A stretch of DNA of 64,000 nucleotides from Brachyspira hyodysenteriae ATCC 27164 (lineage in GTDB: Bacteria > Spirochaetota > Brachyspiria > Brachyspirales > Brachyspiraceae): NCBI RefSeq assembly GCF_001676785.2, contig NZ_CP015910.2, positions 1 through 64,000 of the forward strand, read 5' to 3'. How positions within the stretch are numbered: the first letter of the stretch is position 1; every line of letters begins with the position of its first letter. The notes under the pieces were generated by a model. It did no database searches and was not told the origin of the DNA. It was given only the letters and a program-made list of their open reading frames with translations. The position numbers and the translations under genes are program-made. Positions 1 through 64,000 of the stretch are shown here, piece after piece.

Positions 1-1
1 T

Positions 2-91
2 TTTGCATATAAGAAGAAATTAAAAAAAACATATAAATATGATGTTGATAACTATGTTGATATTAACAGATATGAAATAATGAAAAGATAA
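2..91 (+). CDS. 3' end of a truncated upstream gene
   Basis: An open frame enters from the left edge and runs 29 codons to a TAA at 89-91. The residues are lysine- and tyrosine-rich (ending NRYEIMKR). Only the tail is visible, so no function can be given. A short chance frame cannot be excluded, but the codon use matches the neighbouring genes. Confidence 0.45.
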   Translation, partial: FAYKKKLKKTYKYDVDNYVDINRYEIMKR

Positions 92-354
92 TAAATTTTA
101 TAATGAAATTCAGAATTTTCATAAAATGAAAATTTGTTTGCAATGTTAATAGTTTTTTATTGTTTATTAACATCTTATCAACTAATATTATTTTAAATGA
201 TGTACTTTAAGAATTTATTTTATCATCATACTTAAAACTAAATACCATAAACAATTTATTTGTTCTTTTGAAATTTTTATAAACATATAATTATTGATTT
301 TTAGATGATTTTAATATAATATTTTCCGATATTTACAAACCTAAAGAAAATGAT
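92..354. other. A/T-rich intergenic region upstream of the EamA gene
   Basis: No gene is seen in this stretch. A TATAAT at 315-320 with TTGATT at 294-299 (15-bp spacing, shorter than ideal) could be the promoter of the transporter gene that starts at 355. Confidence 0.3.
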
Positions 355-1230
355 ATGATTAACGATTCAAATAATAATATAAAACTAGGTTCCTTATTTA
401 TAACGTTTTCAGCTCTTTCATTTAGTATAATGGAAATAGCAGTAAAAATTTCTGGTTCTAATATACCTGTGATGGAGCAGGTTTTTGTACGTAATTTAAT
501 AACATTATTTATAAGTGCCTTTGTTATGATTAGAGATAAAGAAAGGCTATTTCCAAATAAGAGCAATATTTTATCAATAGTATGCCGCTGTATATCAGGA
601 TATTTAGGTATTATATCCTATTTTTATGCTACTAATAACATGGTGCTTGCGGATGCTTCAGTGCTTCAAAAAACTTCTCCATTTTGGTCTAGTTTCTTTG
701 CTTTTCTTTTGATAAAAGAAAAGGTTATTAAGATGCAATGGTTTGGAATGATTATTGCTGCAATAGGATCTATATTTATAATAAAGCCTAGTATGAATTC
801 TAATGTTTTTCCTGCTATAGTAGCTCTTTCCGCTGCTATTTTTGCAGGCATTTCATATTCTATAATAGGTTCACTAAAAGGCAAAGAAAGCAACTCTTTG
901 ATAATATTTTATTTTTCTTTATTTTCATGTTTATTTTCTTTGTTCTTTGTAAAAAGCTTTGTAATACCAAATTTATTTGAATTATTTCTTCTTTTGCTCA
1001 TAGGAATATTTGCAGGATTCGGACAATTCTTTTTAACTATAGCATATAAAAAAGCTCCTGTTTCTGCTGTAAGTATATATAATTATACAGGTGTTATATT
1101 TTCATATATTTTTAGTGTATTTTTATTTAAAGAAAGGGTAGATATTTATTCTATAATTGGAATGCTGCTTACAATATTTGCCGCTCTATTGGTTTATTTT
1201 TATAAAAATAAGATTTATATTAAAAATTAA
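355..1230 (+). CDS. EamA/DMT-family membrane transporter
   Basis: This is a 291-residue, almost entirely hydrophobic protein with about ten membrane segments arranged as two repeats of five, the size and layout of the drug/metabolite transporter superfamily (EamA/RhaT type). The second half repeats the pattern of the first, and the protein ends in a short Lys-rich tail (YKNKIYIKN). It should sit in the inner membrane and move a small metabolite; the substrate cannot be read from sequence. No close operon partner is seen: the next gene starts about 70 bp later behind its own ribosome-binding site. Family call is firm, substrate unknown. Confidence 0.85.
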   Translation: MINDSNNNIKLGSLFITFSALSFSIMEIAVKISGSNIPVMEQVFVRNLITLFISAFVMIRDKERLFPNKSNILSIVCRCISGYLGIISYFYATNNMVLADASVLQKTSPFWSSFFAFLLIKEKVIKMQWFGMIIAAIGSIFIIKPSMNSNVFPAIVALSAAIFAGISYSIIGSLKGKESNSLIIFYFSLFSCLFSLFFVKSFVIPNLFELFLLLLIGIFAGFGQFFLTIAYKKAPVSAVSIYNYTGVIFSYIFSVFLFKERVDIYSIIGMLLTIFAALLVYFYKNKIYIKN

Positions 1231-1298
1231 TTTATCACTATATTTTTCTTTTATATTATTATATAATAGATATATAAAATATTTTATTGGAAATAAAA

Positions 1299-2180
1299 AT
1301 GGATAATAATATTTCTAAAAACACTATGAAGCTTTTATTAGAGATGCAGCAAAATGAAGTAACAGAACATGCTGTTTATTTAAATCTTGTAAAATTTGTG
1401 AAAAAAGAAGACGATAGAAAAATATTAGAGAATATTGCAAAAGAAGAATATGCTCATTCAAAAATATTAGAGAAATATACAAATAAAAAATTGAGACCTC
1501 AGAAATTAAAAGTATTAAAATATTTTATATTAAGTTTTATATTAGGATATACATTTGTAATAAAGATAATGGAGGGAGGGGAGAAGAACGCTGAGAATAT
1601 ATATTCAAGAATAGTATCTGAAGTCCCTGATGCCAAAAAGATAGCTTTTGATGAAGATGAGCATGAAAATAAGCTTATATCAATATTAGATGAAGACAGA
1701 CTAAAATATGCAGGTTCTATGGTTTTGGGTTTAAGCGATGCTTTAGTTGAGATAAGCGGTACATTGGCTGGTTTGAGCTTTGCTTTGCAGAATAATAAAT
1801 TAGTTGCATTATCTGGAATCATAACAGGTATATCTGCTACATTGTCAATGGCTTCTTCTGAATATTTATCTGCTAAAGCTGAAGGAGATAAAAATGCATT
1901 TAAATCATGTTCATATACAGGAATAATGTATTTAATAACAGTAACACTTTTGATATTGCCTTATCTTATTTTTCCAAGCAATCATTATTTATATGCTTTG
2001 ATAACTATGCTTTGTATAGTTGTACTTATAATATTTTTCTTCACTTATTATATATCTGTGGCTAAAAGTCTTCCTTTCAAAAAGAGATTCTTTGAGATGG
2101 CAGGAATTAGTTTGACTGTTGCCGGAATTAGTTTTTTAATAGGTCTTTTAGTGAAGCAGTTTTTGGGTATAGATATTTAA
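1299..2180 (+). CDS. Ferritin-like/VIT1 fusion iron (Mn) transporter, Er-VIT1/MbfA-like
   Basis: The N-terminal ~90 residues are an all-helical rubrerythrin/ferritin-like domain with Glu and His ligands in the right spacing (EMQQNEVTEH and EEYAH). The C-terminal ~150 residues are a VIT1/CCC1-type domain with about five membrane segments, including the conserved GLSDALVEISGTLAG and MASSEYLSAKAEG stretches. Proteins with this order (MbfA, erythrin-VIT1 family) export iron or manganese from the cytoplasm, using the ferritin-like domain to sense or collect metal. A TTG at 1287 would add four residues, but ATG 1299 follows a TTGGAAA ribosome-binding site and is preferred. The gene probably helps control iron overload; the direction of transport is inferred from family members. 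Confidence 0.85.
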   Translation: MDNNISKNTMKLLLEMQQNEVTEHAVYLNLVKFVKKEDDRKILENIAKEEYAHSKILEKYTNKKLRPQKLKVLKYFILSFILGYTFVIKIMEGGEKNAENIYSRIVSEVPDAKKIAFDEDEHENKLISILDEDRLKYAGSMVLGLSDALVEISGTLAGLSFALQNNKLVALSGIITGISATLSMASSEYLSAKAEGDKNAFKSCSYTGIMYLITVTLLILPYLIFPSNHYLYALITMLCIVVLIIFFFTYYISVAKSLPFKKRFFEMAGISLTVAGISFLIGLLVKQFLGIDI

Positions 2181-2186
2181 AAATTA

Positions 2187-2606
2187 TCAGCTTACTATAT
2201 TTTCAAGTTCATTTATTATATTGGATATTATTTCATTATATTCTTTGAACCATCCGCTATTTGTAAGTGTATCCCAAGTGCTGAATTTTAAATCTTTTGT
2301 GTTTCCTGTAGTATTATCTAAAAGTTTTGTATTAGAAAAGTTTACAATGAATTTATCATATTCCAAATGGAAGTTTATATCAAAGCATAATGAATTATTA
2401 TCAGTTATATTATTAGATACAAAGAATAAATATACTAGTCCATTATCATAGCTGCTGAATTTATTATTTCCTGCTTCATTTTTTACCCATTTAAGGATTT
2501 CTTTTCTTAAATCATTACCTTTTAATTTTGTAGATACAAATATTTTCTGTTCGGCTACAGCTATTGCATAGATATTAAATAAAAATATTAATATTATTTT
2601 TTTCAT
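2187..2606 (-). CDS. Small exported protein of unknown function
   Basis: This 139-residue protein has a Sec-type signal peptide (MKKIILIFLFNIYAIAVAEQ) and then a mixed alpha/beta domain. The layout, with an early helix (LRKEILKWV) and alternating strands ending in a long amphipathic helix, recalls the DUF4468/TBP-fold exported proteins, but the similarity is weak. It lies 13 bp after the preceding minus-strand gene (2620-3150), so the two are probably cotranscribed, both acting outside the cytoplasm. The gene converges tightly on the iron transporter, 6 bp apart. Confidence 0.6.
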   Translation of the reverse strand: MKKIILIFLFNIYAIAVAEQKIFVSTKLKGNDLRKEILKWVKNEAGNNKFSSYDNGLVYLFFVSNNITDNNSLCFDINFHLEYDKFIVNFSNTKLLDNTTGNTKDLKFSTWDTLTNSGWFKEYNEIISNIINELENIVS

Positions 2607-2619
2607 TTAAAGTTTTATA

Positions 2620-3150
2620 TTATAACTCTCTTATTGTAGATAAAATATTATTAATTTGTTTTGATTGTCTTTTATAATCATTTTTTATCAAGGCAACCAT
2701 AACTTGATGATAGTAATTTTCTGTTTCTAATGTATATAAAAGATAATGAACTAAAGTATTTTCATAATATGAATCAAATTCTGTTACATACATTTCTTTA
2801 TTATTAACTTTTATTTTATTGGAAGATATGATATTTTCTCCATTTATGCCATTTAAAATACTTGTATTATATTTTTCCAAGCTGATATTATTTAAGTTCT
2901 CTTTAGATTTAGAGAACATTATAAAACATACGCCCTTTTTATTATTTATAGCTTCTAAATTAGAATTTTCATTAAGTTCATTTTTTACTTTAGATAATTT
3001 CCATTCATTATTGAATATTAGAGCAAATTTCCCATCATAACTTTTGATGTAAAATTCACCTTTTGAGTTTCTTCTTTTTAATACTATTAAAGCTGCTGAT
3101 ATTGTGATGATTGTACTGCTTAAAATGATTAGAGGAAGTTTTTTGCCCAT
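2620..3150 (-). CDS. Membrane-anchored exported protein of unknown function
   Basis: One N-terminal membrane anchor (about residues 4-22) is followed by a ~150-residue extracytoplasmic domain containing NKEMYVTEFDSYYENT and a helical C-terminus. The pattern of small strands followed by helices resembles PsbP/DUF1795-like domains, but I do not recognise a specific family. A GTG at 3159 lies inside the AGGGGTG ribosome-binding site, so ATG 3150, eight bases downstream, is taken as the start. It is the first gene of a two-gene unit with the exported protein at 2187-2606. Confidence 0.6.
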   Translation of the reverse strand: MGKKLPLIILSSTIITISAALIVLKRRNSKGEFYIKSYDGKFALIFNNEWKLSKVKNELNENSNLEAINNKKGVCFIMFSKSKENLNNISLEKYNTSILNGINGENIISSNKIKVNNKEMYVTEFDSYYENTLVHYLLYTLETENYYHQVMVALIKNDYKRQSKQINNILSTIREL

Positions 3151-3260
3151 AGTAATCACCCCTATATTTTATTACTAATAATAGGCTATAATATTTTAGT
3201 TAAAAAATCAAGGAAATGTATAAAATTATTTTCTTTTATTTATTAAAAAATATTATAATT

Positions 3261-3692
3261 AACGCACGGTTGGTAGATTATAATATTTAATTTTTATTTT
3301 AATTATAAATAGATTAGTAATTATATTATAGTTAATCGTGCGTTGTGTGAATTATAAATTTAAATAAATCTTGGGTGGGTGTTGTGATAACAGAAAAAGT
3401 TTTAAAATAAAAATAGCATAAAAATATCTTAAAAAATTTTAAAAGCATAAAGGGTGGGGTAGTGAGAATGAAGTTTTAAAACTTAATTACATTTGCCCGC
3501 CCTTTATATTTATAGTTTTATTATTAATGTTAGCTTTAATTTTTCTTAATAATCAAATTAGAATTTATTAGCTGCCCGCCCAGGAATTTTTTATATTTAA
3601 AGCAAATACACCGCACGCAAAATAAAATTTAGAATATATATTTATTTAGAATTCCAATTTAAACTATAAATAATAGTTTTACTAACCGTGCG
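3261..3692. repeat. Composite palindromic repeat, family A (complete copy)
   Basis: Ordered modules are visible: a GCACG hairpin pair (AACGCACGGT ... ATCGTGCGTT), a G-box (CTTGGGTGGGTG), a second G-box and its inverse (AAAGGGTGGGG ... GCCCGCCCTTT, around a TTTTAAAACTTAATTACAT core), an inverted G-box (GCCCGCCCAGG), and a second GCACG pair (CACCGCACGC ... ACCGTGCG). The whole is a ~430-bp imperfect palindrome filling the gap downstream of argS. Related copies recur through the window. Confidence 0.85.
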
Positions 3693-3707
3693 AATTTTTA
3701 ATAAAAA

Positions 3708-5297
3708 TTATTCTTCAGACCACATTCTCTCTACTTTGGATATTCCTATTATGTCGAAGCATAGCCCAAGTATTTTTTTAACTGCTTTAATAAGAGTAAG
3801 TCTTTCCTGTCTTATTTCCGCATTTTCTTCTAGTACAATATTATCATAATAGAATCTATGCAAAGCACTGGCTATTTCATAAGTATAATTAATAAGAGTA
3901 TAAACTTCTAAAGATTTAGCAGCCTCATATATTTCATCAGGGAATCTCAATATTATTTTAGCAAGTTTTAAAGAACTTTCATTAGCAATTTTTGAAATAT
4001 CAAGTGATTTATTATCATCATAAGACATGTTTTTTTCTTCTAATTTGAAGAATATATTACAAATCCTTGCATATGCATATTGCACATAATAAACAGGATT
4101 GTCATTATCTTTTTTCTTAGCAAGCTCCAAGTCAAAATCTAAAGAACTAGAATATGAACGCATAAGTAGGAAATATCTAGTAGGATCAACTCCTATCTCA
4201 TCAATAACATCTTCAAGACTAATCATATCGCCTGTTCTTTTACTCATTCTCACAAGTTCATTTCCTCTATATAGACGAACTAATTGCCCTAATATAACTT
4301 TTAAAGAAGCAGTATCTTTACTAACAGCCCTAACAGCAGCAGTAATTCTAGGTACATAACCATGATGGTCAGCACCTAATATATCTATTAAATAATGATA
4401 TCCCCTGTCGATTTTATTTTTATGATATGTGATGTCCGGAGCGAAGTATGTATATGTTCCATTGCTTTTTTTAACAACTCTGTCTTTATCATCTCCGTAT
4501 TTAGTGCTTTTAAACCAAACAGCATTATCCTCTTCAAATAAAAGTCCTTCCTTATCAAGAAAGTCCATAGTTTTTTCTAATTCTCCGCCCTCACGTATTT
4601 TTAATTCGGAGGCATAATTGTCCATATGAGTGCCGAATCTTTCTAATAGTTTTTTCTGACTTTCTAATATTATATCTTTAGGAACTCCGTCTTGTTTAGC
4701 GACATCTTTTATATATTCACCATGATAACCGTCTTCAGGTATCTCTCTTCCTTCTTGAACAGCCTTAACGCTTTCATTTAATTTAGTTATCTGTTCTCCT
4801 GCATCATTAACATAGAACTCTTGATAAACTTCATGGCCAGCATATTTAAGTATATTGGACAATGCACTTCCAATAGCAGCCCATCTTCCATGTCCTATAT
4901 GAAGAGGTCCTGTTGGGTTTGCACTAACATATTCTACTAATATTTTCTTTTTATCTTCAACTGTGTTTTTTCCATAATCATCATTGTTGATAAGGTCATT
5001 TATACATTCATTTATATAATTATATGATAATGTTAAATTGATGAATCCAGGTTTTGCAACTTCCACTTTTTCAAAATATTTTTTATCTATTTTCTCTGTT
5101 ATAGAGTTTGCTATTTCTAAAGGATTTTTCTTTAAAACTTTAGCAAGTCTCATGGCTACGGGGCAAGCATAATCACCAAATTTATCATCTACTGCATATC
5201 CGATTTCTATATAAGATTCTATGTCTTTAACATCAGTATCTTTTAAATATTCTTTTAATGCTTCTTTTAAGATATTTGAGATAATTTTTTTAAGCAT
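3708..5297 (-). CDS. argS: Arginyl-tRNA synthetase
   Basis: This class I aminoacyl-tRNA synthetase charges tRNA-Arg in the cytoplasm. Features in order: an N-terminal additional domain (residues ~1-85), the HIGH signature at 133-136 within [14 protein letters not shown], the Arg-specific NDAGEQ motif, the KMSKS equivalent RMSKRTGD, and an all-helical anticodon-binding DALR domain at the C-terminus ending ISKVERMW. Length (529) is slightly below the usual 550-580 but all signatures are intact. The start follows a GGAGAG site 3 bp upstream. The gene is isolated, flanked on both sides by family A repeats. Confidence 0.97.
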
Positions 5298-5384
5298 ATG
5301 CTCTCCATAAAAAGTAAAAATATTTTTTAGTATATAGAGTATATCAAAGATTAGAACTTCTGCAAGTATAATTTTTATATTTAA

Positions 5385-5696
5385 TGAACGCTTGGGCAGG
5401 CATGCTTTTATGAGTAAGTATTAAGTTAAAAAAAATTATAATTTAAGATTTAAATAGAAAATATAAAAGGGCGGGGAATGTAAATAAAGTTTTAAAATTT
5501 AATTACACTTTCCCACCCATTATACTTTTTAATATATTTTGGAATTTTTATATTTTATTTCTTTGTTGTTTAATTAGAGTTTTAATGCCCACCCAAGCTT
5601 TTTTTATTAATTTAGCGCACGTATGATGATGCTAAAAATATATGATAATAGTATATTATAATTTAAGTTATATGTAGAATCTATTTACCGTGCGTT
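5385..5696. repeat. Composite palindromic repeat, family A
   Basis: Modules seen: CTTGGGCAGG, the G-box AAAAGGGCGGGGAATG followed by the TTTTAAAATTTAATTACA core and TCCCACCC, then GCCCACCCAAGC, then a GCACG pair (AGCGCACG ... ACCGTGCGTT). The first GCACG module of the complete copy is missing. It lies upstream of argS; nothing else is seen in the 5298-5858 gap. Confidence 0.8.
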
Positions 5697-5858
5697 GTAT
5701 TAATTTGGAATTGGTTTAGACTATATAAAATAATAGTATTTATTGTTTAATAACTCTACTTTATATTATTAATATAACTCTATTTTTTATTTAATAAATT
5801 CTATAAATTTACGATACTTTAATATAAGAATTTATATACTTTGAAGATGTAATTAATT

Positions 5859-6881
5859 ATGAATGAGAATATTTTAGTAGTAGAGCATAGAGCAGACCTT
5901 TTGGACAGGTTTGTTGATCTATTAAGAGAAAGACATTATAACCCTATAGCAACTAAATCCAGAGCTCAGGCAGTTAATATTTCCAATGAAAGTACATTAG
6001 ATTTGATACTATTGGATGCAGATATTGGGGACTCGCAGGGTTTGCAGCTTCTTGATACTTTTAAAAACCAGGAATCTACTAAAGGAACTCCTGTAATTCT
6101 TTTAAGTACACCCTATAGAAAAATGGAATTTATAGAGGAAGCTATAAATTTAGGGATTGACGGACTTATATTTATACCATTTGATGAGATGGAACTCGTT
6201 GTAAGAGTTAATAGCTGTTTAAAGTATAGAAAATTATATGTAGAGCATCAAAAACTAATTAAACAGGCTGATTATCTACAGAATTCTTTAACTGACATGA
6301 CAGAAGTTTCCAATAGAAATTATCAATCATATAAGGATGCTCAGAAAAAATATGATGATATATTGAATGTAGATTTAGAAACAGGTCTTTGGAATAAAAA
6401 AGAGTTTTATGAGCAGTTTACAAGGCTTCTTTATGAAACAGTAAGGCATGAAGAAACTATAGTACTTGCATGCTTTTCTATAGACGGACTTGATAGTATC
6501 ATAAGCGAATACGGTATAATTGCAGCCGAAGAAATAATGCTTAAATTTACTGAAGTTCTTAGAAAGACAACAAGAAGAGAAGATATTTTAGCAAGATTTG
6601 ATAATAATGAGTTTATGGTTGCATTCAATAGAATGAATATAAAATTATATGATAAGAAGCTTGAAGAGATAAGAAGTTTTGTTGATAAAAATGAATTAGA
6701 ATATAACGGAATTATAATTAAGTATACAATATCAGCTGGAATATCATATACAGCATATAAAAAGAATTATCATATAGAAGGTATGGAAAAAGAAATAGCC
6801 CCTGTATTGCTTGCTCTTCATAATGCTAAAAGACGCGGATTTGCAAGTTTATTTGTACATCCTACTTTGATAAAGAAATAA
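5859..6881 (+). CDS. Response-regulator receiver protein with degenerate GGDEF domain
   Basis: Residues ~1-130 form a CheY-like receiver (ILVVEHRADLLDRF, phospho-acceptor Asp in DLILLDAD, conserved Lys replaced in the IFIPFDE loop). A coiled linker (~130-170) leads to a GGDEF-fold domain starting DLETGLWNKKEFYEQF. The signature loop reads FDNNEFMV where active cyclases have GG(D/E)EF, so cyclic-di-GMP synthesis is unlikely. The protein more probably works as a nucleotide-binding or scaffold regulator. The next gene starts 16 bp later and is likely cotranscribed. Confidence 0.85.
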   Translation: MNENILVVEHRADLLDRFVDLLRERHYNPIATKSRAQAVNISNESTLDLILLDADIGDSQGLQLLDTFKNQESTKGTPVILLSTPYRKMEFIEEAINLGIDGLIFIPFDEMELVVRVNSCLKYRKLYVEHQKLIKQADYLQNSLTDMTEVSNRNYQSYKDAQKKYDDILNVDLETGLWNKKEFYEQFTRLLYETVRHEETIVLACFSIDGLDSIISEYGIIAAEEIMLKFTEVLRKTTRREDILARFDNNEFMVAFNRMNIKLYDKKLEEIRSFVDKNELEYNGIIIKYTISAGISYTAYKKNYHIEGMEKEIAPVLLALHNAKRRGFASLFVHPTLIKK

Positions 6882-6897
6882 TATTTAAAGGCATTAT

Positions 6898-7494
6898 ATG
6901 ATAATCAATCTCGATAAAAATAATTCTGAAAGTATAGAGTATGCAGCTAATGAAGTTATAAAAGTTATTAATGATGGCGGAATAGTAGTTTCTCCAACAG
7001 ATACGGTTTATGGAATGCTTGCCGATGCTTTTAATACTGATGCTGTAAATAGAATATATACTATAAAAGATAGAGAGAAGAATAAGCCTCTTTTAATATT
7101 ATCAAAAGATTTAGAAAGCGTAAAAAAATTCTCCGATAAAGAAGTTCCTGATATAATAAAAAATAATATACCGGGAGAATTAACTTTCATTGTTCCTCTT
7201 TTAGAAGAGTTAAAAAATAAGTTCTCATATTTAAAAGATAAGGTAGCCTTAAGAATACCGAATGATAAATATATGCAGATTATATTAAAAGGCACTAATC
7301 CTTTGGTAGCTCCTTCGGCCAATCCAAGCGGTTATGGTGTTATACTTGACGGCAATGAATTAGCAGAGCTTTACAAAGACAAAGCTGATTTAATAGTTAA
7401 TGCCGGAGTTTTAGAAAATAAAATGCCTTCTACACTTTATGACTGCTTAGCAAATAAAGTACTTCGTCAGGGCTCTGTTCATTTGGATATATGA
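6898..7494 (+). CDS. Sua5/YciO/YrdC-family threonylcarbamoyl-AMP synthase
   Basis: A 198-residue YrdC-domain protein. The family makes L-threonylcarbamoyladenylate from threonine, bicarbonate and ATP for the universal t6A37 tRNA modification. Visible motifs are SPTDTVYG (residues 32-39), IYTIKDREKNKPLLIL with the KxRxxxKPL-type substrate loop, ALRIPND, and the SAN motif in VAPSANPSG. The extra Sua5 C-terminal domain is absent, so it is the short TsaC type. ATG follows AAAGG. It is transcribed with the receiver gene upstream, an association with no obvious functional logic. Confidence 0.9.
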   Translation: MIINLDKNNSESIEYAANEVIKVINDGGIVVSPTDTVYGMLADAFNTDAVNRIYTIKDREKNKPLLILSKDLESVKKFSDKEVPDIIKNNIPGELTFIVPLLEELKNKFSYLKDKVALRIPNDKYMQIILKGTNPLVAPSANPSGYGVILDGNELAELYKDKADLIVNAGVLENKMPSTLYDCLANKVLRQGSVHLDI

Positions 7495-7649
7495 TGCAAT
7501 ATATAAATTAAGTCTAGCATTTTTTAATTATCAATTTTCCTATAAACCTCATCAATATTTTGAAATTGTTATATTAACATTATATTTAAATTTTTAATTC
7601 ATCTAAGTATTTAAAAACATATGGAAAATTTGAATATTTTTTATGCTTT

Positions 7650-7880
7650 TTGTTTGTGGTGGCTTTGCCCCCACACCCCTAGTTCTTTTATTGATATAAA
7701 AGAACCAAAAGAACTGCATTTTAAGCTAAAAATAGGCATTATAAAATATTTGCACTTTCGCGAAGCGTGCCTGCGGCAGCAACTTTGACGAAGTCTGCAG
7801 AGCATGTGCAGCAGGAAAAGTTGATAAATGAATTAAAAAATTTAAAATAAGTTAGGGGAGGGTGGGTGGGCAGAGTAGAT
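7650..7880. repeat. Family B hairpin-rich repeat followed by a G-rich family A remnant
   Basis: This copy contains GGCTTTGCCCCCACACCCC, the hairpin GTTCTTTTAT-TGAT-ATAAAAGAAC, CAAAAGAACTGCATTTT, TTCGCGAAGCGTGCCTGCGGCA and ACTTTGACGAAGTC, in the same order and orientation as 20483-20720. It then runs into AGGGGAGGGTGGGTGGG, a family A G-box remnant. No gene is seen between 7495 and 7947. Confidence 0.75.
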
Positions 7881-7890
7881 TTAAAAAAAT

Positions 7891-7930
7891 AAAAAGGCTT
7901 ACTATTTCTAAATAAACAGCAAGCCTAATA
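7891..7930 (-). terminator. Rho-independent terminator of the HEAT-repeat gene
   Basis: Arms AGGCTT (7895-7900) and AAGCCT (7921-7926) form a hairpin. On the minus strand it is followed by a T-rich tract, just after the stop codon at 7948. Confidence 0.6.
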
Positions 7931-7947
7931 AAAATATATATAACTTT

Positions 7948-9110
7948 TTAATTAGCAGTGTTAGCTGAATCGTTTTTTATACCTGTTAGAGATTCTTCTA
8001 TAGTTGTAGCTGAAGATGATCCGTCTTCTCCTATAACAGATTTAGCAAGATTTTTTATTTTATCGCTGGCTGATGAATCTGCTAAAGTTTTTATAGCATC
8101 GTACATATTTCCTGTAGGTGCAGATTCTTTGTATAAATTAAGTATCTCTACAGTGATAGCCTCTGAATTATCGTTTTTAAGTCTGTAAAGAAGAAGTTCT
8201 TCTATTTCAGGCTCGGATTTGTAATTGGATAAAGCCTTAATGGCATAAATACGTACAGAATCACTGTCATTTTTAGCAGCCTCTATTACATCCTTTTTTA
8301 CATCTCCATAAGCGCTGTATTCAGGTAGTACATATATAACTCTTGCGGTATAATCTCAGGTAAATCTTCAGCAAGAAGTTTTTGAAGTATCTCATAATTT
8401 TCAGCACTAGGATAAGCACCCAATGCCACAACCCCCATATATCTAACTAAAGCAGGTTCTCCGGCATTTTGAGCGGCATTCTGACAAATCTTCTCACCTT
8501 TAGTATTTTTAGTTTCGCTGAAATATCTTAATATCTCAACTTTAGTACTTGATCCAACAGTATTATTTGTATATATCTCTAATAAATAATCAGCAGCCAT
8601 CTCTGATTTTATAGCTCCCAAGGCATTTACCATACTGTCTAATACAAGCCCTGTAGCATTTGTGATTTCTGACATTATAGGAACTTCATATTGAATATCC
8701 GGATAAATAGAGCATAAATAATAAGCATCTTTTCTTACGCTGTCATTTTCATCTTTGATAGCATATTCTATTATAGCTTTTGCATTATCATTTTTGTTCT
8801 GTTTAAAGAAATTTATGATCTCGCTTTTTACTCTGTTATTCTTTTCTTCAGGGTAATGATTTGCAAGCATTGCAATATCGGCTTCATTTTTTGTTCTTTT
8901 TATTTTAGCAATAGTAGCTATTTTCTGAGTAGGAGTTCCATATTTAAAAGCTTTTTCATATTCAGCATTAAGCATTCCTGATGTTTCAGCAGCTGAAGTA
9001 TTTGTTGAAATTGTAGGAGCTGTAGGAGCTTCATTAGTAGGACTTTCTGAAAAAGCTGTAAAATTTATTAGTATAGTGAATAATAAAGTGCAAATAGTAA
9101 TATTTCTCAT
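7948..9110 (-). pseudogene. Exported HEAT-repeat protein, interrupted by a frameshift
   Basis: The first frame starts at 9110 with a signal peptide (MRNITICTLLFTILINFTAF) and gives 270 residues of HEAT/PBS-lyase-like helical repeats before stopping at 8298. The same repeat pattern resumes in another minus-strand frame from about 8355 (ARVIYVLPEYSAYGD, then VRIYAIKALSNYKSEPEIEE) and reads cleanly to a TAA at 7948-7950. Restoring one missing base (or removing two) near 8350-8362, in the stretch coding for DLPEI, rejoins them into a protein of about 385 residues. The decay must be recent, or the shift is a sequencing error or programmed slippage, because the downstream frame has no other stops. 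The terminator at 7891-7930 fits the longer gene. Confidence 0.8.
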
Positions 9111-9139
9111 AAAATAAAAATTTCCTTAAAGTTTATAAT

Positions 9140-9176
9140 AAAAAACCTCCTTTACAGTATTAATGATAAAGGAGGC
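9140..9176 (-). terminator. Rho-independent terminator after the OmpA-like gene pair
   Basis: Perfect arms CCTCCTTTA (9146-9154) and TAAAGGAGG (9167-9175); on the minus strand followed by TTTTTTATT. It closes the unit 10479-9206. Confidence 0.8.
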
Positions 9177-9205
9177 TTGTTTTTAGTGTTTTTTATAGAA
9201 TATAA

Positions 9206-9847
9206 TCAGTTTCCCTGATATGTACTTTCATTTCTTACATCCAAATTGGAAATATAAGTATTATATTTTACTAAATCTTCATCATTTGCTATTATAACGA
9301 ACTCATATCTTCTAAGCTCATTTTGAGTAGGATATTCAGGAAGAGCTTCTCCAAGAGGACTTTCTATAACTCTTTCTGAAGGAATTCCTTTAGCTAGCAA
9401 GTATGCCTTACCGTTTTTAGCTCTTACAACAGAAAGGTTATAATTGTAAGGATAAGCTTTACCTCTGTTGCTTGTATGAGCTTCCAAAACTATATTCACA
9501 TTAGGATTTTTCTCTAAAAACTCTACAACTTGATTGAATGACATTTCTGCTGTTGCAGGCATATTAGTCTCTACAAATTTGAATATTACTTTTGGAGTAG
9601 TTTCTAGTATTCTTCCTCTTTCAGTATCTCTTATAGAAGTATCCATAGGTAGATAAAGCTCTTCAGAACCAGATGCCAATGTTTTAGTATCAGCTACTAC
9701 TTCTTCTGGTTTTGGTTCTTCTTCTGCTACTGCAGGGGCAGGATCATCTGCTATAACTACATCTTCCGGTGTTGTACTTGTAGGCGTACTTTTACATGCT
9801 GCTATGACAAAGATCAATAAACTAAAAATAAATAAAAGTTTTTTCAT
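9206..9847 (-). CDS. OmpA-like peptidoglycan-binding lipoprotein
   Basis: The 213-residue precursor has a lipoprotein signal peptide ending in the lipobox IAAC (Cys at about residue 18), a Pro/Glu/Ala-rich linker, and an OmpA C-terminal domain. The domain shows the family pattern NYNLSVVRA, then GIPSERV, GEALPEYPT and RRYEF, whose Asn/Arg residues bind the peptide of peptidoglycan. It should anchor the outer membrane to the cell wall. It is a paralogue of the gene 20 bp upstream (9868-10479), and the two form an operon ending at the terminator 9140-9176. Confidence 0.85.
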   Translation of the reverse strand: MKKLLFIFSLLIFVIAACKSTPTSTTPEDVVIADDPAPAVAEEEPKPEEVVADTKTLASGSEELYLPMDTSIRDTERGRILETTPKVIFKFVETNMPATAEMSFNQVVEFLEKNPNVNIVLEAHTSNRGKAYPYNYNLSVVRAKNGKAYLLAKGIPSERVIESPLGEALPEYPTQNELRRYEFVIIANDEDLVKYNTYISNLDVRNESTYQGN

Positions 9848-9867
9848 TATTTACTTAAACCTCGGCA

Positions 9868-10479
9868 TTAATTTGTTTCCTTATTAATGTCGACAGTTTT
9901 GGCAAAATCGTTATACTTTTTCAAATCATCTTCAGTCATTATTATTATAAATTCGCTTCTTCTATTTTCTTTAAGAGTAGGGTATTCAGGCAAAGCCTCT
10001 CCAAAAGCATTTTTTAATAATTTGCTGTTTTCTACACCTAATTTTATTATATAATTGAAGCTTTTATCAGATCTTCTCTGAGATAGTTTATAGTTATAAG
10101 GAGCAGGGCCTTCTTTACTTGAATTACCTTCCACCATTATTCTAACACCAGGATTATTATTTATTATCTGATAAACTAAATTATAAGCCTCTTTATATGT
10201 TCCTATTTCTATAGTATTATCAAATCCAAATTTTACCTCATAAGTTGAACCAGGTTTACCAACATCTGTTTTAGATTTAGGATCATGTAATACTAATACT
10301 TTACCTCTTGGAGTTTCTCTTACAGTAGCTCCGTCAGGTAAGTTAAGTCCTTTAGCATTTTGATTATTAGCTTCTGTTGTTTTGAAACCGCTTGTGTCTT
10401 CAGGACCGGTTGCAACAGGAGCACTTTTACATGCAGCTGCTATAATAACTACTGACATAAGTAAAAATATTTTTTTCAT
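9868..10479 (-). CDS. OmpA-like peptidoglycan-binding lipoprotein
   Basis: This 203-residue precursor has signal peptide and lipobox IAAAC (Cys ~17) followed by an OmpA-type domain (NYKLSQRRSDKSFNYIIKLGV, GEALPEYPTLKENRRSEFIIIM). It shares the GEALPEYPT and N-terminal layout with its downstream neighbour and arose by tandem duplication. It is expected in the periplasm, attached to the outer membrane and gripping peptidoglycan. The start follows AGGAAAG. It is first in a two-gene operon. Confidence 0.85.
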   Translation of the reverse strand: MKKIFLLMSVVIIAAACKSAPVATGPEDTSGFKTTEANNQNAKGLNLPDGATVRETPRGKVLVLHDPKSKTDVGKPGSTYEVKFGFDNTIEIGTYKEAYNLVYQIINNNPGVRIMVEGNSSKEGPAPYNYKLSQRRSDKSFNYIIKLGVENSKLLKNAFGEALPEYPTLKENRRSEFIIIMTEDDLKKYNDFAKTVDINKETN

Positions 10480-10655
10480 AACTATCTTTCCTTAAGAATC
10501 ATATTTGTATACTATTACATTAAAACAATTAACATAATATATATTTATAACAAAAATAATACAATATTCGTAAAATGCCAAAAACAGCAGTATTTTTCAT
10601 ATAGTAGTAATTAATCATTTAATACATTGTTAATATACTACATTTAATACGTTTT

Positions 10656-12368
10656 TTATGATTTATGATATATGCATTCAAATGTATCGCCTAAATTTTT
10701 GCTTTTAGCTAATGAACTATATATTCCTGATAAAAGCTTATTATTTTTAATAAAATTGAAACTGAATATATCACAGAATCTATTATAATATACACTTTGA
10801 TTTTCTAAATTTATGCATTTTAGTGAATATTTAGACATAAGTATATCAAGAGATTTAGGATTAGCTTCAAAGGCATGATCAGAAGGTACTATTGAGAAGT
10901 AGTTTTTATTGAATTTTCCGCTTAAACCGCTGCCATTAGGGGTGGCAAAAGCTAATATTCCGTCATCTTTAAGAGAGTAAATAATACGCTCCAAAATACT
11001 TTCAAAATTGTATATATGCTCTACAACATACCAAGCTGTGATTATATCATATTCTTTTTCTTTATATTCGAAATCTAGTAAAGAACAATTATGAACATTA
11101 AGATTAAGAGTATTTATACAGTAGTCTGATGCATATTGGCTTATTTCTATTCCCTCTGTTTCATATCCGTATTCTCTTGCCTCTTTAAGGAAGAATCCCA
11201 TAGCACTTCCTATATCAAGTATTTTTCCATTAGGTTTTATTTTTTTTATTTTTTCTAATCTTCTTTTAGCCAAAGCCGTTAAATTGTCACTGTCTTCCTC
11301 ATAGGTTTTTCCATACTGATTCTTATAATCTTCAACAAAATATTTAGATGAATAATCTGTAAATGGAGGAAGGAAATATTTTCTGAATAATGTATTACAT
11401 TTTTGACATTTATATAAATTAGATTCCAAATTTCTATTTTTCATTTCTATATTTCTGCTTTTACAAAATGGGCATTCTATATTTTTGAAATCTTTTATAT
11501 TATCTATTATAGTTTTTATACGCTCCAAAGATTTATCTGTATTGATTAATTTACCTTTTTCTTTAAATTTATTTTGCATATCATTATTGAATAGGAATTC
11601 TCTCAATTTATTTACAGCTATATCAGTGTCTATATTTTGGAAGAATCCCAAATTAAAGAATAATTCTTCCTGACTTTTAGCCAAGTCATCATGATACTTT
11701 GTAGGTGAAAGCAATATTACAGGTATAGAAGATTCTAGGCATTCAAAGGCAGTGAGTCCGAAATAGGTTATAACTGCACTATATGGATTTTCAAATATAT
11801 CAGTTCCGAAATTTTTATAAGTTATATTATTATATTCGCTTTCTCTTTCTGTATCTATCAATACAAAATTTTTATTCTCTATTTTGCTTATTATTTCTAT
11901 AGCTTTATTTTTTAATTCATTATTAAATCCAAGATAAAGAAGAATAGGGGCATCAGCATCATATTTAGGTTTTACATTAGAGTTTAATATAGTAGCTATG
12001 AAAGGCTTTATATTTACTTCTTTAGAATTATCTATATTAGGAAGCATTTCTATAACTATATCAGCGAATGCTCTTTCATTTCCTACACTGTCTATTATTA
12101 TAACACTGCTTATTTTTTTTAATTCTTTTATATATTTTGAGTCTACTTCTCTGCTGTCTACTATTATTAGATAAGGATTTAAATTTTCTATTTCATTATA
12201 CTTACATGTTTTTATAGTATTATCTTTAAATATACCGCTGTTATCATTAATAGAAGAAAATGTAAAATTATAATATTCTTTTAATTTATTTGATATGAAC
12301 TTCATACGAGTAATATGTCCAAACCCATATATTGTTCCTATATCTGTTATTATACATATATCCTGCAT
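10656..12368 (-). CDS. PseG-like domain fused to zinc-ribbon SAM methyltransferase
   Basis: Residues ~1-285 look like the GT-B-type fold of PseG, the UDP-sugar hydrolase of pseudaminic-acid synthesis, with a nucleotide-sugar loop GFGHITRMKFIS and YFGLTAFECL. Residues ~295-330 form a four-Cys zinc ribbon (CPFCKSRN ... CQKCNTLF). Residues ~340-570 are a class I SAM-dependent methyltransferase with motif I ILDIGSAMGFFLKEA, an acidic ribose-binding end (EGIEIS) and AWYVVEHIYNFESIL. It probably acts in the cytoplasm on a surface-glycan or flagellin-glycan precursor. No other glycan genes are adjacent, so the substrate is unknown. Confidence 0.75.
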   Translation of the reverse strand: MQDICIITDIGTIYGFGHITRMKFISNKLKEYYNFTFSSINDNSGIFKDNTIKTCKYNEIENLNPYLIIVDSREVDSKYIKELKKISSVIIIDSVGNERAFADIVIEMLPNIDNSKEVNIKPFIATILNSNVKPKYDADAPILLYLGFNNELKNKAIEIISKIENKNFVLIDTERESEYNNITYKNFGTDIFENPYSAVITYFGLTAFECLESSIPVILLSPTKYHDDLAKSQEELFFNLGFFQNIDTDIAVNKLREFLFNNDMQNKFKEKGKLINTDKSLERIKTIIDNIKDFKNIECPFCKSRNIEMKNRNLESNLYKCQKCNTLFRKYFLPPFTDYSSKYFVEDYKNQYGKTYEEDSDNLTALAKRRLEKIKKIKPNGKILDIGSAMGFFLKEAREYGYETEGIEISQYASDYCINTLNLNVHNCSLLDFEYKEKEYDIITAWYVVEHIYNFESILERIIYSLKDDGILAFATPNGSGLSGKFNKNYFSIVPSDHAFEANPKSLDILMSKYSLKCINLENQSVYYNRFCDIFSFNFIKNNKLLSGIYSSLAKSKNLGDTFECIYHKS

Positions 12369-12487
12369 AAATCTTACAACTATTTGAAATTTATTTATAA
12401 TTCTGAATATTATATAACAAAAAAAATATTATTACAAATTAATATTTAGGGGCGGGCGGGCAGTATATGTAAAAAAAAATATAATTT

Positions 12488-13183
12488 CTATTTATAATTA
12501 GATATCATATCATTTATTCTATTCATAGTTTTTAAATCTTCATCGCTTTCATTATTTTCATTACTTTTTAGATATATGAAAGCATTATCTCCATTATTAT
12601 CAACTTCATTAATATTTACATTATTTTCAAGAAGTTCTTTTACTATATCTTCTTTAAGCATTAAGCATGCATACATAAGTCCATTAACACCATCATTAGT
12701 TTTGCTGTTAATATCTGCATTATGATTTATAAGAAGTTTTAATATATCGGTATTATCATGATTGCAGGCATAAATGAGCGGAGTAAAGCCTTCATCATTT
12801 TTTGTATTAACATCAGCATTATATTTTAATAATAGTTTAACAATATCAATTCTTTTATAAAATACAGCAGTAAGAAATGCATCGAAACCCTGTTTGTTTT
12901 TTATATTTAAGTCAGCATTATTTTTTAGCAGAATTTCAGAGATTTCACTATGCCCGTAAAATGAAGCAAATATCAAAGCAGTCCAATTTTCATCGGTTTG
13001 CAAATTAATATCAGCATTATTTTTTATTAACTCTTCAGCTATGTTGATTCTATTAAATATCGAGGCAAGCATTAAGGCAGTAAAGCCTTCATCGTCTAAT
13101 ATATTTATATTGATATTTTTATTCAAGCATTCTTTTAATTTGTTTAAATCTCCGCTTTTAGCAGCATCAAAAAATTCTTTCAT
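12488..13183 (-). CDS. Ankyrin-repeat protein
   Basis: This 231-residue protein is made of about six ~33-residue ankyrin repeats with the usual helix-turn-helix pattern (DDEGFTALMLASIFNRINIAEELIKNNADINLQTDENW and its variants; GxTxLxxA and hydrophobic VxxLLxxxADxN positions). No signal peptide or other domain is present. It probably binds a partner protein. Its promoter (13245-13273) matches that of the TPR gene at 18645-20369 in both boxes and spacer and is carried by a family B repeat. Confidence 0.9.
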   Translation of the reverse strand: MKEFFDAAKSGDLNKLKECLNKNININILDDEGFTALMLASIFNRINIAEELIKNNADINLQTDENWTALIFASFYGHSEISEILLKNNADLNIKNKQGFDAFLTAVFYKRIDIVKLLLKYNADVNTKNDEGFTPLIYACNHDNTDILKLLINHNADINSKTNDGVNGLMYACLMLKEDIVKELLENNVNINEVDNNGDNAFIYLKSNENNESDEDLKTMNRINDMISNYK

Positions 13184-13244
13184 ATTATTAAAAACCTTTA
13201 TTTATTATGAAGTTTAAATATTTAATTAAATCTTTAATTGTTAA

Positions 13245-13273
13245 TATATAACTAAACAACTACATTTTGTCAA
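13245..13273 (-). promoter_or_regulatory. Repeat-borne sigma70-type promoter of the ankyrin gene
   Basis: On the minus strand: TTGACA (13273-13268), a 17-bp spacer reading AAATGTAGTTGTTTAGT, then TATATA (13250-13245). The spacer is nearly identical to that at 20460-20488, which is unusual because spacers are normally not conserved. Confidence 0.75.
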
Positions 13274-13289
13274 TTTTAGTTTTTTTAAT

Positions 13290-13370
13290 TTTATTGTTTG
13301 TGGGGACTAGCCCCCACACCCCCACTTCTTTTGTTGCCGCAAAGAAGCAAAAAGGCTATATTTTAGCTTA
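13290..13370. repeat. Family B repeat fragment
   Basis: TTGTGGGGACTAGCCCCCACACCCCC (a G/C-rich hairpin) followed by CTTCTTTTGTTGCCGCAAAGAAGC matches the left half of the family B repeats. It ends adjacent to the promoter of the ankyrin gene. Confidence 0.6.
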
Positions 13371-13380
13371 AATTAATAGT

Positions 13381-13521
13381 TTATATTACATGTAAAACAA
13401 TAAAGTATATTATAATGCTTTTAACAGTAATTAATATTACAGCGATAACATATATTATAATAATATTATTATTTGATTTTGCAGTTTCAGTGGTAAGCAT
13501 TTCTTTCCAAAGGCTTTCCAT
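13381..13521 (-). CDS. Candidate small membrane protein
   Basis: A 46-codon minus-strand frame starts at ATG 13521 (MESLWKEMLTTETAKSNNN) and ends in one long hydrophobic helix of about 22 residues (IIIIYVIAVILITV...). The same frame stays open upstream for about 20 codons (KKLKIKISHVKDSLL) right up to an AAAGGAG sequence, but without a standard start codon there. The true start may be lost, or the gene may be decaying. Function unknown; moderate-to-low confidence that it is translated. Confidence 0.35.
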   Translation of the reverse strand: MESLWKEMLTTETAKSNNNIIIIYVIAVILITVKSIIIYFIVLHVI

Positions 13522-13748
13522 AAGTAAACTATCTTTTACGTGTGAAATTTTAATTTTTAATTTTTTCTCCTTTGAACTATTATTAAAAAATTAACTTATA
13601 AAAAATAAAGACAGTATTTTATATAAAAAATTAATATTTTCAATTATATTTATATTTTTTTATACATTTTTTTATTGCAAAAACTTATTTTATTATTTAG
13701 AATATCAAAAAAACTTTACATTAATTATGATAATTATGGTATTTAAAA

Positions 13749-15323
13749 ATGAAAAGATTTATAATTTTTTTAATGATATTATTTTCATGTTTTTCATGTT
13801 CAAAAAAGGAAATACCTCTTCCAGATGATAAAATAGGAGAGCTCATATTAAATCCTAACGGCCAGACTCCTTTATCATTGGTATATAAAACAGAGACTAA
13901 TAATAATTATCCTGTTACTGTAATCACGAAAGGATTATTAGGCGATGAAGATATAGTTTTTACTTATCCTAAGAATTACGGATCTAATTTTGCAATACAT
14001 GGACTTTATTCAGAAAATACAAATACCATTCATATTATTAATGGTACAAATAGAATATCAACTAATATATCAGTAGGCAAACTTTCTATAGATGGACTAT
14101 ATATTCCTGCTACAAACAGAGTTATAAGAAATTTAGAACCTGAAGAAGATGTATATTTCTTTAATATTAATGATGAAACTTCCATAAGTAATTTACAGGA
14201 TAATAATGCAGAATTATATTTTGCAAGTCCTGTTATAAATAGAAGCTGGAAAGGATTATTTTTAATGGGTGTAAGCAGAAATGGAAATTTACGTTATGTA
14301 AATTATTCAAACTTCTATCTTACTAATGAAATAGCAAAAGTAATAAATCAAGATGATGATATTGTTATATATGATACTATGGGTGTAAGTGATTTGCTTG
14401 GAAATGCAAAACTTGATGTTACTAAATTGAATATAGGTGTTCATCATGATGTTATAAGAAAAAAGTCTGACAGTAATTATATAATGCTTGCCAATTCACA
14501 GTGGGGTGTTGAAGATAGAATTTGTGAAGTTGACAGCAATGGAAATTTGATAAGAGATTTATATGTAGGTGATTTGATAAAAAAGATAGTTAATAAAAAT
14601 GGTGATGAGGCAGAAAAAGAGTATTTAAAAAAATTAATATTCGATGAAGACAATAAATACTACAGCATAGGAAGAAAAAAAGATTTTCCTATGGATTGGG
14701 CGCATTGTAATTCTTTAGTTTATGATGAGTTTAATGATATACTTTATTTATCTGTTAGAAGTTTAGCTGTTATGGCTGTTGACTATAGTGAATGGGAGCT
14801 TATATGGTATATGGCTGATGACACATTAGATACTATGGAATCATATAATCCTTATGGCAGATATTTGAAAGACTTAAAATCATTTGATCCTTATAAAGTA
14901 TTAGGAGACGGAAATACTGACGGACCTAAAAGTCAGCATGCTTTATTTTTAATATCAACAAATGTAATAGCTATGTTTGATAATCAAGGAGATGAAGATA
15001 CAAATCCTAATGGCTCAAGATATGTAGAATATAAAATAACAGGTTCTCATGGTTCTTGGAAAGCTGAAAAGATTTATGAGTATAAAACAGAAAATAAATT
15101 ATATTCTCATTATATATCAGATATAGATTTTTTGAGTAATGGACATATGCTTCTTGATTTTGGAAATAATGCTCAGATAATGGAAGTTGATAAAGAAACA
15201 AAGGAAGTTTTTTATCATTTAAAATTCGGTATAAAGACTTGGGGCATTTATAGAATAGATAAAATGCCTTTATACTATTCTAAGGAACATAAATATAGTG
15301 AGGATAGTTCTTTTGTAAATTAA
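13749..15323 (+). CDS. Arylsulfate sulfotransferase-like lipoprotein
   Basis: A 524-residue protein with lipoprotein signal (lipobox FSCFSC) and a bladed beta-propeller of the ASST family. Family hallmarks are the N-terminal LNPNGQTPLSL segment and the conserved HHDV, WAHCNSL and SQHALFL stretches containing the histidines that carry the sulfo group. Enzymes of this family move sulfate from one phenolic compound to another without PAPS, outside the cytoplasm. In an intestinal organism, phenolic sulfates from the host or flora are plausible substrates (inference). The start ATG has only a weak ribosome-binding site. The nicotinamidase-like gene follows 30 bp later. Confidence 0.8.
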   Translation: MKRFIIFLMILFSCFSCSKKEIPLPDDKIGELILNPNGQTPLSLVYKTETNNNYPVTVITKGLLGDEDIVFTYPKNYGSNFAIHGLYSENTNTIHIINGTNRISTNISVGKLSIDGLYIPATNRVIRNLEPEEDVYFFNINDETSISNLQDNNAELYFASPVINRSWKGLFLMGVSRNGNLRYVNYSNFYLTNEIAKVINQDDDIVIYDTMGVSDLLGNAKLDVTKLNIGVHHDVIRKKSDSNYIMLANSQWGVEDRICEVDSNGNLIRDLYVGDLIKKIVNKNGDEAEKEYLKKLIFDEDNKYYSIGRKKDFPMDWAHCNSLVYDEFNDILYLSVRSLAVMAVDYSEWELIWYMADDTLDTMESYNPYGRYLKDLKSFDPYKVLGDGNTDGPKSQHALFLISTNVIAMFDNQGDEDTNPNGSRYVEYKITGSHGSWKAEKIYEYKTENKLYSHYISDIDFLSNGHMLLDFGNNAQIMEVDKETKEVFYHLKFGIKTWGIYRIDKMPLYYSKEHKYSEDSSFVN

Positions 15324-15353
15324 ATGATTTTATAGTACATGGAGGGTAGTAGA

Positions 15354-16253
15354 ATGAGTGATTTATATGAAAAAATTGTTAATGAAAAATACATAGGAAA
15401 AGAAGTTAATCCTATAAATCAGAGCGATATATTTAATATTGCTGATACTTATTCAAAGAAATTAACTTCTAAAAATAATAATAATATAGCATTATTAATA
15501 ATAGATATGCAGAGGGATTTTATAGATCCTAAAAAGGGTTCTTTACCTGTGAAAGGTGCTGTAAAAGATATCAAAAGAATAATAAATTTTATATATTCAA
15601 ATTTAGAAGATATATCCAGAATTTATGTAACTATGGATACTCATTATTATGATTCTATATTTCATCCTTATATGTGGAAGAAGCCTAATGGAGAGGACGC
15701 GGATCCTTTTACTGAAATTACCTTAGAAAAGATATATAATCATGAAATTATACCTATATATAAAAAAGAGCAAATAGAATATGTGAAGAAGCTCAAGAAA
15801 TCTAATTTAAAAAATCTTATAATATGGCCTTATCATTGTATTCATGGCACAGATGGCTGGCTTATAGAAAAGCAGCTTAATAATATGCTTTTATTTTATG
15901 AGAGAGCGAGAGAAAAAAAGATACATAAAATAATAAAAGGTACTGAACGTTTAACAGAAATGTACGGAGCTGTAAGACCTGAAATTGTTACTCCTGAAAC
16001 TAGATTTTTTGATATGGCTTGGGTTTATGAATTAAAAAATTATAAATATATATACGTTTGCGGAGAGGCAAAAGATTTTAGTCTTTATGATACATTATGT
16101 CAGATATGCGATGTTTATTCAAACGATAAAACTATCACAAAGAAAATTAATGTTATGATAAATTGCTGCAGCAGCATATACAATAACAAAGAAATTGATA
16201 AAAAGTATATTCAGTTGCAGAAAGATTATGGAATTAATATAGTAGAAGTATGA
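15354..16253 (+). CDS. Isochorismatase/nicotinamidase-like protein lacking the catalytic Cys
   Basis: The 299-residue protein has the alpha/beta fold of the cysteine-hydrolase family: Asp51 in LLIIDMQRDF, the metal/active-site WPYHCIHGT stretch near residue 158, and the strand-turn YVCGEAKDFSLYDT where the nucleophile should be. That position (Ser243) is Ser instead of Cys; the only nearby Cys (236) is inside the strand. So it may be a non-canonical hydrolase or a binding protein. An in-frame ATG at 15339 lies inside the GGAGG ribosome-binding site, so 15354 is the start. It is probably in an operon with the arylsulfotransferase gene. Confidence 0.8.
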   Translation: MSDLYEKIVNEKYIGKEVNPINQSDIFNIADTYSKKLTSKNNNNIALLIIDMQRDFIDPKKGSLPVKGAVKDIKRIINFIYSNLEDISRIYVTMDTHYYDSIFHPYMWKKPNGEDADPFTEITLEKIYNHEIIPIYKKEQIEYVKKLKKSNLKNLIIWPYHCIHGTDGWLIEKQLNNMLLFYERAREKKIHKIIKGTERLTEMYGAVRPEIVTPETRFFDMAWVYELKNYKYIYVCGEAKDFSLYDTLCQICDVYSNDKTITKKINVMINCCSSIYNNKEIDKKYIQLQKDYGINIVEV

Positions 16254-16343
16254 TAAAACAGTAAAAAATTATGTGATAAAAAACTTATGATTTAATCAAT
16301 GGTTTTATCAGAATTTAGAAATGATTAGAATATTAAATTAATT

Positions 16344-16379
16344 CCGGTATAGATATTTTTTATCTGTACCGGTTTTTTT
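16344..16379 (+). terminator. Rho-independent terminator
   Basis: CCGGTATAGATA ... TATCTGTACCGG forms a 12-bp stem with one internal mismatch, followed by TTTTTTT on the plus strand. It ends the arylsulfotransferase/hydrolase unit. Confidence 0.85.
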
Positions 16380-16392
16380 ATTTCTTTACTAA

Positions 16393-16845
16393 TTATAAAT
16401 CAGTATTCCAATTAGCAGACTGTATCATAATATCTATATCATTTAATGCTTTGGATAATTTATCAAATTCATTTTGTATATCTTTTACATTAATTAGCAC
16501 TTTCATTTTTAATTCATTCTTTGCTGTTCTAAAGTCTTTACTGTTTACCTCTTTTAATATACTTTTATAAATATCAATTTCCCTTGTTAATTTATCTTTT
16601 ATATTAATTGCTTCTGATATTGATATGCCTATCTCTAATCTTGTAGTATTTTCTTTATTATTTATCTTCATAATCAAGTCAGATAATTCATTATTTGTTT
16701 CTATATATTCTTTAATTAAATCATTAGGGTCTTCATTATTTTCATTGTCTTCTTTCATAACAACATTATTTTTTACTCTTTTCTTTAGATTATCTATTTT
16801 TTTTACATATTCATCTTTTTTTAATAATGCTTCTCCTAGTTTCAT
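16393..16845 (-). CDS. DIP1984-family protein
   Basis: A 150-residue, wholly helical, charged protein. It begins MKLGEALLKKDEYVKKIDNLKKR and contains EDPNDLIKEYIETNNELSDLI and the near-invariant INxKENTTRLEIG-like stretch followed by SISEAI..KDKL, the pattern of the DIP1984 family (sometimes labelled septicolysin). The molecular role is unknown; it is predicted to be a cytoplasmic coiled-coil protein. The start follows an AGGAGA site. It stands alone, between a terminator and a divergent lipoprotein gene. Confidence 0.85.
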   Translation of the reverse strand: MKLGEALLKKDEYVKKIDNLKKRVKNNVVMKEDNENNEDPNDLIKEYIETNNELSDLIMKINNKENTTRLEIGISISEAINIKDKLTREIDIYKSILKEVNSKDFRTAKNELKMKVLINVKDIQNEFDKLSKALNDIDIMIQSANWNTDL

Positions 16846-16913
16846 AAATATTCTCCTATAATTCTTTTGACATAAATTTATTTTGTAGTATTATATATCC
16901 ATAAGGGTAAAAT

Positions 16914-17336
16914 ATGAACAGATTATCAAAAATTATAATAATATTTTCTGCATTTTTTATATGCAGCTGTCTTAATTTTAATACAGGTTCAGTATCGTTT
17001 AATAATGATGGAATAGACAGCAAATATTATGGAACTTACGAAAGTTCAATAACAATAAAAGAAAACAATAATTTTACATCGCAGGCTACAGCTAATGTGG
17101 TAGTAAGCAGCGGAAGTGCTATATCTATAAGAATTACAGGAAGTAATATTAATGTTTATAGTACAGCATACAAAGAAAATATAATAAAAATATCTGATAA
17201 TGTGTATAAAGTTTCTATTACTTCATCAGGAAATAAGTATGACTTTACTTTATCTTTCAATAATAATTCTATGAATCTTTCTTTTTATGCCAACAATAAT
17301 ACTTCAGGCGAAGGCAATTTAACAAAGATAAGATAA
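16914..17336 (+). CDS. Small lipoprotein of unknown function
   Basis: The 140-residue precursor has a clear lipoprotein signal (MNRLSKIIIIFSAFFICSC, Cys ~19) and a Ser/Asn/Thr-rich beta-strand domain of about 120 residues. No known domain is recognised. It is divergently transcribed from the DIP1984-type gene across a 68-bp gap. Confidence 0.65.
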   Translation: MNRLSKIIIIFSAFFICSCLNFNTGSVSFNNDGIDSKYYGTYESSITIKENNNFTSQATANVVVSSGSAISIRITGSNINVYSTAYKENIIKISDNVYKVSITSSGNKYDFTLSFNNNSMNLSFYANNNTSGEGNLTKIR

Positions 17337-17347
17337 AAGTATTTTAA

Positions 17348-17664
17348 ATCCCGCCCTTTATGTTTTATAGTACATTTTTCAAATTTTAATCTGCATTATT
17401 TTATTATTTATTTAGAAATTGTAACGCCCGCCCAAGTTCTAATTATATTTAAAATCCACTTACCGCACGGTGAGCAGATTTTAAAACATAATAAATATTG
17501 TATTATTAATCTATTTATATTTTTTAATTTAGCTAAACGTGCGTTGTGAGATTTTTAAAATTTAAAAAACACTTGGGTGGGTGCTGTAATTTCTAATTAG
17601 GCTTTAAATATAATTAGTATTAAAATTTCATGATACAGCATCAAACTTTAAAGGGCGGGGAATT
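17348..17664. repeat. Composite repeat, family A, permuted module order
   Basis: Modules run C-box (CCCGCCCTTT), inverted G-box (CGCCCGCCCAAG), GCACG pair in the middle (TTACCGCACGG ... AACGTGCGTT), G-box (ACTTGGGTGGGTGCT), and second G-box (AAAGGGCGGGGAATT). The GCACG pair is central here, while in the copy at 3261-3692 it lies outside. The modules therefore appear to be separate building blocks of a repeating chain. Confidence 0.8.
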
Positions 17665-17674
17665 AGAATAAAAT

Positions 17675-18358
17675 TTAATTATATTTAAAATTATTTTCTA
17701 TATAGTTTTTTACTTCTATTAAATCATTAAATTTTTTGTATGCTAATTCTTTTTCATCTTCCTCAGATAATAAAAGCAAATCTGGAATATAAAATCTTTT
17801 TTCTATATCAGCATTTTTAGCAGATAGAAGTCCATTTTTAGAATCTTCTAATATTATTACATTATTTTTATCAGCATTAAAATAAACGCATGCATTATTA
17901 TATAAATGAGGATAAGGCTTAGGGAATTCTGCTTCATCCCCGCAAACTATATAATCAAATTCTTTTTTCAAGTTAGTTTTTTCTAAATACAAATCAACTT
18001 TTTTTCTTATGCTTGAACTAGCTATAGCTTTTTTTATATTATTATCATTTAAAAACTTTATTAATTCATTGGCTCCCTTTTTTATATTGATACCATCTTC
18101 TCTAACTATATTAAAAGATTCATCAACTTGGCTTTTAATTATATCATAAAATAATTTTTCATTATTATTTGAAATTTCCATTATTATGTTTTTTATTGCA
18201 TTTTCATTTGATCCTAATATTTTACTGAAAAACAATTTTTCAACATCTATATTGACATTATAATTTTTAAAAGATTTTTTCCAAGCAGCCAAACTTATAG
18301 TTTCAGTATCAAGTAGCAGACCGTCCATATCGAATATTACTAAATCTAATTTATTCAT
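17675..18358 (-). CDS. HAD-family phosphatase (beta-phosphoglucomutase-like)
   Basis: A 227-residue HAD hydrolase with motif I FDMDGLLLDTE (nucleophile Asp9, acid/base Asp11), a helical cap domain (~residues 20-85), motif II in IASSSIRKK, and motif III/IV LEDSKNGLLSAKNA. Subgroup features (DGLLLDTE and the small cap) fit beta-phosphoglucomutase or sugar-phosphate phosphatases. The cytoplasmic substrate cannot be assigned. No operon partner. Confidence 0.85.
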   Translation of the reverse strand: MNKLDLVIFDMDGLLLDTETISLAAWKKSFKNYNVNIDVEKLFFSKILGSNENAIKNIIMEISNNNEKLFYDIIKSQVDESFNIVREDGINIKKGANELIKFLNDNNIKKAIASSSIRKKVDLYLEKTNLKKEFDYIVCGDEAEFPKPYPHLYNNACVYFNADKNNVIILEDSKNGLLSAKNADIEKRFYIPDLLLLSEEDEKELAYKKFNDLIEVKNYIENNFKYN

Positions 18359-18417
18359 ATTTTATATTCCTTCAATTCAAAAAAATAAAATTATTGATTA
18401 ATTATATAATACAATTA

Positions 18418-18656
18418 ATTATCTACTTTTTTGCCGCACACACTCTGCGGACTTCGTCAAAGTAGCTGCCTCAGGCACGCTTCGCGAAAACGCAATTACT
18501 AGAACTTTATATTAAATATGTACTTATTAAAAATATAGGATATAACCTAAATTTAGATTATAAATGCAGTTCTTTTGGTTCTTTTATACCAATAAAAGAA
18601 CTGGGGTGTGGGGCAAAGCCCTGCAAATATTTTACATTAAAAAATTATTTTGACAA
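18418..18656. repeat. Left arm of the ~240-bp inverted repeat around the TPR gene (family B)
   Basis: This arm reads, in plus orientation, TTATCTACTTTTTTGCCGC, the GACTTCGTCAAAGTAG hairpin half, TGCCTCAGGCA, CTTCGCGAA, the hairpin GTTCTTTTATACC-AATAAAAGAAC and GGGGCAAAGCCC, and ends in TTTTGACAA. It is the near-exact reverse complement of 20483-20720. Its inner end contains the stop codon and last two codons of the TPR gene. Confidence 0.85.
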
Positions 18657-20369
18657 CTCCCAACCCTTTTCATCGCATATTTTTATAGCAGCTTCATTAT
18701 TGTGTTTAGCTAAATCAATAATTTTTTGTTCGTACTCTTTTTTAGACGTATCATCAGCCAAATCATAACATTTAATTAAATCATTATAAGCTTCTTCATT
18801 ATGTCCTAAATATAATTTAGCTAAACCTCTATTATAATAAGCCATAAAATTATTTGTATTCAGTTCTATAGCTTTATCATAATCTTTAATAGCTTCCTCA
18901 TATTGTTTTAAAATCCTTTTAGCATTACCTCTATTATAATAATAATCTGAATTATTAGGATTTAATTCTATGGCTTTATCATAATCTTTAATAGATTCTT
19001 CATATTGTTTTAAATTATATTTAGAATTTCCTCTATTGTTGTAAGCACTTGCATTATTTGAATTTAACTCAATAGCTTTGTCGTAATCTTTAATAGCTTC
19101 TTCATATAATTCTAAATTATATTTAGAATTGCCTCTATTATTATAAGCATTTGAATAATCAGGATTTAATTCTATAGCTTTATCATAATCTTTAATAGCT
19201 TCTTCATTTAATCCTAAATTCTTTTTAGCAATACCTCTATTATTATAAGCCATACTATTGTTAGTATCTAACTCAATAGCTTTATCATAATCTTTAATAG
19301 CTTCTTCATATAATCCTAAATTCTTTTTAGCATTACCTATATTATTATAAGCTATCAAGTAATTATTTTTATATTGAGAATATTTTTCAGAGTTTTCATC
19401 ATATTCTTTCAATAAATCATCTGTCGTTTCTATGATTTGATTATAATAATTTATAGATTCATTATATTCTTTATTATTATAAGCCTGATAGGCTGAATTA
19501 AATAAATTTGATATTTGTATGTTTATATTATTTTCTTCTATTAGTTTTTTAGTTTCTTCTTCTGCTTGTTTTTTTATATTTTCTATTGATTTATAAGATT
19601 CATATTTTATTTTATTTATATTATCAAATGCTTTTTCATTTTCAAACTTTAATTTTTCTAATTCATTTTTTATAGAATTCATAGTATCATTAATATGCAT
19701 TTTTTCTTTATCTATATAATATGATGTTTCTTTATATTGTTTATTAACATCTTGAATAAATTTATTGATATTATCCTGTTGTTTATTAATATTTTTTTGT
19801 GTTTCTATATCTATATCAGATATAAGTTTTTTGGATTCATATTTGAATTCTTCCATTTCTTTTTTAAGGTTTTCTATATATTCCAGATTTTCTTTACTTT
19901 CGGATAAAATATTATTATTGATAAATATTCCTGCAAATGTAAATACTATCATTATTACTGATAAAAATGCAAACCAGAAACTTAAAACATCATTTGAGTT
20001 TTTCATTATCTCTGCCATTGATGATTCAAGCATTCTTGTATTTATATCGAATGTTGATTTGAAATTATTTGCTATTTCTTCACTAATTATAAATTCATTG
20101 TTTATTGTAATTGTATTTTCTGATTCATTAGTTGTAACAGTTTTATCTATAGTTGTATTGCTTATTATAGTTTGTATATTTAGAGAATAATTTTCTAATG
20201 CTTTATTAAATCTGCTTTCTATGTTTTTAGTATGTAAAAAATATATTCCCGAAAATGCTCCAAAAGCAAGTATAAATAATATAATCATTATGCATGTATT
20301 ATTTTTATATTTACCATTGTTTTTAGAATTATTATTTGTATTATTGTTGTTTGTATTATTATCTTCCAT
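18645..20369 (-). CDS. Membrane-anchored coiled-coil TPR protein
   Basis: A 574-residue protein. An Asn-rich N-terminus precedes a membrane segment (~25-45) and a second hydrophobic segment (~130-155). A long coiled coil (~160-280) is followed by about seven 34-residue tetratricopeptide repeats of the form AYNNRGNSKYNLKQYEEAIKDYDKAIELN. The repeats are very similar to each other, so the array is recent. It probably acts as a membrane-bound protein-interaction platform. The gene sits within ~240-bp inverted repeats, its promoter (20460-20488) is next to the right arm, and its final Ser-Lys-stop is encoded by the left arm. Confidence 0.9.
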   Translation of the reverse strand: MEDNNTNNNNTNNNSKNNGKYKNNTCIMIILFILAFGAFSGIYFLHTKNIESRFNKALENYSLNIQTIISNTTIDKTVTTNESENTITINNEFIISEEIANNFKSTFDINTRMLESSMAEIMKNSNDVLSFWFAFLSVIMIVFTFAGIFINNNILSESKENLEYIENLKKEMEEFKYESKKLISDIDIETQKNINKQQDNINKFIQDVNKQYKETSYYIDKEKMHINDTMNSIKNELEKLKFENEKAFDNINKIKYESYKSIENIKKQAEEETKKLIEENNINIQISNLFNSAYQAYNNKEYNESINYYNQIIETTDDLLKEYDENSEKYSQYKNNYLIAYNNIGNAKKNLGLYEEAIKDYDKAIELDTNNSMAYNNRGIAKKNLGLNEEAIKDYDKAIELNPDYSNAYNNRGNSKYNLELYEEAIKDYDKAIELNSNNASAYNNRGNSKYNLKQYEESIKDYDKAIELNPNNSDYYYNRGNAKRILKQYEEAIKDYDKAIELNTNNFMAYYNRGLAKLYLGHNEEAYNDLIKCYDLADDTSKKEYEQKIIDLAKHNNEAAIKICDEKGWELSK

Positions 20370-20459
20370 AAATAAACCTTAGATGATTTGATATATTATA
20401 CAGCATTATGAAAATTATTAAACAATATATAAAATGTAAGTATTAAAAAATTAAAAGTA

Positions 20460-20488
20460 TATATACCTAAACAACTATATTTTGTCAA
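20460..20488 (-). promoter_or_regulatory. Repeat-borne sigma70-type promoter of the TPR gene
   Basis: On the minus strand: TTGACA (20488-20483), 17-bp spacer AAATATAGTTGTTTAGG, then TATATA (20465-20460). It is near-identical to the ankyrin-gene promoter at 13245-13273, spacer included. It leaves a ~85-nt leader before ATG 20369. Confidence 0.75.
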
Positions 20489-20720
20489 AAGTAATTTTTT
20501 TAATTTAAAATATTTGCAGGGCTTTGCCCCGCACCCCAGTTCTTTTATTGGTATAAAAGAACCAAAAGAACTGCATTTTTAATATAAATTTAGGTTGTAT
20601 ACTATATTTAATAAGTATATATTTGATATAAAGTTCTAGCAATTGCGTTTTCGCGAAGCGTGCCTGAGGCAGCTACTTTGACGAAGTCCGCAGAGTGTGT
20701 GCGGCAAAAAAGTAGATAAT
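20483..20720. repeat. Right arm of the inverted repeat around the TPR gene (family B)
   Basis: Reverse-complement partner of 18418-18656 with only scattered differences, mostly in the A/T-rich middle. Internal hairpins include GTTCTTTTAT-TGGT-ATAAAAGAAC, TTCGCGAA and TGCCTGAGGCA. Confidence 0.85.
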
Positions 20721-20750
20721 ATATTTATAAAGCATAGAGATTTACAAAAT

Positions 20751-20898
20751 ATAATTATTTGGGTATATTCATATTTTTTAAATTTAAAATCCTATTGGGG
20801 TGCTAAAAAATCTAATTAAGTAATGAGAAAATAAAAAACTTTATTTACAGATTTAAATAATAAGCCTAGAGGGTGGGGAATTAAAATAAATTTAAAAA
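20751..20898. repeat. Family A repeat remnant
   Basis: Contains TTGGGGTGCTAAAAAATCTAATTAAG and AGAGGGTGGGGAATT, matching the two G-boxes of family A. The GCACG modules are absent. No gene is seen between 20370 and 20959. Confidence 0.55.
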
Positions 20899-20901
20899 AA
20901 T

Positions 20902-20938
20902 AAAAGCCCCAATATATAAAATATAATGGGACTTTTTT
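20902..20938 (-). terminator. Rho-independent terminator of aspS
   Basis: AAAAGCCCCA and TGGGACTTTT pair around an A/T loop with one mismatch; on the minus strand followed by a T-rich tract. It lies 22 bp after the aspS stop. Confidence 0.6.
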
Positions 20939-20959
20939 ATTAAAAGTTATTATTTATTC

Positions 20960-22720
20960 TTATTCTTCTATACTCAAATGAAGCTCTTCTAATTGATCAG
21001 CATCAACAGTAGAAGGACATCCGCTCATCAAACACTGACCTTTTTGAGTTTTAGGGAATGCTATAACTTCTCTAATGCTGTCTTGTTTTTGTAAAAGCAT
21101 AACAACTCTGTCTATACCATAAGCCATACCGCACATAGGAGGAGCACCATATTTCAAAGCATCAAGCAAGAATCCGAATCTCAATTTTGCTTTCTCTTCA
21201 TCTATGCCTAAAAGTTTGAATATTATAGCCTGTACTTTGCTGTCATAAATACGCTGACCGCCGCCACCTATTTCATTACCATTTAATACCAAGTCATAAG
21301 TATCGCTTCTTACTTTTAAAGGCTCGCTTTCAAGTATAGCAACATCTTCAGGTACTGGTGCAGTGAATGGGTGGTGAGTAGCTGATATTCTCTTCTCTTT
21401 ATGATCATATTCAAATAATGGGAATTCTACTACCCATAAGAAATTTAATTTATCTTTATCTATTAAGTTTAATTTCTCAGCAACTCTTAATCTTAAATTA
21501 CCCAAAGCATCAAATGTAACTTTTGGAGTATCAGCAACGAAGAATAATAAGTCGCCTTTTTCTGCTTTAGTAACTTCTAATATTTTCTTTTGATTTTCTT
21601 CAGAGAAGAATTTAACTATATTAGATTCAAGTCCTTTATCAGTAACTCTCATCCAAGCAAGTCCTTTAGCTCCGAATATACCAACATATTTAGTAAAGTC
21701 ATCAATATCTTTTCTGCTTAATTTCTCTCCGCCTTTAGCATTCAAACATCTTATTATAAATTTGTTGTCTAATGCATTTTTGAATACTGCAAAATCACAT
21801 CCTCTAACAGCATCTTCAACATTGATAAGTTTTAATTCAAATCTAGTATCAGGTTTATCGCTTCCGTACATTTCCATAGCATCATAATAATTTAATCTAG
21901 GGAATGGAGTAGGTAAGTCAATACCATAAACATCTTTAACTATATTAGCAGTAACATTTTCCATAATAGATAAAAACTCATCAGTATTAAGGAAAGAAGT
22001 TTCAATATCTACCTGAGTAAATTCAGGCTGTCTGTCTGCTCTCAAGTCCTCATCACGGAAACATTTAGCTATTTGATAGTATCTGTCAAAACCGCCTATC
22101 ATAAGTATTTGCTTGAATATTTGAGGAGACTGAGGCAATGCATAGAAATCTCCAGCATTTAATCTTGAAGGAACTAGGAAGTCTCTTGCACCTTCAGGAG
22201 TACTTTTATTTAATATAGGAGTTTCTACATCTATAAAACCATTATCAGATAAATGTTTTCTAAAAGCATTAGTAATTTGGAATCTTTTATATAAGTTGTT
22301 GAATACAGTAGGTCTTCTTAAATCTAAGTATCTGTATTTTAATCTTATATCTTCACCAGTATCAATATCATCTTCAAGTAGGAAAGGAGGAGTTTCAGAA
22401 GTATTAAGAAGCTCCATTTTTTCAACCATAACTTCAATTTCACCAGTAGGAATTTTAGGGTTAATCATTTCAGGACTTCTAGCTCTGATTTTACCTTCTA
22501 CACTGATAACATATTCGCTTCTCAAATCCTGAGCGTCATTATGTGCTTCTTTGCTTATTTCAGGATTGAATACTATTTGTACGAATCCTGTTCTGTCTCT
22601 TAAATCTACGAATATTACTCCGCCATGATCTCTTCTTCTTAAAACCCAGCCTGCTAGCTTAACTTCTTTACCGATATCATCTTTTGTTAATATACCATTA
22701 TAGGCACTTTTAAAACGCAT
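20960..22720 (-). CDS. aspS: Aspartyl-tRNA synthetase
   Basis: A 586-residue class II synthetase of the bacterial type. An N-terminal OB-fold anticodon-binding domain (GWVLRRRDHGGVIFVDLRDRTG), the class II motif 2 region (CFRDEDLRADRQPEFTQVDIE), a GAD insertion domain (~residues 290-410) and motif 3 (GMAYGIDRVVMLL) are all present. It charges tRNA-Asp in the cytoplasm; the bacterial type with GAD domain is often discriminating when AsnRS or GatCAB coexist, which cannot be judged here. The start follows AGAGGAATCAAT. Confidence 0.97.
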   Translation of the reverse strand: MRFKSAYNGILTKDDIGKEVKLAGWVLRRRDHGGVIFVDLRDRTGFVQIVFNPEISKEAHNDAQDLRSEYVISVEGKIRARSPEMINPKIPTGEIEVMVEKMELLNTSETPPFLLEDDIDTGEDIRLKYRYLDLRRPTVFNNLYKRFQITNAFRKHLSDNGFIDVETPILNKSTPEGARDFLVPSRLNAGDFYALPQSPQIFKQILMIGGFDRYYQIAKCFRDEDLRADRQPEFTQVDIETSFLNTDEFLSIMENVTANIVKDVYGIDLPTPFPRLNYYDAMEMYGSDKPDTRFELKLINVEDAVRGCDFAVFKNALDNKFIIRCLNAKGGEKLSRKDIDDFTKYVGIFGAKGLAWMRVTDKGLESNIVKFFSEENQKKILEVTKAEKGDLLFFVADTPKVTFDALGNLRLRVAEKLNLIDKDKLNFLWVVEFPLFEYDHKEKRISATHHPFTAPVPEDVAILESEPLKVRSDTYDLVLNGNEIGGGGQRIYDSKVQAIIFKLLGIDEEKAKLRFGFLLDALKYGAPPMCGMAYGIDRVVMLLQKQDSIREVIAFPKTQKGQCLMSGCPSTVDADQLEELHLSIEE

Positions 22721-22930
22721 ATTGATTCCTCTTTTTTAATTGATTATTTATTTTATTGTTTAAAAATTTATTATAAAAATAAGTTATATTTCTTTTTGAA
22801 TAAACATAATAATTATATTATAAATAGGTATAAAAATCAACAATCTAACAAAATATGTATCAATTTTTATAGTAATTTATTGACTTATATAAAAGAATAA
22901 TATCAGATTTATGTTTGAAATAGTTTATAA

Positions 22931-23473
22931 TTATCTAAAAATATGATTCCTATAACAGAAAATTAATATTTCTAAATTATAATTGAATTGAAATCCTTTA
23001 AATATTTTGATAATTTCTTTTATAGTTTCACCAGAGGCATAAACATCATCTATTAAAAGTATATTTTTATTTTTGAGTTTGTCATAATTTATTATTTCAA
23101 AGGCATCTTTAATATTTTCACTTCTCTCTTTTAGAGTTTCTAAAAATTTCTGTTCTTTTATATTCTTATTTATTTTTATAAACTCGCATTTTTTTATATC
23201 AAATTCTTTAGAAATATAATCAGCAAAAAAATCCATTACACCATTATTTTTATTTGAAGGTACATAAAGTATAATATCAAATTTTTTATTATTTGTTTTT
23301 ATATAATCAGAATAATAATTTTTTATTTGTTCTGTTATCTTTGTAGGGAAATCAATAGACTTTTTTTTGAATGCTCTTAATTCATCTCCTAGCTCTTTGT
23401 CCAAATCACCTAATGCGGTTATGTCTATATTATCTATACTGAATTTTTTATAGGCAGTGAAAATATTATTCAT
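22931..23473 (-). CDS. ComF-like phosphoribosyltransferase-domain protein
   Basis: The 180-residue protein ends in a PRTase type I fold with the PRPP-binding loop ILLIDDVYASGETIKE, preceded by ERSENIKDAFEI, where ComF proteins have an R..Q+GL.-type region. No zinc ribbon is seen at the N-terminus, so it is a reduced ComF relative. Family members are linked to DNA uptake, but the molecular activity is unknown. Its start codon overlaps the end of the upstream membrane-protein gene by 8 bp, so the two are translationally coupled. Confidence 0.75.
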   Translation of the reverse strand: MNNIFTAYKKFSIDNIDITALGDLDKELGDELRAFKKKSIDFPTKITEQIKNYYSDYIKTNNKKFDIILYVPSNKNNGVMDFFADYISKEFDIKKCEFIKINKNIKEQKFLETLKERSENIKDAFEIINYDKLKNKNILLIDDVYASGETIKEIIKIFKGFQFNYNLEILIFCYRNHIFR

Positions 23474-23966
23474 TAATTTTATCTTTTAGTATTAAGTACA
23501 TCACACTTGCAAAAATCCAATTTACTATTATTCCTTTGTATCCTAGAATAACTCCGTTTAACCAAGTATTAATGCTTATATCAAAAATAAATGTAAGAAT
23601 TACAGATGATAATCTTCCTAGTATTAAAGCAAGTAATGATGTTAATATAAAAGATATATTTTTATTTTTCATTAAACTTATAACAATAGAAAATACTAAA
23701 CCTTCAAGTATTAAAAAATATAATGTTGGAGGCATAGGCATATTTGTAAGAAAATAATTCAAAAGAGGAGATATAAAACTAAGCATTATTAAAAATATAG
23801 GATTTAATATATAAGCTCCCAAAGATAATGCAAAGAATATAGGGAGGAATTCTGTACCTTTAAATCCGAAGTAATGAGTTATAATAGGGGAAGCCAAACT
23901 TATAATGCTTAGAATAAACAATATAAAAATATTGACATTTATTTTTCTTAAAGATAGAGTTCTCAT
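23466..23966 (-). CDS. Small integral membrane protein, ECF S-component-like
   Basis: The 166-residue protein has about five to six membrane helices and a loop FGFKGTEFLPIFFALSLGAYILNP. Size and pattern resemble substrate-binding S components of energy-coupling factor vitamin transporters, with PMPPTLYFLILEGL between later helices. The substrate is not recognisable and no ATPase partner is nearby; solitary S components normally share an EcfAAT module encoded elsewhere. It is translationally coupled to the phosphoribosyltransferase downstream. Confidence 0.6.
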   Translation of the reverse strand: MRTLSLRKINVNIFILFILSIISLASPIITHYFGFKGTEFLPIFFALSLGAYILNPIFLIMLSFISPLLNYFLTNMPMPPTLYFLILEGLVFSIVISLMKNKNISFILTSLLALILGRLSSVILTFIFDISINTWLNGVILGYKGIIVNWIFASVMYLILKDKINE

Positions 23967-24029
23967 AAAAATATCCTGATTAAATTATTTTATTTTATTA
24001 TACTTAAATATTTATATTTGTCAAAATTT

Positions 24030-24457
24030 ACGCACGCTAATTACATTATAAAATATAAAAATATTTTAATTCATAATTTAAACAATTAATAAAAAATCAT
24101 CATACGTGCGTTGAATGAGATTAAAAAATTAATAAAAACTTGGGCGGGTATTAACATTTCAGTGTTAATATATAAGAAAATAATTAAGCAGAAATTTTAG
24201 AATGAATGTTAAAAGGAATAAAGGGCGGGGTATGTAATTAAAGTTTTAAAAATTAATTACAAGCCCACCCTCAAGGTTTATAGTTTTTATATGCAATATA
24301 AACTCTTAATTTTTTTATTACTAAATTAGAATTTATTAGCTGCCCACCCAAGCGTTATTTAAATTTAGAATATTACACACCGCACGCGATGTAAATTTAG
24401 AGCATCTGCTTATTAATAATTGCAATATAAATTATATAAAGCCTGCTTACCGTGCGT
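24030..24457. repeat. Composite palindromic repeat, family A (complete copy)
   Basis: Same module order as 3261-3692: ACGCACGC ... ACGTGCGTT, CTTGGGCGGGT, AAAGGGCGGGG with the TTTTAAAAATTAATTACA core and GCCCACCCT, GCCCACCCAAGC, then CACCGCACGC ... ACCGTGCGTT. It fills the 23967-24484 gap. Confidence 0.85.
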
Positions 24458-24484
24458 TTTTAAGATAAAATAAATAATAAAAAA

Positions 24485-25381
24485 TTACTCGGCGAAATTT
24501 ATAAGCTCGCCTATATTTTCTATTAAGCAAATTATCTTATCTCCTTTTTTCATGTATTTAGGAGGATTAAAAGACATTCCAACACCTCCAGGAGTTCCTG
24601 TGGCAATTATATCTCCTGCTTCTAAAGTCATACCTTTTGATATGTCGGATATTAAATAATTTATATCATGAATCATATACTTAGTATTTGAAGATTGCCT
24701 TACTTCATCATTTAGAATGCTTTTTATATCGAGTTTCAAAGGTAATTTAAAATCATCTTTATGAACTATGCAAGGTCCCATAGCACTGTATGAATCCAAA
24801 CTTTTTCCTTTGTACCACTGAGAATGTTCTTTTTGTATATTTCTTGATGATATATCATTGAATATACTGTAGCCAAATATATAATCATTAACTTCTTCAG
24901 GCTTTATATCTTTTGCAGTTTTTCCTATGATTACAGCTAATTCAACTTCATAATCAAGACATTCATCTAAATCAAATCTTGCTTTTATTTTATCGCCGAA
25001 ACCAATTATTTCTATGGCCCTTTTAGAAAAGTATACAGGTGCTTTAACCTCTTTAAAATCTTTCATATCCTTTTTTATTTCGCCTAAATGATCACTGTAA
25101 TTTACACCTACACATATGATATCATGAATTGGCTTTCTTATTGGAGATAATATTTTAACATTATCTATAGAGTATGCTCTTTCAAAATTTTCTTCAGCAT
25201 ATTTTAGTTTATTTAAAATATCATTGTTTTCATTTATCATGTTTATTAATTGTATCATAGGATTAGAATAACATTTAAAGTCAGATATTATTTCATTAAT
25301 AGCAATAACTTTTTTTCCATCCTTGCTTAATATACCTACAGATTCAGTATTATTCCATTCGACAAAAGATACTAATTTCAT
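24485..25381 (-). CDS. Fumarylacetoacetate hydrolase-family protein
   Basis: A 298-residue protein with the FAH catalytic domain from ~residue 85: the VGVNYSDHLGEI segment, metal-binding Glu/Asp in DECLDYEVELAVIIGK, and GDIIATGTPGGVG near the C-terminus. Family members hydrolyse or decarboxylate 2,4-dioxo acids with Mg2+ or Ca2+ (for example acylpyruvates, oxaloacetate or homoprotocatechuate products). No aromatic-degradation genes are near, so a housekeeping acylpyruvase or oxaloacetate decarboxylase role is as likely. The start follows CGGAG. Confidence 0.88.
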   Translation of the reverse strand: MKLVSFVEWNNTESVGILSKDGKKVIAINEIISDFKCYSNPMIQLINMINENNDILNKLKYAEENFERAYSIDNVKILSPIRKPIHDIICVGVNYSDHLGEIKKDMKDFKEVKAPVYFSKRAIEIIGFGDKIKARFDLDECLDYEVELAVIIGKTAKDIKPEEVNDYIFGYSIFNDISSRNIQKEHSQWYKGKSLDSYSAMGPCIVHKDDFKLPLKLDIKSILNDEVRQSSNTKYMIHDINYLISDISKGMTLEAGDIIATGTPGGVGMSFNPPKYMKKGDKIICLIENIGELINFAE

Positions 25382-25600
25382 TATTATAACTCCGAAAAAT
25401 ATTTTTATTGATATATTAAACTTCTCTATACGATTATCATTTTAATAAAAAATTGAGATAATTTTTAAAGTTTTTTAATCAATAGTGTTTCATACATTAT
25501 AGTAAATTTATAAATGTTTTTCAATATAACGATAATAAAAACTTGAATATTAAAGAATATAAAATATAATTAGTATCTATTTTTATATTAAGGTGCATAT

Positions 25601-27580
25601 ATGGATATACTTGAAAATGTGAGCGAAGTTCAAAGAGAGGGAATACTGCATACCGGAAGTCCGCTTCTTCTTTTGGCTGGTGCAGGAAGCGGTAAGACTT
25701 TAGTTATTACCAGAAAAATAGCTTATCTTATTAATGAGTTAGAAGTAGTTCCTGAAAATATAATGGCTGTAACTTTTACAAATAAAGCAGCACATGAAAT
25801 GAAAGAGAGAGTATGCAGCTTGCTTCCGGATATAAAGCCAAGCAGATTATTTATAAGAACTTTTCACTCTGCATGTTTAAGAATATTGAAAGAGAATGCA
25901 CATTTTTTGGGATATAAATCTAATTTTCTTATTTTAGATGAAGGAGATAAGGCTTCTGTTATTAAAAGAATAATGAAGGAAGAAGAAGTGCCAAAAAGTA
26001 TAGGACAGAAACTTATAACAAGATTTATATCCAATGTGAAAAATGGAATGGATGACGGTATAGTTTTCGATAGAGATATTTTTGAAAATGTTTATAAAAA
26101 ATATACAGAATATGAGTTTAATGAAAATGTGATGGATTTTGATGATTTAATTTTAAATACTATAAAATTATTTGAACAAGAAAATAAGGTTTTAAATTAT
26201 TATAGAAACAGATTTAAATATATATTAGTAGATGAGTTCCAGGATACTAATCCTCAGCAGTATAAATTAATAAAATTATTAACTCAGGATGCAGAGAATG
26301 ATTTAACGGTTGTAGGTGATGATGATCAGAGTATATATGCATTCAGAGGGGCAGATGTTTTAAATATCCTTGATTTTGAAAAAGATTATCCTAATACAAA
26401 GATAGTTCGTCTTGAAGAGAATTACAGATGTCCAAAGGATATTGTAGAAGCTGCTTTGAGTGTAATAAAAAATAATAGTAATCGTCATGAAAAGAATGTA
26501 TTTTCTAATAAGCCTAATGAGTTTAAAATAGAAAATTGGATTTGCTATAGTGATTTGGAAGAGGCTAGAAGTGTAGTCAATGAAATAGAATCTTTATTTG
26601 ATAATGGATTTGAGGCAAGAGATATTGTTGTCTTATTTAGAACTAATAGCCAATCAAGAGCTTATGAAAAAGAGTTGAGGCTTCATTCTATAAATTATAA
26701 AATAGTTGGCGGTGTAGGGTTCTTTGATCGTATAGAGATAAAAGATTCAATTTCTTTTTTAAGACTTATGACAGGTTTCGGAGATAATTTTAGCGTAAGA
26801 CGAACTATAAATGTTCCGCCTAGAGGAATAGGGGAGAAAAGTTTTAATAATTTTGAAACTTTTGCAAATAGCAGAAAATTGAGCCTTTACAATGCTATTG
26901 ATTATATTGATGAATCAGGACTTTCTAAAAAGGCTATTTCCAATATAAAAGCATACAAAAGTATTATAGAAGAATATGCTGTAAAAATAAAAGAAGACAT
27001 TATAAATGAAGACGGTATTCATATAGAGTTATTATTTTTCGAGTTTTTAAAAGAGATAGATTATTTTTCAATATTTAAAGGCGATGGTAATGAAAGAGTA
27101 ATAACAGCAGAAGAGAATATTAAAGAACTTTTCAGAGGTTTTTATGATTATAAATCAATGGAAGCTAATGCTACACTAATAACATTCTTAGAAGAAAATA
27201 CTTTGTACAGAGATTTAAATACTAATGATGAAAAGGAAGATTATGTAACATTGATGACTATTCATAATGCTAAGGGTTTGGAATTTGATGTGGTATTTAT
27301 GACAGGAATGGAGCAGGGTGTTTTTCCTCATTATTTCTCACTTGAAGAAGAAAAAGGAATTGATGAAGAGAGAAGGCTTTGCTATGTAGGGATTACAAGG
27401 GCAAGAAGAAAACTTTATCTCACATACTCAAAAAAACGAAGGGTAAGTACAGGTATAATGGAGCAGATTCCTTCATCATTCTTATTAGAGATACCTAAAA
27501 AATTGATGCTTATCAAAGAAAAAGCTAATTATTATTCTGGTAATTATATGGATATAGATGAAGATGCTTTTGATTATTGA
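25601..27580 (+). CDS. pcrA: UvrD/PcrA-type superfamily 1A DNA helicase
   Basis: A 659-residue 3'-5' helicase used in nucleotide excision and recombination control. Motifs in order: Q motif (SEVQREGI), Walker A AGAGSGKT (residues 26-33), Ia TFTNKAAHEMKERV, II VDEFQDTNPQQY, III GDDDQSIYAFRGA, IV ENYRCP, V TIHNAKGLEFDVVF, VI YVGITRARRKLYL. The C-terminal ~50 residues are shorter than in Gram-positive PcrA, which may affect RNA polymerase contact. It stands as a single gene behind AAGGTG. Confidence 0.92.
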   Translation: MDILENVSEVQREGILHTGSPLLLLAGAGSGKTLVITRKIAYLINELEVVPENIMAVTFTNKAAHEMKERVCSLLPDIKPSRLFIRTFHSACLRILKENAHFLGYKSNFLILDEGDKASVIKRIMKEEEVPKSIGQKLITRFISNVKNGMDDGIVFDRDIFENVYKKYTEYEFNENVMDFDDLILNTIKLFEQENKVLNYYRNRFKYILVDEFQDTNPQQYKLIKLLTQDAENDLTVVGDDDQSIYAFRGADVLNILDFEKDYPNTKIVRLEENYRCPKDIVEAALSVIKNNSNRHEKNVFSNKPNEFKIENWICYSDLEEARSVVNEIESLFDNGFEARDIVVLFRTNSQSRAYEKELRLHSINYKIVGGVGFFDRIEIKDSISFLRLMTGFGDNFSVRRTINVPPRGIGEKSFNNFETFANSRKLSLYNAIDYIDESGLSKKAISNIKAYKSIIEEYAVKIKEDIINEDGIHIELLFFEFLKEIDYFSIFKGDGNERVITAEENIKELFRGFYDYKSMEANATLITFLEENTLYRDLNTNDEKEDYVTLMTIHNAKGLEFDVVFMTGMEQGVFPHYFSLEEEKGIDEERRLCYVGITRARRKLYLTYSKKRRVSTGIMEQIPSSFLLEIPKKLMLIKEKANYYSGNYMDIDEDAFDY

Positions 27581-27700
27581 TTGTTTTATTAATAAAAAAA
27601 ATTTAAATGATTAATAATAAAAATATATCAACTTTTCCATTATTTTATAAAAGTTTCAAAATAATATATAAATTATAATACTATGAAATTTTAAATAATT

Positions 27701-27825
27701 AAGTTTCAAAACTTTATTTACATGCCCCGCCCCTTATTCTTTAGTATTTTACTATGAAATTTTAATTTAATTTTATTTAAATACTAATTTAGAAATGTTA
27801 ATACCCGCCCAAACTTTTATTAAAT
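27701..27825. repeat. Family A repeat, partial copy
   Basis: TTTCAAAACTTTATTTACATGCCCCGCCCCTT followed by TAGAAATGTTAATACCCGCCCAAAC represents the two inverted G-boxes only. The GCACG modules are missing. A possible promoter for the next gene (TTGATT, 16 bp, TAAAAT ending about 27889) lies just downstream. Confidence 0.65.
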
Positions 27826-27923
27826 TTATAATATACCCCTGTAGTTATATCATAAAATTTGATTTTTTTTTCTTTCATGCTAAAATATAAAGTAAACATA
27901 ATATAAGAGGAAGATTATAAGCT

Positions 27924-28580
27924 ATGAAAGAACTGCCAAATTTAATTACATTAATAAATTCTATTAAAAGCGAAATTTGCTATTCTTATATTAATAAAAT
28001 AGTAGCTATAGATAAACAATATAAAGAAATGGAAGATATAGAAGGACAGAAAATAATAGATGTTCTCAGATATGGAGGATATATGCATTTTCAGTTTTCT
28101 CAAGATGCCATGCTAGTAGATTTGGGACCTAACGGCTCTTTTGTACTTACTGAAGATGATACATACGAAAACAGCATATTAAAATTAGAAACAGATCATG
28201 GTAATTTCTTTGTTGTAGATGATGGTAAAGATAAGAATGAAATTACTAAAATAATACCTATTTGGAAAGATTCTACTACAATGCCTCAAATAGGGTATGA
28301 TCCTTTAACTAAACAATTTAATTATAATTTATTCTGTCAGTTACTAGCAGATAATGATACAACAGTAGAGAAACTTATAAAAAATCCATTGATATTGAGC
28401 GGAATAGGTAATGTATATGGCGATATGATATTAAAGAAAGCATCTATTACAAAGAAAACTAAAACATCGGATGTAACCAAAGTAAAAGCAAGAGAAATAT
28501 TTGATGCAATAAAACAGGTTCTAAGAGAAGCCTCTGGAAATACTGAAGAAGAAGATGGAGATTCATCAGAAGAGGAATAA
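27924..28580 (+). CDS. Degenerate Fpg/Nei-like DNA-glycosylase homologue
   Basis: The protein begins MKELPNLITL where Fpg has MPELPEVET, has the GxxM/L-FxF..D strand pairs (GGYMHFQFSQDAMLVDLGPNGSFVL), and carries a helix-two-turn-helix with LILSGIGNVYGDMILKKASI. The catalytic N-terminal Pro is Lys, although the following Glu is kept, and the C-terminal zinc finger is absent, replaced by an acidic tail (EEEDGDSSEEE). At 218 residues it is about 50 shorter than the family. It may bind DNA without glycosylase activity, or use the Lys amine; both are inference. Confidence 0.75.
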   Translation: MKELPNLITLINSIKSEICYSYINKIVAIDKQYKEMEDIEGQKIIDVLRYGGYMHFQFSQDAMLVDLGPNGSFVLTEDDTYENSILKLETDHGNFFVVDDGKDKNEITKIIPIWKDSTTMPQIGYDPLTKQFNYNLFCQLLADNDTTVEKLIKNPLILSGIGNVYGDMILKKASITKKTKTSDVTKVKAREIFDAIKQVLREASGNTEEEDGDSSEEE

Positions 28581-28600
28581 TTTTAAAATTTATAATAATA

Positions 28601-28636
28601 AAAAAGCCCTGAAATAATTTCAGGGCTTTTTTTTTT
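28601..28636. terminator. Bidirectional Rho-independent terminator
   Basis: AAAAAGCCCTGAAA ... TTTCAGGGCTTTTTTTTTT: a perfect GC-containing stem with A and T tracts on both sides, between two convergent genes. Confidence 0.92.
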
Positions 28637-28650
28637 ACTATAGGCTAATA

Positions 28651-29478
28651 TCAATAGAATAATTCAGGCTCAGCTCTTCTTTTGAACTCATCTTCTAAGT
28701 CATGCTGATGGTATAAGAAACCTTCATCATCATAATATCTGCAATGCTCAGGGCATTTCTTAATACAAGCACCGCATTTAATACATTTACCTACATATTT
28801 AGTTATATCATCAAAGTCAATAGAAGCTAGAGGACATACATGTGCACAGGTCTTACAATTAGTACATTTTGAAGTATCTACTTTAGGCTTAACTTTTAAT
28901 ATATCTATAGCATGTTCATTCTTGTCTTTAGGCATATAATAAGGGCGTATAGGATCATTTCCTCTAACTTTAATAGGTTCTTTAGGAATATCAGTCATAT
29001 TTTTGATTTTTTCAACAACTTTATCAACGAATTCAGCGGCAATTGCCATATCTTTATCATCAGGTCTTCCAGCTCCAAGAGTATAAGAAAAAGCATGCTC
29101 TCCTATAAATCCAGCACCGGCTATAGTGTAAAAACCATTTTCCTGCATAGTATTTCTAAGTTCTATCAAAGAATCATCAAAATTTCTATTTCCATAAAGT
29201 ACAACCGGTATTGCTAAAGCTCCATTAGCTTTAATATTATTCTTGTAGTATGGAAGCATTACATTAGGTATTCTTCCGGCATATGTAGGAGTTCCGCATA
29301 TTACTAAATCATTTTCTTTAAACTCCAATATTCCTTCTCTTTTCTTTGGCAAAGTAAAATTATATTTTTCAAAGTCAACATTAAGTTTCTTTGCTATATT
29401 TTCGCCTATATAAGAAACTATCTTCTGTGTAGTACCTGTGGCACTATAATATATTGAATAGACTTTATCAACTTTCAT
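28651..29478 (-). CDS. EFR1-type flavodoxin/ferredoxin electron-transfer protein
   Basis: The 275-residue protein has a flavodoxin fold at the N-terminus (FMN phosphate loop YYSATGTTQKI, then GTPTYAGRIPN) and two 4Fe-4S clusters near the C-terminus (CTNCKTCAHVCP and CIKCGACIKKCP). This arrangement is the EFR1 family, which passes electrons between FMN and clusters in anaerobes. It is cytoplasmic, with unknown partner. The gene lies alone between a terminator and the tRNA region and starts after AAGGGAG. Confidence 0.9.
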   Translation of the reverse strand: MKVDKVYSIYYSATGTTQKIVSYIGENIAKKLNVDFEKYNFTLPKKREGILEFKENDLVICGTPTYAGRIPNVMLPYYKNNIKANGALAIPVVLYGNRNFDDSLIELRNTMQENGFYTIAGAGFIGEHAFSYTLGAGRPDDKDMAIAAEFVDKVVEKIKNMTDIPKEPIKVRGNDPIRPYYMPKDKNEHAIDILKVKPKVDTSKCTNCKTCAHVCPLASIDFDDITKYVGKCIKCGACIKKCPEHCRYYDDEGFLYHQHDLEDEFKRRAEPELFY

Positions 29479-29620
29479 AATAAATATACTCCCTTCATGT
29501 ATTTTTTGCTATATAATAATTTATTATGTAAATTTATTTCTGTAAGTCAATAGTAAAAGCATAAAAAAGTATTTTAATATTCCTTTTATATGAAAAAATA
29601 AAAAAATATCCGTTTAAGTA

Positions 29621-29648
29621 TTGACTTTTTTTTTATTTATTATATAAT
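29621..29648 (+). promoter_or_regulatory. Promoter of the tRNA gene
   Basis: TTGACT (29621-29626), 16-bp spacer, TATAAT (29643-29648); the tRNA body begins 36 bp further on. Confidence 0.6.
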
Positions 29649-29683
29649 AACTAAATCTAAAGAAGAATTTTCTTAAGAATTAG

Positions 29684-29757
29684 GGGCCAGTAGCTCAGTC
29701 GGTTAGAGCAGATGACTCATAATCATCGGGTCCGGGGTTCAAGTCCCTGCTGGCCCA
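29684..29757 (+). tRNA. tRNA with CAT anticodon (elongator Met, or Ile2 after lysidine modification)
   Basis: The full cloverleaf is readable: acceptor stem GGGCCAG/CTGGCCC with A73, D-arm GCTC-AGTCGGTTA-GAGC, anticodon stem GATGA/TCATC enclosing CTCATAA (CAT at 29718-29720), T-arm CGGGG-TTCAAGT-CCCTG with one G-T pair. Position 1-72 is a normal G-C pair, so it is not an initiator tRNA. Met and Ile2 cannot be separated with certainty by eye. CCA is not encoded. Confidence 0.93.
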
Positions 29758-29866
29758 ATACCCTAAATACCATTTATCATATTTTACATTACCAATTTTT
29801 CATTTTAATGTGAGTTATTTATAAAAAAATAATACCATTTGATAATAAAACTTTTTTCTAAATATA

Positions 29867-29908
29867 TAAAAAATCAGTTCTCTTAATTATTTTGAGCGAA
29901 CTGATTTT
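29867..29908 (-). terminator. Rho-independent terminator
   Basis: AAAATCAGTTC and GAACTGATTTTT pair; a T tract follows on the minus strand. It touches the stop codon of the gene at 29908-30225. Confidence 0.75.
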
Positions 29909-30225
29909 TATGTTCGGCTTAAAGTTACATTCCTTGTTACTATTAAACTTCCATTAATTTTTTCAGGTAATTCTATTTCTATAGATTTATTAGAATCAAA
30001 TTTTATATGGAATGTATCTTCTCCAAATTTCATATCATAATTATCTTTGTCATAGTTAGGACCCAAAGATATACTATGACTTATCTTACCAACTATAGGT
30101 GCTATAGTGCTTACTTTTATTTCGCCTTTTTCGTCTATTAAAGCTTCTATATCTATATCGAAACTAAGAAAATTTTTTATTGTTGCATTGCCTCTGTAAA
30201 GGCCTTTTCTATCTTTTAATAACAT
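29908..30225 (-). CDS. Small beta-strand-rich protein of unknown function
   Basis: A 105-residue cytoplasmic protein without signal peptide, built of alternating strands (IEALIDEKGEIKVSTIAPIVGKISHSI, then IEIELPEKINGSLIVTRNVTLSRT). No family is recognised. The start follows TTCGGGA and it has its own terminator, which supports a real gene. Confidence 0.6.
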   Translation of the reverse strand: MLLKDRKGLYRGNATIKNFLSFDIDIEALIDEKGEIKVSTIAPIVGKISHSISLGPNYDKDNYDMKFGEDTFHIKFDSNKSIEIELPEKINGSLIVTRNVTLSRT

Positions 30226-30321
30226 AATATAATTCCCGAATAATTTTTATATAAATATAATAACATTTTTTTAAAAAAAGACAAATTTAAAAAAGTGTCT
30301 AATATTGAAAATTACATAAAT

Positions 30322-30364
30322 AAAGACGGATTTTCTAAAATATATTAAGAAATCCGCCTTTTTT
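30322..30364 (-). terminator. Rho-independent terminator of the oppA-like gene
   Basis: GACGGATTTTCT and AGAAATCCGCC pair; the hairpin lies 24 bp past the oppA-like stop, with T tracts on both sides. Confidence 0.65.
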
Positions 30365-30387
30365 ATTATTAAAATCAATTAATTTTA

Positions 30388-32001
30388 TTATTCAGCTAAT
30401 TTCGCATAATAGAATTTATGGGCTCCAAGAGGATCAAAAATAACATCAGATAACTTTTTACTAATCATAATAGGGTCAGTATAGAAATAAAGAGGTATTA
30501 ATCCCATATCTTCCATAAGTATATCTTCTGCCTCATGCATAGCTTTCATTCTTATATCTTGATCTATTGTAGACATAGCAAGCTTCAATTTATCATCATA
30601 GGCCTTATTAGAATAACCGCCGTTATTTTGTATACTATAGCTTAAAAATACACCCAAGAAACTCATAGGGTCATTATAATCAGCTATCCAGCCATGACGT
30701 GCTATAACATAGTTTTTTTCCTGTCTTGTAGTTTGGAAAGTAGCCCATTCTTCCTGAGCTATAGTAGAGTCTATACCAAGACCCTCTTTCCACATCTGCT
30801 GAACTGCTTCAAAGATTTGTATATGCTCTCCTGAATTTGATTTGAACTCTATAACAGGGAAATTTTCACCATTAGGATAACCGGCATCTGCTAGAAGTTG
30901 TTTTGCCTCTTCTAAATTCTTTTGATGATCTTCAGGTTTTATACTGTAATAATCACCGCCTACCTTTCTGAAATCTCCATCAGCTCCTTCAACATCATTT
31001 ACTCCGCTAGGAACCCAAGCACTTGCAGGAAGTTGTCCGGCTCTTGTTACTTGTTCTACTAGATAATTTCTATCTATAGCTAAAGTTAAAGCCTTACGAA
31101 CTCTAGCATCTTTTAATATTTCATTAGTGATATTCAAACAATAATAATATGTACCCAAGTAAGGAGAAATATGCATTAAACCTTCGCTTTTTAAATTTTC
31201 AATATCCTGAAGCGGAGGATTATTAGCAAAATGTAAAGAACCTTCTTTTATTCCGGCAACAGCAGCTGTACCATTTTGCATAAGTATAAATACCAATTTT
31301 TTAGGAACTATATTATTAACATTCCAATAATTAGTATTTTTTACAACTACTATTCTGTCATCTGTTCTTCTCTCTGTCATTATAAAAGGTCCGTTTCCTA
31401 TATAAGTATCAGGAGAAAGTGTCCAATTATCTCCATTTTCTTCTATCATATCTTTTCTAACAGGGTAGAATGTATAAAAAGCCACTAGCTCCAAAAAATA
31501 AGCTGTAGGGGTATTCAATTTTACTTCCAAAGTTTTTTCATCTATAGCTTTAATACCTAATTCAGAAACCGGCTTCTTACCAGAATTAATGTCCATAGCA
31601 TTTAATACAGGTTCAAACTGATAAGCATATTCGCTTGCAGTAACAGGATCAACTACCCTCTGCCAAGCATAAACAAAATCCTCTGCTGTAATCTTTTCTC
31701 CATCAGACCATTTAGCATTATCTCTTATATGGAATGTATAAGTAAGTCCGTCTTCGCTTATATCCCATCTTTCAGCAACGCCCGGTACTATTTTATTATC
31801 CTTGTCTCTTGTAGCAAGCCCCTCAAAAACATGCTGAATATAGATATTAGCATCTACAGTAGAATTTAAAGCAGGATCTATAGTTTTAGGCTCAGGTCCT
31901 ACATTAATATATATAGCTCCTTCTTCATTTTTCTTTCCGCCGCATGATATAAATAATAGCATCATGATTACAGATAAAATCATAATTAGAATCTTTTTCA
32001 T
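30388..32001 (-). CDS. oppA: Oligopeptide-binding lipoprotein, OppA-like
   Basis: The 537-residue precursor has a lipoprotein signal with lipobox FISC (Cys ~20). The solute-binding family 5 fold follows: GPEPKTIDPALNSTVDANI at the start, the FEGL motif, AERWDISEDGLTYTFHIRDNAKWSDGEKITAEDF, and the lower-lobe KNTNYWN. It captures peptides outside the inner membrane for an OppBCDF ABC transporter, none of which is encoded nearby. Brachyspira typically carries several unlinked oppA genes, in line with this orphan. The start follows ATAGGAT. Confidence 0.92.
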   Translation of the reverse strand: MKKILIMILSVIMMLLFISCGGKKNEEGAIYINVGPEPKTIDPALNSTVDANIYIQHVFEGLATRDKDNKIVPGVAERWDISEDGLTYTFHIRDNAKWSDGEKITAEDFVYAWQRVVDPVTASEYAYQFEPVLNAMDINSGKKPVSELGIKAIDEKTLEVKLNTPTAYFLELVAFYTFYPVRKDMIEENGDNWTLSPDTYIGNGPFIMTERRTDDRIVVVKNTNYWNVNNIVPKKLVFILMQNGTAAVAGIKEGSLHFANNPPLQDIENLKSEGLMHISPYLGTYYYCLNITNEILKDARVRKALTLAIDRNYLVEQVTRAGQLPASAWVPSGVNDVEGADGDFRKVGGDYYSIKPEDHQKNLEEAKQLLADAGYPNGENFPVIEFKSNSGEHIQIFEAVQQMWKEGLGIDSTIAQEEWATFQTTRQEKNYVIARHGWIADYNDPMSFLGVFLSYSIQNNGGYSNKAYDDKLKLAMSTIDQDIRMKAMHEAEDILMEDMGLIPLYFYTDPIMISKKLSDVIFDPLGAHKFYYAKLAE

Positions 32002-32237
32002 AGCTGTTATCCTATATATTTTTTATTTAAAAGTATTATATTTTATATTAACTATTAATCAATGATTTTTTTTACATTTAAACATATTTATCTAAAATAA
32101 TTAATCTGCTCATAAATTTTATACTTTATATATAATAAATTATTTTAAATTTCTTAAAAATGTATTATTTGTATTACATATTAATTTACAATTAATTTAC
32201 AATACTATATTTTTTGTAAAATTTATTTAAATTCACC

Positions 32238-32266
32238 TTTACAAAACTTATTTAATGTGCTATACT
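32238..32266 (+). promoter_or_regulatory. Promoter of the small membrane-protein cluster
   Basis: TTTACA (32238-32243), a 17-bp spacer and TATACT (32261-32266), with transcription expected ~25 bp before the AAGGAGG site of the first gene. Confidence 0.75.
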
Positions 32267-32299
32267 TTAATTATAAGGGATTAATAAGGAGGTAATAAT

Positions 32300-32500
32300 A
32301 TGAAAAAGTTAAGTTTAATGGCTTTAGTATCTGCCTTTATTATGACTGTCAATTTATACTCTTTTGATTTAATAGAAGATACTTTTGACTTTATTTTTGA
32401 TGATTTAGCAAAAATAATTGGTATTGTAGTAATAATAGCAGCGGGAGTATATGTATTCAAAAAATATGTTAAAAAAGATAATAATTCTGATGACAGATAA
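32300..32500 (+). CDS. Small membrane protein, family shared with the next two genes
   Basis: A 66-residue protein with signal-like N-terminus (MKKLSLMALVSAFIMTVNLYS), an acidic amphipathic stretch (FDLIEDTFDFIFDDL), a membrane helix (IIGIVVIIAAGVYVF) and a basic/polar tail. The same acidic-helix-TM-Lys pattern occurs in the next two genes, so the three are tandem relatives. A very strong AAGGAGG site supports translation. Function unknown. Confidence 0.7.
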   Translation: MKKLSLMALVSAFIMTVNLYSFDLIEDTFDFIFDDLAKIIGIVVIIAAGVYVFKKYVKKDNNSDDR

Positions 32501-32526
32501 TAAAAAATAATGGGAGAAAGTAAGTA

Positions 32527-33078
32527 ATGAAAAAATTAGGATTAAAAGCTTTTATTTTCAATTTGATTATGGCTGCAAATCTATACTGTTTCGATTTAAT
32601 AGATGATGTAGATGATTTTATTGAAGATATAATAAAGCTTATACTCATGGTTGTTGTAATACTAGCCGTGATATACTTCATAAAAAAAGTTTTGAAAGAT
32701 GATAATACTTCAGGAAAGATAAGAAAGAGTGATAGGGATGATGATTACAGAAGACCAAGCAGAAGAAGAAAAGTAAGAATAAGAGATGATTATTATGATG
32801 ACTATGAAGATGATTATGACAGCAGAGTAAGAAATGATAGGAATTATGATGATTATGAAGATGATTATAGAAATGAAAGAACTAACAGAAGAGAAAGAAT
32901 AAAAGAAGATGATATACGATATGAATATGATATGAGAGATTATGACAGAAGAGAGAGGAGACTGCCAAATAATATAAAAAGCAATATAGACAGCAGAGAA
33001 AATGACCCTAGATATGAGAAAGTTTATGAATTAAAACCTGAATACAAATTAAAAGATGATAAAAAAAGAATAAGATAA
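32527..33078 (+). CDS. Membrane protein with long Arg/Asp/Tyr-rich tail
   Basis: The first ~60 residues repeat the layout of the upstream protein (NLYCFDLIDDVDDFIEDIIKLI then a membrane helix). The remaining ~120 residues are extremely rich in Arg, Asp and Tyr (DDYYDDYEDDYDSRVRNDR and similar), probably disordered and highly charged. It could be a membrane-anchored interaction tail; no known family. Spacing of 26 bp to the upstream gene and GGGAGA as ribosome-binding site suggest an operon. Confidence 0.7.
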   Translation: MKKLGLKAFIFNLIMAANLYCFDLIDDVDDFIEDIIKLILMVVVILAVIYFIKKVLKDDNTSGKIRKSDRDDDYRRPSRRRKVRIRDDYYDDYEDDYDSRVRNDRNYDDYEDDYRNERTNRRERIKEDDIRYEYDMRDYDRRERRLPNNIKSNIDSRENDPRYEKVYELKPEYKLKDDKKRIR

Positions 33079-33103
33079 TTTATTTTTTATAAAGGAGGAT
33101 ATT

Positions 33104-33616
33104 ATGAAAAATAATATAATGTCAGTTGTGAAATCAAAAAAGTTTATAATTATTTCTGCTTCAATAGCTGCAGCTGCATTATTTATATCTGCTGTAAGAT
33201 TTTTAGGTTTGCAGTATTATATGTTTTATTTAATGCATGATTTTGATGAGTTCTTAGAGGCATTATTAAAGATAGCAGTTTTCGCTGTAATGGTAATGTT
33301 TGCTATTGTTTTATTCAAAAAAATAGATTCAAAAGACAATAAACAATCAAAAGAAAGTGAATCTAATAATGAAAAAAAGGATCTTATAGTTGTTAAAGAT
33401 AAAAATAATAAATCTAAAAGCCTTATTATTATATTTGCTGTAATTGGAATATTGGCATTAATATCATTGTTTGTATTTTATTCAAGATTTTTCGGAATGC
33501 ATTATATGCTTTACAATTTAGATGATATTGTAGAAGGTATTTTCCAATTAGCAGTAGTGATAGCTGTTATAGGTTTTGGAGCTGTATTTGCTAAGAAACT
33601 TTTAGAAAAATTATAA
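33104..33616 (+). CDS. Membrane protein with two copies of the family module
   Basis: A 170-residue protein with four membrane segments. Two similar modules are visible: a hydrophobic segment, FLGLQYYMFYLMHDFDEFLEALLKI, a helix and FKK in the first half; and FFGMHYMLYNLDDIVEGIFQLAV with a helix and AKK in the second. It is an internal duplication of the unit found once in each of the two preceding genes. Starts after AAAGGAGG and ends at the terminator 33645-33684. Function unknown. Confidence 0.7.
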   Translation: MKNNIMSVVKSKKFIIISASIAAAALFISAVRFLGLQYYMFYLMHDFDEFLEALLKIAVFAVMVMFAIVLFKKIDSKDNKQSKESESNNEKKDLIVVKDKNNKSKSLIIIFAVIGILALISLFVFYSRFFGMHYMLYNLDDIVEGIFQLAVVIAVIGFGAVFAKKLLEKL

Positions 33617-33644
33617 TTTAATAGTATTTTATAATATAAAAAAT

Positions 33645-33684
33645 AAATGCGGCAGAGTATTATATACTTTACCGCATTTTTATT
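33645..33684 (+). terminator. Rho-independent terminator of the membrane-protein cluster
   Basis: AAATGCGG and CCGCATTT arms with an inner AGTAT/ATACT pair; T-rich end on the plus strand. Confidence 0.8.
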
Positions 33685-33703
33685 ATTTAAATAACTTTAT
33701 TAA

Positions 33704-34110
33704 AAGTTTTAAACTTCATTACATTTTCCACCCTATAAATATATAATTTTATTTTTAAATAAAATTTTATATTTATTTGTTTCAAAAATAGAATTTATAA
33801 TTTACCACCATAGATTCTTTTTAAATTATAATATGTATAGTTATTTTTGTATTACGCTTCTATTTATCCTTTACCACTATTATAATATTCAGCCCAAGAT
33901 TTTTTTAAATTTATTGCTAAACCTAGATTATTCGTATATTAAAATGCAATCTGCCGAACGTGCATTGTACTTTGAATAAAAAAAGGCAATACCGTTCGGG
34001 AAGTACGTACGACTAGTACTTGGCGGGCGTTAATATTTCTAAGAGCGTAGAAAGATAAAATAAATTAAAATTTCATAGTAAAATATTGAAGAAAAGAGGG
34101 CAGGGAATTA
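33704..34110. repeat. Family A repeat, divergent copy with a CCGTTCGG sub-element
   Basis: Outer boxes are eroded (TTTTCCACCCT ... GAGGGCAGGGAATT; CAGCCCAAG ... CTTGGCGGGCG). In the centre is CCGAACGTGCATTGTACTTT, then GGCAATACCGTTCGG and TACGTACGACTAGTA, a sub-element shared with 59470-59545. Confidence 0.65.
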
Positions 34111-34124
34111 GAAATAAATTAAAA

Positions 34125-34160
34125 AGCCTGCATTTGATTTATACAAACACAGGCTCAATA
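34125..34160 (-). terminator. Rho-independent terminator of purA
   Basis: AGCCTG (34125-34130) and CAGGCT (34150-34155) pair; T tract on the minus-strand side. It lies 28 bp past the purA stop. Confidence 0.6.
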
Positions 34161-34182
34161 ATTTCTATATTATATATATAAA

Positions 34183-35466
34183 TTAAAAAATATTCTTAAT
34201 TATTATAGTTTCATCTCTTCCAGCACCTACTGAAACAATAGATATATCTGTTTCAATAACTTCGCTTAATCTCTTAAGATATTTTTTAGCATTTTCTGGA
34301 AGTTTATCATATTCTCTAATATCTCTTGTGCTTGTTTTCCATCCTTCAAACTCTTCATAAACAGGTTCAACTTTTGAAAGTATATCTAAATCTGCAGGAT
34401 ATCCTTCCAATATTTCACCATTATATTTATAGGCAACGCATATTTTTAATTTATCTAATTCATCTAATATATCAAGTCTAGTTATGGCAATGGAATCAAG
34501 TCCATTAACATAAGAAGCATATTTAACAACGCAAGCATCAAGCCAGCCGCATCTTCTAGCCCTTCCTGTAACAGTACCGTATTCGCCGCCTTTATCTCTT
34601 ATAAACTGTCCTACATCATCAAAAAGCTCTGAAGGGAAAGGACCTTCTCCAACTCTTGTAGCATAAGCCTTAACAACTCCTATAACATTATCGATTTTTC
34701 TAGGGCCAACTCCTGAACCTGTACAAGCTCCGCCTGCAGCAGGATAAGATGATGTTACAAAAGGATAAGTACCATGATCTAAATCAAGCATAGTAGCCTG
34801 AGCACCTTCAAATAATATATTTTTCTTTTCTTTTATAGCCTTATTTAATATAGTAGTAGTGTCAGCAACAAAAGGTCTTAACTTTTCAGCATATTCTAAA
34901 TACTCTTTTAATAACTCATCATAATTAACGCCATCATGATTATAAAGTTTTTTAAGTAATTTATTTTTTAACTCTACATTAAACTTTAATTTTTTAGCGA
35001 ATGTTTCTTTATTCATAAGATCAACTATTCTTATACCCAAACGGCTTGATTTATCCATATAGCAAGGACCTATACCGTTTTTAGTAGTGCCGAGTTTATT
35101 TTCTCCGAGATCCTCTTCCTGAAGCTCATCTAAAATTTTATGATAAGGCATAAGAACATGAGCTCTGTCTGATATTTTAAGATTTGATATATTAACTTTT
35201 TTCTCTATTAAAGAATCAATTTCACTTAAAAAAACTTTAGGCTCTATAACCACACCATTACCAATTACACAAACTTTATCTTTATGAAGTATACCGGAAG
35301 GTAAAAGTCTTAATTTATATTTAATATTATCCACAACAACGGTATGACCGGCATTACTTCCGCCTTGAGAACGAACAACATATTCGCAATTTTCAGCAAG
35401 ATAATCAACTATTTTTCCCTTACCCTCATCACCCCATTGAGTGCCTACAATAATTACTGAAGCCAT
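34183..35466 (-). CDS. purA: Adenylosuccinate synthase
   Basis: Catalyses IMP + aspartate + GTP to adenylosuccinate, the first committed AMP-synthesis step. The 427-residue protein has the GTP/IMP loop GTQWGDEGKGKIVD (residues 8-21), QGGSNAGHTV, GIGPCYMDK, the GTYPFVTSS switch loop, and the C-terminal base-recognition GAGRDETI. Length is standard. The start follows AAGGAG. Monocistronic. Confidence 0.97.
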   Translation of the reverse strand: MASVIIVGTQWGDEGKGKIVDYLAENCEYVVRSQGGSNAGHTVVVDNIKYKLRLLPSGILHKDKVCVIGNGVVIEPKVFLSEIDSLIEKKVNISNLKISDRAHVLMPYHKILDELQEEDLGENKLGTTKNGIGPCYMDKSSRLGIRIVDLMNKETFAKKLKFNVELKNKLLKKLYNHDGVNYDELLKEYLEYAEKLRPFVADTTTILNKAIKEKKNILFEGAQATMLDLDHGTYPFVTSSYPAAGGACTGSGVGPRKIDNVIGVVKAYATRVGEGPFPSELFDDVGQFIRDKGGEYGTVTGRARRCGWLDACVVKYASYVNGLDSIAITRLDILDELDKLKICVAYKYNGEILEGYPADLDILSKVEPVYEEFEGWKTSTRDIREYDKLPENAKKYLKRLSEVIETDISIVSVGAGRDETIIIKNIF

Positions 35467-35929
35467 TTTTAACTCCTTATTCTATTATTAAAAAATAGAT
35501 ATTTTATGAAAATTTTTGTAAAAATAAAAAATTTCTATAAAACACACAAGGGCTATTATATTAATATTTTTTAAGAATTTCAAGCGAATTTGATTAGAAA
35601 TTTCTATTCATAATAATGCTAGTTGATAATTTTATAGTATGAAACAATCATTTATCATAATGGTATTTACAAGATGTTATTATAAATATAATTAAAAACT
35701 ACTTTTTGTAAAACGTGTTATTATTACATATTTAGTTTATAATAGAAGTATGATTTTTAAGTTTTTTGTTCAACTTTTTCCCGCCGCAAAAAGTTGCAAA
35801 AAGTGCATTTTTTATGCAGTCTTTAGTGAAGAGTATACAAGTTTATTAATTTTAGATGTCAATAAACTATATATTGTTTTAATATTTTTATAATGCCTTA
35901 TAATAATTAAAAATATTTTGGATTATTTT
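35467..35929. other. Intergenic region with a short family B fragment
   Basis: The stretch 35768-35820 (TTCAACTTTTTCCCGCCGC, AAAAAGTTGCAAAAAGTGCA) matches the end of family B repeats seen at 62390-62447. The rest is A/T-rich DNA without a clear gene. Confidence 0.5.
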
Positions 35930-37693
35930 ATGACTGAAGAATTAAGAATAAAAGTACAAAAACTAATAAACGAAGAACATTTTGAAGAAGCAATAAAACT
36001 ATGCGATGAAGCCATTGAAAAAAATGATAAAGATAAGTATTCATATTTTATAAAAGCAAACTGCTATTTTAAATTAGAAAATTATAATGCATCAATAGAA
36101 AATTTAAATAAACTAATAGATATGGATAAGAATAATATATATGCTTGTTTTAATAGAGGACTTTCAAAATTAAAATTAGAAAAATATAAAGAAGCTATAA
36201 AAGATTTTAATAAAGTTATAGAATTAAATCCAAATTATGATAAAGCATATTTTTGTAGAGGATTTTCAAAAGCAATATTAAAAAAATATAAAGAATCTAT
36301 AGAGGATTTTGATAAAGTTATAGAGATAAATAAAGATTATAAAAATGCATATTTTTTAAGAGGTATTTGCAAAATTTATTTAAATAATGAAAATGCTATA
36401 GAAGATTTTAGAAATTTCTTTAAAATTAATAAGAACTATAATATATACATAATTACCATATTACAGAAGTTTGATGAGTATGATAATATTGAAATATTAT
36501 TTAAATTTATAGTTGATATAAACAATAATGAATTATGGAAAAATGAACCAATAACAAATTTAATTTCTCGCTTTGATGAGAGTAAAAATTTTGATGATAA
36601 GCTTAAAGAAAATATAAAATATATTTTATTATATGAATATTTTTTACTTAAAATTTTAACTTTTGATACGGATTATTCTGAAAAAGAAAATAATAATATA
36701 AAAATATCTCATTATACATCTTTAGATATTCTGCTATTATTATTAAATGTTAAAGGAAGTACAAAAGAAAGCGGAAATATAAGAATAAATAATATAACAA
36801 CTGCTAATGATCCTAAAGAAGGAAAGATTTTAGAAAGAATTTTAAATAAAAATAATATAGATATAAAAATAGAAAATGATGAAAAAGCTTTAACATTACA
36901 AACATCATATTCAAGGAATAAAGATTCTCTTACGATGTTTAGGCTTTATGGTAAAAAAGAAAATAAAGAAGCTACAGGGATATGTTTAGTTTTAGATAAT
37001 AAATATTTTAATAATACATATACTTCACCTTATTCTTATGAATTCAAATTAAAAATAGAAAATAATAAAATTGAAATGGATGAAAAAATTAATAAAGAAA
37101 AATTACAAGAAAATAAAAGAAATTTATATTGGGTGCTTTATTATAACGAGAAAGAAAATCAGCTCATTTACAATAAAGAAAAATCTAAATATGCAAGCAA
37201 TATTATTGATTTAAATGATTTGAATAGTCCTAATTATAAAGTAGAGTTAAAAGAAGATGATAAAAAAGAAGATATGATTAAATATGCATTTGCAAAAATA
37301 TTTGATTATACAAAAGAGATAAAAAAACAAATAGAAGAAAATGAAATTTATAAAAATATTAAAAATCAATTATACAGCTATTTATTTGAAAATATAAAAT
37401 ACATAATAAAGCATGAAGCATTCTTTGAAGAACAGGAACTTAGAATGCTTGTAACAAATGATTATAAATCAGATGAGATATTAATTGATAATGATAATAA
37501 AAAACTTTATATTGATTATATAAAACTTTTTGATGAAAAGAGCAATTATATAAAAGAAATAATAATAGGCTCTAAAGTAGAAAACAATGAGGCAGTTGCA
37601 GAGTATATAAGAAAGGTACTTCACTCAAAAAATACAGAGATGAATAAATTAGATGATATAAAGGTTAGTATATCGGAAGCACCTTTAAGATAA
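35930..37693 (+). CDS. TPR protein with C-terminal DUF2971 domain
   Basis: The 587-residue protein starts with about four tetratricopeptide repeats (~residues 1-150; EKYKEAIKDFNKVIELNPNYDKAYF). A DUF2971-type domain covers ~245-560, with SHYTSLDILLLLLN, NDPKEGKILE, an LYGKKENKEATGICLVLD stretch and HEAFFEEQELRMLV. DUF2971 has no established activity; TPRs suggest partner binding. A TTG at 35918 is in frame, but ATG 35930 is preferred. It converges on the phage tail module, 27 bp apart. Confidence 0.8.
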   Translation: MTEELRIKVQKLINEEHFEEAIKLCDEAIEKNDKDKYSYFIKANCYFKLENYNASIENLNKLIDMDKNNIYACFNRGLSKLKLEKYKEAIKDFNKVIELNPNYDKAYFCRGFSKAILKKYKESIEDFDKVIEINKDYKNAYFLRGICKIYLNNENAIEDFRNFFKINKNYNIYIITILQKFDEYDNIEILFKFIVDINNNELWKNEPITNLISRFDESKNFDDKLKENIKYILLYEYFLLKILTFDTDYSEKENNNIKISHYTSLDILLLLLNVKGSTKESGNIRINNITTANDPKEGKILERILNKNNIDIKIENDEKALTLQTSYSRNKDSLTMFRLYGKKENKEATGICLVLDNKYFNNTYTSPYSYEFKLKIENNKIEMDEKINKEKLQENKRNLYWVLYYNEKENQLIYNKEKSKYASNIIDLNDLNSPNYKVELKEDDKKEDMIKYAFAKIFDYTKEIKKQIEENEIYKNIKNQLYSYLFENIKYIIKHEAFFEEQELRMLVTNDYKSDEILIDNDNKKLYIDYIKLFDEKSNYIKEIIIGSKVENNEAVAEYIRKVLHSKNTEMNKLDDIKVSISEAPLR

Positions 37694-37720
37694 TAAATTG
37701 TTTAAAAATATATAAAAAAA

Positions 37721-38884
37721 TTATCTTGAATACATTTGACTGTTTCTTGCTTTGTAGCTGTTCATAAGCCTGTAAACTTCATCAGGATTCAAAGCCTGTT
37801 CTACATTTATAGTAACATTCCAAATATCGCCTTTAGAAAAATTTTGTTCCTTAAGTTGTGCATTACTTTGAACTGTGATTCTTCCTGATTTATTGCTTAC
37901 AAGTTCCGCACCCATTTCACCAACTATGGCAGATCCTCCGTCTGGAATAGTGTATCCTGTTGTACCGAATGCAAATTGAGGAGCTTGAGGAGGATTGGAT
38001 TTTATTGCATCCAATGCATTAGCTGATGATACTATACCAGAAGCGGCAGAAATCGCTGATGATATTGCAGTTGCTGATATTATAAGCCCAGCTGCAAATC
38101 CTGCAGGGCCTCCTTGTGCAAATGAAGATGCAACTCCTAAAGCTGATTGGGCTATGGCAAGTGAAGGTATTAAAACCGCATCCGCTATTGCCTTTGATTT
38201 TTCCATCTCTGCAAGTTTTACATTATTATCCCACTCGGCATAAGATTTATTGTACTCTGCTTGTGCTAATTCTTTTTCTAATAATTCTCTTTGAGTTTTT
38301 ATTTCTTTTTCTTTTTGTAAATCTTCTTTTTCTTTATCCTGTTTTTTCTTTAACTCTTCTTTTTTTATTCTTATAGCTTCGGCACTCATAGCATCTTTAT
38401 TTTCAATAGCTAATTCTAATTCTTCATCGAGCCTTGCTAAATAGTTTTCATAATCTTCATCATCTTCTAATTTTTTATTTTCTTTTAATTTCCTTTGATA
38501 ATCATCGAATTCCTGAAGTTTATTTTTGGCTTCTTCGATTGCATTATCATAAGAACTTAAATCATAATGAAAAAAGTCAGAAAAACTTGCACTTAAATCT
38601 TTATATATACTTGATACACTTGAAAGAGAATCTTTTATTCCGTCAGTGAAATTTTTTATATTAATACTTTTAATGCTTTCATCAAGAGAGTTTATAGATG
38701 ATGATGTATTATCTATAGCTTTATTTGCTTCTTCTGCCGATATTGTGAAGTCATTAAATTTATTTGATGAATCATTAAAAAATAAAGAAGATTCAAATGA
38801 TGAATTTATTTTTTTTATACTGTTTTCTATATTCTGCAATTCTTTATTTGTATCAGAAATATTTTTGTTTAGATTGTTATTCAT
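37721..38884 (-). CDS. Tail tape-measure-like protein (short)
   Basis: The 387-residue protein has an N-terminal coiled region, a Lys/Glu-rich coiled coil at ~115-215, a hydrophobic Ala/Gly-rich segment (~240-285: IAQSALGVASSFAQGG, GFAAGLIISATAIS) and the typical end of siphophage tape-measure proteins (FGTTGYTIPDGGSAIVGEMGAELV). Full tape measures are 700 or more residues, so this is a shortened form or belongs to a very short tail. It is the last gene of the three-gene tail module. Confidence 0.7.
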   Translation of the reverse strand: MNNNLNKNISDTNKELQNIENSIKKINSSFESSLFFNDSSNKFNDFTISAEEANKAIDNTSSSINSLDESIKSINIKNFTDGIKDSLSSVSSIYKDLSASFSDFFHYDLSSYDNAIEEAKNKLQEFDDYQRKLKENKKLEDDEDYENYLARLDEELELAIENKDAMSAEAIRIKKEELKKKQDKEKEDLQKEKEIKTQRELLEKELAQAEYNKSYAEWDNNVKLAEMEKSKAIADAVLIPSLAIAQSALGVASSFAQGGPAGFAAGLIISATAISSAISAASGIVSSANALDAIKSNPPQAPQFAFGTTGYTIPDGGSAIVGEMGAELVSNKSGRITVQSNAQLKEQNFSKGDIWNVTINVEQALNPDEVYRLMNSYKARNSQMYSR

Positions 38885-38920
38885 ATTTATAAACCTCTTT
38901 TATTAATTAACTAACTATAA

Positions 38921-40513
38921 TTAAAAACCGCTGCTGTTTAATATTCTCTCAAGATTTTTTCTTCGCTCTTCCTGATTATATAAATAATTAGTAAGATTAA
39001 TATTCATCTTTGCAAGTTCCAAATCTATATTAAGTGCATTCTTTTCAAATTTATAATCTATTGTTCGCACATTCATATCAACAACTCTTGACCCTATATC
39101 AAAAAAGCAAATGAATTTATCATATAAAATATTTCCTCTCTCTGAAGTTATTATAATATTTCTTTTATCATAACCGCGTACATCAAATACACCGAAACCA
39201 TTAGTAAAATACTTTCTTTGAAAATGTTCTTTGTCTTCAATTTGAAATACCGCTGAAATGTTTTTGTTTTTTTCTTCATCTTGAATACCGTCAGAAAAAA
39301 ATATCACTATCTTAGTAATGTTGTAACTTTGATTGCAAATTTGTTTATAATATCTGTCTATATCTGTAAGCGTAACTGACTGCTGCTGTTTATAATTAGG
39401 ATATTTTCTATATTCTATACTTGAATCAATGTCTATTATATCCGATGAATAAACTTCATTTAATCTGCTTTCTGTTTCTGTGAAATCATTAAAATCTATA
39501 ATTTGATAAAAATTATTAGTAGGCTTTAATATGCATTCTATACATTCATTAATATTTAAATCATAATTTTTGCTGTTAAGAGTTTTTATTTTAACAATTT
39601 CTTTTTTTGTTTGATTAGTTAAAAATTGATAAGCAAACTCATAAGCTAAATCGTAATTTTCTAATTTATATTCTATTTCAAATATATCAGTTTTTATTCC
39701 AATCTCTTTTTCTAATGGTATCTGTGGATATAGTTTATCAGCACCAACTATTTTTGGAAGAGTTCTATATACTTCTTCTTCATTTCCTTCATCATCTGTA
39801 ATAGTATCTTTCATCTTAATAATATAACGGCTTACTAAATCAGCAGAATCTTCTTCATATTCACTATCTGAAAAATCATTATTATGCCAATTTAATTTTT
39901 TATTTGGTATATCAGAGAACTCTTTAAAATAAAAATATCCATCAAAATCCACTCCCCAGCACCAAGTATCTGATAAATTTTCTTCTACCTCATCGAGTAT
40001 GTCAGAAATATTTTTTCCGCTGAATGACATTGTTATTTGTTTATCATTATTAAGAGTGATATTTTTTTCATCGAATATTATATTCATTTCTTCAATTTTT
40101 TCTCTTAAAGATAAAACTATATCCAATGCTCCTTTTGTTGCTTCTAATATTAAATCTCCCTGTATATATTGATGAAGAAGTTTTCCCCATATTGGAATAA
40201 TACTTAAATTAAGTCCGGCATTATCTATACTTTCCACATATCCTGCAAATCTTTTTTTGCCGTTTAAATAATATTCAACTTTATCATTTATATTAAAATA
40301 ATTAAGAGGAGTACTAAAACTTACTTTGCTTACATCGCCTCCTCTTTTATTAACTTTAAACTCATAACTTGAATAAGTATTATAAGCATTTTCTGAATAT
40401 ATATTTCCATTAATTTTTATATAAGTACCGAACTCTTCAAAATTAATATAAGGGGCTGGAGGAAGTTTATATATTTTATTTCTCAAAAAATGATAAGGCA
40501 TTTTTTTCATCAT
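38921..40513 (-). CDS. Phage tail hub/baseplate-like protein
   Basis: A 530-residue protein with no signal peptide, beginning with a strand-rich domain (YINFEEFGTYIKINGN; FKVNKRGGDVSKVSFSTPL; KRFAGYVESID). This arrangement is seen in tail-associated hub proteins (gp27/Tal/YqbQ-like), and it is followed by GKNISDILDEVEENLSDTWCWGVDFDGYFYF. The C-terminal half is strand-rich and unassigned. It lies 14 bp downstream of the Dit-like gene and 36 bp upstream of the tape-measure-like gene, so all three are one operon. Confidence 0.6.
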   Translation of the reverse strand: MMKKMPYHFLRNKIYKLPPAPYINFEEFGTYIKINGNIYSENAYNTYSSYEFKVNKRGGDVSKVSFSTPLNYFNINDKVEYYLNGKKRFAGYVESIDNAGLNLSIIPIWGKLLHQYIQGDLILEATKGALDIVLSLREKIEEMNIIFDEKNITLNNDKQITMSFSGKNISDILDEVEENLSDTWCWGVDFDGYFYFKEFSDIPNKKLNWHNNDFSDSEYEEDSADLVSRYIIKMKDTITDDEGNEEEVYRTLPKIVGADKLYPQIPLEKEIGIKTDIFEIEYKLENYDLAYEFAYQFLTNQTKKEIVKIKTLNSKNYDLNINECIECILKPTNNFYQIIDFNDFTETESRLNEVYSSDIIDIDSSIEYRKYPNYKQQQSVTLTDIDRYYKQICNQSYNITKIVIFFSDGIQDEEKNKNISAVFQIEDKEHFQRKYFTNGFGVFDVRGYDKRNIIITSERGNILYDKFICFFDIGSRVVDMNVRTIDYKFEKNALNIDLELAKMNINLTNYLYNQEERRKNLERILNSSGF

Positions 40514-40527
40514 ATTAAAAATTCCTT

Positions 40528-41322
40528 TTATATTAATATTCCTCTTTTATAGCTTATAGAAGCCTTAACACAAGTTTGATTACTCTCTAAATAAAATATA
40601 TTATTACCAACATTTAATTCAGGCTGAACTCCTTTATAATTATAAGAGACTCCATTTACATTTAATTTCTCACCATCAAAATCAATATTATAAACTCCAT
40701 TTCTTAGCTCCGCATTAAATTGTATTCCAAAGTTCTGTCTATTAGCAAATAAGAACTCCAATGCTCCGCCTACAACTATAAACTCCAAATTAAAATTTAC
40801 AGGCACAGGAACTAAACTTAATGATTTATAATTTATATCCTGTTTATTTTCTTCTGTAATAGGCAGTTCATATTCCTCTTCTTTTTGTCTTAGAAAAACT
40901 TTGTCCAATGCTTCAAGTGAAATATCTATCACCCCCAAATTATTTATATATTTTATATTATATCCGCCAACTGATTTCATGATATATTCTGCTTCATAAA
41001 CTTCATCTTCAAATATAGTTCTTATGAAATATCTTTTAATATTGCTTGATAAAACCATGCTTGTATATTTAGTATATTGTTCTTCTATTCTTACCCAAGA
41101 ACCTAATTCATTTTTATATTCATAAATAGGAATACCTATATTAAAAGTTCTTCCGCTTGCAATATTTCCTATGCCTGTTTTTATAGAGTATGATCTGCTT
41201 CCGTCAGTTACTTTATAATCAGTTTTTATATCATCAGCCTTTATGCTTTGAACTGTATTTATAATATCAAAAATCTCTTCTGAATATTTATCCCTTACTA
41301 TCAGTTTAAAATCAAAAGCCAT
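40528..41322 (-). CDS. Distal-tail (Dit)-like phage protein
   Basis: The 264-residue protein has an N-terminal domain with FNIGIPIYEYKNELGSW and IKRYFIRTIFEDEVYEAEYIM strands. The C-terminal jelly-roll-like domain contains VPVNFNLEFIVVGGALEFLF, GVYNIDFDGEKLNVNG and the ending SISYKRGILI, a pattern of siphophage distal-tail proteins. It is first in the tail operon, with a strong AAGGAG and the 37-bp promoter element at 41341-41377 also found before the head genes. Confidence 0.65.
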   Translation of the reverse strand: MAFDFKLIVRDKYSEEIFDIINTVQSIKADDIKTDYKVTDGSRSYSIKTGIGNIASGRTFNIGIPIYEYKNELGSWVRIEEQYTKYTSMVLSSNIKRYFIRTIFEDEVYEAEYIMKSVGGYNIKYINNLGVIDISLEALDKVFLRQKEEEYELPITEENKQDINYKSLSLVPVPVNFNLEFIVVGGALEFLFANRQNFGIQFNAELRNGVYNIDFDGEKLNVNGVSYNYKGVQPELNVGNNIFYLESNQTCVKASISYKRGILI

Positions 41323-41340
41323 AATAAAAACTCCTTAATT

Positions 41341-41377
41341 ATTATACTAATAGTAAAAAATATAAGGATTTATAAGC
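41341..41377 (-). promoter_or_regulatory. Shared 37-bp promoter/operator element before the tail operon
   Basis: Minus-strand reading: GCTTATAAATC, CTTATATTTTTT, ACTATTAG, TATAAT. Two CTTATA half-sites lie 10 bp apart and a TATAAT follows at 14 bp. It matches 59691-59727 at 30 of 37 positions without gaps. Confidence 0.75.
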
Positions 41378-41410
41378 ATTATTAATTCTATAATTAAAAA
41401 AAATTTTCTT

Positions 41411-41767
41411 TAACGCACGGTAAGTAGATTTTTATTTATTATTGAAGTTAGAATTTTTAATAATCATATATTTAAAATTTTGTTTATCGTGCGTTGTGCA
41501 GATTATAAATTTAAATAAAGCTTGGGTGGGTGCTATAATTTCTAATGAAGCAATAAAGAAGTTGAAAGTAAAAATAACAAAATAAATTAAAAAGCATAAA
41601 GGGTGGGCGAGTGTAATTAAATTTTAAAACTTAATTTACATACCCCCGCCCTTTTGTTTTTCTGGCTTAATTTTGAAATGATAATTTTAATTTGTTTTGA
41701 TGCTGAATTAGAAATGTTAACACCCGCCCAAGTGATTATTAGATTTAAAATCTATTTAACGCACGAT
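41411..41767. repeat. Composite palindromic repeat, family A
   Basis: Modules: AACGCACGGT ... ATCGTGCGTT, GCTTGGGTGGGTGCT, AAAGGGTGGGCG with TTTTAAAACTTAATTTACA and CCCCCGCCCTT, CACCCGCCCAAGTG, then AACGCACG with its partner eroded. It separates the chemoreceptor gene from the phage tail operon. Confidence 0.8.
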
Positions 41768-41857
41768 TAACTAAATTCAATAAAAAATTTTAAACTAAAA
41801 TAGATTTATATTTTTGGATTTATTCTGGAGGCTGTACATTAAAATTTTTTAAAATAA

Positions 41858-41893
41858 AAAAGCATCTGGTAAATAAATACCGGATGCTTTGAA
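41858..41893 (-). terminator. Rho-independent terminator of the chemoreceptor gene
   Basis: GCATCTGGTA and TACCGGATGC pair around AATAAA, with A and T tracts on the two sides; adjacent to the stop at 41915. Confidence 0.8.
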
Positions 41894-41914
41894 TTTAATA
41901 TTTATAAAATAATT

Positions 41915-44101
41915 TTAGAATGAAGCAAAACCATCATCTGTCATACCTGTAGAAGTAGAAGAATATGTAACACCAAATTCATCATTTCTTACTGTAGAGT
42001 TATCTTGTTTTTGAGATTCCATAGCTCTAGCTCTTTCTACAGAAGGAGGAACTTTTAATTCTTTTTTACTGCTTTCATTTGATGCATTTTCTTTTTTAAT
42101 AGTTTCCTTTTTAGGACTTTCTTTTTTAATGCTCTCTTGTTTATCAACATTTTGTTTTTTTATGTTTTCAGTTTTTGTTTCTTGTTTTTGAATACTATCA
42201 TTTTCTTTAGTTTCTTTTTTTATTTTTTGCATATTAACTTTTTTTACATCATCAGCATTTAATTTAAAGAAGCTTACAGTATCTTTAAGAACATGTGCCT
42301 GAGCAAGTAATGATTCAGATGTATTAGCACTTTCCTGTACTAAAGAAGCATTATGCTGAGTTACAGTATCCATTTCAGCAACAGCTCTATTAACCTGATC
42401 TACTCCTGTTTGCTGTTCCATAGCAGTAGCACTAATATCCTGCATTATTCTAGCAGTATCTTCTATTTTTTGCTGAATATCTATAAATATATCCTGAGAC
42501 TGACGGGCTGTTTCAGTAGCTTTATTAATTTTTTCATTTGTGTTATCAACTAAAGCAGTAATGTCTTTAACAGATGACTGAGTAGTTTGAGCCAGGTTTC
42601 TAACTTCAGAAGCAACAACAGCGAAACCCTTACCTTGATCCCCAGCTCTTGCTGCCTCTACTGCGGCATTCAAAGCAAGTATATTAGTTTGAAATGCTAT
42701 ATCTTCAATAATTTTAGTAATGTTTTTAATTTTTGTACTAGCCTCATATACTTCTTCTATATTGGTAGTAGTTTCAGCAATAATTTTACCAGCATTTTCA
42801 ACAGCCTCTCTTGAAGCAACCATCATATTATTTCCGGCAACAGCATGATCTGTAGAAGATTTAATTGTAGAAGCCATCTCTTCCATAGAACTTGCAGTTT
42901 CTTCAAGACTTGCTGCCTGAGACTCAGTTCTTCTTGATAAATCGGTATTTCCCTGAGATAATTCCTGAGCAGCTTTTACTATATTATTAGAAGCGGTATT
43001 AACCTCTGTAATAGTTTCAGCAAGTTTTTTTCTCATGCTGACAAAAGATTTTGATAAAACTCCTATCTCATCTTTTCTAGGTTTTATACGCTGCTTAATA
43101 TTACTTAAATCACCTCTCTCTATTTCCTGAGCTTCTTCAACTACTATTTCAAGAGGCTTAGTTATAGTTCCAATAAATATACTTACAAATATTGCAAGTG
43201 CTACTATTGATATAATTCCGATTATTATAGTTGCTATTATTAATTTTGTATTCTGAGCAAATATTTCATAATCCATCATAGCGAGTGCTATTATCCAAGG
43301 TCTGCTTTTCATTTTATAATAAGCAGCTGTTCTTTGTTCACCGTTTACATCATAAGTAATTATACCGCTTCCGGCACCAGTGAATGCCTGCTTATATATA
43401 GGATTAATCTTCATATTAGCTATATTTTCATATTTTGAATCCATTATATTATAAAGGTTTTCGCTGGTTATGAAGAGTCCGCCTGTTTCTCCTAAATCTA
43501 TATTAGAAAAATGTGTTTGATGAAGTATTGACCAATCAAAAAGAACATATATATATCCGGCATTTTGATTATTACTGTCTTTAACAATTTTTATGGCAGG
43601 CATAGCCCATTTACCTGTAACTTCAGACTGCATTAAAATATCGCCGTATACAATTTCTTCGCTATTTGCTGATACTTTTGACCAAGTATTAGGAATATAG
43701 TCTTTTAAATTTCTGCCTACGAGTGCAGATGATACAGAATCTGCAATTATATTTCCATTCATATCTGTAAGTCCCATATTAATTATATAAGGGTTACTGT
43801 TTTTGAAATTCTTTATAGTGTTTATTAATAATTCTAATGAAGTATCTGGATAACCTTCCAAGTATCTAACAACTACAGGTGTTACAGCATAAGTATTTAC
43901 TAAAGAGCTTTCAAGTCCAAACCAAGTATCTAAAACAGAAGCATATCCTGCTATAGTACTATTGAATCCTCCAAGTTTACTGTCGCTTATGCCTTTGCTT
44001 CCTATTCTTATAGAAGATATTAGCATTGCTATTATTATAACAACAACCATTATACATATAACGAAAGGCATTCTAAATGCTAAGCTATTTATTTTCTTCA
44101 T
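41915..44101 (-). CDS. Methyl-accepting chemotaxis protein
   Basis: The 728-residue receptor has a membrane helix at the N-terminus, a large periplasmic dCache-type sensor (~35-265, with the [10 protein letters not shown] and VDPELM-like lobes), a second membrane helix (~275-300), a HAMP domain, and the methyl-accepting signalling domain with the invariant hairpin tip ([28 protein letters not shown]). A Lys/Glu-rich linker of ~80 residues ends the protein; no CheR-docking pentapeptide is seen. A TTG at 44119 would add six residues but contains the GGAG site, so ATG 44101 is used. Confidence 0.95.
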
Positions 44102-44306
44102 AATATTATTATTCTCCAAAATAAAAATTTATTTACAATAAAATAAATATTATTATATATATAGTAACAAATAATTATTATTTTTGATAAAGAAAAAATA
44201 AAATTTAACAATTTTTTTTCAAAATACAATTTATTTTATTAAAAAATTAATAAAAATAATATATAAGCTAATGATGAAATACAAAGTAATAAAGATATGC
44301 AAAAAG

Positions 44307-44338
44307 AAAAGCTATAGTAAAATATACCATAGCTTTTA
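44307..44338 (-). terminator. Rho-independent terminator of the alcohol dehydrogenase gene
   Basis: AAAGCTAT and ATAGCTTT arms just past the stop; T tract on the minus strand. Confidence 0.75.
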
Positions 44339-44362
44339 TTATTGTAAAATTAATATATAAAA

Positions 44363-45523
44363 TTATTTATAAGATTTTTCTAATACACTTAAAACTTCTT
44401 CATCTGTGAAGTTATGAGGATCTGTTTCAAATAATCCTCCCATAGCAAATTTAGCATTTTTAGCTATAGCAGGTAAATCTTCTTTTTTCATTCCATAATC
44501 TGAAAGTTTCAAATTATCAACTCCGCATGCTTTTTGAAGTTCTACTAATGCATCAACAAAATCTATAGCCTTATTAGCATCTTTTTTGCCCAAAGCTTTA
44601 GCCATATTTATCATTTTTTCATCACAGTCATGAGCATTAGCAATAACTGTATAATATTCTTTACTAATGATGATAAGTCCTGCACCATGCTCAAGTTTAG
44701 GATAATAAGCACTCAAAGCATGTTCCATAGAATGTTCTGAAGTGCAGCTTGAAGTACTTTCTACTATACCAGATAAAGTATTAGCCATAGCAACATTCTC
44801 TCTAGCTTCCATATTATTTCCATCTTTAACTGCATCAGCTAAGCTTTTGCCTATAAGTTCTATTGCTTTTAAAGCGAATAAGTCGCTCATCTCACTAGCA
44901 ATTTTATTTATATAACCTTCAGTACTGTGGAATAATGCATCGAAACCTTGATAAGCTGTAAGTTTTGGAGGAACTGTTTTCATAAGTTCAGGGTCTACTA
45001 TAGAAAGATATGGATAAGTTTTTTCATATCCGAATCCTATTTTTTCATTTCCATTAGTAATAACAGTCCAAGGATCAGCTTCTGTTCCAGTACCAGCAGT
45101 TGTAGTTATTGCTACTATAGGAAGAGGATCATTTGGTATAGGTTTTCCTTTACCAGTACCGCCGAATATATAATCCCAATAGTCTCCTTCATTTGTAGCC
45201 ATTATAGCAATAGATTTTGAAGAGTCCATACTGCTTCCGCCGCCTATTCCTATAACGAAATCACAATTTTCTTTTTTTGCTAAAGCAGCACCTTCCATTA
45301 CATGATCCTTAATAGGATTAGGAAGTATTTTATCAAACAAAACATGATTTATATTTGCTTTATCTAATTGTTCTTCCAATCTTTTTAAATATCCGTATTT
45401 TTTTACAGATGTACCGCCTGTAACTATTAATGCTCTTTTTCCAGGTAATTTTTGTTTATGCAGTTTTTCTAAAGAACCGCATCCGAATATTACTTTACTA
45501 GGCATATAAAAACTAAAATTCAT
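44363..45523 (-). CDS. Iron-dependent alcohol dehydrogenase (butanol-dehydrogenase-like)
   Basis: A 386-residue group III dehydrogenase. It has the NAD(P) loop GIGGGSSMDSSKSIA, TTAGTGTEADPW, and metal-binding residues in DALFHSTEGYI and EHSMEHALSAYYPKLEHGAGL. It reduces aldehydes to alcohols (or the reverse) in the cytoplasm and helps redox balance in fermentation. The closest familiar type is the BdhA/YqhD-like group, but substrate is uncertain. Monocistronic, starting after AAGGGG. Confidence 0.93.
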   Translation of the reverse strand: MNFSFYMPSKVIFGCGSLEKLHKQKLPGKRALIVTGGTSVKKYGYLKRLEEQLDKANINHVLFDKILPNPIKDHVMEGAALAKKENCDFVIGIGGGSSMDSSKSIAIMATNEGDYWDYIFGGTGKGKPIPNDPLPIVAITTTAGTGTEADPWTVITNGNEKIGFGYEKTYPYLSIVDPELMKTVPPKLTAYQGFDALFHSTEGYINKIASEMSDLFALKAIELIGKSLADAVKDGNNMEARENVAMANTLSGIVESTSSCTSEHSMEHALSAYYPKLEHGAGLIIISKEYYTVIANAHDCDEKMINMAKALGKKDANKAIDFVDALVELQKACGVDNLKLSDYGMKKEDLPAIAKNAKFAMGGLFETDPHNFTDEEVLSVLEKSYK

Positions 45524-45631
45524 ATTACTACCCCTTATAAAATTAATACAAATATATTATGTTTACTATTATATATTTTTTTTTTATTTAAATCAAATTG
45601 ATTTATTATCATATAAAATATATATAATCTA

Positions 45632-48600
45632 TTATGAAGAACGAGGCAATCTTTTAATTATTTGAAGATACTTGATAAATCTTCTTATCTTTACATTTTT
45701 TTTATTGGCATTCAATGCTTTTTTATAATAGTCTAAAGAATTGTTGTAATATTCATCTATTTCTCTATGCTTCTTGTATTTAAAATAATAACATATTCCC
45801 ATACCGAAATAAACTTCATAATTATTCTTTCCATAATATTTATTTTCTATGGATAGATTATAATTATATATTGCCCTATCTAAATATTCCTCATCTGGTT
45901 TTTGTTTTTTGTATAAAAGCAAATATATATCTCCCATTAATGAATATGCTTCTATATTTCCTAAATTTACAGAACAAATCAGATTATTGAAAGCATTCTC
46001 TATAAAATACATTTTTGAAGTTTTTTCAAATAAATGTTTTAATATTAAGGCTCTATTATAATTGCATTTAGGATATTTAGAGTTTATATCCAAAACTCTG
46101 CTGTAGCAATGAAAAGAGTTTACAGCATACTCATAATTTTTAGTTTTTAGAAATATTTTGTAATGGAGCATTCCCATATCAAAATAATAATCTATATTAT
46201 TTTTTTCTATATTGATTATATATTCTAAATAAAATAATGAGAACAATGCATATTTTATTTTTTTTGTAATATCAAATAAATGCTTGAAAAAATCTATGCA
46301 TAATCTTATAGAAAATATATCTATATTTAAACTGCTTAAACATTTTCCTGCTTTTATCAAATACTTATTATTCTTATAAATATCATACATAACATTATTT
46401 AAAATAAATAAATATTTATTTGCAAGTATTCTATTTTCCTGAAGAAAATTAATATATTTATCAAAATAATCATTTATTATAATTTTGTCATTATATTCGC
46501 TGAATAATATAAAATAAATATTTCCTAATTTTTTATATATAATGTCTATACCTGCTCCATAATTTAAAGCATCATTATAGTAATCAATACATTTCATAAT
46601 AAGATCATACTTAGTTTCTTTATCAAAAGTATTATTTGAAATTTTTAAATTATATATATCTCCCAAACCTTCTAATGCTATTAATGATTTATTGTCATTA
46701 TATAATACTGTTTCAAAACAGGATAAACTATTATTAAATATTTCTTCAACATTATAATTGCTGTATAGATTATTATATAAAAAACCTAAATTTTCTCTTG
46801 CAATATAATATGTACTGTCAAGTTCAATAGCTTTAAGATAATTTTTTTCTGCTAATTGATAATTTTCAAAATTACTTTCAAGAAGTTTAAAATGATTAAG
46901 AAGAGCCAAATTATAATATAAGGTTTTATCATATTCATTTATTTCTAGTGCATAATTGAAGTTTTCCAAAGAGATATTAAAATATTTTATATCTTTTTCT
47001 ATTTTATATGCTTCATAATAGAGTATGGCTTTTTGTAATAAATTTTTTATATCGTATCTGAAATTATTAAAATTCTTTTCTATATATGAAAGAGATAAAT
47101 TAAAATATTTATTGCTGTTATGGTCTTCAATATATTTAAGTCTATAAAGATCGCTTATGGCTATAAGAGAATTTGAATGGCTGAAAAATAATAATGATTT
47201 ACTAAAAAATTCTTCTCTTATATTATAATTGGAGAATGAAAAATTATCTTCCAAACTATTGCAATATAAAAAATGATAAAAGCATCCCAAATTATAATTC
47301 ATATAGTAATTTAATGTATTATCAGTATTTAATTGTCCGTCATTTAGCAATGTTTCATAATCATTAACAACAAATTTAAAATAGTTCACATCATCAAAAT
47401 AATAAAATGCTAATCTGTATAATTCAAATCTATTAATATATGTATAAAAATAATCATTGTCTATAGCTAATGCTTTATTATAGTAAAATAGAGAATTATC
47501 AAAATCATCTTTATTTCTGGTTATTGAAAATCTGCATTCATACAAATATGCAAGTGAATTCAATATATCAATATCATCTGTATCTAAATGATTGAAGGCA
47601 GATAAAGAAGCATTAAAATATAATTCATCTTTTGTATTCTTATAACATAAAATATATAGGTATGCTATAAAATAATATGCATTATTATCTAAGTCTTTAG
47701 CTTTATCATAGTAATTCATAGCAGAAGAAAAATCTTCATTATCCTGAGTGAAACTGTATCTTATACTATAAGCATACCCTAAAAGATTATATAATATATT
47801 ATTGCCATTATTAGTATCTTCTATTTTTTTAAAAACAGAAACGGCATCATCAGAAAAATGTATGTATTTGCTATACTTAAACATAATAGTATGCAGAAAA
47901 CCTACATTAATAAGTATGTTAATATCATTAGCTGTATAATATAAGTCTATATAATAATTTATAGAAAGAAGATAATAATCAGGATTCTTAGTAAAAAGAA
48001 ATTGATCTTTATATAATTTGGCTATATGTTCTAAGGCGAATATATTATCATTATCAAAATCTAAAATTTCTAAATATTCTTCTGCTGCTATATCAAAATG
48101 TTTTTCTTTTTCTGCATTTATATATTTGCTTTTATATAATGAAAAAATATTATAGCTTAAATTTATATCATTTCCTATTAAATTTAATACTTCTTTATAA
48201 GAGTCTAATGCCTTATAAAAATATTTATTATTTTTAGTTCTTACATATTTAAGATGATTTAATATTGCTAAAATAAAATGGCTGGTTTCATTATTATGAT
48301 GAATTATTTTTTCTATATGATCTGAAACTATATCATAGTAAATATCATCATAATCATAAATATATTTAGTATAATATAAAAATGCTGCTTTATTTCTAGC
48401 ATACAGATTATTGCTATTTTTTATAAGTATTGAGTTTATGCTTCCTATAACATTTTCAAAACTTTCATTATCTCCATTATAAGCACATTCATCTATATAA
48501 GAATCTATTAATAATTGAAGTATTGCAGTATCATTATATCGTATATTTATTTTTTTATCATTTTTAAGTTTTTCAGTAAAATCATAAAAAAATAAATCAT

Positions 48601-48688
48601 TATTTTCTAATGTTTCAAAATTAAGTTTTTTAAGAAAGGAAAGAGCAGAATCTGCTTTCATATTATGAATAAAGTTATAATGATCCAT
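45632..48688 (-). CDS. Large TPR-like repeat protein
   Basis: This 1018-residue protein is almost wholly helical with ~34-residue TPR-type repeats (for example FNYALEINEYDKTLYYNLALLNHFKLLES and YDKAKDLDNNAYYFIAYLYILCYKNTKDELYF). It is extremely rich in Tyr, Asn, Asp and Ile. There is no signal peptide or membrane segment. It is likely a cytoplasmic scaffold. The start lies 3 bp after the end of the small exported-protein gene 48692-49048, so they are cotranscribed, although their compartments appear to differ. Confidence 0.8.
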   Translation of the reverse strand: MDHYNFIHNMKADSALSFLKKLNFETLENNDLFFYDFTEKLKNDKKINIRYNDTAILQLLIDSYIDECAYNGDNESFENVIGSINSILIKNSNNLYARNKAAFLYYTKYIYDYDDIYYDIVSDHIEKIIHHNNETSHFILAILNHLKYVRTKNNKYFYKALDSYKEVLNLIGNDINLSYNIFSLYKSKYINAEKEKHFDIAAEEYLEILDFDNDNIFALEHIAKLYKDQFLFTKNPDYYLLSINYYIDLYYTANDINILINVGFLHTIMFKYSKYIHFSDDAVSVFKKIEDTNNGNNILYNLLGYAYSIRYSFTQDNEDFSSAMNYYDKAKDLDNNAYYFIAYLYILCYKNTKDELYFNASLSAFNHLDTDDIDILNSLAYLYECRFSITRNKDDFDNSLFYYNKALAIDNDYFYTYINRFELYRLAFYYFDDVNYFKFVVNDYETLLNDGQLNTDNTLNYYMNYNLGCFYHFLYCNSLEDNFSFSNYNIREEFFSKSLLFFSHSNSLIAISDLYRLKYIEDHNSNKYFNLSLSYIEKNFNNFRYDIKNLLQKAILYYEAYKIEKDIKYFNISLENFNYALEINEYDKTLYYNLALLNHFKLLESNFENYQLAEKNYLKAIELDSTYYIARENLGFLYNNLYSNYNVEEIFNNSLSCFETVLYNDNKSLIALEGLGDIYNLKISNNTFDKETKYDLIMKCIDYYNDALNYGAGIDIIYKKLGNIYFILFSEYNDKIIINDYFDKYINFLQENRILANKYLFILNNVMYDIYKNNKYLIKAGKCLSSLNIDIFSIRLCIDFFKHLFDITKKIKYALFSLFYLEYIINIEKNNIDYYFDMGMLHYKIFLKTKNYEYAVNSFHCYSRVLDINSKYPKCNYNRALILKHLFEKTSKMYFIENAFNNLICSVNLGNIEAYSLMGDIYLLLYKKQKPDEEYLDRAIYNYNLSIENKYYGKNNYEVYFGMGICYYFKYKKHREIDEYYNNSLDYYKKALNANKKNVKIRRFIKYLQIIKRLPRSS

Positions 48689-48691
48689 ATA

Positions 48692-49048
48692 TTAATTTTC
48701 TGTTTTTATTCTATTATATTCCTTTAAAAAATCATTAGCTATTTTTTTTAATTCTTTATTATATTCTATATTAAGCTGTATACTTTCATCTATAAGCTTT
48801 TGATTTCTTTTTTCTTTGCACATCTCTATATCTATTTTTATTTTCTCTATAGCAATTTTTTGTTTTAATTCATGAAATTTAGGCTGATATTGATCTTTTA
48901 ACTGAATTATTTTCTGTAATTGTTTTTCTGTTAAACCTTCTGCATTTATTATAAAATAATCATAATTACTATTAAAATACGGACAATAATAAGAGAATAA
49001 ATAAGATGAAAAAATAAATAATAATGCGGCAGCAGAAATATTTTTCAT
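48692..49048 (-). CDS. Spy/CpxP-like small exported protein
   Basis: The 118-residue precursor has a signal peptide (MKNISAAALLFIFSSYLFS). Its ~95-residue helical domain contains LTEKQLQKIIQLKDQYQPKFHELKQKI, the pattern of Spy/CpxP periplasmic chaperones and metal sensors (LTxxQ...I..L...Y..K). It is a paralogue of 49189-49554. It probably binds unfolded or metal-bound partners outside the inner membrane; that role is from the family, not shown here. Confidence 0.7.
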   Translation of the reverse strand: MKNISAAALLFIFSSYLFSYYCPYFNSNYDYFIINAEGLTEKQLQKIIQLKDQYQPKFHELKQKIAIEKIKIDIEMCKEKRNQKLIDESIQLNIEYNKELKKIANDFLKEYNRIKTEN

Positions 49049-49130
49049 AACTTATCCTTAAAACTAATTAATGATTATATTATACATATAAAAGCAATTT
49101 ATTGAAATATATTAAAATGATTTTATATAA

Positions 49131-49161
49131 AAAAGGAGAGATAATTAATCTCTCCTTTAGT
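49131..49161 (-). terminator. Rho-independent terminator
   Basis: AAAGGAGAGATAA and TTAATCTCTCCTTT pair with T-rich ends; located after the gene 49189-49554. Confidence 0.75.
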
Positions 49162-49188
49162 AAAATATGGTTTTTATTTATTATAAAA

Positions 49189-49554
49189 TTATTTGTTATT
49201 TTTTATTTCATTATATTTCTTTAGAAAATCACTGGCTATTTTTCTTAATTCCTTGGCATATTCCATATTTAAATTTATAGAATTATTAATAATAAGCTCA
49301 TCAGGATTTTTTTTAGACATTTCTAGATCTATTTTAGTTCTTTCCAAATACATTTTTTTTCTTAATTCTGAAATTTTAGGCTGATATTCACTTTTTAATT
49401 CAATTATTTCATTTAATTGTTCTTCTGTAATAGAATTTTCATTATAAATAAAGTATGTGTAAGGCTCTTCAGGACAATAATAATCTTCACTTTCTGCAAA
49501 TAATGACATAGACATTATAATAGCGGCAAAAAGAACCAAAATAACGCGTTTCAT
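49189..49554 (-). CDS. Spy/CpxP-like small exported protein
   Basis: A 121-residue precursor with signal peptide (MKRVILVLFAAIIMSMSLFA) and the helical domain ITEEQLNEIIELKSEYQPKISELRKKM, followed by a second helix pair ending LRKIASDFLKKYNEIK. It is a clear tandem paralogue of the next gene downstream and has its own GAGGAG site and terminator. Periplasmic, function by family only. Confidence 0.72.
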   Translation of the reverse strand: MKRVILVLFAAIIMSMSLFAESEDYYCPEEPYTYFIYNENSITEEQLNEIIELKSEYQPKISELRKKMYLERTKIDLEMSKKNPDELIINNSINLNMEYAKELRKIASDFLKKYNEIKNNK

Positions 49555-49699
49555 GGTTTTCTCCTCAAACTAATTTTAATTATATTATTAGACGAATAGT
49601 ATTGTAAAAAGTTCCCAAATATTTTAAATATATTTAAATAAAATTATGAATTAAATAAATTATAAATATGAAGTAAAACTAACAATTTTTTGTTTAGCA

Positions 49700-52474
49700 T
49701 TACCAAGACATTTGAAGTCCGAAACCTATATATATATCATTTAAAGTGGGATAATTTCCTATGATATTTTTATCTAAAGTTGTAGGAAGTCTTAGAGCAA
49801 GCAATATATAAGGCTCTCCTGTTACAATATTTTGATATCCGGATATAGGTATGCTGGCATCAACTCCAACTTTTAGAGCAGCGGAATGCATATATTCTTT
49901 TGAGTAATAGGCAAATCTGTATGAAAGAGAAGCAAAGAAATTATCAAAATATATATGGCTTAAATTAAAATGCGAACTTAAATAACCTAAAAGCTCAACA
50001 TCGCCTCCTAAAAAATAATTTGCATTATATTTTTTATTTTTTACATAGGCATAGAATTCTTCAGGAGCTTTTATTTCTCTTGAACCGAATACTACAGAAG
50101 TACCATCGAATGCAGCATTTGTATCGAATGCATAAGAACCATAGAAGCTAGCTCTAATAGGAATATATCTTGTTTGAAACTTTGTACTAAAATCTAGTGC
50201 AAATTTATTGTATTTAATTGAATATATAGGACTAACTGTAATATTTACTAAATCATCTCTATAAGGCTTATCAGTTTGTACTCTAAATATCATTGAAGCT
50301 TTTAAAGAAACATTAAAAGTCCAAGAAGAATATTTCCAATTAAAAGCACTTGATGTATTAGTTTGAGGATTAACAAATTCAGAAAATAAAGCTCCTGAAA
50401 CTGTAGGCTCGAGCATAAAGTATAATTTATCACTTTCGGTATTAAGCATAAACTGCATGGCTATATAAGTGTTTAATCTCCAATAATTGTAATCGGAATA
50501 AACAACATCGCTTTTTAATCCGAAGTAAAAAGGATAAAGCATTTTATAGGAGGTAACTGTTAATTCGGTTTGCAGAAAGTTTGAAGGTATATCATATCCA
50601 AGCCATATTAAAGCTATATTATCAGATGAAGGTGAAGATATTGCAGATAATATTCCAAGTCCATTAATGAAAAATGGAAAAGTATCACTCATTTGAGGCA
50701 GAGGAACCCACATAGCCCAAGGCTTAAAATATTTAAAGCTATTATAATATCCGATTTCCATTTGAGGAGTAAATTCATATTTATTTATTGTTTTGTCTGT
50801 GTAGTTAAAGTTTTTTGTTACAGATTCATTATCAGAATATTTCATAAGTCTGTCGAATTCTGAAAATCTTCCTTTATAATAAATATTATTTCCGGCATAA
50901 ACCGGTGAAAATACTCCGCCTGAATAATCTTTTGTATAAAGCTTCATTTGATTATTATTTAAATCAATTTCACCTAATTTATAATATCTATCATTATTAT
51001 TATATGAGAATAGAAGTTTATTATTAGAATATCTTAAATATCTTACATAGTTTAAAGTATTATCTTTTGTATCAATATATCTTAATGATTTATTATTGTA
51101 ATTGAATATTGCTATATGTTTTACTCCGTTTTCAGTAACTATTAAAGCTATATTATCATCATCGATAACTGTAGGTGAACTGTATCCGAAATTATCATTA
51201 GCTTGTAATAAAATTTCTTTTTCATTATTTTCATTTATATATATTAAAATAGAGTTATGCAAATCTTTAGATATTCCTATGATTCCATTTCTGAAATATC
51301 TTGCATACTGCATATCAAACCATTTTCTTCTAGTTCTAGTTTTTTTATTTAAATCATATTCTTTTACTATATATTTATAGAGTCCTCCATTAAACATATA
51401 AGAAACTATTAATGCATTGCTTCCATCTTTTGATATATCTAAACTTTCAGAACTTCTGTCTATTAAGAATTCTAATTTTAAATCTTTTTTATTATTTTGA
51501 TTATTTCTTTTTTCTTTATAAGAATATAAAGCTCCTATATCTCCATCTATATAATAAACAGTATCTACATAGGAAGAAATATCATTAATAAATGTTTCTT
51601 TATCATTTACTATTAAGTTTTCGCTAGGATTAACATTTTCTAATGCGAGCGAATTTTGAAAGTCTGACCATACTTCAGTGAATTTCATTCCATAAACTTT
51701 TTTAAAAGCTCCGTAAACTCCAGAATTATAAATAAGAAAAGAAAAGCTGAGACTAGTCTGCATTCTATTCCAAAACTCTGCATATTTTTCCATTCCGAAT
51801 CTTTCCTGCAGATATTTTGAAAATAATCCACCATACTCATAATATACATTTCCATAAGGGCTTTTAGTCCATAAATATGATGCCTGAATGGGAGTTCTGA
51901 AATTTCCTTCAAATATATCCTGCCTTAATCTTTGCCTCACCAAAGGATCATTAGCACGTCCAAAACCTGTTAAACTTTCCATACTAACTGGACTTCCTTC
52001 AATCATAAAAGGCATAGCATTAATATGTACAAAAGAAGCCCAAGTACCGAATATTTTAGTGGATAGTCCTGTATTTTCTGAAGTCATAGAAAGTAAATGA
52101 GTAAGTTCATGTATAAATACAGATTCAAAATTATTACTATAGCTTGTAAAATTTTCATCTAAATTAGTATCATAAAGTATTAAACTTGGATATGGTATTG
52201 TCATAGCCATTGAATTAAACAAGTTTACATCCGGTGTTATTGTTATTGGAATTTTTCCTGCTACTGTACTATTTAAAATTTTTGAATATTTATAGTATAT
52301 ATCATCAGCTACTTTTGCCAAATTTTCTGCTGTTCTTCTAGATTCCATAGGAAATATTATTTCAAATTTTTCTGTTTGTATGGTATAGAGATTTCTAAAT
52401 GGTTTAAAAACTTGACCACAAAGATTAGTGTATATAATAAATATTAAAGCAAAATATATAAGAAATTTTTTCAT
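49700..52474 (-). CDS. Exported HExxH metalloprotease with predicted outer-membrane barrel
   Basis: The 924-residue precursor has a signal peptide, a gluzincin-type peptidase domain (~residues 30-290, with active-site HELTH in ESVFIHELTHLLSM and a downstream Glu-rich helix), a WD/TolB-like strand region (~300-560), and a ~330-residue C-terminal part of alternating amphipathic strands ending in GFGLQMSW, a barrel-type terminus. It probably sits in the outer membrane with the protease on one face. The substrate is unknown. The start has a weak ribosome-binding site; monocistronic. Confidence 0.8.
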   Translation of the reverse strand: MKKFLIYFALIFIIYTNLCGQVFKPFRNLYTIQTEKFEIIFPMESRRTAENLAKVADDIYYKYSKILNSTVAGKIPITITPDVNLFNSMAMTIPYPSLILYDTNLDENFTSYSNNFESVFIHELTHLLSMTSENTGLSTKIFGTWASFVHINAMPFMIEGSPVSMESLTGFGRANDPLVRQRLRQDIFEGNFRTPIQASYLWTKSPYGNVYYEYGGLFSKYLQERFGMEKYAEFWNRMQTSLSFSFLIYNSGVYGAFKKVYGMKFTEVWSDFQNSLALENVNPSENLIVNDKETFINDISSYVDTVYYIDGDIGALYSYKEKRNNQNNKKDLKLEFLIDRSSESLDISKDGSNALIVSYMFNGGLYKYIVKEYDLNKKTRTRRKWFDMQYARYFRNGIIGISKDLHNSILIYINENNEKEILLQANDNFGYSSPTVIDDDNIALIVTENGVKHIAIFNYNNKSLRYIDTKDNTLNYVRYLRYSNNKLLFSYNNNDRYYKLGEIDLNNNQMKLYTKDYSGGVFSPVYAGNNIYYKGRFSEFDRLMKYSDNESVTKNFNYTDKTINKYEFTPQMEIGYYNSFKYFKPWAMWVPLPQMSDTFPFFINGLGILSAISSPSSDNIALIWLGYDIPSNFLQTELTVTSYKMLYPFYFGLKSDVVYSDYNYWRLNTYIAMQFMLNTESDKLYFMLEPTVSGALFSEFVNPQTNTSSAFNWKYSSWTFNVSLKASMIFRVQTDKPYRDDLVNITVSPIYSIKYNKFALDFSTKFQTRYIPIRASFYGSYAFDTNAAFDGTSVVFGSREIKAPEEFYAYVKNKKYNANYFLGGDVELLGYLSSHFNLSHIYFDNFFASLSYRFAYYSKEYMHSAALKVGVDASIPISGYQNIVTGEPYILLALRLPTTLDKNIIGNYPTLNDIYIGFGLQMSW

Positions 52475-52604
52475 AAATAAGTGATTGATAGTATATTATA
52501 GTTTAGCATTTTTGCAATAAATTGTTATATATAACTTAAATATAATTTAAAAAAAATTGAATAAATAAGAAATATCAGATTTTAGACTTAAACTATCATA
52601 ATAG

Positions 52605-53024
52605 CTATTTATTTTTTATTATAATATAAAGTCCAAAATGAATTATTAGCGATCCTATAACAATGCTTAGTATATAAGAAATACTATCAGAAAATGGAAG
52701 TTTTATATTGCTTGGTTCATCAGGATCATACCATAAAGGCAATTCATCTCCTACTTTTCTAAATGGATAATAACTTCTTAAAGTAGCATATAATGTTCCA
52801 TGATTATCAGCTTCATAGCTTATTACCATTGTTTTTTCATATCTAGTTTCTCCGGATTCATATACCCTTTTTCTTCTATCGCACTCTTCAACTACTCCTA
52901 CAGTATGAATATAATTTTTTGTATCAATAAAAGAAAACAATCCTGCTACACCATCCAATGTTAAAACTATTCCTGCAAAAACTATTAGTATTTTTCCTAT
53001 AATTGAAATTTTTTTTTTGTTCAT
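52605..53024 (-). CDS. DUF3592-type membrane protein
   Basis: The 139-residue protein has two membrane helices (~10-30 and ~112-135) flanking an extracytoplasmic beta domain with TVGVVEECDRRKRVY, VISYEADNHGTLYA and PLWYDPDEP, the layout of DUF3592. It is about 70% similar by eye to the plus-strand gene at 56543-56962, and the two point toward each other's flank in inverted arrangement. Function unknown. Confidence 0.8.
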   Translation of the reverse strand: MNKKKISIIGKILIVFAGIVLTLDGVAGLFSFIDTKNYIHTVGVVEECDRRKRVYESGETRYEKTMVISYEADNHGTLYATLRSYYPFRKVGDELPLWYDPDEPSNIKLPFSDSISYILSIVIGSLIIHFGLYIIIKNK

Positions 53025-53203
53025 TATTAAAACCTAATATTATTTTTTATTAAAATAACTTTGCATTCTGTTTTATTTGACATTGTTTTTTAATTAATAA
53101 AATTGATAGAAAGTATATTATAATTTTGATTTTTTGCAAATACGTACTTACTGTAATTTATGTTAATATGTTTTTTATTATTTAATGTATTAATTTTATT
53201 TTT

Positions 53204-53474
53204 ACGTGCGGTGAATGCATTTTTAAATTTAAAAAACTTGGGTGGGTGTTTACAAATTCTATTTTTGTAATAAAGAAGTCAAAGTTTTAATGTAAAATTT
53301 AAATTATAAGTATGGAGGGTGGGCAAATGTAATTAAACTTTAAAACTTTTATTACATATCCCCCATTTAAAATTTATTGACATATTTTTTATTTTAGCTT
53401 TAATTATATTTAAAGCATTATTAGAAAACAAGATTTAACTAGATTTAAAAATATTTTCCTAGCACGATAAGTGC
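53204..53474. repeat. Family A repeat, eroded copy
   Basis: Modules ACGTGCGGT, ACTTGGGTGGGTG, GGAGGGTGGGC with TTAAACTTTAAAACTTTTATTACA and CCCCCATTT, and AGCACGATAAGTGC remain. The inverted G-box is lost. Confidence 0.65.
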
Positions 53475-53553
53475 ATCTTTATATATTGTTTAAATTATAA
53501 TTCAAAATTTGTTTTATGTTTAGAATAAATGTTAGTTATGCTATAAGTTTTAA

Positions 53554-53613
53554 AGCGATAAACGAGCAGCTGATAACTTTAGTTGTCAGCTTCATTTTAG
53601 CGAGTTTATCGCT
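53554..53613. other. Two-tier perfect hairpin
   Basis: Outer arms AGCGATAAAC (53554-53563) and GTTTATCGCT (53604-53613) enclose a second stem, AGCTGATAAC and GTTGTCAGCT (53568-53591). No T tract follows on either strand, so it is not a normal terminator. It could be a structured RNA or a protein-binding or recombination site. Confidence 0.5.
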
Positions 53614-53660
53614 AGCAATAATAAAAAATTATTATTTATTGTTTGTTAATGCAAAATACA

Positions 53661-53698
53661 AAAATAAGCAAGCTTAAAATTAAGCTCGCTTATTTTTA
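53661..53698 (-). terminator. Rho-independent terminator of the symporter gene
   Basis: AAAATAAGCAAGCTTAA and TTAAGCTCGCTTATTTT pair with one mismatch; T tract on both sides; 28 bp past the stop. Confidence 0.85.
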
Positions 53699-53726
53699 TA
53701 AAAAGATAGGAGAAATATTTTATAAC

Positions 53727-54908
53727 TTAACTTGCATTATCTTTTTTAAATATACCTTGAAGTATTAAGGCCAAAGCACCGTCTCCTGTTACATTACATG
53801 CAGTACCAAAACTATCTTGTAATGCAAATATAGCAAGTATCAAAGCTGTACCATCATCATTAAAACCTAAAACTGAAATTATTATTCCTAAAGAAGCAAC
53901 AACAGTTCCTCCAGGTACTCCCGGAGCTCCAACAGCAAATATACCAAGCAATATAACAAATAAAATCATAGTACCAATAGCAGGAAGCTGTCCATATAAT
54001 ATTTTTGATATAGTCATAACAAAGAAAGTTTCTGTAAGTACTGATCCGCATAAGTGTATAGTTGCTCCCATAGGTATTGCAAAGTTTACTATATCTTTAT
54101 CTAATGCATCAGATTTGCTTGCACATTTCAAAGCTACAGGCAAAGTTGCAGCAGATGACATAGTACCTACAGCAGTGAAATAAGCAGGTCCATAATGTTT
54201 AAATACTCTTGCAGGATTTTTCTTTGAAACAATACCAGCTATAGAATATAAAACAGTAAGCCATATAAAATGTCCTACTATTGCTATTATTATAATTATT
54301 AAAAATACAGGCACACTTTTAATTATAGTACCTTCATATGATAAAGTAGCAAAAGTAGTTCCTATATAAAACGGTAATACTGGTACTACTACATTATTTA
54401 CTAGAAATAATATTATATTATTAAGTTCATCTAATAAATTTTCAAAATATTTAGATTTAGTTTTTATAACAGCTACTCCTCCGCATATAGCCAAGAACAA
54501 TGCAGTTATTACAGGAAATATAGGGTTAATATCTAATTTAAATATTATTTCAGGAAGTTCTTTACCGCCTGCAACATTTGAAGCAATATTTAAATTAGGA
54601 ATTATTATATATCCGGCAATAGTAGCAAATAAAGCAGCACCAACTGAAGAGAAATATGCTAAAGCAAGAATAACTCCTAACATCTTATTTGCCTTACTTC
54701 CCATTCTTGTAATAGCAGGGGCAATAAAACCTAATACAATTAATGGAACCATAAATGATATCACTTGATTAAGCACATATTTTATAGATTGTATGACATT
54801 GATAACGGCTTCATTGCAAAACATTCCTATTACAACACCTAAAGCTATACCTAATAGCAGTTTTATTAATAAGTAGTCTTTTTTGGATTTTTGTTCTAGC
54901 TCTTCCAT
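53727..54908 (-). CDS. Dicarboxylate/amino-acid:cation symporter (SLC1/DAACS)
   Basis: A 393-residue transporter of the glutamate/aspartate/serine family. It has about eight membrane helices plus re-entrant loops with the Ser-rich tip MSSAATLPVA, GATIHLCGS and the second hairpin GAPGVPGGTVVASLG. It imports an acidic or small neutral amino acid with Na+ or H+. The Ser-Ser-Ala form of the first hairpin is nearer to SstT/DctA-like members than to GltP, but the substrate is uncertain. A TTG at 54923 is in frame, yet ATG 54908 has the GAGG site and is chosen. Confidence 0.92.
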   Translation of the reverse strand: MEELEQKSKKDYLLIKLLLGIALGVVIGMFCNEAVINVIQSIKYVLNQVISFMVPLIVLGFIAPAITRMGSKANKMLGVILALAYFSSVGAALFATIAGYIIIPNLNIASNVAGGKELPEIIFKLDINPIFPVITALFLAICGGVAVIKTKSKYFENLLDELNNIILFLVNNVVVPVLPFYIGTTFATLSYEGTIIKSVPVFLIIIIIAIVGHFIWLTVLYSIAGIVSKKNPARVFKHYGPAYFTAVGTMSSAATLPVALKCASKSDALDKDIVNFAIPMGATIHLCGSVLTETFFVMTISKILYGQLPAIGTMILFVILLGIFAVGAPGVPGGTVVASLGIIISVLGFNDDGTALILAIFALQDSFGTACNVTGDGALALILQGIFKKDNAS

Positions 54909-55045
54909 AAAAAATATCCTCAAAATTTTTATTATTATAAGATAGTATATTCAATTTACATTCATTTGCAAATAAAATTAATTTTTTAATAAATTTTTTT
55001 TATTCTAATTAGAATTTTTATATTTGAAAATTATATGAAAAAAGC

Positions 55046-55074
55046 TTGATAAAAATTATTTTTTCATATATAAT
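55046..55074 (+). promoter_or_regulatory. Promoter of the cobalamin riboswitch transcript
   Basis: TTGATA (55046-55051), exact 17-bp spacer, TATAAT (55069-55074), about 8-15 bp before the aptamer. Confidence 0.8.
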
Positions 55075-55090
55075 ATTATTCTGTTTTTAT

Positions 55091-55200
55091 ATGGGGGGAA
55101 TGAGGGTGAAAGTCCTTCGCTGGCACGCAACCGTAAAGTTTAATTTATTAATACTAAATTAACGAAGTCGGATTACCCGCTAATAAATAATCAGTCGAGT
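55091..55200 (+). ncRNA. Cobalamin riboswitch aptamer without a downstream sense gene
   Basis: Core elements of the cobalamin aptamer are present in order: GGGGGAAT, GGGTGAAAGTCC, the B12-box region CTGGCACGCAACCGTAA, a variable hairpin with AATTTATTAATACTAAATT, and GAAGTCGGATTACCC. A hairpin GAGTGCA/TGCACTC (55197-55232) and an intrinsic terminator (55315-55351) follow. The next feature on this strand is a distant, unrelated gene, while the adjacent gene is on the opposite strand. Confidence 0.85.
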
Positions 55201-55314
55201 GCACTAGATTATATTCTAAACTTGCACTCCTATTATTAATTACTTTAAAAATGATTATAACAATATAAATTTGATTGATCTCTTATACATAAATAAACCA
55301 AATATCTAAAACTA

Positions 55315-55351
55315 GGCAGGAGTTAATTTTTTAATTCCTGCCGTATTTTTT
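55315..55351. terminator. Terminator shared by the riboswitch RNA and the radical-SAM gene
   Basis: GGCAGGAGTTAA and TTAATTCCTGCC pair; followed by a T tract on the plus strand and a shorter one (TAGTTTTAG) on the minus strand. It meets the stop codon of the radical-SAM gene at 55350. Confidence 0.85.
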
Positions 55352-56321
55352 AAACATTATAATTTATACCCTGAATTATATTTTTTTCTTTCATTCTTTT
55401 TGTTATTAGATTTATTATTTCACCTTTTGATTTTTTCCATTTTGGAGCGATTAAACTATCTCCCAAACTATCACCCATTAAACGAGCTATTATAATATCC
55501 GATCTTGTAAAAGAAATTGCATCGCTCATCAAATCTATATAAAAATCTTCATCTAAAGTAGGGAACTCGCAATCTTTATACATATTTTCAAAATAAGATC
55601 CTTTTACTATATCAAGCTGATGAAATTTTACAGCATCAATTTTCAAAGTAGATATATCTTTAACTGTTTTTATCATATCATCTCTGCTTTCCAATTCTAT
55701 TGTTTTTTTGTCGTTATCATTAAATTTTTTAGGCAGTCCGAATATTATATGAGTGCATATTATGATATTATTATAATTATTTTTTATATGATTTACCGTT
55801 TCAGCAAATGATTTGTAATCATGGCTTCTATTAATAAATTTTGAAGTTTCATCATTAGAAGATTGAAGTCCCATTTCAAGCCAAATTTCTTTGCCTAATA
55901 ATTCAGATAAATCACTAAGTTCTTTCAGTACCTCATCTTCAAGCATATCGCTTCTAGCTCCAAACATTAATCCAACGCATTCATCAAAATGAACTAATTT
56001 ATTAGCATATTTTAAAGATTCTTTAGAAGCTAAAGGTGATAATGGAGTGCCTAGCTGAAAATATCCGTAGAATTTTTGATATCTTCCTTTATAATTTTTT
56101 AATCCGTTAATCCATTGATTATTGATATCTTCTTCTGTTACATAAGGAGGTTTATAGCTATTTAAATTGCAGAATCTACATCCGCCTTCATTAACTTTAT
56201 GGGCACAGCCGAAATCTGTGTCTATTGAAATTTTTCCTACTTTCACTCCGAATTTATTTTTTACATAATCAGAAAATGAATAGTAATTTTTATTATTTTG
56301 TTTATTATCTTTGTTTTGCAT
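55350..56321 (-). CDS. Radical-SAM protein, TIGR01212/YhcC family
   Basis: The 323-residue protein has its 4Fe-4S cluster Cys residues in GCAHKVNEGGCRFCNLNSY (the family's wider spacing of C-x7-C-x2-C), the TPLSPLASKE segment, VGLMFGARSD, WLEMGLQSSNDET and the late HQLDIVKGSYFE motif. It should cleave S-adenosylmethionine reductively, but the substrate of this family is unknown. The 3' end meets the terminator of the riboswitch transcript running from the other strand. Confidence 0.92.
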   Translation of the reverse strand: MQNKDNKQNNKNYYSFSDYVKNKFGVKVGKISIDTDFGCAHKVNEGGCRFCNLNSYKPPYVTEEDINNQWINGLKNYKGRYQKFYGYFQLGTPLSPLASKESLKYANKLVHFDECVGLMFGARSDMLEDEVLKELSDLSELLGKEIWLEMGLQSSNDETSKFINRSHDYKSFAETVNHIKNNYNNIIICTHIIFGLPKKFNDNDKKTIELESRDDMIKTVKDISTLKIDAVKFHQLDIVKGSYFENMYKDCEFPTLDEDFYIDLMSDAISFTRSDIIIARLMGDSLGDSLIAPKWKKSKGEIINLITKRMKEKNIIQGINYNV

Positions 56322-56542
56322 ACTTCTTTTAGTATAGCATAAATTTTCAAAACTAAAAGTATTATAATGTATATTGATTTTTAGTTTTTATATGTTAGAA
56401 TCCTGATATAAATTTATGCAGTAAATACATTTTTATGAAGAAAGAATATTTTTAGTTTTTTGATAAATTTATTTCAAAAGATAATGTGTTTATTAAAGCA
56501 ATAACAAAAGTAAAATTATTAAAAAATAGTGTGTGGGTAATA

Positions 56543-56962
56543 ATGAATAGAAAAAAAATTTCAATTATAGAAAAAATATTAATATGTTCTGTAGGAATAG
56601 TTTTAACTTTTGATGGGGTAGTAGGATTCTTTTCTTTTATTAATACAAGAAATTATATTCATACTGTAGGAGTGGTTGAAGAGTTAGATAGAAAAAAAAT
56701 AGTATATAACCCTAGAAAAATTGGATATAAAAAGGTAATGGTAATAAGATATGAAACTGATAATCATGGAACATTATATGCTACTTTAAGAAGTCATTAT
56801 CCATTTAGAAAAGTAGGAGATGAATTGCCTTTATGGTATGATCCTGATGAACCAAAAAATATAAAACTTCCTTTTTCTGATAGTATTTCTTATATATTAA
56901 GCATTGTTATAGGAGTGCTAATAATTTATTTTGGAATTTTTATTGTAAATAAAAATAGATAG
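56543..56962 (+). CDS. DUF3592-type membrane protein, paralogue of 52605-53024
   Basis: The 139-residue protein has two membrane helices and the same extracytoplasmic core as its minus-strand paralogue (NYIHTVGVVEELDRKK, DNHGTLYATLR, PLWYDPDEPKNIKLPFSD). An upstream in-frame ATG at 56486 would add 19 residues that have no equivalent in the paralogue, so ATG 56543 is taken as the start. Function unknown. Confidence 0.8.
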   Translation: MNRKKISIIEKILICSVGIVLTFDGVVGFFSFINTRNYIHTVGVVEELDRKKIVYNPRKIGYKKVMVIRYETDNHGTLYATLRSHYPFRKVGDELPLWYDPDEPKNIKLPFSDSISYILSIVIGVLIIYFGIFIVNKNR

Positions 56963-57260
56963 CTATATTGCTGTTATTATATAAAGTTTATATTTTATCT
57001 TTATGATTAAGTATATGATATTTTTATTTTTTAAATTTTTTTAAATTATAATTAATATATAACAGTTTATTTATATTTGAGAATTTAATATCCATATTTT
57101 CTGAATTTCTTAATCCTGATATATGTTTAGTATGCAAAATATTATTAAGATACTGTTTACCGATATAACAGGTTAGTTTTTATATTAGACTTGCTGCAAA
57201 TTTAGACAAGAATCTAACTTCAAATTATTTTATTTTCAAATGTTATGGCGGCATTTTATA

Positions 57261-57289
57261 TTGACAAAATTGATACTAAATAATAAAAT
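57261..57289 (+). promoter_or_regulatory. Promoter of the first structured RNA
   Basis: TTGACA (57261-57266), exact 17-bp spacer, TAAAAT (57284-57289). Expected transcription start is at 57296-57297, exactly where the closing stem of RNA 1 begins. Confidence 0.8.
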
Positions 57290-57296
57290 AAAAAGC

Positions 57297-57358
57297 AGAT
57301 TCCAACAGCAAAATAATATAAATCCATAAATACTGGGTTAAATGTAATCTAGTTTTTT
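57297..57358 (+). ncRNA. Structured small RNA candidate 1 upstream of the Ro60-like gene
   Basis: About 62 nt. The closing stem AGATT (57297-57301) pairs with AATCT (57346-57350), followed by AGTTTTTT as terminator tail. An inner hairpin AATCCA-TAAATAC-TGGGTT is present. The 5' segment AGATTCCAACAGCAA matches AGACACGAACAGCAA of RNA 2 at 12 of 15 positions, and both end in TCTAGTTTTT. The changed bases in the closing stems remain paired. Confidence 0.6.
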
Positions 57359-57378
57359 ATTTTGGAAATAATATTTTT

Positions 57379-57464
57379 TAGACACGAACAGCAATTTATT
57401 TTCTGGTAGTAAGAAGGTTCAACTCCTTTAGCCATTTTTAATGGTGTATATTGTGTCTAGTTTT
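57379..57464 (+). ncRNA. Y-RNA-like small RNA candidate 2 with tRNA T-arm mimic
   Basis: About 86 nt. The closing stem TAGACAC (57379-57385) pairs perfectly with GTGTCTA (57453-57459), followed by GTTTTT. Further pairing ACA/TGT above an internal loop is possible. Inside is a canonical tRNA T-arm, GAAGG-TTCAACT-CCTTT (57413-57429), extended by TGGT/GCCA. Bacterial Y RNAs bound by Ro proteins pair their ends and mimic tRNA; this RNA sits 78 bp before a Ro60-like gene. Confidence 0.65.
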
Positions 57465-57466
57465 TA

Positions 57467-57507
57467 ATTCTATGCTTATTTAATTATAGGCATAGAATAT
57501 TTTTTTA
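57467..57507 (+). terminator. Rho-independent terminator between the RNAs and the Ro60-like gene
   Basis: ATTCTATGC (57467-57475) and GCATAGAAT (57490-57498) pair perfectly, followed by ATTTTTTTA. It separates the RNA transcript from the protein gene or attenuates read-through. Confidence 0.85.
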
Positions 57508-57541
57508 TTATAGAACTTTTTATTATAGGAGAATTCATTTT

Positions 57542-59041
57542 ATGTCTTTTTTAGATTTGCTTAAAAATTCTTTTAATAAAACTTATACGCAGAATTTCGC
57601 TGATACTAATATTTCATCATTAAGCAATGTAATAGATTTATTTGCAACTATGGGAGCAAGCAGATTAAAAAAAGATGATGAATTATTAAAATATTTTATA
57701 GATGCTTGGAGAGAAAGTCCTGAACTTACAGCTAAATGTATAATGTATTTAAGAGATATAAGAAAAGGTATTGGCGAGAGAGAAGTTTTTAGAAAATATA
57801 TTAATATTATGATTAAACAAAATCATACTCTCACTGCAATAGAAATTTTAAAAACTATACCAGAGCTTGGAAGATGGGACGATATCATTTATATATGGTA
57901 TGAGAATAGAGAAAATAAAAATATTTCTAATTTTACAAAAAATATAATATTAGAGCAATTAGAAAAAGATAAAATTTCTAATAATGTTTCTCTTCTTGCT
58001 AAATGGCTTCCTAGTGAAAATACTTCATCAAAGAATACAAGAAATATTGCAAGAGAATTAATAAAACTTTTAAATATAAATACTAAAGAATATAGAAAAA
58101 CTTTATCTGCTTTAAGAAAGAAAATAAAAATAATAGAAAATAATTTAAGAGAAAAAGATTATACATTTAATTATTCTTCAGTTCCTTCGCTTGCTATGAG
58201 AAAATATTCAAAAGCATTTATTAGAAATGATGAAGAAAGATACAATAAATTTTTTGAAGATGTAAAGTCAGGAAAAGTTAAATTAAATACAAGCGTCTTA
58301 ACTCCTTTTGATGTTATAAGAGAGATTTTAGACTGTGCCGAGGAAGATATAGATTCAAGAAAAGAAGAATTCGATTTAACTTGGAAAAATCTTCCAAACA
58401 TTTTTGGAGATAGTAATTTAAATGCAATAGTAGCATGCGATGTATCTGGAAGTATGGGAATGGCTTTGAATGGGGAACCATTGATATGTTCTGTAGCTTT
58501 GGGAATATATATAGCACAGTTAAATAAATCTGCATTTCATAATCATTTTATAGATTTCTGCGGGGATTCTAAAATGCATGATATATCAAATATAAATAAT
58601 ATTGTTGATATAGTTGATTATGTTTTAAGATCATCTGTTGATTACAGTACAAATATAGATTCTGTATTTAAAGCTTTGCTTGATACTGCTATAAAAAATC
58701 ATGTACCGCATGAAGAACTTCCTAAATATATAATAATAATTTCTGATATGGAATTTAATCAATGCGAATTTCAAAATAAAACTAACTTTGAATATTGGAA
58801 AGAAATATTTAATAAAAATAATTATAAGCTTCCTAGAATAATTTTTTGGAATGTAAACTCATTAAGCAGAATAATGCCTGCTTTAAAAAATTATGATGTA
58901 TTATTTATTTCTGGAAGAAGTCAGAATGCTATAAAAAATATAATCAATATAGACAAATACGATTTAACAAATCAAGATGAAATCTCAATGCTTTTAATAC
59001 TTGATACTTTAAAAGATTATAATATTGATATAAAGGATTGA
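57542..59041 (+). CDS. Ro60-like protein: DUF2828/TROVE-like helical domain plus vWA domain
   Basis: The 499-residue protein has a helical-repeat N-terminal half (~20-270) with LFATMGASR, KCIMYLRDIRKGIGEREVFRKY, LGRWDDIIYIW, SLLAKWLPSENTSSKNTR and VPSLAMRKYSKAF, the pattern of DUF2828. A von Willebrand A domain follows (~292-490) with an intact MIDAS (ACDVSGSMG, then a Thr/Asp in STNIDSV and IIISDMEF). Ro60/Rsr proteins have the same helical-ring plus vWA architecture and bind Y RNAs and misfolded RNAs. Two structured RNAs with a tRNA-like arm lie immediately upstream, which supports an RNA-binding role. The start follows TAGGAGAA. Confidence 0.85.
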   Translation: MSFLDLLKNSFNKTYTQNFADTNISSLSNVIDLFATMGASRLKKDDELLKYFIDAWRESPELTAKCIMYLRDIRKGIGEREVFRKYINIMIKQNHTLTAIEILKTIPELGRWDDIIYIWYENRENKNISNFTKNIILEQLEKDKISNNVSLLAKWLPSENTSSKNTRNIARELIKLLNINTKEYRKTLSALRKKIKIIENNLREKDYTFNYSSVPSLAMRKYSKAFIRNDEERYNKFFEDVKSGKVKLNTSVLTPFDVIREILDCAEEDIDSRKEEFDLTWKNLPNIFGDSNLNAIVACDVSGSMGMALNGEPLICSVALGIYIAQLNKSAFHNHFIDFCGDSKMHDISNINNIVDIVDYVLRSSVDYSTNIDSVFKALLDTAIKNHVPHEELPKYIIIISDMEFNQCEFQNKTNFEYWKEIFNKNNYKLPRIIFWNVNSLSRIMPALKNYDVLFISGRSQNAIKNIINIDKYDLTNQDEISMLLILDTLKDYNIDIKD

Positions 59042-59091
59042 TATATACTTAAAATTTTTAAGTTTGTCAACTGATAGACTTAATATAAATG

Positions 59092-59237
59092 TTATCTACT
59101 TTTTTGTCGCACACGCTCTGCGGACTTCGTCAAAGTAGCAAAAACACAATTGCTAAAACTTTATATTCTAATAATATGTATTAAATATGTTGTAATACCA
59201 TAGTTTTAGCTCAAAAATGCAGTTGTTTAGGTATATA
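59092..59237. repeat. Family B repeat, partly deleted, with promoter-like end
   Basis: TTATCTACTTTTTTGTCGCACACGC and GACTTCGTCAAAGTAGC match the IR arms of the TPR cassette. It ends in AAATGCAGTTGTTTAGGTATATA, the same spacer and -10 as the repeat-borne promoters but with no good -35. The hairpin middle is missing. Confidence 0.7.
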
Positions 59238-59250
59238 CTATAAAATTAAA

Positions 59251-59657
59251 TAACGCTTGGGTGGGTGCTAATGAATTCTAATTAAGTGGTAAAGAAATAA
59301 AAAATTATATTGCAAATTGAAATTATAAACTTATAGGGTGGGCAAATGTAATTTAAGATTTAAAACTTTTATTACATTCCCTTCCCTTTATTCTTTATTG
59401 CTTTATTATAAATTAAAGCATCGCCCAAGCGTTTATTAAATTTAAAATCTGTTTGAACTAAAATGCATTATCCCGAACGTACATTGTACTTTCTGTAAGA
59501 AAAAGCATTGCCGTTCGGCAAGCCCATACGGCTAGTAGCCCGCCCAAGTTTTTATAAGATTTTAAAATTCTTTAGCGCACGATTAATAGTTTTATTTTTT
59601 ATAGCTTTAAAAGTATTGAAAAATAATTTTGTTTTTTTATTTTTCTTACCGTGCGTA
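59251..59657. repeat. Composite repeat, family A, with CCGTTCGG sub-element
   Basis: Modules: AACGCTTGGGTGGGTGCT, AGGGTGGGC with core TTTAAAACTTTTATTACA, ATCGCCCAAGC, sub-element CCGAACGTACATTGTACTTT ... GCCGTTCGGCAAG, AGCCCGCCCAAG, then AGCGCACG ... ACCGTGCG. It lies directly upstream of the phage head operon. Confidence 0.8.
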
Positions 59658-59690
59658 TTTTAAATTGAGTTTATTACCAATTAAATAAAA

Positions 59691-59727
59691 ACTTATAATC
59701 ACTTATATTTTTTATTATTAATATAAA
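59691..59727 (+). promoter_or_regulatory. Shared 37-bp promoter/operator element before the portal gene
   Basis: ACTTATAATCA, CTTATATTTTTT, ATTATTAA, TATAAA: two CTTATA half-sites 10 bp apart and a TATAAA 14 bp after the second. It matches 41341-41377 (30/37) and 61065-61101 (31/37) without gaps. Confidence 0.75.
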
Positions 59728-59751
59728 GATTAATTTTTAAGGTTTTTATTT

Positions 59752-60993
59752 ATGCAAAATATAGAAAATAAACAATCTAAAATAGAAAAAATTATTGAAG
59801 AATATGATAATAAATTGAAAGATAAAAACAGAGAGATAGAAAAATTAAATGATGAATTAAACAGAGTATCTACTAATAATTATAATTCAGGCATTCCAAA
59901 TGTGATATCAAATAGGGGAGATGAAAGCGATGATTTTTCATTTCCTTATAAATGGGCATTAACTTGTAAGAGAATGGAGAACTCTATTTATCTTGAGCCT
60001 ATACTTCAGTTTTATAGAGGAGTTTTTAATTCTTTTAATTATTTTGTAGAGAAGCCAAAAGAATGCGAAGATAATGAAAAAGTAAACAATGCATATAACT
60101 TTTTTATAAGCCAATTTGAAAGAGCAGGCGGACTTAAAAACTTAATAGTTAATGTTTCTTACAATGCATTAGTTTACGGATTTTGTTTTTTTACTCCTAA
60201 ATTAGAAGTCTTGCCTGCTAAGGTTTACGGATTTAAAGGAAGACTTGACGGTTTAAAAGGATTTAAATATTATGATCCTTCTTCAATATATAGATTCAAT
60301 TTTGATGAGTATGACAGCGATGAAATAAAAAGTATAAGCATTATAAAAAGACATAAAGAAATTTTTAATGCTTATTATAATTATGATGAAGCAAGTATTA
60401 TAGATATAGATTTTGATTTAGCATTAGCAGGATATGCAAGTTACGGAAGTATTGAAGGCGATATTATAGGAAAGCCTTTTTTATACAGTGCATATTCACT
60501 TTGGCAGATTTTAGAATCTATGGATAATAGTTTCAACCGTAATTTAAAAAATATAGGTGAGCATAGTTTTAATTTTATAGCGAACACTGAACTTAATGAT
60601 TCAAAGCGTAAGGAGGCAGAGCGTGAAATAAGAAATTTTATAAATAACGGCGGCGGAATTTTTATTTCCAAATACGGCAAAATAGAAAAAATAGAAAGTA
60701 TTGATGCTAATGAATGGTATAATTTTAGAGACAGCATGCTTTCCACCTTGTTCAAAAATAAAGGTGTAGATATTAAAGCACTTGGTCTAAACAAAGGGGC
60801 TACTAAATCATTAGCGGAACTTACTCAGGATAATGCCCTTCTTATGGCAAGCGATATAGTTTCAGGTATAATCAATTATATAAATAATAGTTTTATTAAA
60901 AGATATTTTGATTTGAATTTCAAAAGTTTAAGACTGTCAGGACAATGCGACTATTTCAGGATTTCTCATTCTATAATTAATAAATCAGAATAA
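59752..60993 (+). CDS. Phage portal protein (DUF935-like)
   Basis: The 413-residue protein starts with a coiled coil (~1-45). The portal core follows: KRMENSIYLEPILQFYRGVFNSF, ALVYGFCFFTPKLE (wing strands), GFKYYDPSSIYRFNFDEYD, a helical stem around FLYSAYSLWQILESMDNSFNRN and KGVDIKALGLNKGATKSLAELTQDN. Portals form the dodecameric ring at the capsid vertex through which DNA enters. Within the window the order is portal, protease/scaffold, decoration, capsid, the standard head-module order. No terminase gene is next to it. Confidence 0.8.
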   Translation: MQNIENKQSKIEKIIEEYDNKLKDKNREIEKLNDELNRVSTNNYNSGIPNVISNRGDESDDFSFPYKWALTCKRMENSIYLEPILQFYRGVFNSFNYFVEKPKECEDNEKVNNAYNFFISQFERAGGLKNLIVNVSYNALVYGFCFFTPKLEVLPAKVYGFKGRLDGLKGFKYYDPSSIYRFNFDEYDSDEIKSISIIKRHKEIFNAYYNYDEASIIDIDFDLALAGYASYGSIEGDIIGKPFLYSAYSLWQILESMDNSFNRNLKNIGEHSFNFIANTELNDSKRKEAEREIRNFINNGGGIFISKYGKIEKIESIDANEWYNFRDSMLSTLFKNKGVDIKALGLNKGATKSLAELTQDNALLMASDIVSGIINYINNSFIKRYFDLNFKSLRLSGQCDYFRISHSIINKSE

Positions 60994-61064
60994 GACTGAA
61001 TATTGAATAAAATTAAAATAAAAGTCTTGGTATTAATTTACTGAGACTTTTTTGTTTTGCCGTA

Positions 61065-61101
61065 ACTTATAATCACTTATATTTTTTGCTATAGGTATAG
61101 A
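61065..61101 (+). promoter_or_regulatory. Shared 37-bp promoter/operator element before the protease gene
   Basis: ACTTATAATCA, CTTATATTTTTT, GCTATAGG, TATAGA. A second, partial copy (ACTTTTTTGCTATAGATATAGAGATAAT) lies at 61224-61251, nearer to the gene start. Confidence 0.7.
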
Positions 61102-61194
61102 GATAATAAATAATCTCTGACTGCTTACAGCATTAAATAAAATAATGATTGGTATTAAACTGCACATATTTTTGGATTTGTATAATAATAAGTA

Positions 61195-61225
61195 TTACCG
61201 TGCGGGATGCCAGTACGGCGAGTAC
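61195..61225. repeat. Short GC-rich repeat remnant
   Basis: TTACCGTGCGGGATGCCAGTACGGCGAGTAC combines a GCACG-type box with the TACGGC...AGTA motif of the 33955-34020 and 59470-59545 sub-elements. It stands between the two copies of the promoter-like segment. Confidence 0.5.
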
Positions 61226-61291
61226 TTTTTTGCTATAGATATAGAGATAATTAAAAATCATTTCAATATAATTAATTTTTAAGGAGATAAA

Positions 61292-62245
61292 ATGATTAAA
61301 AAGAAATATAAAATTTTAGGTGATAGTTTCAAGCAGTATATACCGCTTTCAAAAAATACTTTTGCTGAAACTAAAACTAATAAAATCACAGAAAAAAATA
61401 TTGATGAGCTAATCAAATCATTTGAAAAAAAGAGCATAGAAATATTTGTCTATAAAGGGCATAAAGAAGATGAAGAAAGAGATGCTATTGGAAAAGTTGT
61501 AAGTTTAGAAAAAGATAATGAGTTTGTCGGACTTTATGCTGTTATAGAATGGTTTGATGACAGCATAACGGAGAAAAAATCTTTTTATCCTTCTATTGAG
61601 ATGGTTGGAAAAAAATCTTATGAAGATGAAAATTTTATTTACTGGGAAAATTGTGAAATAAAAGCTGTTGCTGCTGTAGAATATCCTGCAAGCCGTAATG
61701 TTGATTTGCTTTGTGCTAGTGCAATTATCAGTAATGAAGAAAATATTAATGGGGAGTATATGCAAAAATTAAAAAATGTATTAGAAAAATTAATTAGCGA
61801 AGAAAAAGAAATTCAAAAAGAAGCAATAGATGAGTTTGTTTATTTGTTTAGAAATGATGAAGAAATTCAAAATATTATCATTGATATGATAGTGAAGAAA
61901 TTAAAAGAGGATAATTCAAATGATAAATCAAGTAATGCAGATAAACAAATTTCAAATAATTCAGATAACAGCAATAAAGAATTAAATCTATCAGCTATAA
62001 CTTATGGAGATTGGTGCAATGAATACGCCGAGAGTCAGAATGCAGTTAGATGTTCTTCAAAATCAGAAAGCTCTACATTTATAAAAGCAAGAAAACTTTT
62101 CAAAGCAGGATTAAGCAAAGAAGAAATAATGTCAATAGTAAGAAATGATTTAGTACCTATCGGAGTAGGAGGCGGAGAGAAAATCAACTTATCAGCATTA
62201 AGCGAAGAGAACAAATACAGCGAGATAGCAAAACTATTTAAATGA
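61292..62245 (+). CDS. Head maturation protease/scaffold protein (Mu gpI-like)
   Basis: The 317-residue protein has an N-terminal protease-like domain (~1-145) with YKGHKEDEERDAIGKVVSLEK, GLYAVIEWFDDS, FYPSIEM and KAVAAVEYPASRNVDLL, the layout of Mu-like protease I proteins. A helical, charged region follows (~150-235), as expected of an internal scaffold. The end (KARKLFKAGLSKEEIMSIVRNDL) is a helical tail. It likely directs capsid assembly and then cleaves itself and the scaffold. A strong AAGGAG precedes the start. Confidence 0.65.
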   Translation: MIKKKYKILGDSFKQYIPLSKNTFAETKTNKITEKNIDELIKSFEKKSIEIFVYKGHKEDEERDAIGKVVSLEKDNEFVGLYAVIEWFDDSITEKKSFYPSIEMVGKKSYEDENFIYWENCEIKAVAAVEYPASRNVDLLCASAIISNEENINGEYMQKLKNVLEKLISEEKEIQKEAIDEFVYLFRNDEEIQNIIIDMIVKKLKEDNSNDKSSNADKQISNNSDNSNKELNLSAITYGDWCNEYAESQNAVRCSSKSESSTFIKARKLFKAGLSKEEIMSIVRNDLVPIGVGGGEKINLSALSEENKYSEIAKLFK

Positions 62246-62389
62246 TAATTATAAAATTATATTCATTGAAAAACTATTGATATTAACTATACGAATTCAT
62301 TTTTTGCTTCTTATTTGTAGGCTAGTTTTGTTTACCGTAAATGAAATTTAAAAGCTAATTATGAAGTAAATTTATTATAAATAGTATTT

Positions 62390-62447
62390 GTTCAACTTTT
62401 TTCCGCCGCACACTACAAGTGGGCTTCGCCAAAGTTGCAAAAAGTGA
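62390..62447. repeat. Family B repeat fragment
   Basis: TTCAACTTTTTTCCGCCGCAC, CTACAAGTGGGCTTCGCCAAAGTTGC matches the end of the family B repeats. It sits between the protease and decoration genes. Confidence 0.65.
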
Positions 62448-62515
62448 AAGTATAAAATTGATAGATTATAAATTTTTTCAAATATAAAAATTATAATAAA
62501 TTTAACGGAGTTTGA

Positions 62516-62884
62516 ATGGCACAAGGTTCTATAATAAAAGCTGGTATTCATAGCGATGAAGCTAATTTACCAAAAAGAGGATTTCCTGTATCAATAAAAG
62601 ATGATAATGGGAAAGGAGTTTTTTCACTTTATAGTGAAGGTTCAGTATTTGTAGGAGTTGCTTTGGAAGATGCATTCTCTTATAAAGAATTCGGATTAAA
62701 GCCAAATACAATATCAGTATGCTATGAAGGAATAGTGAATGCAGTTGTAGCTGAAAGCGTTATAGCTGGCGATATTGTAACGGCATCAGATAAAGGATTC
62801 AAAAAATCATTAGACGGACATGGAGTAGGAATAGTTATAAGAGGCGGAAGTAATTATGCAGAGATACTTTTAAAAAGTTTATAA
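62516..62884 (+). CDS. Capsid decoration/cement protein (DUF2190-like)
   Basis: This 122-residue, Gly- and Val-rich, all-beta protein contains LPKRGFPVSIKDDNGKGVFSLYSEGSVFVGVALEDA and VCYEGIVNAVVAESVIAGDIVTASDKGFKKS, the size and pattern of phage decoration proteins (DUF2190/lambda gpD-like). It lies just before the major capsid gene, which is its usual place. The start follows AACGGAG. Confidence 0.7.
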   Translation: MAQGSIIKAGIHSDEANLPKRGFPVSIKDDNGKGVFSLYSEGSVFVGVALEDAFSYKEFGLKPNTISVCYEGIVNAVVAESVIAGDIVTASDKGFKKSLDGHGVGIVIRGGSNYAEILLKSL

Positions 62885-62927
62885 TATTAATTTCTTATAA
62901 CTTATTAAATATAGTTTTTTATTTTTT

Positions 62928-63040
62928 ATATATCTAAACAACTATATTTTATTAATTTTTTAATGTTCTTTTTCCCGCCGCACGCCATAGGCGGACAGCG
63001 TCAAAGAACCAGACGAAGTCCGCCTGCGGCGAAAGTGCAA
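62928..63040. repeat. Family B repeat with promoter-like end
   Basis: TATATATCTAAACAACTATATTTTATTAA is the reverse complement of the repeat-borne promoter (minus strand; -35 degraded to TTAATA). It is followed by TCCCGCCGCACGCCATAGGCGGACAGCGTC and ACGAAGTCCGCCTGCGGCG hairpins. It sits between decoration and capsid genes. Confidence 0.65.
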
Positions 63041-63189
63041 ATATAAAATTAGAATTTATTATATTGAGTATTTTATATTCATAGCTAATTATTATTTTTA
63101 ATATAAAAATAAGTCTTTTTGTTTCTTGCTGTATGTGGGATGTACCTGCGGCGTGTATAATCAAAATTTAATTTATAAAGGATTCAAAT

Positions 63190-64000
63190 ATGAGTATACC
63201 TAATTTACAAAATATACAAAATAAACTTTTTCCAATAATCAATAAAGAAATGCCTAGATATATGGGGCAGACTAATTTCGTAAGTAAATATATACCTGAA
63301 ATTTTTGTTGGTGTTTCTCAAGGAGCTATTGGAGGCGATTTAGATAATACAGCTTTCAATTTAAAAAATATGTATGGAGGTACTTCATTAGGAGATTTAA
63401 ATATTTTTAATGAGTATCCTAAACATGAGGCAAGAGTTTTTAAAATGGAGCCTGAAGAATATTATATTGGAATAGATATTAACAGAATAGAAGAAATCAA
63501 TGAGCTTTATGCAAGAGATGAGAAAAAAGCAGGAGAAGAAATTTTAAATTATATTGCACAAAAACTTGTTTCAAGACTTGGGCTTTTAAGAGAAAGAAAT
63601 TTAGCGGCAAAAGTTACAGATGCAGAACTTTATGGAAGCACAAACACTGTTGATTTAAGTGCCAAACCAATAAGCACTTGGACAGAGGCTGATATTGATA
63701 ATTTCTTTTCTTCATTTATAGATTTGGCAAAATATTTGAATTATGCTGTAGGTGGAAATTTATTTAATGATAAAATGGAGCTTCAGGATAATGGACAGAA
63801 ACTTTATATAGTTATTCCAATAGATGTTTATATAAAACTTCAAGGGTTATTTAGATTATTTTCTAATTATATATCAATGATAGGAAATGATGCTAATGGA
63901 AAATATAAAGCATTCAGACCAGATATTTTTAATGCAGTAACAAGCGGAATCACTGTTGTAGGAACTGCATTCAGAGTTGCTGATGATCATGAAGTTGATC
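63190..64000 (+). CDS. Phage major capsid protein (partial, cut by the window end)
   Basis: An open frame from ATG 63190 (MSIPNLQNIQNKLFPIINKE) runs at least 270 codons to the edge. It has MEPEEYYIGIDINRIEEINELYARDEKKAG, QKLYIVIPIDVYIKLQGLFRLF and VTSGITVVGTAFRVADDHE, consistent with an HK97-fold capsid protein of the Mu/VSH-1 type. Position after decoration protein and size fit the main shell protein; in VSH-1 the main head protein is about 38 kDa. An AAAGGA site lies 7 bp upstream. Confidence 0.75.
   Translation, partial: MSIPNLQNIQNKLFPIINKEMPRYMGQTNFVSKYIPEIFVGVSQGAIGGDLDNTAFNLKNMYGGTSLGDLNIFNEYPKHEARVFKMEPEEYYIGIDINRIEEINELYARDEKKAGEEILNYIAQKLVSRLGLLRERNLAAKVTDAELYGSTNTVDLSAKPISTWTEADIDNFFSSFIDLAKYLNYAVGGNLFNDKMELQDNGQKLYIVIPIDVYIKLQGLFRLFSNYISMIGNDANGKYKAFRPDIFNAVTSGITVVGTAFRVADDHEVD

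Follow-up and report, generated by a model that had tools for sequence, protein, structure and literature searches.

To our knowledge, riboswitches that control a noncoding RNA instead of a gene are known from a few Firmicutes cases only. One of them is AspocR of Listeria, a riboswitch-controlled antisense RNA to pocR. In EutX of Enterococcus faecalis and Rli55 of Listeria monocytogenes, an AdoCbl riboswitch is located on a noncoding RNA whose dual hairpin sequesters EutV; with AdoCbl present, the transcript is shortened to end with the aptamer, and the RNA may lie in any orientation (PMC5821096).

The window analysed here covers the initial 64 kb of a contig of 3.04 Mb from one Brachyspira genome (G000). 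On its + strand, residues 55046–55351 hold a promoter, followed by an AdoCbl-II-type aptamer and then by a strong terminator. The features of this unit and its two neighbours are as follows.

53727–54908, − strand: divergent upstream neighbour, a transporter of the Na+/dicarboxylate symporter family (PF00375)
55046–55074, + strand: promoter TTGATA-17-TATAAT, with 11/12 consensus matches, conserved in 11/11 orthologs
55084–55186, + strand: cobalamin (AdoCbl-II-type) riboswitch aptamer (RF01689, 32.5 bits, below gathering; covariation over 37 copies)
55187–55212, + strand: P13-like hairpin (AUAAUC-AGU/ACU-A-GAUUAU), from the sequence
55197–55229, + strand: alternative hairpin GAGUGCA (55197–55203):UGCACUC (55223–55229), from the predicted fold, with the same pairing in paralogous leaders
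55285–55311, + strand: invariant tail of 27 nt, G-free and mostly unpaired (alignment and folding), the presumed effector of the small RNA
55315–55351, + strand: intrinsic terminator of the small RNA, a hairpin (55315–55342) and then TATTTTTT
55350–56321, − strand: convergent neighbour outside the unit, an MnmL/YtqA tRNA-modification radical SAM gene (TIGR01212, 222.7 bits)

An earlier, sequence-only reading of this stretch had described a promoter, a B12 aptamer and a terminator without any sense gene, and this was borne out. The promoter hexamers and their spacing recur in the orthologs scanned, the aptamer helices covary, and the terminator hairpin folds with −17.3 kcal/mol (z −6.3). No + strand ORF of at least 50 aa is present from the aptamer to 55620; the nearest one, 55620–55811, is located entirely within the convergent gene, and only at about 56486–56534 does another plausible + strand gene begin. 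Judged from this anatomy, the unit is probably a stand-alone small RNA gene of ∼270 nt, and the small RNA is presumably made. The block of transporter, riboswitch and mnmL is flanked by two similar DUF3592-like membrane proteins in opposite orientation (52605–53024 on the − strand and 56534–56962 on the + strand); a gene similar to this pair is also located upstream of riboswitches in G002, G018 and G020.

At the gathering threshold, Rfam gave no match to the aptamer, neither as AdoCbl-II (RF01689) nor as cobalamin riboswitch (RF00174). At a permissive threshold, AdoCbl-II (RF01689) matches 55084–55186 with an E-value of 8.4e-6, and its score falls short of the gathering cut-off of 36.5 bits. 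Five Brachyspira copies of the same riboswitch family pass that cut-off, and the aptamer core was found in 22 of the 26 Brachyspira genomes with up to three mismatches allowed. Among the 37 Brachyspira copies, both-sided changes occur at 10 of the 14 helix pairs tested and 96% of the cells are paired; covariation as good was obtained in 0/500 shuffles. Since the helices covary over these copies, the alignment identifies the riboswitch as real. The loop of the P13-like hairpin (55196–55202, CGAGUGC) is near-invariant across the family, and L5 is its putative kissing-loop partner; L5–L13 covariation lends this pairing no support, the loop being near-invariant while L5 is GCACGC or GCCCGC. The GAGUGCA:UGCACUC hairpin and the P13 loop are mutually exclusive, and this switching hairpin is kept in most copies.

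Most riboswitch copies in the same genomes precede genes. The second copy of G000 (C1:1541458–1541601) is located upstream of three lipoprotein genes and the gene of a 648-aa protein. Among NCBIfam models, BtuB and TonB-B12 match this protein best, both below cut-off; the ortholog of this receptor in L031 contains a TonB plug domain. In G001, one copy lies directly upstream of metE (L009, G001:C1:1157318), the only metE of the genus. Because the paralogs precede metE and the lipoprotein/BtuB-like receptor operon, B12 is very probably the ligand of the aptamer class, and the window copy would bind cobalamin as well. The genome of the window contains a B12-dependent MetH-type gene and no metE. 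Whether the riboswitch precedes a B12 gene in relatives had been named as a check by the sequence-only reading; such an arrangement is found for the paralogs only, in front of B12-uptake genes, and not for the orthologs of the window copy.

The leaders of the uptake operons and of metE share GAGUGCACU...GCACUCC, then UUUAUU...AAUAAAGGAG. As the GAGUGC:GCACUC and CUCCUUUAUU:AAUAAAGGAG pairings are incompatible, the natural reading of these paralogous leaders would be a standard B12 off-switch on translation. Like them, the orphan copies contain the aptamer core and the GAGUGCACU...GCACUCC switching hairpin. The two kinds differ at the 3′ end: the uptake and metE riboswitches lead into a Shine-Dalgarno sequence and a gene, the orphan copies into the tail and the terminator. 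The B12-riboswitch operon of G000 (L214:672–4523, equal to G000:C1:1541671–1545522), with its three lipoprotein genes and BtuB-like TonB-dependent receptor, includes two lipoprotein families without any Pfam match over cut-off; the family of the second gene resembles a calycin/streptavidin barrel-like fold in one weak match (E 0.014). These lipoproteins may be novel surface B12-binding proteins. Tandem B12-riboswitch lipoprotein units, ∼1.5 kb apart, occur in several species (L022, L028, L030 and L033).

The orphan unit is conserved in 11 of the 26 Brachyspira genomes, in single copy each and at two unrelated loci. At locus 1 (G000, G005, G008 and G022–G025), it lies between the symporter gene and mnmL/ytqA. 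At locus 2, with gene names read from the sequence, one neighbour is always a Sua5/YciO-family gene; on the other side is a lon-like gene in G007, G009 and G015 and a CobW-like GTPase gene in G014. The mnmL tree groups all carriers in a single supported clade and places losses in G004, G017 and G021; three or four members of this clade have either lost the small RNA or carry it in decayed form, and G004 retains the terminator remnant alone. One decaying copy is found in G006 (L066, C3:229761), where the promoter was replaced by unrelated sequence, the aptamer core with most of the aptamer and the terminator are gone, and the tail carries one change. In G007 and G015, a Shine-Dalgarno-like AAGGAGCATTTCA or AAAGGAGGATTTCA from the ancestral leader is present with no gene after it, which suggests that the small RNA arose from a duplicated uptake leader.

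The tail CATAAATAAACCAAATATCTAAA marks the orphan kind. In the alignment of the 11 RNAs, the longest invariant run, ATACATAAATAAACCAAATATCTAAAA, is 27 nt in length and lies between the aptamer and the terminator; the runner-up, at 6 nt, is the −10 box. None of 20000 shuffles produced a 27-nt invariant run. The branches of the mnmL tree that lead to carriers sum to ∼0.9 substitutions per site; at such divergence, chance would not be expected to leave 27 sites unchanged. The tail has an exact match once each in G000, G005, G007, G008, G009, G014, G015, G022, G023, G024 and G025. In a scan of 84,980 species genomes, a longer exact form was limited to Brachyspira, being also present in B. innocens ATCC 29796 and Brachyspira sp. 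G79; viral contigs gave no match to the tail. Between the two locus groups, identity is 94% in the tail core, 79% in the promoter, 69% in the aptamer, 50% in the spacer and 45% in the terminator, which is conserved as a hairpin and not as a sequence. The tail is predicted to be unpaired in 10 of the 11 orthologs, with mean probabilities of 0.58–0.84, and to be less so in G005 (0.41). G009 has a deletion of the aptamer core (P5/L5); since the promoter, tail and terminator are all retained there, the tail looks like the product of the unit.

We searched for a partner of the tail and for the switch that could govern it. A GU-aware, genus-wide complement search with three patterns identified no target with near-full complementarity. 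Recurring matches beyond the RNA itself were coding motifs, either the DVWFDSG motif of IleS (L080, L093 and L107) or others not tied to carriers. As the complement searches gave no long target, the tail may pair over a short stretch only, or it may have a protein as its partner. No conserved tail target was found in the B12-uptake operons, and tail duplex energies against the metH locus, the receptor operons and the B12-radical-SAM loci, compared to a 64-kb background, revealed nothing consistent between species. We also considered metE and rejected it, because G001, the only genome with metE, lacks the small RNA. When the P13 loop was blocked as a model of B12-dependent exposure, the predicted exposure of the tail shifted little or inconsistently. 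No conserved expression platform was found, and no early terminator-like site was seen in the orthologs scanned.

Several other explanations of the unit were weighed. The sequence-only reading had proposed that B12 modulates read-through of the shared terminator and thereby yields antisense RNA to mnmL/ytqA, and the convergent layout fits this. As an antiterminator, ACUCCU(G), which starts at 55226, could pair with (C)AGGAGU of the terminator's 5′ arm; of the seven intact copies at the mnmL locus, six show this complementarity over five to seven nt. However, it is disrupted in G005 and has no counterpart in the other locus group, and we rejected the antiterminator as not conserved. In G007, G009, G014 and G015 the same RNA faces the Sua5/YciO-family gene; because the opposite gene differs between the loci, antisense RNA to mnmL/ytqA is not the conserved job of the unit. 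The terminator is strong in every intact copy, with completely different sequences at the two loci, and the invariant tail is left unexplained by read-through. We therefore regard such an antisense device as highly improbable. Coding by the conserved stretch is hardly credible: short frames do exist, of 12 codons from TTG in one group and of 10 codons from ATG in the other, but one 1-nt indel puts the identical nucleotides into different frames, giving different peptides in the two groups, and neither start has a Shine-Dalgarno sequence beside it. With no conserved peptide, the micropeptide was rejected.

The sequence-only reading had also suggested a leftover of a lost gene. As a decaying, functionless leader of a lost B12-uptake gene, the unit would account for the Shine-Dalgarno-like sequences without a gene in G007 and G015 and for the reduced copies in G006 and G004. 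Decay does not fit the 27 invariant nucleotides 3′ of the aptamer, which persist in 11 genomes together with the conserved promoter and terminator, or the tail that outlives its aptamer in G009, and we consider a relic improbable. That the tail serves as a protein-binding sponge, comparable to the EutX dual hairpin for EutV, instead of as a base-pairing seed, is rather unlikely but has more to recommend it: the stretch is invariant and single-stranded, and the complementary target was not found. On the other hand, the tail contains no known motif, and being G-free it cannot hold ANTAR loops.

Taking as established at the sequence level the parts of the unit, their conservation, the single copy per genome, the two loci and the retention of the tail after aptamer loss, we favor a riboswitch-headed small RNA that acts in trans through its tail as the likely reading. 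The promoter would drive an RNA with an adenosylcobalamin-type aptamer at the head and a strong terminator at the end, and its output would be the 27-nt single-stranded tail just 5′ of the terminator. Most likely, the tail would base-pair with at least one mRNA or bind a protein, acting in trans in either case, and thus presumably has a trans target. According to B12, the aptamer would set the activity or the amount of the RNA. The choice would be between the P13-like hairpin, its loop docked on L5 with B12 bound, and the competing GAGUGCA:UGCACUC hairpin; our guess is that the RNA is active when B12 is scarce. As no consistent way was found in which the switching hairpin exposes or hides the tail, and no early terminator was seen in the orthologs scanned, B12 control of the small RNA is only likely. 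More tentatively, and with somewhat less than even confidence, the RNA may be a B12-riboswitch-controlled, trans-acting, base-pairing small RNA of spirochaetes, in which a metabolite aptamer is fused to an antisense seed; it would derive from a duplicated uptake-operon leader and have moved between loci, with the sensor lost but the seed kept in one species. Paralogous uptake leader, small RNA, sensorless small RNA and loss would then make up an evolutionary series, illustrating a route from riboswitch to trans regulator. The 27-nt tail would provide a concrete probe for the response of Brachyspira to B12 shortage.

No published report of this Brachyspira RNA was found in the open literature searched. 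Compared to the Listeria precedents invoked by the sequence-only reading, the orphan riboswitch and the Rli55-type parallel were right in spirit, whereas antisense RNA onto the radical-SAM gene gained no support as a conserved function. Like AspocR, the Brachyspira RNA is a B12 riboswitch transcript that heads toward a gene on the opposite strand. Different from AspocR, it is ended by a strong terminator and faces different genes at the two loci; with the convergent gene differing and the terminator conserved, no conserved antisense overlap with a target gene was found. The likeness to EutX and Rli55 is closer. In both cases an AdoCbl aptamer heads a noncoding RNA with its own promoter, and a functional element is located 3′ of the aptamer, which for Brachyspira is read from sequence anatomy and conservation. 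EutX and Rli55 possess a EutV-sequestering dual hairpin, whereas the Brachyspira RNA possesses an unstructured, G-free stretch of 27 nt; the former are shortened in an AdoCbl-dependent manner, whereas no early terminator is evident in the latter. An ANTAR dual-hairpin (EutV-binding) element is absent 3′ of the aptamer, where the conserved element is G-free and predicted to be unpaired. Because the defining dual hairpin is lacking, the Brachyspira RNA is like the EutX/Rli55 class in layout and is not a member of it. It would add a further phylum, and a different effector element, to the known cases of riboswitch-controlled noncoding RNA and, if the base-pairing proposal is true, would represent a second, non-ANTAR design of the riboswitch-small-RNA.

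What the first reader, a model, noticed from the sequence alone, without database searches (positions are those of the whole stretch)
57261..57507. Two tandem small RNAs with matching ends and covarying closing stems
RNA 1 (57297-57358) and RNA 2 (57379-57464) share 5' segments AGATTCCAACAGCAA and AGACACGAACAGCAA, and 3' ends (AATCTAGTTTTTT and TGTCTAGTTTTT). The bases that differ between the 5' arms (ATT versus CAC) are matched by compensating changes in the 3' arms, so both closing stems are kept. RNA 1 starts exactly 8 nt after a TTGACA-N17-TAAAAT promoter, and the region ends in a strong terminator. This is a duplicated, structured, non-coding RNA family that I cannot name.
Basis: seen in the sequence. 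Interest (0 to 1): 0.82.

Follow-up and report, generated by a model that had tools for sequence, protein, structure and literature searches.

The report
Y-RNA-like arrays beside Ro60-like protein
Two small RNAs in a Brachyspira genome belong to a widespread, apparently unnamed family of RNAs encoded in tandem beside a bacterial and phage relative of the human Ro60 autoantigen, and many family members carry copies of pieces of transfer RNA, which suggests a system for protecting or repairing tRNA.

Summary
In detail: both RNAs, the promoter, the covarying closing stems and the terminator are there, and RNAs and downstream gene co-occur in Brachyspira (15 of 15 genomes with the gene, 0 of 10 without). 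The downstream gene (57542-59041, Pfam DUF2828+DUF7788) has no TROVE match, but its AlphaFold model is a full-length Ro60 fold (Z 21.6 over 426 residues). Relatives across bacteria and phages carry one to eight tandem RNAs built the same way: 7-8 bp covarying closing stem, ACAGCAA, variable insert, 3' strand, G (219 within 1 kb upstream versus 13 in shuffles). Rfam has no such family. Inserts mimic tRNA: T arms, circularly permuted tRNAs as in YrlA, complete cloverleafs, and isolated anticodon stem-loops (44 versus 4 expected; replicated in viral contigs, 23 versus 1.8). Bacterial relatives often have RtcB, WYL regulators and RlaP in the same cluster, as in the Salmonella rsr-yrlBA-rtcBA operon. 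The window's RNAs are most likely Y-RNA-like partners of a Ro60-like ring; RNA 2 carries a T-arm mimic. Fold, motif, covariation and context are shown by computation; binding and function (RNA quality control, tRNA repair or decoy) are inferred. A new variant of the Ro60/Y RNA theme.

The parts
57261..57289 (+). sigma-70-type promoter TTGACA-N17-TAAAAT
   Evidence: 11 of 12 consensus bases; same layout before RNA 1 in the other Brachyspira loci
57297..57358 (+). RNA 1: closing stem 57297-57301/57346-57350, ACAGCAA 57305-57311, short insert, U run
   Evidence: no tRNA-like part recognised
57379..57465 (+). RNA 2: closing stem 57380-57386/57452-57458, ACAGCAA 57388-57394, tRNA-like insert, U run
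   Evidence: z -2.0 alone
57413..57429 (+). T-arm mimic in RNA 2: GAAGG-UUCAACU-CCUUU (5 bp, canonical T loop)
   Evidence: conserved in the main RNA 2 copies of other Brachyspira, some with UUCAAAU; T arms 40 versus 0.3 expected in the wider family
57432..57444 (+). hairpin CCAUU-UUU-AAUGG after the T arm in RNA 2 (position of the acceptor arm in permuted tRNAs)
   Evidence: assignment to an acceptor arm is inference
57467..57498 (+). intrinsic terminator, 13 bp stem then U run
57542..59041 (+). DUF2828+DUF7788 gene, Ro60-like protein of 499 aa (ring of helices plus vWA domain)
   Evidence: Pfam, PHROGs RNA-binding protein, AlphaFold2 model, Ro60 fold

Best explanation
RNA 1 and RNA 2 are Y-RNA-like RNAs that partner the Ro60-like protein encoded just downstream. 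The protein is expected to grip the covarying closing stem and the invariant ACAGCAA strand (inferred: these are the only parts shared by all members), leaving the insert exposed. In RNA 2 the insert carries a tRNA T arm; in relatives it carries permuted tRNAs, whole tRNAs or anticodon stem-loops. The particle most likely works in tRNA or structured-RNA quality control: the mimic draws tRNA-acting enzymes (repair ligase, modifying enzymes, nucleases) to the ring, or occupies them. Shown by computation: fold, motif, covariation, gene co-occurrence, tRNA mimicry in the family, RtcB/WYL/RlaP linkage in relatives. Inferred: expression, binding and biological role. The Ro-partner reading I put at about 0.85, the tRNA repair or decoy role at about 0.4.
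For: RNAs and gene co-occur in Brachyspira, 15 of 15 versus 0 of 10. The protein model matches Ro60 along its full length (Foldseek E 2.8e-7 to 1yvp; Z 21.6 over 426 residues to 2i91). 219 RNAs within 1 kb upstream of 94 DUF2828 genes versus 13 in shuffles; replicated in 65 viral loci, 102 versus 6 in shuffles and 5 on the reverse strand. Stem covariation. tRNA mimicry: T arms 40 versus 0.3, anticodon-type loops 44 versus 4.0, strict 35 versus 2.0; whole or permuted tRNAs in 14 inserts, none in shuffles. RtcB in 31 of 71 bacterial relatives, WCX/WYL regulators in 26 and 25, RlaP in 7. Precedent: Salmonella rsr-yrlBA-rtcBA operon induced by damaged tRNA (PMC7790460).
Against: No transcript or binding data. 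RNA 1 shows no tRNA-like part and does not fold well alone. About half of all inserts have no recognisable tRNA part. RtcB is not next to the gene in Brachyspira and its presence across the genus tracks the gene only loosely. No TROVE match, and TROVE-type loci in phages carry a different RNA end.
Confidence: 0.78

Rival explanations
1. The RNAs are cis-regulatory leader elements (attenuators or protein-binding sites) that let the Ro-like protein control its own gene.
For: In Brachyspira they lie directly upstream, with a terminator before the gene; autoregulation by RNA-binding proteins is common.
Against: In several phages the RNAs lie downstream of the gene or inside tRNA clusters; in some bacteria they lie more than 1 kb upstream with another gene between; up to eight copies with different stems and inserts; tRNA mimicry is not needed for this.
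Confidence: 0.07
2. They are Y RNAs of the RYPER type: the Ro-like ring is tethered by the RNA to the exoribonuclease PNPase for degradation of structured RNA, with no special link to tRNA damage.
For: This is the best studied role of bacterial Ro60 and Y RNA (reviews PMC4726728, PMC8394870). It would fit RNA 1 and the inserts without tRNA parts.
Against: It does not explain arrays of different anticodon stem-loops or the linkage to RtcB and RlaP. Compatible with the main explanation as to binding, different as to role.
Confidence: 0.3
3. The inserts are decayed tRNA genes or chance tRNA fragments picked up from neighbouring tRNA clusters, without function.
For: Many phage copies lie in or near tRNA clusters.
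Against: Inserts sit in an intact covarying frame with invariant ACAGC; isolated anticodon hairpins keep perfect stems and loops, one differing from the virus's own tRNA arm only by a compensated outer pair; the Brachyspira pair is conserved across species.
Confidence: 0.04
4. The variable inserts are guides or antisense RNAs that base-pair with targets.
For: About half of the inserts have no tRNA part and differ between copies.
Against: No matching targets were looked for; the clear tRNA parts have a simpler explanation.
Confidence: 0.05

Closest known systems
Bacterial Y RNAs / YrlA with Rsr, e.g. Salmonella rsr-yrlBA-rtcBA
   Same: Tandem small RNAs beside a Ro60-fold protein; paired 5' and 3' ends; T arm and circularly permuted tRNA module in many members; link to RtcB in many relatives.
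   Different: Protein belongs to DUF2828/DUF7788, not TROVE; own conserved strand ACAGCAA; arrays of up to eight; whole tRNAs in ordinary order and isolated anticodon stem-loops; WYL/WCX instead of RtcR regulators; no Rfam match.
Ro60 / Rsr (TROVE, PF05731; PDB 2i91, 1yvp, 2nvo)
   Same: Same ring-plus-vWA fold over 405-427 aligned residues.
   Different: About 12% identity; no Pfam TROVE match, no PDB match by sequence.
Putative Y RNAs of Listeria phage CKA15 (PMC12282133)
   Same: Its DUF2828 protein CKA15_055 was matched to Rsr by the authors with HHpred, and Y RNAs were proposed nearby.
   Different: The abundant RNAs they discuss (CKA15_059-061, 26388-26698) lack the motif; the three motif-bearing RNAs found here lie at about 25385-25543, directly upstream of the gene with their own promoter-like site.
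Ro-like proteins annotated in mycobacteriophages and jumbo phages (PMC7824862)
   Same: Same protein class or fold; proposed platform for RNA repair with a tRNA-like partner.
   Different: The cognate RNA arrays and their signature are not described in the text I could read.

Membership tests
Ro60/Rsr protein (TROVE, PF05731) | match to the TROVE profile | tested here: not met
   Pfam scan lists DUF2828 and DUF7788 but no TROVE up to E 1; no TROVE hit in the whole genome
Ro60/Rsr protein (TROVE, PF05731) | ring of helical repeats closed by a vWA domain | tested here: met
   AlphaFold2 model pLDDT 86.6; Z 21.6, 426 residues aligned to Ro60 2i91
Ro60/Rsr protein (TROVE, PF05731) | metal-site motif DxSxS in the vWA domain | tested here: met
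   DVSGSM; D300, S302, S304 invariant in 52 homologues
Bacterial Y RNA / YrlA | encoded beside a Ro60-fold protein gene | tested here: met
   RNAs end 77 bases before the gene; co-occurrence 15 of 15 versus 0 of 10
Bacterial Y RNA / YrlA | 5' and 3' ends pair to form the stem | tested here: met
   covarying closing stem
Bacterial Y RNA / YrlA | tRNA-like module with T, D and acceptor arms | tested here: inconclusive
   RNA 2 has a T arm and a following hairpin but no clear D arm, RNA 1 has none; relatives have permuted or whole tRNAs
Bacterial Y RNA / YrlA | match to an Rfam family | tested here: not met
   none in the window or in 20 relative loci except tRNA
Bacterial Y RNA / YrlA | same conserved 5' strand as RNAs beside TROVE genes | tested here: not met
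   TROVE-type loci show about GNUGCGR-N7-GUUACUUC, no ACAGC array upstream in 9 loci (motif read by eye)
Bacterial Y RNA / YrlA | bound and stabilised by the Ro protein | not testable with these tools
   needs pull-down or deletion
RNA-repair operon (Ro/Y RNA with RtcB) | RtcB ligase in the same gene cluster | tested here: not met
   not in the window, RtcB lies at 436 kb in this genome; but met in 31 of 71 bacterial relatives outside Brachyspira

The most novel reading that the evidence does not exclude
DUF2828 loci are arrays of tRNA-part mimics, including hairpins for many different anticodons, displayed on a Ro60-like ring and coupled to RtcB/RlaP repair: a decoy-and-repair system by which phages and bacteria resist anticodon nucleases and other tRNA-cutting weapons.
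Probability: 0.35. Interest if true: 0.92.

Novelty: new variant of a known kind. Interest (0 to 1): 0.76.

Why it matters
Ro60 is a human autoantigen whose core function is still debated, and why phages carry Ro-like proteins is open. A second Ro lineage with its own RNA signature and anticodon-mimicking arrays beside RNA-repair genes makes a direct, testable proposal: Ro particles present tRNA mimics to tRNA-cutting or tRNA-mending enzymes. It also gives an identity and an RNA partner to a DUF family found in at least 680 phage records.

Tried and rejected
Rfam by gathering score and by permissive E-value: no relevant family. PDB by sequence, single and profile: nothing relevant; the Ro60 link shows only by fold (versus 75, 76). 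PADLOC: no defence match. The idea that phage CKA15's most abundant RNAs are members was rejected: no motif there. The idea that anticodon hairpins are exact copies of host tRNAs was tested for CTTGCTTTCGGGGCAAG in four genomes: one match each, so no further copy in a tRNA gene; that loop could also be read as a UUCG-type loop, but it is only 5 of the 44. A pattern for tyrosine arms was badly designed for long variable arms and is uninformative. A link between RtcB presence and the gene inside Brachyspira is loose. An anticodon arm in the window's RNA 2 (UUAUU-UUCUGGU-AGUAA) was not accepted, because loop and stem vary between species. A general purine/pyrimidine pattern of the family stem misses the window's own RNAs, so the family is best defined by ACAGCAA plus pairing. 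The key Y RNA papers (Chen 2014, Sim and Wolin 2018 and 2020, Wang 2018) and a paper looked for under doi 10.1093/nar/gkw722 are not held, so overlap with them could not be checked.

Full report
WHAT IS THERE. The stretch 57261-57508 holds a TTGACA-N17-TAAAAT promoter, two RNAs with matching ends and a strong terminator, followed by a 499-residue gene at 57542. RNA 1 closes with AGATT/AATCT, RNA 2 with AGACACG/TGTGTCT, and both have ACAGCAA one base inside the stem. Fifteen of 26 Brachyspira genomes have a close copy of the gene or of parts of it. All 15 have the RNAs by DNA search; the 10 genomes without the gene do not, apart from one 24-base hit at E 4e-4. G023 has only a 39% relative, on a contig that may be foreign, and it has an RNA of the same design upstream. 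Two species have a third RNA, a diverged copy of RNA 2. The stems covary.

THE GENE. Pfam gives DUF2828 and DUF7788, PHROGs an RNA-binding protein family. The AlphaFold2 model from 52 homologues (pLDDT 86.6) matches Ro60 over its full length: Z 21.6, 426 residues, 12% identity; D. radiodurans Rsr Z 12.9; the first rows that are not Ro proteins match only the vWA part, below Z 10. A sequence search of the PDB finds nothing relevant, so this is a relative at the level of fold, not a TROVE member by profile. D300, S302 and S304 of the metal-site motif are invariant.

THE RNA FAMILY. A scan of one genome per species returned 79 loci. Upstream of nearly all lie copies of a motif ending in ACAGCAA on the gene's strand. 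Requiring a closing stem, 219 were found within 1 kb upstream of 94 genes (bacteria and phages), against 13 in dinucleotide shuffles. Fourteen loci had none there; in most of these the RNAs lie farther upstream, in several beyond an RtcB gene, or downstream in phages. Tandem copies almost always have different stems (306 of 318 pairs), with median spacing 32 nt. On a 28-sequence alignment of the ends, 7 of 8 stem pairs show double changes, covariation score 0.76 against 0.30 in shuffles and at most 0.20 when slid. The 3' strand was chosen by complementarity there, so that count is biased upward; the shuffle comparison and the Brachyspira alignment are the fair tests. A G follows the 3' strand in 103 of 120.

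tRNA MIMICRY. In 235 non-Brachyspira RNAs there are 40 T-arm hairpins (0.3 expected) and 44 five-base-pair hairpins with anticodon-type loops YU-NNN-R-N (4.0 expected, maximum 9 in 100 shuffles); a strict form gives 35 against 2.0. ARAGORN finds ordinary tRNAs inside 8 inserts, and tRNAs in 6 more only when the insert is doubled, that is, circularly permuted; none in shuffles. An independent set of 65 distinct viral loci repeats this: 102 RNAs against 6 in shuffles and 5 on the reverse strand, T arms 12 against 0.1, anticodon-type hairpins 23 against 1.8. One viral array (L223) carries hairpins for Lys-UUU, Phe-GAA, Tyr-GUA and Cys-GCA; its Lys hairpin ACAAA-CUUUUAA-UUUGU differs from that virus's own tRNA-Lys arm UCAAA-CUUUUAA-UUUGA only in the outer pair. 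The window's RNA 2 has a T arm (57413-57429); RNA 1 has no visible tRNA part. Many other inserts have none either and are unexplained.

CONTEXT. Of 71 non-Brachyspira bacterial loci, 31 have RtcB in the stretch held, 26 and 25 have WCX and WYL regulators, 7 have RlaP. The loci are not phylogenetically independent. The arrangement parallels the Salmonella rsr-yrlBA-rtcBA operon, induced by damaged tRNA; [quoted passage not shown] In phages the gene and its RNAs are often beside tRNA clusters. 680 phage records encode the protein. In Listeria phage CKA15 it was detected in purified particles by mass spectrometry and matched to Rsr by HHpred (PMC12282133).

CONTRAST WITH TROVE. Nine TROVE-type loci, mostly of phages, have no ACAGC array upstream. 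Several (Gordonia, Streptomyces, Xanthomonas and Rhizobium phages, Bacillus phage G) show tandem RNAs with another strand, about GNUGCGR-N7-GUUACUUC, some with permuted tRNA modules. This suggests that each Ro lineage recognises its own RNA end while the mimicry theme is shared. The TROVE motif was read by eye and not tested statistically.

MECHANISM. Best supported: the Ro-like ring holds the common ends and presents the inserts. Whether the inserts recruit tRNA-repair enzymes, decoy nucleases or tether an exonuclease is open. Repeated anticodon hairpins and RtcB linkage favour tRNA damage; the RYPER precedent favours tethering. In Brachyspira, with two RNAs and RtcB elsewhere in the genome, a general RNA quality-control role is equally possible.

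NOVELTY. Y RNAs, tRNA mimicry by YrlA, Ro-like phage proteins and the repair-operon link are known. I found no report of the DUF2828-specific RNA signature, the arrays or the anticodon hairpins. But the central Y RNA papers could not be read here, and Chen et al. 2014 are cited as listing Y RNAs in diverse bacteria and mycobacteriophages, so partial overlap is possible.

Noticed in passing
L147-L155, upstream of TROVE-type Ro genes (mostly phages): Tandem unannotated RNAs with a different conserved strand (about GNUGCGR-N7-GUUACUUC), several with T arm followed by acceptor and D arm, that is, permuted tRNA modules.
   Followed up: partly
L130 (Listeria phage CKA15, OR088597.1), record about 25385-25543: Three motif-bearing RNAs with a TTGACA/TATCAT promoter-like site directly upstream of the DUF2828 gene; different from the abundant RNAs at 26388-26698 discussed in PMC12282133, which lack the motif.
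   Followed up: partly
bacterial DUF2828 loci, e.g. L060, L074, L103, L126, L128: Recurrent cluster WYL and WCX regulators, RNA array, DUF2828, RtcB, sometimes RlaP: looks like an RNA-repair operon with its own regulators.
   Followed up: partly
L074, L079, L113, L115, L126 RNA inserts: The same anticodon-position hairpin (CUUGC-UUUCGGG-GCAAG, once with another stem) recurs in RNAs of different genomes but has no second exact copy in four of these genomes.
   Followed up: partly
window 56486-56962 (+) and 52605-53024 (-): Two paralogous small membrane-protein genes (weak DUF3592 match) a few kb apart on opposite strands, one just upstream of the RNAs; related sequence lies upstream of the RNAs in several other Brachyspira.
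   Followed up: no
window 59752-64000: Genes downstream of the Ro-like gene have no confident family match; they look phage-like to the eye, and a relative of the first one also lies beside the Ro-like gene in other Brachyspira.
   Followed up: no
G005: L011, L018, L019, L020: Fragments of the Ro-like gene's 3' end occur at extra places in one Brachyspira genome; in L011 such a tail lies just before the RNA 1 promoter, a trace of duplication at the locus.
   Followed up: no

Follow-up and report, generated by a model that had tools for sequence, protein, structure and literature searches.

A DUF2828 gene of Brachyspira hyodysenteriae and the two small RNAs encoded just before it probably form a Ro60/Y-RNA-type ribonucleoprotein (RNP) of a second protein lineage, DUF2828, which is mostly phage-borne. 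The RNAs of the locus share one handle with RNAs located beside DUF2828 genes in phages and in other spirochaetes, and the interiors of these handle units are replaced at will by pieces of tRNAs or by whole tRNAs, in normal or in permuted order. A first-pass annotation of the window (the whole 64,000-nt stretch analysed) had read the locus as a Ro/Y-RNA-type particle of a second, undescribed lineage in spirochaetes. That reading is supported and was understated: the second lineage is upheld by the protein fold and the shared RNAs, and its assignment to spirochaetes gives way to a distribution mainly in phages.

All components lie on the forward (+) strand in the order promoter, RNA 1, RNA 2, terminator, ribosome binding site and DUF2828 gene. 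The sigma-70-type promoter (TTGACA-17-TAAAAT, 57261-57289) matches the consensus at 11/12 positions and ends 7 nt 5′ of RNA 1; its TTGACA is kept in nearly all Brachyspira loci, several of which have a perfect TATAAT. RNA 1 (57297-57352) reads AGATTCC-A-ACAGCAA...GTAATCT-AG, with the end stem AGATTCC/GTAATCT, the handle ACAGCAA at 57305-57311, an inner hairpin (AATCCA..TGGGTT) at 57321-57339 and a 3′ end in ..CTAG. RNA 2 (57379-57460) has a 9-bp end stem, whose 5′ strand TAGACACGA (57379-57387) pairs with the 3′ strand TTGTGTCTA (57451-57459) in 100% of the cells of 14 distinct Brachyspira rows, followed by G at 57460. This stem carries ACAGCAA at 57388-57394 and encloses a perfect tRNA T-arm, GAAGG-TTCAACT-CCTTT (57413-57429, 97% of cells paired), and a hairpin, GCCATT-TTT-AATGGT (57431-57445, 95% of cells paired), that starts one base after the T-arm, in the position of a capped acceptor stem. 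The T-arm within a stem made by the RNA's own ends thus lies where it had been placed from the letters, and the coordinates of RNA 1 and the ACAGCAA handle on the end stem are defined here. As a single sequence RNA 2 folds better than shuffles (z -2.5). It has no D-arm, and neither RNA has an anticodon loop. In the gap between RNA 2 and the gene there is an intrinsic terminator (57467-57498; 13-pair stem, 6-nt loop, T run; 0.1 expected), also kept across Brachyspira, and the ribosome binding site AGGAG (57527-57531) precedes the 499-aa DUF2828/DUF7788 reading frame (57542-59041).

A prophage origin of the Brachyspira copy was considered and rejected: PHROGs name the DUF2828 protein alone and none of the downstream genes, and many species have the radical SAM gene found beside it, so we treat the locus as chromosomal. 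Several other features of this neighbourhood are recorded here. Genes at 59752-62884, 3′ of the DUF2828 gene, look phage-structural without any PHROG match, one of them (62516-62884) resembling a phage cement protein weakly, and are possibly a prophage or gene-transfer-agent remnant. Paralogous small DUF3592-type membrane proteins are encoded on opposite strands at 52605-53024 (-) and 56486-56962 (+), flanking SDF and radical SAM genes, and similar intergenic repeats occur at 59100-59150 and 62400-62446 (CGCACAC...GGACTTCGTCAAAGT and GCACACTAC...GGGCTTCGCCAAAGT).

The protein is Ro60-like in its predicted fold, a helical-repeat ring plus vWA domain, and falls outside TROVE by sequence models. 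Its Pfam matches are DUF7788 (E 4e-37) and DUF2828 (E 4e-36), with TROVE (PF05731) not among them at E<=1, which agrees with the earlier assignment of the helical half to DUF2828 rather than TROVE; PF05731 has no match anywhere in the source genome and TROVE is not found in Brachyspira. The PHROG match is 850, "RNA-binding protein". The intact MIDAS also proposed before holds across 53 relatives, in which D300, S302, S304, T370 and D402 are invariant. A structure model built from 44 sequences (pLDDT 90, pTM 0.88) was compared with the PDB, as had been suggested for the ring, and all 13 Foldseek matches at E<0.001 were Ro60/TROVE structures (E 1e-8 to 4e-6). VIA-align gave a Z of 24.4 across 414 residues with 1yvp and ranked 10/10 Ro60/TROVE entries on top (Z 13.5-24.4), with other folds at no more than 11.0. 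Identity to solved Ro60 structures is 10-14%, and a PDB sequence search with the protein returned no match.

Within Brachyspira, RNA 2 follows the gene. It lies just 5′ of the orthologous DUF2828 gene in 15/15 gene-bearing genomes, which are related species and not independent events, and is absent from 10/10 genomes without this orthologue. Two species carry a second RNA 2-like copy, and one species (G023) has a DUF2828 gene only 39% identical, preceded by a different RNA of its own that bears this handle. In another genome (G020, locus L029) the gene is disrupted by stops and the RNA 2 before it is intact. The 14 distinct RNA 2 rows are too similar for informative covariation, which was therefore taken from phage relatives. 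A covariance model trained on phage units alone (R1) was searched in 26 Brachyspira genomes and, in the 3.07-Mb source genome at E<=0.1, gave exactly two matches, namely RNA 2 (57378-57462; 34.1 bits, E 5.8e-4) and RNA 1 (57295-57354; 26.6 bits, E 0.039 for the whole genome and 5.1e-5 in a local search). Both RNAs fit the R1 definition, that is, an end stem, ACAGCAA 0-3 nt from the stem and a G after the 3′ strand. Both go undetected when cmsearch scans the window under its default filters, and whole-genome and unfiltered searches recover both. In the other Brachyspira species strong R1 matches fall at the DUF2828 gene with few exceptions (e.g., G008 at 1541366 and G023 contigs), and in species without the gene the matches are weak (E 0.02 or more).

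The DUF2828 protein is encoded in 680/50,697 phage records. We sampled 80 viral contigs, named phages and two bacterial loci, leaving 83 loci after dereplication. Of all 7-mers in the 1 kb before the gene, ACAGCAA shows the strongest strand bias (59/83 loci vs 2/83 antisense), and the T-loop word GGTTCGA ranks high as well (36 loci vs 2 on the opposite strand). Requiring a 7-10-nt arm 0-3 nt 5′ of ACAGCAA to pair with a strand further down, we found a good end stem at 78% of 153 ACAGCAA sites and at 15% of 835 same-composition 7-mers from the same regions (Fisher p 1.6e-53). A unit precedes the gene in 52 loci and in eleven more lies after it or farther upstream (the eleven include mycobacteriophage Rumpelstiltskin, the Felix O1-like phage Tf and Staphylococcus phage 6ec); in 20/83 of these protein-anchored loci no handle unit was found within the flanking DNA examined. 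Among 66 aligned units, 7/7 stem pairs vary on both sides and the covariation score is 0.87 vs 0.08-0.15 with the strands slid; these units were chosen by pairing, which biases their percent paired, so the fair comparisons are those with the 7-mer control and with slid strands. The family handle consists of an end stem with covarying pairs, the invariant ACAGCAA after its 5′ strand and a G following the 3′ strand, and the units occur in tandem. Four Treponema-like spirochaetes, of the same phylum and another family, also have a DUF2828 gene with handle units. Rfam scans of the window, 20 phage loci and 10 TROVE loci yielded no family for the units and matched ordinary tRNA alone; SNORA53 and mir-368 matches in a local scan were weak and were dismissed as chance.

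Phage tRNA clusters often adjoin the DUF2828 gene, and the RNAs might accordingly be taken for decayed genes of such clusters that lie near it by chance. The covarying end stem and invariant ACAGCAA, the presence of the Brachyspira RNA exactly where the gene is present, and a handle common to the ends of unlike tRNA pieces, which decay would not leave behind, largely refute this explanation, and we give it almost no credence.

The association was also recovered from the opposite direction. Two DNA patterns of the RNA alone, run against IMG/VR, led to a DUF2828 ORF in 83/152 loci within the flanking DNA examined, on the same strand in 82/83, mostly with the gene a few hundred bases 3′ of the RNA or the RNA directly 3′ of the gene. 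Fifteen loci had no gene nearby despite >=3 kb on each side; in 10/15 it sits in another part of the record, and of the five remaining records four are under 17 kb. This geometry also bears on whether the RNAs could be cis-acting leaders used by the DUF2828 protein to regulate the mRNA that encodes it. Units directly 5′ of the gene and on its strand, as in Brachyspira and many phages, would suit such leaders, but the Brachyspira RNAs have their own promoter on the 5′ side and a terminator between them and the gene, many phages have units 3′ of the gene or far off in the record, and the units are tandem with differing tRNA cargoes. We regard control of this kind as very unlikely.

Inside the handle, five-pair hairpins are enriched for 7-nt loops alone (97/152 units vs 46.6 in shuffles), the other loop sizes staying near expectation; the one enriched class is thus the loop size of tRNA arms. 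Anticodon-type loops of the form [CT]TNNNA[AC] occur in 41/152 units vs 2.4 in shuffles (maximum 8 in 200 shuffles), most commonly with the anticodons TTT, GTT and GCT, and T-arms occur in 23/152 vs 0.2. A scan of other DUF2828 loci for T-arm RNAs, proposed in the first-pass annotation, hence does find end-stem RNAs of this kind; as a hallmark of the system, however, the T-arm recurs as one of several tRNA pieces, and what the RNAs share is the ACAGCAA handle. A T-arm is present in 93 units of a larger set of 534; in 41/93 it is abutted by a 6-8-bp hairpin (background 8%), and in most of these 41, from phages and Treponema-like spirochaetes, a D-arm follows (e.g., TAGCTCAGTTGGTAGAGC). Units with T-arm, hairpin and D-arm are circularly permuted tRNAs, in which the break falls in the anticodon arm and the acceptor ends are joined, and RNA 2 would belong to the same class, minus the D-arm. 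Permuted tRNA genes, to whose order ARAGORN is blind, were seen at L118 (3475-3600), L121, L169-L171, L173 and other phage and spirochaete loci. A normal-order tRNA lies inside twenty of the 534 units, and by strict tests 358/534 (~2/3), RNA 1 included, have neither T-arm nor anticodon loop. On a Clostridia contig (L031, 3000-3386) a ROOL RNA, a tRNA-Leu and a tRNA-Phe precede the DUF2828 gene in that order, the tRNA-Phe sitting within a handle-bearing end stem.

A further arrangement is seen in about 30 normal tRNA genes, whose anticodon arm is interrupted on its 5′ side by a hairpin plus AC[AT]GCAA (permuted 7-mers average 0.6 such genes); the anticodon loop is retained in many. Such interrupted genes, with an insert of ACAGCAA or ACTGCAA plus a hairpin, are found at L108 (1643-2003), L102 (1931-2290), L248 and L093. 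In the tRNAs of L108 and L102 the handle interrupts the arm 5′ of the anticodon loop, which is mostly kept. These genes could be read as carrying an intron-like element, with DUF2828 aiding excision and joining of the interrupted tRNAs and the permuted ones being circularised and then cut. There is a precedent in red algae, whose permuted tRNA genes give circles that are cut to tRNAs. In many of the interrupted genes, such as those of L246 (Asp), L270 (Lys), L248 (Pro/Asn) and L108 (Asn), excision of the insert leaves a perfect 5-bp anticodon stem and an intact anticodon loop. In L118 the permuted unit makes up a tRNA-Asn when read across the handle, and an RtcB-like ligase lies near the DUF2828 gene in five distinct viral loci. 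Many units, however, are an anticodon arm alone or a T-arm alone, from which no tRNA is obtainable, and the Brachyspira RNAs have no anticodon loop. RtcB-like genes are near 6/241 loci only, a frequency that also led us to reject RtcB as a constant partner of DUF2828. The same arm order is present in YrlA, a stable permuted tRNA mimic that is unspliced. On balance an intron-like handle seems improbable, if still a live alternative.

We favour instead a handle that docks on the DUF2828 ring and holds out its interior. The tRNA-like interior would then act as bait, bringing tRNA-acting proteins to the ring or keeping them off real tRNAs. For phages the likeliest use would be as a decoy or trap for tRNA-targeting host factors, such as anticodon nucleases and tRNA-processing or tRNA-degrading enzymes. 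Single phage genomes can carry several different anticodon loops and T-arms, and we favour a role against tRNA-targeting factors over one fixed partner because of this diversity of anticodon loops, both within single phages and from phage to phage, and the presence of the protein in virions in one case. In Deinococcus radiodurans a Y RNA tethers Ro60 to PNPase, and tethering of this type would serve as well as a decoy or bait function; a link of the YrlA kind to an RNase or ligase has almost the same likelihood as a role against tRNA-targeting factors. RNA 1 and RNA 2, with their T-arm/acceptor minihelix, may have descended from the phage system as a chromosomal pair or be shared with it. Tentatively, many large phages may carry a modular tRNA-decoy particle against tRNA-targeting host defences, a Ro60-fold DUF2828 protein holding interchangeable RNAs with a common handle and differing tRNA cargo, of which Brachyspira keeps a chromosomal version; we put this forward as a possibility somewhat short of an even chance.

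The handle RNAs apparently constitute a large RNA family undescribed before. With them the second Ro lineage gains a defined candidate RNA partner that can be recognised by its handle, which makes binding, structure and function testable, and tractable phages carry the system (Listeria P100-like and Felix O1-like phages, mycobacteriophages, Staphylococcus 6ec). The cargo types give a concrete lead on the role of Ro particles in phages and explain some odd phage tRNA genes, and the handle is a ready family model for annotation.

To our knowledge, the bacterial Y RNAs recognised so far form a single family, made up of YrlA with a few relatives and linked to TROVE proteins. Like the DUF2828 locus, the Ro60/Rsr system (PF05731) combines a helical-repeat ring with a vWA domain and MIDAS, and its gene adjoins small end-stem RNAs; the two differ in the TROVE Pfam match, in the RNA handle and in sequence, at the identity given above. 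The Rfam consensus of YrlA (RF02553) has T-arm, capped acceptor hairpin and D-arm in an end stem, the order of our permuted units, but lacks ACAGCAA and has a different end stem. The DUF2828 units moreover come in tandem arrays, include anticodon loops and often contain a single tRNA arm, and RNA 2 has no D-arm. The RF02553 model has no match in the window at the gathering threshold, none locally at E<=10 and none in 20 phage loci; a sub-threshold match in the source genome was discarded, as it overlies two ordinary tRNA genes. With the fold and the arm order in common, and permuted tRNAs near TROVE genes of phages as well, the locus might be a classical Ro60/YrlA system too diverged for database models. 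That both YrlA and TROVE models fail to match, that identity to solved Ro60 is so low, and that the handle is unlike both the YrlA end stem and the motif found by TROVE genes make this unlikely, and we retain a second lineage with its own handle.

Part of this lineage had been glimpsed in Listeria phage CKA15. Its most heavily transcribed regions include three non-coding ones located no more than 2 kb upstream of CKA15_055, and CKA15_055 itself was detected in purified particles (20 peptides, 57% coverage) (PMC12282133). CKA15_055 was suggested to be an Rsr and the abundant upstream non-coding RNAs possible Y RNAs, without an RNA family, motif, structure or tRNA content being defined (PMC12282133). 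The first-pass claim that the lineage was undescribed consequently stands for the RNA family and not for the suggestion of an Rsr with Y RNAs. We find that CKA15_055 belongs to the DUF2828 family and that its gene is directly preceded, at 25,289-25,553 of OR088597, by three ACAGCAA units. The region with most reads (26,236-26,727 of OR088597) has no ACAGCAA unit, and the text of the report gives no coordinates for the other two regions (PMC12282133). This most abundant phage transcript region has no match to the RNA families tested and may be another structured RNA. In mycobacteriophages, some DUF2828 protein records (Zaria, BobsGarage) bear the name "Ro-like RNA binding protein", the protein being annotated and the RNA not.

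Nine phage and viral TROVE loci offer the closest comparison. No ACAGCAA unit precedes the gene in any of the nine, and permuted tRNAs are present somewhere in the fetched DNA of five. Another word, TTACTTC, recurs before the TROVE gene in 4/9 loci (11 occurrences vs 0 on the opposite strand); L341, L343, L344 and L346 have both permuted tRNAs and TTACTTC, a word that may serve the TROVE lineage as its handle. Since TROVE loci have permuted tRNAs without ACAGCAA, tRNA cargo appears common to both Ro lineages, whereas the handle tracks the protein. This comparison, drawn from few loci, is the best computational argument that the ACAGCAA handle is the putative binding site of the DUF2828 protein.
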